A stretch of DNA of 22,428 nt. It comes from a virus. The stretch is taken from positions 1 through 22,428 of the IMG/VR virus record IMGVR_UViG_3300021440_000129; one strand, written 5' to 3'. The notes under the pieces were generated by a model, which searched no databases, was not told where the DNA came from, and saw only the letters and a program-made list of their open reading frames with translations. A program made the position numbers and the translations under genes. This document shows, piece by piece, positions 1-22,428 of the stretch; position 1 is the first letter of the stretch; every line of letters starts with the position of its first letter.

Positions 1-2
1 AA

Positions 3-45
3 CCCCTTATAGACGTACTATAACGCGTTGTCACACGATAAGGGG
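3..45. repeat. Inverted repeat near window start
   Basis: An 8-bp perfect inverted repeat, CCCCTTAT (3-10) and ATAAGGGG (38-45), encloses 27 bases that include ACTATAACG. It could be an RNA hairpin or a protein-binding site. No T-tract follows, so a terminator is unlikely. Confidence 0.4.
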
Positions 46-48
46 CAC

Positions 49-90
49 GCCCTGCCCCAGCGGGAAGCATTCTTTTAGGGGGAGCAGGGC
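49..90. repeat. Imperfect hairpin in leader
   Basis: GCCCTGCCCC at 49-58 pairs with bases 80-90 (GGG, a bulged A at 83, then GCAGGGC at 84-90). The loop is about 21 bases. Seven base pairs are uninterrupted GC-rich stem, with three more beyond the bulge. No T-run follows it. It may be a structural element of a leader RNA or a terminase-recognition region. Confidence 0.4.
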
Positions 91-197
91 CGAGGGGGGA
101 ATGAGTGTGCGCAGGGGGGTGGGGGGTTCATGGTCGCTCATAAAGCCCAGGCAATTTTTCCCAAAATCAAACTATAACGACCAAGAAATTTTAATTG

Positions 198-289
198 GCC
201 AAAACCCCTGCCGACGCCGCGCAAGTTAGGGCCCTAGAAAACTGCCAAAACCCCTGCCGACGCCGCGCAAATTAGGGCCCTGGAGAACT
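198..289. repeat. 46-bp tandem direct repeat, two copies
   Basis: Copy one runs 198-243 and copy two 244-289. They are nearly identical, starting GCCAAAACCCCTGCCGACGC in each, with differences at one base in the middle (G225/A271) and a few bases at the end. Each copy ends with the palindromic AGGGCCCT core. The pair lies about 210 bases upstream of the terminase small-subunit start, where small terminase subunits of many phages recognise DNA. That role is inference. Confidence 0.85.
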
Positions 290-351
290 AGTGACTTGGA
301 AAATTAGGGCCCTGAAAAATTTGGGGCCCCAGAAAATAGAGCCTTGCAAAA
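228..351. repeat. Iteron-like array of RGGGCCCY-NRARAA motifs
   Basis: A 14-base motif, palindrome RGGGCCCY followed by an A-rich tail, occurs at 228-241, 274-287, 306-319 and 323-336. A degenerate fifth copy (AGAGCCTTGCAAAA) is at 338-351. Spacings between starts are 46, 32, 17 and 15 bases, so the array tightens toward the terminase gene. Repeated palindromes with an asymmetric tail suggest a multimeric protein-binding site such as a pac-type site, replication iterons or an operator. The sequence does not tell which. Confidence 0.6.
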
Positions 352-500
352 TCTCCAACCCAGGAGCACACATCCATCGAGTCTCGCACAGACGCTCCCA
401 GGGGCAGGGAACCGACGACTGGTTAATCACCGTCGCTTGAAGAAATCGGTTAGCCCACCACCAGCTTGCCAGACTATCCTGTGTGGGTTATCTAAAGCCC

Positions 501-944
501 ATGAACGCCTTGGCCCCCTTCCCCATGGACGACCGCAACCCCACACAACTGGCGTGGTCCCCCACACTCCCCATCGAGCTGGCGCTGAACACGGCCTCAC
601 CCGCCGAGATCAGGATCGAGTACGGATACTCCGAGGAGGAGTGGATGGCCCTGCGGCGCAACCCGGTGTTCCTCAAGGAGCTGGCCGGTGCATGCGAGCT
701 GGTGCGGCAGGAGGGGATGAGCTTCAAACTGAAAGCCAAGCTGATCGCTGAGGAGAACCTCAAGCAGGTATGGCGCATGGTCCATGCGAGCCATGAGCAG
801 GTCCCTCCGACCGTCAAGGCCAAGCTGATTGAGCTGACATCACGGTGGGCCGGGTTCGACCCGCGGTCCAACGGCGAGGATTCCAGTGGACCTGTCAACG
901 CAAATACCCTAGCAATCCAGATCAACTTGGGCACTGATTACTAG
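501..944 (+). CDS. Terminase small subunit (putative)
   Basis: Likely TerS, the DNA-recognition component of the packaging motor that hands phage DNA to the large subunit. The protein is about 147 residues if it starts at ATG 501; a GTG at 483 would add six residues. Neither start has a clear ribosome site, so the start is uncertain. The body is helical and charged: an AEIRIEYGYSEEEW segment near the N-terminus, a central block rich in K, E and R (SFKLKAKLIAEENL), then TSRWAGFDP. It ends with a hydrophobic AIQINLG tail. That order, and especially the RWAG...AIQINLG ending, matches my recollection of small terminase subunits in short-tailed phages. Position supports this, with TerL and portal downstream and repeats upstream. 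The stop codon overlaps the AGGAG ribosome site of the next gene. Confidence 0.72.
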   Translation: MNALAPFPMDDRNPTQLAWSPTLPIELALNTASPAEIRIEYGYSEEEWMALRRNPVFLKELAGACELVRQEGMSFKLKAKLIAEENLKQVWRMVHASHEQVPPTVKAKLIELTSRWAGFDPRSNGEDSSGPVNANTLAIQINLGTDY

Positions 945-953
945 GAGCCGCCA

Positions 954-1937
954 ATGCCGTTTGGTCTCTACGCTGCACCGACCTGGGAAGGCATCAAGCG
1001 CGCTGCCGGGGCTACGGTGGACGCAGTTGGCGACGCCGCATCAGCGGTCGGTCATGCAGTGGCGCATCCGATCGACACCATCGGCAAGGCATCCAGCTCC
1101 TTCCGGCGGTTCCAGGATGAGCAGAACGCAATGTACGACCAGGCTGTGCGGAGAGCTCAGGTTCCGGCGTATCTTCGGGACCCTGAGCCGGTTCCGGGGG
1201 TGGCTGGAGCACCGTCCAACGCACGCCTTGTGGCACAGCATGAGGCATCCGTGGCGCGCAGCTATCTGGGGCAGTTTGCTCCGGAGTCGCTTCCGCGGGA
1301 TATGCCCACCCGCATCGGCATGTACAAGGCGGACCCGACGAACCACAGCAAGGGTGGGGATGGGATCGAGACCCAGGCCTACACGATGGGCGCTCCCGAG
1401 CTCTATGCCAACATCCGGTCCATCGCCCGCGCGCAGCGGTTGGGTATTCCCATCAACGCGTCACCATATGACCTGGCAGCCACAACGCTCAAGGAGGGTC
1501 GACCTGACCTTGGGGCGAACGGGGTCAAGTACAACGATCAGGTCATGACCTACGACCCGACGCAGAAGGCTGACGTGGCGAACCACGACAAGCTGGTAAA
1601 GGCAGGGCTGGCAGAGACCGGAGACCCCTACACCAGCACGCTTCGCACACCCATCGCGATGGCGAACAAGCAGGCAACAGCACGCAGGTTGGGCAAAGAC
1701 TGGCACGAGCTGTGGCTCGGTACCGGGCGCAGCCAGTACGGTGAGACGGGCAAAATGTACGCAGCGTCGATGCCGGCGTTCAACAAGGCAGCGCATGACC
1801 CGCGCAACGCACCGCTGGTGCAGTTCATCCAGGGAGCGATCGCGGACGAGAACCGATCGGCTGCGGCGCAGTACCATCCAGACATTCCCAAGCCGGACAC
1901 CAGCTTCATGGCCTGGCTGACCAACGCGATGAAATGA
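954..1937 (+). CDS. Unknown protein between terminase subunits, possibly virion-associated
   Basis: A 327-residue protein of no family I can name with certainty. The start is well set: AGGAG at 943-947 sits six bases before ATG 954. Residues 11-50 are Ala/Gly-rich and amphipathic, as in proteins that touch membranes during DNA entry. Residues 146-190 contain YANIRSIARAQRLGIP and then LKEGRPDLG (179-187); residues 240-265 contain ARRLGKDWHELWLGTGRSQYG. A glutamate in an EGR context followed by a W-x-GTG block resembles what I recall in lysozyme-like virion proteins of podophages, with Glu181 as a candidate catalytic residue. That is a weak inference. It is inserted between TerS (9 bases away) and TerL (3 bases away), so it is co-transcribed with the packaging genes. 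Alternatives are an internal core protein or an unrelated morphogenesis factor. Confidence 0.8.
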   Translation: MPFGLYAAPTWEGIKRAAGATVDAVGDAASAVGHAVAHPIDTIGKASSSFRRFQDEQNAMYDQAVRRAQVPAYLRDPEPVPGVAGAPSNARLVAQHEASVARSYLGQFAPESLPRDMPTRIGMYKADPTNHSKGGDGIETQAYTMGAPELYANIRSIARAQRLGIPINASPYDLAATTLKEGRPDLGANGVKYNDQVMTYDPTQKADVANHDKLVKAGLAETGDPYTSTLRTPIAMANKQATARRLGKDWHELWLGTGRSQYGETGKMYAASMPAFNKAAHDPRNAPLVQFIQGAIADENRSAAAQYHPDIPKPDTSFMAWLTNAMK

Positions 1938-1940
1938 TCC

Positions 1941-3425
1941 ATGGCACACTCGATCCAGTACACACCCCCGGCTACTGCCTCGCGCTTCATCAAGGACTAT
2001 CTCCCCGGAGAGCTGTTCTATGACTGGATCATCGGTCCGGTCGGGTCCGGCAAGTCGACGGCGAACTTCTTCAAGCTGATCTATATGGCTGGCCTGCAGC
2101 AGAAGGGGCCTGATGGTATCCGCCGGTCCAGGGCTGTGATCGTCCGCAACACCGCAACGCAGCTGCGCGACACGACGCTTAACAGCTGGTTCACGTGGTT
2201 CAAGGACGGGCAGGCGGGCAAGTGGCACGCCACGGACAAGAAGTTCGTGCTGAAATATGCCGATGTCGAGTGCGAGGTCCTGTTCCGACCGCTCGATACC
2301 CCGGACGACGTGGCGCGTGTGCTGTCGCTCGAAGTGACCTTCGCGATCCTTGATGAGTTCGTGCAGATTCCCCAGGCCATCGTTGACGCGCTCTCAGCCC
2401 GGTGCGGACGCTATCCGTCCGTTGTCGAGGGTGGGGCGTCCAACTGGGGAATGTGGGGAGCTTCCAACCCGGACACCGAGGACAACTGGTGGTTCGACTA
2501 TCTGCACAATGGCTTGGGCGTCATCCAGCCGGGCGAGGGCGTCAGCCTGCATCGTCGCATGGTGCTTGACGAACGCAACGCGCGCTACTTCCTGCAGCCG
2601 AGCGGGTACTCGCCCGGAGCGGAGAACGTCGAGAACCTGCCGGGTGGGCGGGCCTACTACACCAACCAAGCCAAGAACAAGTCCGAGGCGTGGATCAAGC
2701 AGTTCATCGAGGCGGAGTGGGGGTACTCGATCGCCGGCAAGCCGGTGGTCCAGAGCTTCAACCCGAAGGTTCACATCTCCCCGACGCGGCTGGTGTACAG
2801 CCCCAACATGCACCTTGTGGGGGGCTATGACCCTGGGATCGGCGGGTCGGCGATGATCTTCGGGCAGGAGGACCTCGAAGGGAGGCTCCACGTGCTGGGT
2901 GAGATCATCACCAGCGGGCTCGGTGCGTCACGGTTCATCAATGAGCGGCTGCGGCCGTACCTGGCGCGCGAGATGCCTGACCTCCCGTCCAACGGGTTCA
3001 CGATCGCACCGGACCCGGCTGCGGGGAACCGGTCGCCCAACGACGAGAGTACGATCCTGGCGACGATCAAGCGTTGCTTCCCGGTCTCGATCGAGACCAA
3101 CAACCGGCTGCCGCTGCGGCTCAACGCGATCGACCACTACACGACCAAGCTGGTCTATGGGATGCCGGCGCTGATCGTCGACGAGCAGGCCTGTCCGATG
3201 CTGACCCGGGCGCTCAAGGGTGGGTGGCGGTACGCGCTCGACAAGCGCGAGAACGTGCGCGGGACCATGCCGGAGAAGAACGCATACTCGCACCCGGGCG
3301 ATGCGTTCGGCTACCTGTGTCGATACTTCCATCGACAAGTGGAGAAAAATGAGCGATACAGCGCCACCGGGGCCGGGGCATTCACACCGCCGCGCAATTT
3401 TTACGGGAACTATCATTTCAGGTGA
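1941..3425 (+). CDS. terL: Terminase large subunit (ATPase-nuclease)
   Basis: The DNA-packaging motor: it hydrolyses ATP to pump DNA through the portal and cuts the concatemer. At 494 residues it is full length for the family. The N-terminal ATPase shows a Walker A loop, GPVGSGKST (32-40), a Walker B strand, VTFAILDEF (132-140) with Asp138-Glu139, and a likely coupling motif, GASNPDT (173-179). The C-terminal RNase H-like nuclease shows three candidate metal-binding aspartates: Asp297 in GGYDPG, Asp358 in IAPDPAAGN and Asp454 in SHPGDAFGYL. The start ATG 1941 follows the previous stop by three bases and has no strong ribosome site, so translation may be coupled. Its last four bases overlap a possible GTG of the portal gene. 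No damage is seen. Confidence 0.97.
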   Translation: MAHSIQYTPPATASRFIKDYLPGELFYDWIIGPVGSGKSTANFFKLIYMAGLQQKGPDGIRRSRAVIVRNTATQLRDTTLNSWFTWFKDGQAGKWHATDKKFVLKYADVECEVLFRPLDTPDDVARVLSLEVTFAILDEFVQIPQAIVDALSARCGRYPSVVEGGASNWGMWGASNPDTEDNWWFDYLHNGLGVIQPGEGVSLHRRMVLDERNARYFLQPSGYSPGAENVENLPGGRAYYTNQAKNKSEAWIKQFIEAEWGYSIAGKPVVQSFNPKVHISPTRLVYSPNMHLVGGYDPGIGGSAMIFGQEDLEGRLHVLGEIITSGLGASRFINERLRPYLAREMPDLPSNGFTIAPDPAAGNRSPNDESTILATIKRCFPVSIETNNRLPLRLNAIDHYTTKLVYGMPALIVDEQACPMLTRALKGGWRYALDKRENVRGTMPEKNAYSHPGDAFGYLCRYFHRQVEKNERYSATGAGAFTPPRNFYGNYHFR

Positions 3426-3426
3426 G
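3420..3426 (+). promoter_or_regulatory. Ribosome binding site that fixes the portal start
   Basis: AGGTGAG overlaps the terL stop codon (TGA 3423-3425) and lies seven bases before ATG 3434. The in-frame GTG at 3422 falls inside this site and has none of its own, so 3434 is the preferred portal start. Confidence 0.7.
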
Positions 3427-3433
3427 TCGAGAT

Positions 3434-5536
3434 ATGAGCGCTATGACCGCGATCAATGAGAGCTCCACACCGAGCGTTGCTGTCGAGGGTGAGGCAGTAC
3501 CTGTCCGCAAGATCAGCGGGTCCACGCTTCAGCAGCTTGGTGGCAAGTTCAAGGGCATGTTCGATCGCTATGCATCGGAGCGCATCCCGGCAGAGCAGCG
3601 GTATCTGAAGAACCTGAGGCAGTATCTCGGCATCTACGACCCGGACATCGAGCGCGAGTTGCCACGCAACCGGTCGAGGGCTTACCCGCGACTCACGCGG
3701 ATGAAGTGCATCTCGATGCTCTCGCGGATCATGAACCTGATGTTCCCGGGCAACGAGGACAACTGGGAGCTCAACGCCTCACCGAGCCCGAGCATGGACC
3801 CGCAGGCGGTCCAGCAGGCCGTGCAGACGCTGATGCAGGAGCAACAGCAGCAGGTCCCGTCACAGTCTCTGATCGACTCGGCCGTCAACAGGCTTGCCGC
3901 CAGCAGCGCGATGGCGCTCACGCTGGTGATCAAGGACCAGCTGCTTGAGCTCGGAGGCAACCAGACGCTCGACTGGGTGGCGCTCAACCGCAAGGTCGCC
4001 GAGAGCGGCATCCGCTACGGCATCGGCATCCTCGAAGGGCCCTACGTGCGCAAGGTCGAGGAGTCGGGCTGGGTCATGGTCGAGGGTGGTCAGTTCCAGC
4101 CGACGACCCGCACCACCTACAAGCCGCAGTTCGACCACATGTCGGTGTGGGACTTCTACCCGGACATGAGCAGCCGGACGCTGCCGGGCGAGGGATACTT
4201 CGTGCGCAAGGTGCTCGGCACCGGGGCGTTGAAGAAGCTGCGCAAGCGCGCGGACTTCATGAAGGACCAGATCGACACGGTGCTCCGGGCGATCCCCGGC
4301 GGCAACTACAAGGCCAAGGCATGGGAGACCGAGCTGCGGACCATGGGTACGGCGATCCAGGCGGACTCCACCTCGATGGGGACCTCGGGCCGGGAGAAGT
4401 ACGAGATCATCATCTGGAAGGGCCCGGTCAGCGGGCAGTCCCTGCGTGACTGCGGAGCGGACGTTTCGGATGAGCTGGTCACCGAGGACATCGACGCCGA
4501 GCTGTGGTTGGTCGACAACTACGTGATCAAGGCGGACATCAACGCATGGCGCAAGCTCGGGATGGAGGTCCAGCAGGTCCACATCTTCAGCTTCGATGAG
4601 GACGACACGAGCCCCATCAGCCAAGGGCTGCCCTACGTGGTGCGCGACAGCCAGCTGTCGATCTGCGCAGCGACCCGGATGACGCTCGACAACGCGTCAG
4701 TGACCTGCGGCCCCAACCTGGAGATCAACACGTCGCTGCTGCGGACCGATCAGGACCTCACCGGCGTGCAGCCGTACAAGATTTGGTACCGGGACGATGA
4801 CGGACCATCGGCGCAGTTCCCGGCCGTGCGCCGGGTGGAGATTGACGGACACCTCGCCGAGCTTCAGGGCCTCGTGCGGATGTTCCTTGAGTTTGCCGAG
4901 ATGGAGACCTTCATCGGACCCAGCACCGGCGGCGACATGACCAAGGTCCCGAGCGAAGCCATGCGCACCGCGGTGGGCGGCTCCATGCTGCGGAGCGACG
5001 CAGCCCTGCCGTTCAAGGACATCGTGCGCAATTACGACAGCTTCACCCAGTCGGTGATCTGGTCGATGGTCGAGTTCAACAAGAAGTTCAACCCGGACCA
5101 GGTGCCGGACGGCGACTACGACGTGATCCCGCGCGGGGCGACCAGCCTCATCGCCAAGGAAGTGCGCGGCCAGCAGATCGACATGCTGAGCCAGACCCTG
5201 ACGCCGGAGGAGCGCGACCACATCGACGAGCGCAAGTTCATCGAGGCCAAGCTCGCATCGCGCGATCTGCAGGGCATGCTGGTCACTCCGGACGAGGCAT
5301 CTCAGCGGCAGGCGCAGAAGGCGCAGGTGGCGCAGCAGCAGCAGGACCAGCAGAACCGGATGATGGAGGCGACGATCAAGGACACGCTCGCCGGCGCGTT
5401 CAAGAACGTGTCGCAGGGCCAGAAGAATACCACGGCAGCCAACAAAGCATCAGTCGATACAGCGATCTCACTCATGAACAGCGGACAACCAGATGGCGAA
5501 GGATCAAACGGCGGAACTCAGTCGAAGGCTGCGTGA
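3434..5536 (+). CDS. Portal protein (head-tail connector)
   Basis: Forms the ring at the special capsid vertex through which DNA enters and leaves, and docks TerL and then the tail adaptor. The protein is about 700 residues from ATG 3434 (704 if GTG 3422 is used). Recognition rests on its place directly after terL and on portal-like features: an N-terminal segment with MFDRYASERIPAEQRYLKNL, then LTRMKCISMLSRIMNLMFPG and NEDNWEL, a Gln-rich helix (QAVQTLMQEQQQQ), and a mid-region of alternating strands with VWDFYPDMSS. The C-terminus is polar and Gln-rich (SQRQAQKAQVAQQQQDQQ), typical of a portal barrel or crown end. It is longer than T7 gp8 (536 residues). The 3' end overlaps the next small gene by 44 bases in another frame. 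Confidence 0.92.
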   Translation: MSAMTAINESSTPSVAVEGEAVPVRKISGSTLQQLGGKFKGMFDRYASERIPAEQRYLKNLRQYLGIYDPDIERELPRNRSRAYPRLTRMKCISMLSRIMNLMFPGNEDNWELNASPSPSMDPQAVQQAVQTLMQEQQQQVPSQSLIDSAVNRLAASSAMALTLVIKDQLLELGGNQTLDWVALNRKVAESGIRYGIGILEGPYVRKVEESGWVMVEGGQFQPTTRTTYKPQFDHMSVWDFYPDMSSRTLPGEGYFVRKVLGTGALKKLRKRADFMKDQIDTVLRAIPGGNYKAKAWETELRTMGTAIQADSTSMGTSGREKYEIIIWKGPVSGQSLRDCGADVSDELVTEDIDAELWLVDNYVIKADINAWRKLGMEVQQVHIFSFDEDDTSPISQGLPYVVRDSQLSICAATRMTLDNASVTCGPNLEINTSLLRTDQDLTGVQPYKIWYRDDDGPSAQFPAVRRVEIDGHLAELQGLVRMFLEFAEMETFIGPSTGGDMTKVPSEAMRTAVGGSMLRSDAALPFKDIVRNYDSFTQSVIWSMVEFNKKFNPDQVPDGDYDVIPRGATSLIAKEVRGQQIDMLSQTLTPEERDHIDERKFIEAKLASRDLQGMLVTPDEASQRQAQKAQVAQQQQDQQNRMMEATIKDTLAGAFKNVSQGQKNTTAANKASVDTAISLMNSGQPDGEGSNGGTQSKAA

Positions 5537-5735
5537 AGCAGCCCAACTGCAGGACCCTGTGGCAAAGGCTGCGATCGAGCTCGTGCGCCTGTCAATCGAG
5601 AATGTGAAAGAAAGCCTTGTCACAGCTGACGGGGAGGATATGTATCGCCTGCAAGGGACAGCACGATATCTTTCCCGAATGTTACGTGACTTAACGGTCG
5701 ACCCCCCGGCCATAATGAACTCAGGAGATAACTAA
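5493..5735 (+). CDS. Small conserved-type protein between portal and scaffold
   Basis: An 80-residue, mostly helical and charged protein I cannot assign. It begins inside the portal gene (44-base overlap) and its stop shares one base with the scaffold start (TAATG, 5733-5737), so it is translationally embedded between two assembly genes. It has LRDLTVDPP near its end and many Arg, Lys and Glu residues. The ribosome site upstream is weak, which fits coupled translation from the portal. Its overlap with neighbours on both sides and a composition unlike a frame shadow make it a credible gene. A role in portal or head assembly is inferred from position only. Confidence 0.75.
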   Translation: MAKDQTAELSRRLREAAQLQDPVAKAAIELVRLSIENVKESLVTADGEDMYRLQGTARYLSRMLRDLTVDPPAIMNSGDN

Positions 5736-6679
5736 TGCCTGGCAGCCAGACCCCCTCAGGTGATAGCAGCACGTTCGACGCAGCCTTCGCAGCTGCAGCA
5801 GCGTCGTCGACGGACTTCCCTCCGGCAGAAACTCCGCCGGTTGAGGCTCCTGCCGCGGAGACACCTCCGGCAGAAACGCCTCCGGTTGAGGCTCCTGCTG
5901 CTGAGACACCTCCGACCGAGACTCCTGCTCCCGAGACTCCTGCTCCCGAGACGCCTCCGGTTGAGGCTCCTGCGTCCGAGACACCGCCTCCGCCGCCTGC
6001 ACCGGCAGCGCCCACGGCTGACGAGATCGTCCGCGGTCTGGCTGACCTGATCCAGCAGCCGCAGAAGGCTCCTCCTGCGCCCGCGCCCACCGCGCCGCCG
6101 GCCGACATCCAGATTTACACGCCGGACGAGGTCGGGGTCCTGCAGGAGTACGAGAAGAATTGGCCTGACGTGGCGGCTGCAGAGTCGCTCAAGCGCCGGG
6201 CTGAGTACCACGACCTGATGAAGTTCGTGTTCACGGAAGTTCACAATTTCGTCAGCCCGATGATGGACCAGCTCCGCACCATGGGTAACACCATGCACCT
6301 CGGCGAGCTGAAGCAGGCTGTGCCTGACTATTCGGAGAACCTGGAGGCCGAGGTAGCTGGTTGGGTGGATACGCAACCTTCCTACTTGCAAGCCGGCATG
6401 AGACAGGTTATGCAGACCGGGACATCGGAGGAGGTCGCTGACCTCATCGGGCGTTACAGGGCGGCAACTGGAGCTGCTCCGGCATCGCAGGCACCCGCCT
6501 CGGCACCGGCACCAGCCCCAGCCAAAGCCCCTAAAACTGAGCTGTCTAGCGCTGCCAAACAAGCGGCAGAGTCGTTGGCCCCAGTCAGTGGTGATCGAAC
6601 GCAGATTCCCGTCGGGCAGGACCCGATGGATTTTGAGTCCGCCTTCGCTCGGTACGCCGCTGATCCGATGCAGACGTAG
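5735..6679 (+). CDS. Scaffold-like head assembly protein
   Basis: A 314-residue acidic, low-complexity protein placed between portal and major capsid, where internal scaffolds are encoded. Residues about 28-90 are Pro/Glu/Ala-rich with a 15-residue unit (PPAETPPVEAPAAET) repeated in tandem and then in degenerate form. A folded, helical middle follows: TPDEVGVLQEYEKNWPDVAAAE, then a MMDQLRTMGNTMHLGELK stretch. A second Ala/Pro linker (about 248-268) precedes a short C-terminal tail, DPMDFESAFARYAADP, which may be the coat-binding end. AGGAG at 5723-5727 lies seven bases before the ATG. The role is inferred from position, composition and helical content, since scaffolds diverge too far for a motif call. 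Confidence 0.75.
   Translation: MPGSQTPSGDSSTFDAAFAAAAASSTDFPPAETPPVEAPAAETPPAETPPVEAPAAETPPTETPAPETPAPETPPVEAPASETPPPPPAPAAPTADEIVRGLADLIQQPQKAPPAPAPTAPPADIQIYTPDEVGVLQEYEKNWPDVAAAESLKRRAEYHDLMKFVFTEVHNFVSPMMDQLRTMGNTMHLGELKQAVPDYSENLEAEVAGWVDTQPSYLQAGMRQVMQTGTSEEVADLIGRYRAATGAAPASQAPASAPAPAPAKAPKTELSSAAKQAAESLAPVSGDRTQIPVGQDPMDFESAFARYAADPMQT
5821..5910 (+). repeat. 45-bp in-frame tandem repeat in scaffold gene
   Basis: TCCGGCAGAAAC at 5821 recurs at 5866, giving two adjacent 45-base units encoding PPAETPPVEAPAAET-type repeats. Degenerate shorter units (TETPAPETPAPE) follow to about 5990. The repeats lie in a linker-like segment, so copy number could vary without breaking the frame. Confidence 0.8.
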
Positions 6680-6702
6680 GCCAGTTTTAGGGAGGCTTCA
6701 CA

Positions 6703-7737
6703 ATGGTAAGTTACGGCGATATTTCACCCGCAGTCGCAGCATGGGCTGTCGTCCGCATGCTCAAGCGCGCCCTGCCGCTTCTCGTCTATGAGAAGTTCGG
6801 TCAGGTCTACCCGCTTCCGACCAACTCGACGCAGACCGCGAAGTTCCGCCGGTACTTCCTGTCGGGCTCCACCGGTGCCGCCGGCTCCGGATCGGGCGAG
6901 TTCTACACCCCTCTGGCGCTTGTGCCGCTGGTTGAGGGCGTGACTCCCGAAGGTCGGTCGCTCGCCAACCAGGACTACACCGTCCAGCTGGCGCAGTATG
7001 GTGACTACATCACCATCACTGACGTGGTGAACGACACGCACCCGGACAACATCCTGGCTGAAGCCACGGACATCCTTGGTGAAAACGCTGCCGAGACCGT
7101 TGAAACCCTGCGTTACAACGTCCTCAAGGCGGGCACCAACGTCTTCTACGGCAACTCGGTGGCCGGTCGCACGACCGTCGCTTCCGCGATCAGCCTGACG
7201 GACCAGCGTCGTGTCACCACGGCTCTGAACCGCCAGAACGCCAAGAAGATCACCTCGATCGTCGCCTCGTCGGCGGACTACAACACGAAGTCGGTCGAAG
7301 CCGGCTACGTCGCCGTCGTCCACCCCGACCTGGAAACCGACATTCGCCAGATGACCGGCTTCAAGCCGGTTGCGGACTACGGCCCGCACACCACTCCGTG
7401 GGAAGGTGAGATCGGATCGGTCGAGCAGGTGCGCTACATCGCGACGACGGTTTCCAAGCCGTTCCTCGATGCGGGTGTGGCCACCGGTACGGCTCCGCTG
7501 CTCCGCCACAACTCGACCAACGTCGACGTCTACCCGGTCCTGTTCTTTGCGCGCGACGCCTTCGGCATCGTTCCGCTGAAGGGCAAGTCCTCGATGACGC
7601 CGATGGTGGTCAACCCCAAGCCGGCTGCCGGCGATCCTCTGGGTCAGCGCGGCACCGTCGGCTGGAAGCTGTGGACGGCGACCGTCATCCTTCAGGAAGC
7701 CTTCATGGCTCGCCTGGAAGTCGGCGCGACTGCCTAA
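6703..7737 (+). CDS. Major capsid protein, N4-gp56 family
   Basis: The coat protein that forms the icosahedral shell. At 344 residues it matches the N4-gp56-type capsid family in order of motifs: an N-terminal helix with MLKRALPLLVYEKFGQV, KFRRYF (47-52), LVEGVTPEGR (76-85), the signature-like QLAQYGDYITITDVV block (95-109) followed by DTHPD, and GENAAETVETLRYNVL (126-141). A glycine/serine loop (55-65) separates the first two elements. The C-terminal half has VAVVHPDLETDIRQM and a terminal WTATVILQEAFMARLEVG. The ribosome site is excellent, AGGGAGG at 6689-6695. A strong hairpin lies just after the stop, consistent with high expression of this message. The family link is established knowledge; the match is by eye. 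Confidence 0.95.
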   Translation: MVSYGDISPAVAAWAVVRMLKRALPLLVYEKFGQVYPLPTNSTQTAKFRRYFLSGSTGAAGSGSGEFYTPLALVPLVEGVTPEGRSLANQDYTVQLAQYGDYITITDVVNDTHPDNILAEATDILGENAAETVETLRYNVLKAGTNVFYGNSVAGRTTVASAISLTDQRRVTTALNRQNAKKITSIVASSADYNTKSVEAGYVAVVHPDLETDIRQMTGFKPVADYGPHTTPWEGEIGSVEQVRYIATTVSKPFLDAGVATGTAPLLRHNSTNVDVYPVLFFARDAFGIVPLKGKSSMTPMVVNPKPAAGDPLGQRGTVGWKLWTATVILQEAFMARLEVGATA

Positions 7738-7752
7738 TCCCACTGAAGGTGC

Positions 7753-7772
7753 GGGGGTTCTTCGGGACCCCC
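7753..7772 (+). terminator. Hairpin with UUCG loop after major capsid gene
   Basis: GGGGGTTC (7753-7760) pairs with GGACCCCC (7765-7772), including one G-U pair, closing a TTCG tetraloop of the very stable C(UUCG)G class. It sits 16 bases after the capsid stop. The following bases (TCACTCTT) are only modestly T-rich, so it may terminate partially or protect the 3' end of the capsid message. Confidence 0.75.
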
Positions 7773-7810
7773 TCACTCTTGGTCCTAATCTCGAATAAGG
7801 GAATTTCATC

Positions 7811-8143
7811 ATGGCAGCTGATTCTGCAACCACCCAGGAAGGCGGCGTCTCGAACTACGCCGTGGGTTCTTTCACCGGCGCTGGTGCTGTTGTTGACGTC
7901 ACCTGCGGCTTCAAGCCGCGCTACGTCAAGCTCATCAACCTCACCGACCGCACCACCTATGAGCTGACCTCGGACATGGCTGCAAGCCATGCTCTGAAGA
8001 CCGTCGCTGCTGGTCCGATGACTGACGACACGGCAGGTATCCTGCTGATCGGCGGCACCAACACCAACGGCTACCGCGGTTTCCAGGTGCCTGCCGCCAT
8101 CGCCATTGCGGCGAAGGAGCTGCACTACATCGCCATCGGCTAA
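7811..8143 (+). CDS. Small head protein, possible decoration or cement protein
   Basis: A 110-residue protein placed right after the major capsid gene. It is strand-rich, with VVDVTCGFKPRYVKLINLTDRTTYELT in the first half and a C-terminal AAIAIAAKELHYIAIG. Similar small proteins occur after capsid genes in many tailed phages, but I cannot name a family. AAGGGA at 7797-7802 is spaced eight bases from ATG 7811. It lies between two strong hairpins (7753-7772 and 8161-8185), so it could have its own transcript level, higher or lower than its neighbours. A decoration, head-completion or minor capsid role is inference. Confidence 0.85.
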   Translation: MAADSATTQEGGVSNYAVGSFTGAGAVVDVTCGFKPRYVKLINLTDRTTYELTSDMAASHALKTVAAGPMTDDTAGILLIGGTNTNGYRGFQVPAAIAIAAKELHYIAIG

Positions 8144-8146
8144 GCC

Positions 8147-8176
8147 GGGGGGCTGGGGGCGGGGGTGCGTAAGGGG
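8147..8176 (+). other. Potential G-quadruplex overlapping a terminator
   Basis: Four G-tracts (8147-8152, 8155-8159, 8161-8165 and 8173-8176) are separated by loops of 2, 1 and 7 bases, fitting the G3+N1-7 rule for a quadruplex in the transcript. Tracts three and four are also the 5' arm and loop of the adjacent hairpin, so the two folds exclude each other. Confidence 0.5.
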
Positions 8177-8185
8177 CGCACCCCC
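8161..8185 (+). terminator. Strong hairpin after small head gene
   Basis: GGGGGTGCG (8161-8169) and CGCACCCCC (8177-8185) form a perfect nine-pair stem with a seven-base loop, followed by ACTTTCTC. The weak T-run suggests partial termination or a processing/stability element rather than a complete stop, since the next gene is only 21 bases away. Confidence 0.7.
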
Positions 8186-8206
8186 ACTTTCTCATAGAGA
8201 ACCAAA

Positions 8207-8491
8207 ATGAACGAGGTTTGTGGCACCATGGGATATTCCTGCATCCGCATCGAACGCGAACGCGATGGCTATGAAGTCCGCTGCACAGACCCTGCGATCC
8301 AGAAGCAGAACGAGTCACGCAAGACCGGGAGCGACAGCCCCTGCGAGCCTTGGAAGGACCCTGAGGTCGAGTTCTATTTCGACACGAAAGAACAGGTCCT
8401 GAAGTTCCTGACGAGCGCGATGGACATCGCGCTGCCGGCCGACACATATACATCGACATTTGATAAACTGGCGAAGGAAGCAATGAAATGA
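8207..8491 (+). CDS. Small unknown protein in head cluster
   Basis: A 94-residue protein I do not recognise. It is polar, with a few cysteines (CGTMGYSC near the start) and a strand-like YSCIRIERERDGYEVRCTD, then EFYFDTKEQVLKFLTSAMDIALP. The start is uncertain: ATG 8207 has only a weak GAGA upstream, while ATG 8228 has GAGG at 8213-8216, eleven bases before it, and would remove seven residues. Its stop overlaps the next start as ATGA (8488-8491), implying coupled translation. Position in the head cluster suggests an assembly accessory, but a non-structural role is possible. Confidence 0.75.
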   Translation: MNEVCGTMGYSCIRIERERDGYEVRCTDPAIQKQNESRKTGSDSPCEPWKDPEVEFYFDTKEQVLKFLTSAMDIALPADTYTSTFDKLAKEAMK

Positions 8492-9132
8492 GTGATGCGT
8501 ATACGATCAACGGGGTGACCGTCACCCCCACCGGCGGCGGCTTTTACGAGCTGAGCCACCCAAACCTCCCCGAACCCGTTCGTGCCCGCGGCAAGGAAAA
8601 CGCTGACGCCAAGGCTGCTGAGATCGGAGCCATGTTCCTGGTCTCGGAAGACTCGATGCCCAAGCAGAACCTCGACGAAGCTGTCGTCTCGCAGCCCGAT
8701 ATTACTGTGGTCGGGGACGGCTCTGCAGCCCGTATCGCCGCGCTCGAAGCGCAGGTCGCCGCCCTTCTGGCCCGCCCGGTCCAGACGGTGGTCACTGATG
8801 GCGGTGCTGCGCCGGAGCCCCTGCGGACCGGACCGATCCCCAGCTCGTTCACCGGTCAGGTGGATAAGGACGTCGCCGCGGCGGCTGCCAAGCTCGGGAT
8901 CAAGTACGTCACGATCCGTCTGGAAGAGAACTCGGACATCCCGCCGACTGGCCTGTATGTCGGCCACAACGGTCGCGGCTATGTCATCTCTCCCGGTGTG
9001 CCGGTCGATGTTCCGGACTTCCTGCTGGAAATCCTGGACAACGCGGTCATGTCGGCCCCGATCGTCGATGGCACGACGAAGAAGGTCCTTGGCTATCGCA
9101 ACAGGATGAGGTACCCCTACCACCGTCTGTAA
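8488..9132 (+). CDS. Head-associated structural protein, function unknown
   Basis: A 214-residue protein. The N-terminal part is strand-like (YTINGVTVTPTGGGFYELSHP). A short predicted coiled coil, ARIAALEAQVAALLAR, lies around residues 80-95. The C-terminal half has a compact block, IRLEENSDIPPTGLYVGHNGRGYVI then SPGVPVDVPDFLLEILDNAV, that I recall from structural genes of several podovirus-like phages without an assigned function. It shares ATGA (8488-8491) with the previous gene and is followed by the adaptor 15 bases on. A coiled coil suggests oligomerisation. Likely a head or connector component; the exact role is not visible. Confidence 0.8.
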   Translation: MSDAYTINGVTVTPTGGGFYELSHPNLPEPVRARGKENADAKAAEIGAMFLVSEDSMPKQNLDEAVVSQPDITVVGDGSAARIAALEAQVAALLARPVQTVVTDGGAAPEPLRTGPIPSSFTGQVDKDVAAAAAKLGIKYVTIRLEENSDIPPTGLYVGHNGRGYVISPGVPVDVPDFLLEILDNAVMSAPIVDGTTKKVLGYRNRMRYPYHRL

Positions 9133-9147
9133 CAGCGGGTAGGGGCC

Positions 9148-9912
9148 ATGACCCTCGAACAACTGCTAAGTCTGCTCCGAGGGGCGATCCTCAATGATCG
9201 GACGAGCCGCGTATCCGGCTCGTCCGATTACCTTTGGACCGATGAAGAACTCGTCATTTATATGAATGAGGCTCAGCGTCGTTTCGCGACCCAGGGTCTC
9301 GTTCTGCGGGACGGCACCAGCCCCGAAGCGACGCGCATCACGCTCGTGGCTGGTCAAAGCAGCTATGACTTGCACGAGTCTGTGCTGGCCGTCCTGTCAG
9401 CTCGCGTCAGTAGTCAGGAGGTCGACCTGCAGCGCGTCGGGCACTCGGTGCTCAACGCGTACCGGCAGCCGACCGAGTCGTGGATCGACCCGTCCTCGCT
9501 GACGACAATGCCGCCGGGGGCACCGGTTGCGTTCTCGACTGACGAGACGCTGAGCCTCGATGACTACGACAGCCTCGGGCGTGCGGCACTGCGCATCCAC
9601 CCGGTACCGAGCGCTGAACTCGCCGGCACGATCATCCAGCTGCGCGTTGTCAGAAAACCGATCGAGCAGCTGCAGCTCTCCGACCTTCAGGCCTCCCCGG
9701 AAATCCCGGCGGACCACCATCTGGAGATGCTCGATTACGCTGCATACCTGGCTCTCCGGATCGTCGACGACGATGCTGGGTCGGTCAAGCGCGCGGCTGA
9801 CTTCAAGGCCACCTTCGAGGAAAACGTGACTGAGGCTCGAAAGTCGGCTATGCGCAAGCTGTTCGCCCCCATGGACTGGGGCTTCGGACGTGGTGGATAT
9901 AGCTGGAGTTGA
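9148..9912 (+). CDS. Head-tail adaptor-like protein (gp6/tail tubular A type)
   Basis: A 254-residue protein that most likely forms the adaptor ring between portal and tail. The N-terminal pattern, a helical LEQLLSLLRGAILN segment then DYLWTDEELVIYMNEAQRRFAT (about 27-47), is the typical opening of such adaptors: a D-E-E-L motif followed by an N-E-A-Q-R helix. The middle is strand-rich, and the C-terminal half has DHHLEMLDYAAYLALRI, as in T7 gp11-like and related connectors. A G-rich ribosome site (9141-9145) sits close to the start. It follows the head genes and precedes the ejection-type genes, the expected position. Confidence 0.7.
   Translation: MTLEQLLSLLRGAILNDRTSRVSGSSDYLWTDEELVIYMNEAQRRFATQGLVLRDGTSPEATRITLVAGQSSYDLHESVLAVLSARVSSQEVDLQRVGHSVLNAYRQPTESWIDPSSLTTMPPGAPVAFSTDETLSLDDYDSLGRAALRIHPVPSAELAGTIIQLRVVRKPIEQLQLSDLQASPEIPADHHLEMLDYAAYLALRIVDDDAGSVKRAADFKATFEENVTEARKSAMRKLFAPMDWGFGRGGYSWS
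9904..9908 (+). promoter_or_regulatory. Ribosome binding site that fixes the next start
   Basis: TGGAG lies eight bases before ATG 9917, overlapping the adaptor gene end. It argues against the upstream in-frame GTG at 9890, which lies inside the adaptor coding region. Confidence 0.6.
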
Positions 9913-9916
9913 TCAG

Positions 9917-10678
9917 ATGCCGGATACCAAACAGACAGCGTCAGCTGCGCAGCAGGCTTATAACGCCATGCCATGGTATCAGAAGCTGATCCATGCAGAC
10001 CCATCGTTCCGACCCCCTCCCACTCCGATGGAGCAGGCTCTGGTGTCGGCAGACACCAATCTTCGCCAGGCTACCGCCTCAGGCAACACACCCCGCATGG
10101 CTGGAGCGGCTGTGCGCTACCTGGGGTCCCCGCTTGTCGGTCTGGCAAACACGGTGGTGGATGCGGTTCCGAGTCCGTCCAGCGCTGTCAAGTTTGCCTA
10201 CGGTCTGCTTGGACCTGGAGCCAGCCCCAAGAGCTCTCCCGCAGCCACAGCTGCGGATGTTGCGAGCACTGCATCAGGTACCGCGCCTCCGGGAAAGACC
10301 AAGATGCCGCCGCCACCTCCTGCGCAGGACGATACTCCACTCACCGCCATGGATTGGGCTCAGGCCCGAGCAGCCAAGATGCTGTCCAACCCAAAGGCGA
10401 CAGTCGCGCAGCTCCAGGCTGCGATGGGTATGGTCCCTGCTCCGGTGAAGAGCAGCGGAAAGGACCGGGTGTACGACACGTTCCGGCAGGCGAATGATGC
10501 AATATTCGACCACCAGGTCAAGCTCATCGCCCCGCTGAAGGACTCTGATCCGGCAAGGTACGCAGCTGAGTTCGATAAGGCACAGCAGGCGTACATCGGA
10601 AACCACCTCAAGTCGCTCGGTGTGGACCCGCTTGCGAACGCGCTGGCTGAGATGCAGACACAAGCCGAAAAGGACTGA
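9917..10678 (+). CDS. Proline-rich unknown protein, probably virion-associated
   Basis: A 253-residue protein of no recognised family. The first 95 residues are helical with a hydrophobic VRYLGSPLVGLANTVVDAV segment. A Pro/Ala/Ser linker (about residues 100-140, with a run of prolines) leads to a C-terminal helical half, RVYDTFRQANDAIFDHQVKLI and FDKAQQAYIGNHLKSLG, that ends with QTQAEKD. It starts four bases after the adaptor stop and ends three bases before the giant gene, so the three genes form one transcription unit. Pairing with the giant protein suggests a partner in the ejected internal core. That is inference from position and from the mixed hydrophobic/linker layout. Confidence 0.75.
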   Translation: MPDTKQTASAAQQAYNAMPWYQKLIHADPSFRPPPTPMEQALVSADTNLRQATASGNTPRMAGAAVRYLGSPLVGLANTVVDAVPSPSSAVKFAYGLLGPGASPKSSPAATAADVASTASGTAPPGKTKMPPPPPAQDDTPLTAMDWAQARAAKMLSNPKATVAQLQAAMGMVPAPVKSSGKDRVYDTFRQANDAIFDHQVKLIAPLKDSDPARYAAEFDKAQQAYIGNHLKSLGVDPLANALAEMQTQAEKD

Positions 10679-10681
10679 TAA

Positions 10682-13600
10682 ATGCCTCAGATCGGCGGCG
10701 TTTACGTACCTGATGACATGATGCCAGCGATGGCTCCAGGCGCTCCGGTCGGGCGTCCTGGTGTTGGTGATGTGTTCATGGCGTCAGCACGCCAGTCTAT
10801 CGGGCAGATGCAGTACGGCATCCCGTACATGCTCGACAAGATCGGTCTGGACCAGATCGACCCAGCGAGAGAGGCCGAGTATAAGCGCGGCCTGGCAGAG
10901 GCACAAGCTGCCGGCCAGCAGGCACCTGGGTCGAGCTTTGCCGATGTGCGCGCGGGACGCGTCGGGTTTGGTCGGTATCTTGCTGATCTGGCTGCTTCGT
11001 CGGCTCCGCAGATGATCGGGACGATTGCCAGCGCTGCTGCTGGCGGCGCGGTCGGTGGCCCGGTTGGTGCAGGCGCTGCCGGTCTCGCGTTCAACACCCC
11101 GGTGTTTGCCGGTAGCAACGTTGCGCGTGCAGTCCAGGAGGAAGGCTCCCTTAGCCGGCAAGCAGCTGAGCGCTCTGCTGACTGGGCCCCGGTGCAGTCC
11201 GCCACTGATGTTGCTGCCGATTATTTCCTGCCCGGTGTCGGTAAACTGCTTGGTCGCGGAGCCACACACACCGGTCGCGGGTTTGTCACCCGCACCTTGA
11301 TGTCGATGGGTGAGGCCGGTACCGCTGAAGCTGCAGCTGAAGTCCAGCAGCAGGTCGGCGAACGCCATGCCGCAGGGCTTCCGCTCGCGAACGCTGAGGC
11401 AGCAAACGAGTATGTTGAGTCCGCGGTGGGCGCATTCGCTCTCGGTGGTCTGCTCGGTAGCGTCGGTGGGTTCCGCCGGACTCCAGCCACATCCAAGCCG
11501 GTGAACGAAGTCAACAACGACGACATGCTGGCGACGGTCGACCAAATCCTTTCAGGTCAGGCGAACGCTGCGGCTCCGTTGGCTTTGCCCTCTCCAGAGA
11601 TGTTTGGACGCGCCCCTGGAGGCCCGGAGATCACCGACAACGCGCCGCCTGTTGCGGTTGATGCGGCTGGGCGCATTGCACCCGGCATGGACCCGGTCCT
11701 CCTCGCGAACCTTCCGCGAGAGTCAGCGCCGGAGATCATGGATCGCAGCGGCCCCACCATCCAGGTCCCGGGACAGCTCACCGACGACAACTCGCTCGGT
11801 AACGTGTTTGGGGATCAGCCGGTCCTCACGCCTGATGGCGCGGTCATTCATAGCACCGACCGCATCCCTGCAACAGGTAACGTGTTCGAGGACTCAGCTC
11901 CCACTCCTGTGCAGGCCGCTCCGGCAGCCTCTGCGGTGGACCTCCCTCCGATGGAGCCTGCTCCGGATTTCCAGACCACGCTCAATGCGGCCAAGCAGGG
12001 CCTCAAGGGCGGATGGGTCCAGAACCTGTCGGCCGACAATCAGGCTGATCTGGAGAACAAGGCGTTCGACTTCGCCAACGAGAACAGCGGAAGCCTGAAG
12101 CGCAACGAGGAGAAGTTCCTCCAGCGTCTGGGGATCATCAACGAGGACGGTACTGACTTCGGCCCTGCTGGGCAGCGCATCGCGGCAGAGCGAGCCTCTG
12201 TCGTCGGGCCCGAAGCCAGCACGATCCAGCTCACCGACCAGCTCCCGGCGACGAATGTGTTCGGGGAGAGTGCGCCTGCTGTGCCGAATGTCTCCGTTTC
12301 GGAAGCTGCTCCTGCGCCGAATACCACCGTTTCGGAAGCTCCCGCCGCGCCGGCAGCTCCCGCGCAGACGATCACGACTGCCCCGCAGGAAGTCCACCCC
12401 GACGTCAAGAAGGCGATGGATGAGCTCGGCTTCGGCAAGCTCACCAAGAACTCAACCGGCGGCACGGTGCGCGACCTGGCAACGCCGGCCGATGTGTTCG
12501 ACGCACTTGCCACTGATGAGTCCAACGCGTGGGTGTCGCAGGCTGAGCAGCTTGCGAAGAAGCTGGGCCTCATCACCAACGACAGCGCACGAGACGTCAC
12601 CCCCAAGGGGCGCGCTGTGTACCTCAACACCTCCGCAGGGCAGGAAGATACCGACTCTGCGGCTGCGGAGCACGCACTCTCAGGTCGTCAGGCCGAGCTG
12701 TTCCGGCAGGGCGCACAGGTCGAAGGTGGCGGTGCTCCGGTCACCAAGTTCTCCTCGTTTGCCGACGCTGACGCGTACAGGCAGGGGACGCTCTGGGCGC
12801 AGGACTTCATCAAGAACGAGACCGCACTGTCCGCCAAGGACACTCAGCGCATCCTCAAGGATGAGGACGCAGTACGCCAGTCGAAGGGCGTCGCCCCGCG
12901 CGCCACAGCACGGCGCTCTGTTGGAGAGAACAGGCGGGATTCGCTCAACGGACTCATCGACCAGGCAGACCTCAGCAACGTCAATGACACCGAGGTGGCC
13001 GAGCTTCGCCGGCAGGCAGCCAACGGCGCATCGGCGCAAGACATCGCCGACGCGATCTCCAGGCTGCAGGGTGGTGGGTCGATCAAGATGATCCCCAGCC
13101 GGCCGATCGAGCGGTCCGGATACGACGGCCGCAGCCGCCAGCCGGTGTTCCGCGAGATGTACGACCCCAAGCTCGACCAAGGTACCCGGGCCGATCAGCG
13201 GGCCGAGACGGATGAGGCACTCAAGGCCTATGACCTGCGCAACCTCAGCCGCATGGCGCTTGGTGAGGAAGCGATCACGCAAGAGCGTGCTGACCGGCTC
13301 AACGATCTGCTCGATCGAGGCAAGGTCAGACAGGTGGCAAGTTCTCTCCGCGAGTTCACCGATGAGGGCAAGCCCAAGCGCACGGCTGCGCGAGGCCCGC
13401 GCCTGCCGACACCGCCCGAGAAGAATATCGAGACGTCTGAGAAGAGCCCGATCGGTAAGCCCGACCTCGCGCTGGAGCAGGCGCTTGAGGGCAAGGACTT
13501 CCATGGTGTGCTGGACCACATGGTCTCGGCAGCTCCCAGCAAGTACATGCGCGTCATCATGCAGGCCGTGAAGAAGCTGACTGCTAACCTTGAGAAGGCC

Positions 13601-16600
13601 GGCATGACCTTCGAGGTGCAGATCGCACACGAGGGTGACACCATTCCGGCGTCGCTCAACAACCCCACGGTCGGTGCGGTTACCGTCGTCAAGCTGAACC
13701 CGGCGTCCGCCAAGGTGTGGCTGAAGGACTCGCGCACCAGCAAGCACGGCGTCAACTACCAGATCGTGGCGCACGAGCTGCTGCACGCGGTGGCGATCAA
13801 GGCCGTGCATTGGGGAATGAACAAGGCCAACTACGGGAACGGGACCATCGGCAAGGCCGTGAAGGACCTTAACGATCTTGGCGGGGCGATCGCGACGCAT
13901 CTTTCTGAACGCGCGAAGGCCGGAACACTGACCGACTTCGAGAAGAATTTCCTCGTCAAGAACACAAATGCGCTGGACAATAACCACGAGCTTCTCGCGT
14001 GGGGCATGACCAATCCACTGGTGCAGCGCTACCTGAACTCGATCCAATACAAGCCGCGCCAGTCGGTGTTCGGCCGCTTTGTTGAGCTCCTTCGCAACCT
14101 TCTGGGTATCGAGGGCAAGTACGACACCGCCCTGACCGAGCTCCTGCGGGTGGCGGACCAGATCACGTCAGCGCCGCTGAGTGACCTGCGCACGGTTGTT
14201 GGGCGGAACGTTGCCGACGGAACCGGGTTCGACACGGTTGAGGCACAGATTTCCTCTGACCCGAACGCAGTGAACCGCACCGTCGAAGCCACGACTGACG
14301 CCTTGAAGAAGGCAGCCGGCGCGTTCGACCATCTGCTGGACCGGTCTTCAGCGCGGACCCTCTGGCAGACGATCAGCAACAAGGCCCTAGGGTGGGTCAG
14401 CAACAACCACCTCGTCCGCGAGTTTGGCAGCTTCATGCCTGGGCTGGTCCAGCGCCAGCAGGCGTACAGCGAGCGGCACGCCGTCCGCGCCCGGTTCGAG
14501 CGCATGTATGACGAGGTCATCCAGAAGTTCGAGGCTCTGGAGCGGCAGCGCCCCAACGTCGCGAAGTGGATCGGCGAACTCATGGCGGTGTCCACCGAGT
14601 TCCAGGTGGATGGTCTCAAGGCGTGGGAGGAGCACAAGCACCTTCACGCGCCTGACAAGAACATGAACGGGATCAAGGCGAAGGACCCCAAGGACATCGC
14701 CGAAGAAGTCCGCATGAAGGCAATCCATGAGAAAGCGGTCGAGCTGGTCAACAACCTGAGCCGGGAGGACGGGGCAGGTATCGCACTCTACAAGGAGATG
14801 CGCCAGATCAACGACACGCAGAACTTTGCGCGCATGGCTGCCAGCCTGCACAGCCTGGTGGCGCGTGATCCGGAGCTCAAGCTCGGTGTGGCTGACGCGA
14901 CGATCAACCCGGTCGACAAGTTCATGCGCGAGCAGGGGTTGGAGACATCAGCAGCCACCAACGCTTGGTGGGAAAATATGCTCAAGGAGCAGGTTGAGGC
15001 TGCCAAGGGGTTCATTGACGCCAAGAAGACTGACACCGAGGCGCATGGGACAGGCGCTGACCAGAGTGCGATGCGCATCCGGCTCATGCCGCTGGAGGAC
15101 GAGATCGAGGCTGTCGGCGTCGCGCTCAAGAAGATGAGGCAGGCACCGTACTTCCACCTCGGACGGTTCGGGAACTTCTTCGGGTCAGCGGTGATCAAGC
15201 GCAACGTAGACGGTACTGTCGACCTCAAGGCGCAGGATGCTGTCGCCAAGGCACTTGACGCTGCGGGGCACACCGATGTCCAGATTTCGACGGACAACAC
15301 CAACCCCAAGATCGCCTTGCGCTTTGACACGCGGCTGCAGGCCGAGCAGTTCGAGCAGCTGATGCACAGGCTGCTGAAGGAAGGTCTGATCGAGGAAGGC
15401 TTCAAGGTCGGGCCGCGGGCCGATGCCGCCAACCTTGGTGTGGCCGAGGCTATGCCGGGATCGCTCGGACAGTACATCCAGCAGCTCAAGGAGAGCCCAC
15501 AGTACACGCCGACCGACACCATGTCGGACGCGGACAAGGCAGCGCTTCTGAAGCAGCGCGACGCCGCGATCCAGGTCATCACCGATATCTGGATTTCCAG
15601 CCAGCCGGACAGCTCGATCAGCCGCGTGCTGACGCGTCGCAACACGATCCCGGGCTACAACAAGGACATGATCCGCAACTTCGCCCATCGTGGTCGGGTC
15701 GGCGCACTCAGCCTGTCCAACGTGGCATCGGCTCCGAAGTTCGACGAAGCGTTCGCCTCGATGCAGCAGCAGGTGCAGGACGCGCAGGTGCGCACCAAGA
15801 CTGACGACAACGGCAACGTCACCGCGAACACAGACGACCAGTATCTGGCTGCGCAGCTCATGGACGAGGCCCGCCGGCGCGACGCCTCGATCCCGGTCAG
15901 CGACGACGCGGACATGATCGACAAGTTCCGCGCGGTCACGAACACATACTTCCTCGGCCTCAGCCCGGCATACGCGCTGATCAACCTGACGCAGGTTGGC
16001 ACGATGGCGGTCCCTGAGTTGGCGAAGCAGCATGGGTACGCTAAGTCGTTCCGAGCAGTCCGTGTGGCTGGGGGTCAGGCCCTGAAGGTTCTCAGCGCCA
16101 TCGCCAAGGCGTCGCGCGAGCTCGGGCTCAAGCATGCGGCAGACGTGGCGATCACAGAAAGCGTCCTCAAGAACACCAATCTGCCGGCCAATGTGCAGTC
16201 GTTCATCCTCTCCATGCTTGCGACCGGCACGATCGACATCGCGTCGGCTACACGCTCTCTGGGTCAGATTTCCGAGTCGCGCACCGGCTCCAAGCTCGAC
16301 GTCGGACTCCGGTATGCGTCGATCCTCGGGACGTACTCTGAAACACTCAGCCGCCTGACCGCGGCGCTGGCAGCCCACGAGCTGCGAGGAGACAACAGCG
16401 TCGCAACGCAGGAATATGCGTCCCGTCTCGTGTCGGAAGCGATGTTTGACTATCGGTCAGACAACACGGCGCGCAAGCTCGGCAAGAACGGCTTCCTGGG
16501 ACAGGTCACGCCGATCGTGACGCAGTTCATGACTTACAGCATGCAGATGACCGAGAAGCTCTATTCGGAAATCCTCAGCGCAGCAGGAAAGCCACGTGTC

Positions 16601-17521
16601 GGCGAGTCGGCAGCTCAGACCAAGCAGCGGGCCAAGGAGGCACGGACGTTCCTGTTCGGGCATCTGACTGCCATCACCGCGCTTGCCGGCACCCTTGGTC
16701 TGCCGTTCGCCACGGTGTTCGCGTCGGTGCTTGAGCGGCTGGTCGACGCCTTCAAGGACGATGACGACGAGCCGTTCGATGCGACAGTGGCCTACCGGGA
16801 CTTCTTGGCGAACGTCATGGGCAAGGACATGGCTGAGGTGGTGGCACGCGGCCTGCCGCGCGCAGTCGGGTTCGACATCTCCAACCGCGCAGGTGAGCAG
16901 AGCCTGCTGCCCTTCTCCGACTTCCTCGCCGACCGGCGTCCCTGGAAGGACGCTTGGGACCAGCAGATGGGCCGCTCCGGCGGTGCTGGCACCAGCATGG
17001 TCAGCAACGTGATCGAAGGCGCCTCCAAGATCGCCGACGGCGACCTGCTCGGAGGTGCCAAGGAGATGCTCCCGACAGCGCTCAAGAACCCGATCGAGGT
17101 CATGCGGATGACGACCGATGGGTATGTCGACACCAAGGGCAACCGGCTGCCGATGAGCCCCGGTGCATCGTCACTTATGTGGCAGCTCCTCGGGTTCACC
17201 CCGTCCGCCAAGGCTGAATACGCCGAGGCCAAGATGGAGCAACAGGCGCGGCGTGGTCAGATCACACGGCAGGCGCAGGTGCTCAGCTCCAACATCATTC
17301 GCGCGATCCGCGAGCATGACTCGGAGAAGGCAAGCCAGCTGGTGCAGGAAGCCATGGCGTTCGACACTGCGCACCCTGCGTTCGCTGTTATCCCACAGCT
17401 CAAGAGCACCTTGAAGCGGCAGGACAAGGCCCGCGCCACATCGATGGCTACGCACACCCCTGCCGGGGTGAGCATGAAGGACGTTGCAGGTCAGTCGCTG
17501 ACGCAGTATGCAAATTACTAG
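10682..17521 (+). CDS. Giant polyvalent internal virion protein with metalloprotease motif
   Basis: A 2279-residue protein, about 30 percent of the window, probably ejected into the host with the DNA. Residues 104-145 and 246-265 are Gly/Ala-rich hydrophobic segments of membrane-touching type. Pro-rich linkers (about 280-420 and 510-570) separate two similar helical modules (about 428-504 and 572-655). Residues 1026-1045 hold HELLH (1031-1035), the zinc-protease HExxH motif, with NNHELLAWGMTN (Glu1103) as a likely third ligand. From about 1754, a TYFLGLSPAYALINLTQ segment opens a long helical C-terminal region resembling large polyvalent-protein-associated (LPD38-like) regions, with LLPFSDFL near 2077. 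No RNA polymerase motifs of N4 vRNAP are visible. AAGGA at 10669-10673 supports the start. Domain naming is by recollection; protease activity is inference. Confidence 0.9.
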   Translation: MPQIGGVYVPDDMMPAMAPGAPVGRPGVGDVFMASARQSIGQMQYGIPYMLDKIGLDQIDPAREAEYKRGLAEAQAAGQQAPGSSFADVRAGRVGFGRYLADLAASSAPQMIGTIASAAAGGAVGGPVGAGAAGLAFNTPVFAGSNVARAVQEEGSLSRQAAERSADWAPVQSATDVAADYFLPGVGKLLGRGATHTGRGFVTRTLMSMGEAGTAEAAAEVQQQVGERHAAGLPLANAEAANEYVESAVGAFALGGLLGSVGGFRRTPATSKPVNEVNNDDMLATVDQILSGQANAAAPLALPSPEMFGRAPGGPEITDNAPPVAVDAAGRIAPGMDPVLLANLPRESAPEIMDRSGPTIQVPGQLTDDNSLGNVFGDQPVLTPDGAVIHSTDRIPATGNVFEDSAPTPVQAAPAASAVDLPPMEPAPDFQTTLNAAKQGLKGGWVQNLSADNQADLENKAFDFANENSGSLKRNEEKFLQRLGIINEDGTDFGPAGQRIAAERASVVGPEASTIQLTDQLPATNVFGESAPAVPNVSVSEAAPAPNTTVSEAPAAPAAPAQTITTAPQEVHPDVKKAMDELGFGKLTKNSTGGTVRDLATPADVFDALATDESNAWVSQAEQLAKKLGLITNDSARDVTPKGRAVYLNTSAGQEDTDSAAAEHALSGRQAELFRQGAQVEGGGAPVTKFSSFADADAYRQGTLWAQDFIKNETALSAKDTQRILKDEDAVRQSKGVAPRATARRSVGENRRDSLNGLIDQADLSNVNDTEVAELRRQAANGASAQDIADAISRLQGGGSIKMIPSRPIERSGYDGRSRQPVFREMYDPKLDQGTRADQRAETDEALKAYDLRNLSRMALGEEAITQERADRLNDLLDRGKVRQVASSLREFTDEGKPKRTAARGPRLPTPPEKNIETSEKSPIGKPDLALEQALEGKDFHGVLDHMVSAAPSKYMRVIMQAVKKLTANLEKAGMTFEVQIAHEGDTIPASLNNPTVGAVTVVKLNPASAKVWLKDSRTSKHGVNYQIVAHELLHAVAIKAVHWGMNKANYGNGTIGKAVKDLNDLGGAIATHLSERAKAGTLTDFEKNFLVKNTNALDNNHELLAWGMTNPLVQRYLNSIQYKPRQSVFGRFVELLRNLLGIEGKYDTALTELLRVADQITSAPLSDLRTVVGRNVADGTGFDTVEAQISSDPNAVNRTVEATTDALKKAAGAFDHLLDRSSARTLWQTISNKALGWVSNNHLVREFGSFMPGLVQRQQAYSERHAVRARFERMYDEVIQKFEALERQRPNVAKWIGELMAVSTEFQVDGLKAWEEHKHLHAPDKNMNGIKAKDPKDIAEEVRMKAIHEKAVELVNNLSREDGAGIALYKEMRQINDTQNFARMAASLHSLVARDPELKLGVADATINPVDKFMREQGLETSAATNAWWENMLKEQVEAAKGFIDAKKTDTEAHGTGADQSAMRIRLMPLEDEIEAVGVALKKMRQAPYFHLGRFGNFFGSAVIKRNVDGTVDLKAQDAVAKALDAAGHTDVQISTDNTNPKIALRFDTRLQAEQFEQLMHRLLKEGLIEEGFKVGPRADAANLGVAEAMPGSLGQYIQQLKESPQYTPTDTMSDADKAALLKQRDAAIQVITDIWISSQPDSSISRVLTRRNTIPGYNKDMIRNFAHRGRVGALSLSNVASAPKFDEAFASMQQQVQDAQVRTKTDDNGNVTANTDDQYLAAQLMDEARRRDASIPVSDDADMIDKFRAVTNTYFLGLSPAYALINLTQVGTMAVPELAKQHGYAKSFRAVRVAGGQALKVLSAIAKASRELGLKHAADVAITESVLKNTNLPANVQSFILSMLATGTIDIASATRSLGQISESRTGSKLDVGLRYASILGTYSETLSRLTAALAAHELRGDNSVATQEYASRLVSEAMFDYRSDNTARKLGKNGFLGQVTPIVTQFMTYSMQMTEKLYSEILSAAGKPRVGESAAQTKQRAKEARTFLFGHLTAITALAGTLGLPFATVFASVLERLVDAFKDDDDEPFDATVAYRDFLANVMGKDMAEVVARGLPRAVGFDISNRAGEQSLLPFSDFLADRRPWKDAWDQQMGRSGGAGTSMVSNVIEGASKIADGDLLGGAKEMLPTALKNPIEVMRMTTDGYVDTKGNRLPMSPGASSLMWQLLGFTPSAKAEYAEAKMEQQARRGQITRQAQVLSSNIIRAIREHDSEKASQLVQEAMAFDTAHPAFAVIPQLKSTLKRQDKARATSMATHTPAGVSMKDVAGQSLTQYANY
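12284..12349 (+). repeat. 33-bp tandem repeat in giant-gene linker
   Basis: CCGAAT...CCGTTTCGGAAGCTSC starts at 12284 and again at 12317, a 33-base period encoding PNVSVSEAAPA and PNTTVSEAPAA. It lies in the proline-rich linker between the two duplicated modules and is in frame. Confidence 0.75.
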
Positions 17522-17536
17522 AAGGGTAGATGCCGG

Positions 17537-17559
17537 CGTCATCCTATGCTAGGACGATG
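17537..17559 (+). other. Short hairpin between giant gene and next gene
   Basis: CGTCATCCTA and TAGGACGATG pair at nine of ten positions (one mismatch, one G-U) around a TGC loop, 16 bases after the giant-gene stop. No T-run follows. It may mark a processing or attenuation site, and it lies just before the AGGGGG ribosome site of the next gene. Confidence 0.4.
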
Positions 17560-17581
17560 CCTCTCATAGGGGGTTACGACA

Positions 17582-18043
17582 GTGGCAAACATCGTTTTCA
17601 ACATCGCCAAGGGGCGTGTGGTCGAATACTACAACCGGGTCAAAAGCAACGATCCGGCAAACTCTGCGCTGATCCTGGTCCCGATCGAGACGTCAGGTCT
17701 CGAAGCGGATGCGACGCTGATCGACGTTGACACCCTGACCGCACTGGTCGCCGGCACCACCAACGAGCAGACCACGATGGGGCGCAAGACGCTGACGGAC
17801 GCTGAGCTTGCAGCTCTCCCGGCACCGGACGACACCAACGACCGGTTCGACATCTCGCTTCCGACGGTCACCTGGACCGCCGCATCAGGCAACGCGATCA
17901 GCAAGATCGCCGTGTGCTACGACAGCGACACCACGACCGGTACGGATGCCAACATCGTTCCGCTCACCATGTTCGACTTCGCTCAGACGCCGAGTGGCGC
18001 GGACATCCAGATGACCACCGGCGTGTTCTTCCGCGCGTCATAA
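17582..18043 (+). CDS. Virion structural protein, tail-region type
   Basis: A 153-residue protein starting with GTG, supported by AGGGGG at 17568-17573 eight bases upstream. The sequence begins ANIVFNIAKGRVVEYYNRV, continues with ALILVPIETSGLEADATLIDVDTL, and has DDTNDRFDISLPTVTWTAASGN then VCYDSDTTTGTDANIVPLTMFDF. This layout recurs in small virion proteins of many tailed phages, with the same A-D-A-T-L-I-D and D-D-T-N-D-R blocks. I recall it but cannot name a family function. It opens the tail cluster and is followed by a fibre-like gene 25 bases on. Likely a minor tail or baseplate-type component. Confidence 0.85.
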   Translation: MANIVFNIAKGRVVEYYNRVKSNDPANSALILVPIETSGLEADATLIDVDTLTALVAGTTNEQTTMGRKTLTDAELAALPAPDDTNDRFDISLPTVTWTAASGNAISKIAVCYDSDTTTGTDANIVPLTMFDFAQTPSGADIQMTTGVFFRAS

Positions 18044-18068
18044 TAGTGTCGCGATGTGAGGTGCGCAG

Positions 18069-19085
18069 ATGTCGATCAAACACGCCTTCTCAAACACGCA
18101 GGCTAACGCTACCGGCACAATCACAGCTTGGAACGGCTCGTCGACTGTATCGGTAGCGGCGAGCAATGTTGTGCGCCCGCAGGATTGGAACTCGGGACAC
18201 AACCTCGATTACAAGCTGGCCGGCAATACAGCAGTATCGTCGTCCATCTCAGGCACTGATATCTACTTCAAGGCCGCCGGGCAGATCACCCTCGCAGGCT
18301 CGACGGACACCAATGGCTCGTCGCTTGTGTTCTCAGGTGGCAACCTCAACAGTGTCTACCCTGTCGGGCCGCAGCCCCTTGCAACCTCATCGTTCGTCTC
18401 GGGCACCTCTGGCGCTACTGGCGGATCGACGCAGTTCACGGTCTCGGGATACCTGAGCCCGATCTACATCGATGCGCCCACCATCTACGATGAAGTCGAA
18501 ATGCTGATCTCCGGTCAGGCCACGGTAGCCGGAACCGGATCGGCATCGAACGGCTTCATTGTCGGGCTGTATTCAAACAACAACTCGACGCTCTCTCTGA
18601 TCACCTCATACCAGTTCTGCCATGTGATGAGCCAGAACAGCGCCACGGCGCAGACCCATTCGTGGTTCTTCGGAACGAACAGCGGAGCCAACTCATCGTC
18701 ACTGGGTGGAAACGTCTCTGCATCCTTCTCCAGCCTCGCCAATGTCCAGCTCTTTGATGGTGGTGGGACGGACGTTAAGACCCTGCCGCAAGGTACGCTC
18801 TATCAGGCCGTCATTCACACGGCCCGGACCAGCTCCAGCAACCTTGGTGGATATTCCTCAGCCATGTGCGTCTCGCAGTCGCAGACAGCCGGCGCGAGTT
18901 ACTTTGGAACGAACGTCTACAAGCGACCGCTGGGAGAAGAGCGTTTTCACGGTGTTTTCTCGACCACGCTGAACGCATCGAACAGCCACAACCTTTCGAT
19001 GCCGGCAGCCATATCTTCGTCGGCAGTCACGAATACTGGCGGATCGTCACAGGTTCGCATGCCCTTCGTTCAATACTACATCTAA
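18069..19085 (+). CDS. Tail fibre or receptor-binding-like protein
   Basis: A 338-residue protein rich in Ser, Thr, Gly and Asn, poor in charge, and predicted mostly strand. The N-terminus has VVRPQDWNSGHNLDYKLAGNTA, a pattern I recall at the virion-anchoring end of fibre-type proteins. Then come short strand repeats such as GTDIYFKAAGQITLAG and GSSLVFSGGNL. The C-terminal half is a larger strand-rich domain ending in VRMPFVQYYI. GAGGTG at 18058-18063 precedes ATG 18069. The lack of cysteine pairs or enzymatic motifs argues for a binding or structural role. A fibre or tail-appendage role is inferred from composition and position beside other tail genes. Confidence 0.75.
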   Translation: MSIKHAFSNTQANATGTITAWNGSSTVSVAASNVVRPQDWNSGHNLDYKLAGNTAVSSSISGTDIYFKAAGQITLAGSTDTNGSSLVFSGGNLNSVYPVGPQPLATSSFVSGTSGATGGSTQFTVSGYLSPIYIDAPTIYDEVEMLISGQATVAGTGSASNGFIVGLYSNNNSTLSLITSYQFCHVMSQNSATAQTHSWFFGTNSGANSSSLGGNVSASFSSLANVQLFDGGGTDVKTLPQGTLYQAVIHTARTSSSNLGGYSSAMCVSQSQTAGASYFGTNVYKRPLGEERFHGVFSTTLNASNSHNLSMPAAISSSAVTNTGGSSQVRMPFVQYYI

Positions 19086-19102
19086 CCCCAACAGGACGGT
19101 CC

Positions 19103-19825
19103 ATGACCAAACCCGAAATCGTTGTGCCCGGACTCGGACGGCACAACCTTGACCTTCAGGCATCAGCCTCGCGCATCCTCGAAGGTGCGACATGGAAGAA
19201 GCAGCGCATCATCGTCATGGTGCCCTCGGCCAATATGATCCCAGCCAAGGTCGCGTTGGCGCAGTGGAACCTGATCTTCCCGCCCAACCAAGCGGTGTTC
19301 AAGATGCTCTGCCTTGGAATGGAGGTTGGTGATGCCTACAGCGAGGCCATCAAGTTCGTGCTGGAGCACCCAGACCTCAAGGACTGGGAATACATCCTGA
19401 CCATGGAGCATGATAACATCCCTCCGCCCGACGGACTGGTGAAGCTCATCAAACGCATGGAGGACCACCCCGAGTACACCTGTGTTGGTGGGCTGTATTG
19501 GACGAAGGGTGAGGGCGGTGTACCTCAGATTTGGGGAGACCCCTCTGATCCGGTGCTGAACTTCCGTCCCCAGCCCCCAGTTCCCAACGAGCTGGTCGAG
19601 TGCTGCGGAACCGGCATGGGCTTCAATCTCTGGCGCGTGTCTACGTTCAAGGACGAGAAGCTGCGCCAGCCGTGGTTCAAGACCTTGAACGGTGCTGGGG
19701 GTGAAGGGGTAGGCACTCAAGACCTCTACTTCTGGGCTGATGCACGCAAGCATGGCTATCGCTGTGCGGTAGACTGCGATGTGCTGGTAGGGCACTACGA
19801 CGCTTGTGCGGACATCAGTTGGTGA
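19103..19825 (+). CDS. Glycosyltransferase-like protein (GT-A fold)
   Basis: A 240-residue protein from ATG 19103, with AGGA at 19093-19096; an upstream open frame to 18866 overlaps the fibre gene and lacks a ribosome site. The layout is that of a GT-A sugar transferase: a beta strand RIIVMVPS (35-42), then WEYILTMEHDNIPPPDG (95-111), where EHDN (102-105) stands in for the DxD metal/nucleotide-sugar motif, CVGGLYW (127-133), GTGMGFNLWR (169-178), and GTQDLYFWADARKHGYR (204-220) as acceptor-side acid motif, with His231 near the end. Its substrate cannot be read. It could modify a host surface glycan, the fibre, or phage DNA. The HNH and methyltransferase genes follow. Confidence in the fold is good; the specific reaction is unknown. 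Confidence 0.8.
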   Translation: MTKPEIVVPGLGRHNLDLQASASRILEGATWKKQRIIVMVPSANMIPAKVALAQWNLIFPPNQAVFKMLCLGMEVGDAYSEAIKFVLEHPDLKDWEYILTMEHDNIPPPDGLVKLIKRMEDHPEYTCVGGLYWTKGEGGVPQIWGDPSDPVLNFRPQPPVPNELVECCGTGMGFNLWRVSTFKDEKLRQPWFKTLNGAGGEGVGTQDLYFWADARKHGYRCAVDCDVLVGHYDACADISW

Positions 19826-19848
19826 GTATGGTAGTGCCCTACCAACTG
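19785..19848 (+). promoter_or_regulatory. Two mutually exclusive hairpins at GT-HNH junction
   Basis: Hairpin A pairs 19785-19798 with 19831-19844 (14 perfect pairs, 32-base loop). Hairpin B pairs CAGTTGGT (19816-19823) with ACCAACTG (19841-19848), 17-base loop. Both use 19841-19844, so they exclude each other. The set spans the GT stop codon (19823-19825), and hairpin B ends directly before the HNH ribosome site (AAAGGAG, 19849-19855). It could attenuate or switch expression of the HNH gene. The pairing is seen; regulation is inferred. Confidence 0.6.
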
Positions 19849-19866
19849 AAAGGAGCGCCGCGCGTG

Positions 19867-20316
19867 ATGCTGACGTCTGCCGAGAAGAGCGCCCGGTACC
19901 GAGCCAAAAATGTGCAAGCATACCGCGAGCGCAAGTCCGCCCTCGCACGAACCGACGAACACAAAGCGGTTCGACGCGAGTATATGCGCAAGTGGCGCGA
20001 AGAGAACCGCGAGCGACATAACGAGCTGGCGCGGCAGTCGCATCGTCGGAACGCGCACAAGCACGTGGAGCGCAACGCGGATTACCACCTGCGAGCGAAG
20101 TACGGGATCTCAAGGCAAGACAAAGCTGACATGGTCGCAGCGCAGAACGGTTTGTGTTTGATCTGCGCAGAGCCCTTTTCTAGCTCTCGCAGTACCCACG
20201 TGGATCACTGCCACAGGACTGGGTGCGTTCGCGGCATCCTTTGCCACCGCTGCAACACGAAGCTAGGCTGGCTCGAAACGCACGAAGCCGCCATAACTCA
20301 ATATCTTGGTAGGTAG
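19867..20316 (+). CDS. HNH endonuclease, endonuclease VII-like (free-standing)
   Basis: A 149-residue DNA-cutting protein. The N-terminal 60 residues are highly basic and helical (RYRAKN, RREYMRKWREENRERH), a likely DNA-binding arm. The catalytic domain has a first zinc knuckle (C97-x2-C100), HVDHCHRTG (111-119) with Asp113-His114 as HNH core, a second knuckle (C126-x2-C129), and NTKLG after it (130-134). This order matches the recombination endonuclease VII family. GTG 19864 is an equally possible start: AAAGGAG (19849-19855) is eight bases from it and eleven from ATG 19867. It lies between two unrelated enzyme genes, 41 bases after the GT stop and three before the methyltransferase, the pattern of a mobile homing endonuclease. 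A role in resolving packaging DNA is the alternative. Confidence 0.92.
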   Translation: MLTSAEKSARYRAKNVQAYRERKSALARTDEHKAVRREYMRKWREENRERHNELARQSHRRNAHKHVERNADYHLRAKYGISRQDKADMVAAQNGLCLICAEPFSSSRSTHVDHCHRTGCVRGILCHRCNTKLGWLETHEAAITQYLGR

Positions 20317-20319
20317 ATA

Positions 20320-20847
20320 ATGCGAATTGACATCGGCTGCGGCCCGAACAAAAAAGAAGGTTTCACTGGCATCGACGTCGCCAAGTTTCCTGGTGTTGAC
20401 GTTGTCTGTGCGGTCGGACGAGACCCTCTGCCATTTGCAGACGAGTCTGTCGAAGAGGTTCACGCCTCGCACTTCCTGGAGCACCTGACTGCTAACGAAC
20501 GCATGTTCTTCATGAACGATCTGTACCGGGTCATGAAGCCAGGTGCGAAGGCAGCGATCATTGTGCCGCATTGGAACAGCAACCGCGCATATGGTGATAT
20601 GACACACCAGTGGCCTCCGGTCAGTGAGATGTTCTTCTATTACCTGAAGCGCGAGTGGCGGGACGCAAACGCACCTCACTGCGACAAGCAGTACAATCCG
20701 GATGGACTTGACTGCGATTTCGAGGCTACATGGGGCTATTCGCTGCATCCCGGACTGCATACGCGCAATCAGGAATTTCAGCAGTTCGCGATGGCATGGT
20801 ACAAGGAAGCGGTGCAGGACATGCACGCGACACTGACTAAGAGGTAG
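20320..20847 (+). CDS. SAM-dependent methyltransferase-like protein (type 11)
   Basis: A 175-residue protein with a Rossmann-type SAM-binding core. Motif I is IDIGCGPN (3-10); Asp19 in GIDV (17-20) is the acidic residue expected to bind the SAM ribose; LPFADESVEEVHASHFLEHL (37-56) is the typical post-motif block ending LEHL, and LYRVMKPGAKAAIIVPHW (68-85) is the strand after the GG/PG turn. It is short for a methyltransferase, so it may lack a separate substrate domain. The C-terminal half carries DGLDCDFEATWGYSLHPG, perhaps the acceptor side. AGGT at 20311-20314 lies five bases before ATG 20320, inside the HNH gene end. The substrate is unknown. It may work with the glycosyltransferase 5', or modify the tail or DNA. 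Confidence 0.88.
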   Translation: MRIDIGCGPNKKEGFTGIDVAKFPGVDVVCAVGRDPLPFADESVEEVHASHFLEHLTANERMFFMNDLYRVMKPGAKAAIIVPHWNSNRAYGDMTHQWPPVSEMFFYYLKREWRDANAPHCDKQYNPDGLDCDFEATWGYSLHPGLHTRNQEFQQFAMAWYKEAVQDMHATLTKR

Positions 20848-20854
20848 TTCCGCT

Positions 20855-22428
20855 ATGCAGCCGGGCGTGTTTCAACCAGATGCGTTTGCCCCGCCCGGCT
20901 CAGCAGCATCCGGCTCCTCGACCGTAACCTGGAGCACGACGAACAAGGGCGCGTCGATCGTCCTCACCAATGGCGATCTGACAGCGACTACCAGTGCGAG
21001 CGCCACAGACCAGGTCGTCCGTGCATCGGCGCAGCCGGCCACGACCAAGTCGTACATGGAGTTCACCATCAACTCCAACGGCACTCCGTGGGGTGGGTTC
21101 GGCTTCTGCGACGAAGGCTTCGACACAACCTCATCGACCCCGTTCAGCACGACGTCACGCACCAATTCACGCAGCGATGGCGGTGGCACATATGATGACG
21201 GCGGATTTGTAGGGAGCTCACCGTCGCCAGTAGCCGGCGATATTGTGATGCTGGCCTACGACGAGACGCTTGAGAAATACTACATCGGCCTCAACGGTAC
21301 GTGGCTGGACTCAGGCAACCCCAGCTCGAACCTCAATGGCATGTCGGTGACGTTCGGCGGTACCGAGCGATATGTCTATGCCTTCTTCCGCGAGACCAAC
21401 CAGCAGTGGACGGCGAACTTCGGCGCGACCGCGTTTACCTACTCCATCCCTACCGGCTTCTCTGCCTACGGCGCGAGCTCGGGATCGTCAGCAGCTGTCG
21501 GCATGGCGACCGAGACCGACACTGCGCTGCAGCTTGGCGGGGCCCGGCCCGCTGGTATCGCCATTGAGGCTGACACTGCGCTCCCTCTCGGCTCCGCACG
21601 CCCTGCCGGCACCGCCACCGAGACCGACACTGCGCTGCAGCTTGGCGGGGCCCGGCCCGCTGGTATCGCCACTGAGGCTGACACTGCGCTCCCTCTCGGC
21701 TCCGCGCGCCCGGCAGGCCTCACGACTGAGACAGATACAGCTCTCGCGCTCAGCGCGGTACAGGTCAGAGCAGTAGGGCTGGCGACCGAGGCCGACACAG
21801 CTCTCACGCTTAGCGCGGTACAGGTTAGGTCAGCCGGGCTCTCCATTGAGACCGACACAGCGCTTGCACTCTCAGCGTCGCTGACTGCAGGTCTGGCAAC
21901 TGAAGCAGACACAGCGTTCGCGCGCAGTGCGGTTCAGATCAGAGCGACCGGAATCTCCACGGAGACCGGCACGGCGCTGGCGCTCAGTGCGGTTCAGATC
22001 AAAGCCGTTGGCCTTTCCACAGAGTCCGACACAGCTCTCGCGCTTAGTGCGGTGCAGGCCCGCGCAACCGGAGTAGCCACAGAGTCCGACACGGCGTCAG
22101 CGCTCAGTGTGGTGCAGATTAAAGCCGTCGGCACCTCGACCGAGACCGACGCAGCGCTGCAGCTTGGTGCCGCACGACCCACAGGTAACGCTGTCGAGTC
22201 CGACACAGCTCTCGCGCTCAGCGCGGTGCAGACCAGAGCAGCCGGGCTCTCCACTGAAGCCGACACTGCACTGTCGCTGTCGTCGGTGCAGATCAGGGCT
22301 GTCGGCCTTGTAGCTGAGTCCGATACAGCTCTCGCGCTTAGCGCGGTGCAAGTCCGTGCAGCCGGCCTCGCAACTGAGGCTGACACAGCTCTCGCTCTGA
22401 GCGCGGTGCAGATCAGGGCCGGCGGACT
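20855..22428 (+). CDS. Tail fibre-like protein with SPRY-type domain and repeats (partial, open at window end)
   Basis: A partial gene, at least 524 residues, with no stop before the window edge. GAGG at 20841-20844 precedes ATG 20855. Residues about 20-205 resemble a SPRY/concanavalin-A-like lectin domain: GDIVMLAYD (128-136), YYIGLNGTW then a FGG, and the characteristic ending NFGATAF (188-194) followed by TYSIPTGFSAYG. From residue 216 comes a tandem array of 16 complete units of 18 or 20 residues, consensus G-L-A-T-E-x-D-T-A-L-A-L-S-A-V-Q-I-R-A-x, with some units ending in G-A-R-P-A. The tract should form an elongated repeat stalk or beta structure. Likely a host-binding appendage; the binding target is not visible. 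The gene continues beyond the window. Confidence 0.8.
   Translation, partial: MQPGVFQPDAFAPPGSAASGSSTVTWSTTNKGASIVLTNGDLTATTSASATDQVVRASAQPATTKSYMEFTINSNGTPWGGFGFCDEGFDTTSSTPFSTTSRTNSRSDGGGTYDDGGFVGSSPSPVAGDIVMLAYDETLEKYYIGLNGTWLDSGNPSSNLNGMSVTFGGTERYVYAFFRETNQQWTANFGATAFTYSIPTGFSAYGASSGSSAAVGMATETDTALQLGGARPAGIAIEADTALPLGSARPAGTATETDTALQLGGARPAGIATEADTALPLGSARPAGLTTETDTALALSAVQVRAVGLATEADTALTLSAVQVRSAGLSIETDTALALSASLTAGLATEADTAFARSAVQIRATGISTETGTALALSAVQIKAVGLSTESDTALALSAVQARATGVATESDTASALSVVQIKAVGTSTETDAALQLGAARPTGNAVESDTALALSAVQTRAAGLSTEADTALSLSSVQIRAVGLVAESDTALALSAVQVRAAGLATEADTALALSAVQIRAGG
21500..22423 (+). repeat. Sixteen 54/60-bp in-frame tandem repeats
   Basis: Units begin with a glycine codon. 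Six are 54 bases and ten are 60 bases; all keep the frame. The first four 54-base units form two near-identical 108-base pairs (21512-21619 and 21620-21727), so the array grew by recent doubling. The final base group (22424-22428) starts a 17th unit. Confidence 0.9.

Follow-up and report, generated by a model that had tools for sequence, protein, structure and literature searches.

Gene layout at the GT and HNH locus

The window analyzed here is the whole stretch of 22,428 nucleotides from the virus record IMGVR_UViG_3300021440_000129, in which terminase, head-tail adaptor and major head genes were assigned by PHROGs. At 21372-22386 both strands carry long open frames containing repeated peptide units, which suggests that the record ends in a repetitive region, tail or fibre-like. 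The part of interest contains the following features:

19103..19825, plus strand: open reading frame GT (name taken from the initial annotation), with stop codon TGA at 19823-19825
19828..20316, plus strand: HNH nuclease gene of the Endonuclease VII family (PF02945, E 1.3e-19; phrog_2914, E 2.4e-30)
19850..19855, plus strand: Shine-Dalgarno (SD)-like AAGGAG, eight bases 5' of GTG 19864
20320..20847, plus strand: methyltransferase gene (PF08241; phrog_6636), found directly after GT in most relatives

GT matched no family in Pfam and gave a weak match to phrog_1574, a family of unknown function, while a GT-like protein with 62.6% identity is labelled 'has synthase' in three phage records. The best 80 of 222 GT relatives in IMG/VR share 64-77% identity with it. 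Within the HNH gene, positions 19889-19906 form an exact 18-base inverted match to 1713-1730 in a gene 18 kb upstream.

The HNH gene is an insert behind GT

GT junctions of the relatives were re-anchored at the stop codon. After reverse-strand matches, matches short of residue 228, duplicates and short ends had been dropped, 88 unique junctions were left, with the window itself among them. In 62 of the 88, the first 150 nt after the GT stop contain a methyltransferase-like motif. Since the methyltransferase gene usually comes right after GT, the HNH gene is an insert between the two. The motif is absent within 150 nt in 26 junctions (e.g., L099, L107, L117, L130 and L128) and, judged by this motif test alone, the spot between GT and the methyltransferase gene may often receive inserts.

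An Endo VII-type HNH gene was seen after GT in four cases, namely the window, L042 and the distant L039 and L153. Relatives of the HNH protein were searched with the window HNH (7 loci), with a three-sequence alignment (80 of 490 kept) and with a two-sequence alignment (14 loci in viral contigs and 1 in genomes). The only close homolog in these searches is on the contig of L042 (which is also L081, L090, L250 and L275), whose HNH is about 57-58% identical to that of the window.

Two overlapping inverted repeats at the junction

The repeats, here called I1 and I8, have these arms:

19785..19798, plus strand: I1 left arm, GT codons L-V-G-H-Y, a motif conserved among GT relatives
19815..19823, plus strand: I8 left arm, the final GT codons running into the stop
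19831..19844, plus strand: I1 right arm, in the HNH leader or the N-terminal codons of HNH
19841..19849, plus strand: I8 right arm, overlapping I1 at 19841-19844 and adjoining the SD

The initial annotation had described a 14-bp and an 8-bp perfect inverted repeat that share four bases and span the GT stop, with one hairpin ending directly before the HNH ribosome site. I1 is perfect and 14 bp long, as described (19785-19798 and 19831-19844; 14 nt, 100% identity, arms 32 nt apart). I8 is also perfect, but it is 9 bp long and not 8 (9 nt, 100% identity, arms 17 nt apart). The rest of the geometry holds as well: the four common bases are 19841-19844, the TGA lies inside the I1 loop with its T as the last base of the I8 left arm, and I8 runs to 19849, immediately before the SD begins at 19850.

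No perfect inverted repeat in the 22.4 kb with a loop of up to 100 nt is longer than I1, and no other reaches 14 bp. Dinucleotide shuffles contained on average 0.02 perfect 14-bp repeats with such a loop, and these were present in 2 of 100 shuffled windows. When the GT tail and the HNH head were recoded synonymously with the codon usage of the phage, none of 3000 trials reached 14 bp (maximum 11), and shuffling of the leader gave no repeat longer than 12 bp in 3000 trials. The best repeat was exactly 9 bp in 282 of the 3000 recodings, so I8 is unremarkable by itself. Both arms of I1 use the valine codon GTA, which is rare in this phage (4% of its Val codons).

Among the 88 GT 3' junctions, a repeat of at least 9 bp occurs in the window alone (14 bp), and 8-bp repeats occur at two, one of which is L042. 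The 14-bp repeat was thus not found at the 87 other junctions, including that of the closest HNH homolog. An earlier scan of 80 loci looked for repeats near the point where the tblastn match ends; in some loci this point comes before the stop. In viral contigs, where records very near the window were possibly excluded, the exact 19-nt right side (19831-19849) was found in no stretch. The pattern of stop, start and leader was found in 17 stretches of viral contigs, and GT or HNH is encoded only in L275, the contig of L042.

Candidate starts of the HNH gene

Two places can serve as the start of HNH:

19828..19830, plus strand: candidate start ATG, in frame; it follows the GT stop by two bases and lies in the loop whichever hairpin forms
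19864..19869, plus strand: SD-led candidate starts GTG ATG, with AAGGAG eight bases before GTG 19864

The distance from the GT stop is 2 nt to ATG 19828 and 38 nt to GTG 19864. Position 8 of the phrog_2914 profile aligns with HNH residue 17, numbered from ATG 19828, which implies that family members begin near 19864..19869. Together, the SD and the profile favour a start at 19864 or 19867. An in-frame ATG is found right after the GT stop in both the window (2 nt) and L042 (1 nt). If HNH starts at ATG 19828, the effect of the hairpins would be on reinitiation within the loop.

Predicted folding and ribosome occupancy

In a scan of folding z-scores over 1117 sliding windows of 106 nt, the second and third most extreme scores (-4.67 and -4.56) belong to those starting at 19741 and 19761. 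The top-ranking sliding window (z -5.22 at 9201) coincides with a perfect 13-bp inverted repeat at 9197-9228, with a 6-nt loop, within the structural gene 9148-9912. The segment 19775-19880 has z-scores of -3.13 and -2.81 in two computations. For the junction as a whole, 19 of 1000 synonymous recodings had an equally low minimum free energy (MFE), while the short piece from stop to leader is not unusual alone (150 of 1000 equally low). An Rfam scan of the whole window gave no matches at the gathering score, and no intrinsic terminators (G+C-rich stem and T run) were detected in 19000-20400; readings of the junction as a known Rfam RNA or an intrinsic terminator were ruled out by these two scans.

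The two hairpins are predicted to compete, as had been proposed. In free RNA, I1 forms with a probability of 0.99 and I8 does not form, while a ribosome over the left arm of I1 lets I8 form at 0.98. The proposal that a ribosome finishing GT disturbs both hairpins agrees with the prediction for a footprint of 19808-19838 at the GT stop, where neither I1 nor I8 is left; a smaller footprint (19811-19835) leaves I1 partly formed at 0.63. The further step to a switch that acts on the SD is not supported in the window, as neither hairpin pairs its SD: the predicted unpaired probability is 0.47 in free RNA, 0.71 when the I1 left arm is held and 0.45 with a ribosome at the stop. Because a ribosome at the stop hardly alters SD accessibility, the models do not predict clean on/off switching. 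The HNH start codons are about 0.2 unpaired in every predicted ribosome state.

The leaders of L042, L039 and L153

In L042, AAGGA lies six bases before an in-frame ATG. The junction lacks the 14-bp repeat I1, and a different hairpin is predicted by computation, in which the GT end CUUUGGUAG pairs with CUACCAAGG and the pairing extends into the HNH SD. An equally low junction MFE was obtained in 15 of 1000 synonymous recodings. The L042 SD is predicted to be unpaired at 0.02 in free RNA, 0.54 with a ribosome over the stop region and 0.82 with a ribosome just before the stop. A stop-linked hairpin that is opened by the terminating ribosome is therefore predicted for L042 (SD from 0.02 to 0.54-0.82), but not for the SD of the window, and in these models L042 fits the arrangement of the initial annotation more cleanly than the window does.

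No hairpin of the L042 kind was found in the distant HNH inserts L039 and L153, and L039 is less folded than its own recodings (933 of 1000 equally low). When the window and L042 leaders were aligned on TACCAA, two-sided changes appeared beside the Trp codon of GT, and when they were aligned on ACCAACT or by MAFFT, there were none. As there are two homologs and the leader alignment is ambiguous, we make no claim of covariation.

Proposed coupling of HNH translation to GT translation

The reading we prefer, tentatively and with somewhat less than even confidence, is that structure at the junction would limit HNH translation and couple it to translation of GT. In free mRNA, I1 would pair the LVGHY codons of GT with the HNH leader, leaving the GT stop and ATG 19828 in the loop. 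A ribosome on the LVGHY codons would open I1 and allow the shorter I8 to form against the SD, and a ribosome at the GT stop would break both. HNH would then start by reinitiation, or else a 30S subunit would bind at AAGGAG directly after termination on GT, and HNH output would likely be low unless GT is under translation. We infer from the models that the hairpins form in the cell and act on translation, and also the direction of their effect.

Several results support this coupling. The 14-bp repeat is far above the synonymous expectation and uses GTA in both arms, junction MFE is low in both the window and L042, I1 and I8 are predicted to be exclusive, and the L042 SD is predicted to open. 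The stop lies 2 nt (window) or 1 nt (L042) from an ATG, and Endo VII-type HNH starts are folded more generally, as described in the survey below. Precedents for nuclease ribosome binding site (RBS) hairpins and for an RNA-unfolding model, as given in PMC2988022 and PMC12548453, respectively, point the same way. The coupling reading is weakened by the window SD, which is not sequestered, by the 14-bp repeat being without a counterpart at the 87 other junctions, and by L039 and L153, which lack the hairpin. The ordinary character of I8 and of the stop-to-leader piece when taken alone, the candidate status of the HNH starts (19828, 19864 and 19867) and the confounded survey also count against it.

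If coupling is correct, Endo VII-type inserts would borrow codons of their neighbour as a hairpin arm, and the expression of the insert would read out the translation of the neighbouring gene.

Comparison with known systems

T4-type phages keep homing endonucleases scarce, partly by means of hairpins over the ribosome site. The proposed coupling would be a variation on a form of control that is known for nuclease genes of other phages. The genes of I-TevI, I-TevII, I-TevIII, T4 segB and Aeh1 mobE, like HNH in the window, lie behind another gene. The RBS is covered by hairpins in I-TevI, segB and Aeh1 mobE (PMC2988022). In systems of the I-TevI and mobE kind, as in the window, a consensus SD precedes the start by about 8 nt and the start region forms a stable RNA structure. 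Their SD is paired, which also applies to L042 but not to the window, and the left arms here differ in being codons of the upstream gene. In addition, the late promoter of these systems is placed such that late transcripts are made without the 5' arm, whereas no such promoter was found between the arms in the window; the one sigma-70-like site is at 19212-19239, and the sigma-70 model may not describe the promoters of this phage.

A likeness to I8 is seen in seg43(25) of Aeromonas phage 25, where a stable hairpin lies immediately 5' of the RBS and not over it, although a second, longer hairpin competes in the window. According to PMC2988022, the regulatory role of the seg43(25) hairpin is not established.

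Coupling through RNA unfolding has been modelled for translation (PMC12548453), and the window has the near stop and start as well as the structure using upstream codons that belong to this kind. As in phage f1 VII-IX and MS2 coat-lysis coupling, stop and start are close together. The window differs from f1 and MS2 in having two mutually exclusive hairpins, and coupling is here a prediction.

As for the protein, F-CphI has an Endo VII-type catalytic domain and is encoded beside a conserved phage gene, like the window HNH. The target and cutting of F-CphI are demonstrated in PMC6083498, while the window HNH is known here from sequence alone. The catalytic domain and the optional insert position are those of a free-standing Endo VII-type homing endonuclease.

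Other explanations for the repeat

It is doubtful, yet conceivable, that the 14-bp repeat is a neutral copy of GT, reversed into the leader by snap-back or template switching, which may fold but has no role. As a reverse complement, the 19-nt right side (19831-19849) is fully made up of two pieces from a short way upstream, which meet at TGGT. The perfect identity of the arms fits a recent event, and the repeat is unique to the window phage among the 88 junctions. However, the right side largely matches the homologous L042 leader, so that a few changes would suffice and no wholesale copy is needed, and L042 has strong predicted structure at the start independently of the repeat.

That the leader is an inverted copy of a putative nuclease target (the V-G-H-Y codons of GT) and acts as a DNA operator, with the RNA hairpin as a by-product, seems unlikely. 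Translated from the opposite strand, the leaders of both the window and L042 contain V-G-H-Y codons, and the synonymous codons used differ between the two. The window contains two V-G-H-Y-coding 12-mers, one in GT and one in the leader, and when three bases of the window 12-mer were changed, the property survived in only 24 of 5940 variants. Over 160 loci (997,538 bases), four V-G-H-Y 12-mers were found on the opposite strand, one of them that of L042, and the GT of L042 matches its own leader at 9 of 12 bases. There is also a precedent, as 15/20 positions of the I-TevI operator match its own homing site (PMC2988022). Against this, a perfect copy next to an intact GT site would expose the phage to cutting by its own nuclease, and the V-G-H-Y motif is absent from the L039 and L153 leaders. 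While an autorepressor operator of the I-TevI type overlaps a promoter, the window leader carries the inverted GT motif without a promoter-like site in the sigma-70 scan. The V-G-H-Y test was also devised after the data had been seen and covers two sequences only. Judged from these sequences, the inverted reading may go back to an old inverted copy, or it may be an operator that resembles the nuclease target. A dual function, in which the nuclease would meet the leader copy of V-G-H-Y as a decoy or operator in DNA while the same copy in RNA forms the hairpin arm that couples nuclease translation to the neighbouring gene, is very improbable.

It is equally hard to credit the structure as a side effect of coding, in which HNH is read from ATG 19828 and both arms are codons with a chance match, for although both the window and L042 have an in-frame ATG 1-2 nt past the GT stop and an open frame, synonymous recoding of both coding stretches gave no repeat above 11 bp in 3000 trials. 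Cutting of a cruciform by an Endo VII-type protein was set aside, as the arms have a 32-nt spacer, with which cruciform extrusion is unlikely.

Folding at Endo VII-type HNH starts

The survey comprised 97 HNH starts after ORFs cut by the end of a locus, cases without a start, regions below 100 nt and duplicates had been dropped. Starts were chosen by an SD rule, and an SD of at least 5 was required of the controls but not of the HNH cases. Perfect repeats of at least 9 bp were found at 12.4% of the 97 Endo VII-type HNH starts, compared with 3.2% of the 185 controls. Folding z averaged -0.97 for the HNH starts and -0.24 for the controls (Mann-Whitney p, uncorrected for kinship: repeat length 8e-5, z 2.4e-4). 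In the subset with an SD of at least 5 (27 against 185), such repeats were found at 14.8% against 3.2%, and SD accessibility was 0.37 against 0.47 (one-sided p 0.047, uncorrected for kinship). The window SD is unpaired at 0.79 in its 100-nt piece within this subset.

These data hint that Endo VII-type HNH starts fold more than controls, with upstream terminators, uncertain starts and the SD selection as confounders. Folded starts across Endo VII-type nuclease genes, as hinted by the survey, would allow testing at scale. Endo VII-type HNH genes elsewhere, in L209, L183 and L234, also have start regions with perfect repeats, 10 to 12 bp long, close to the SD or the start codon.
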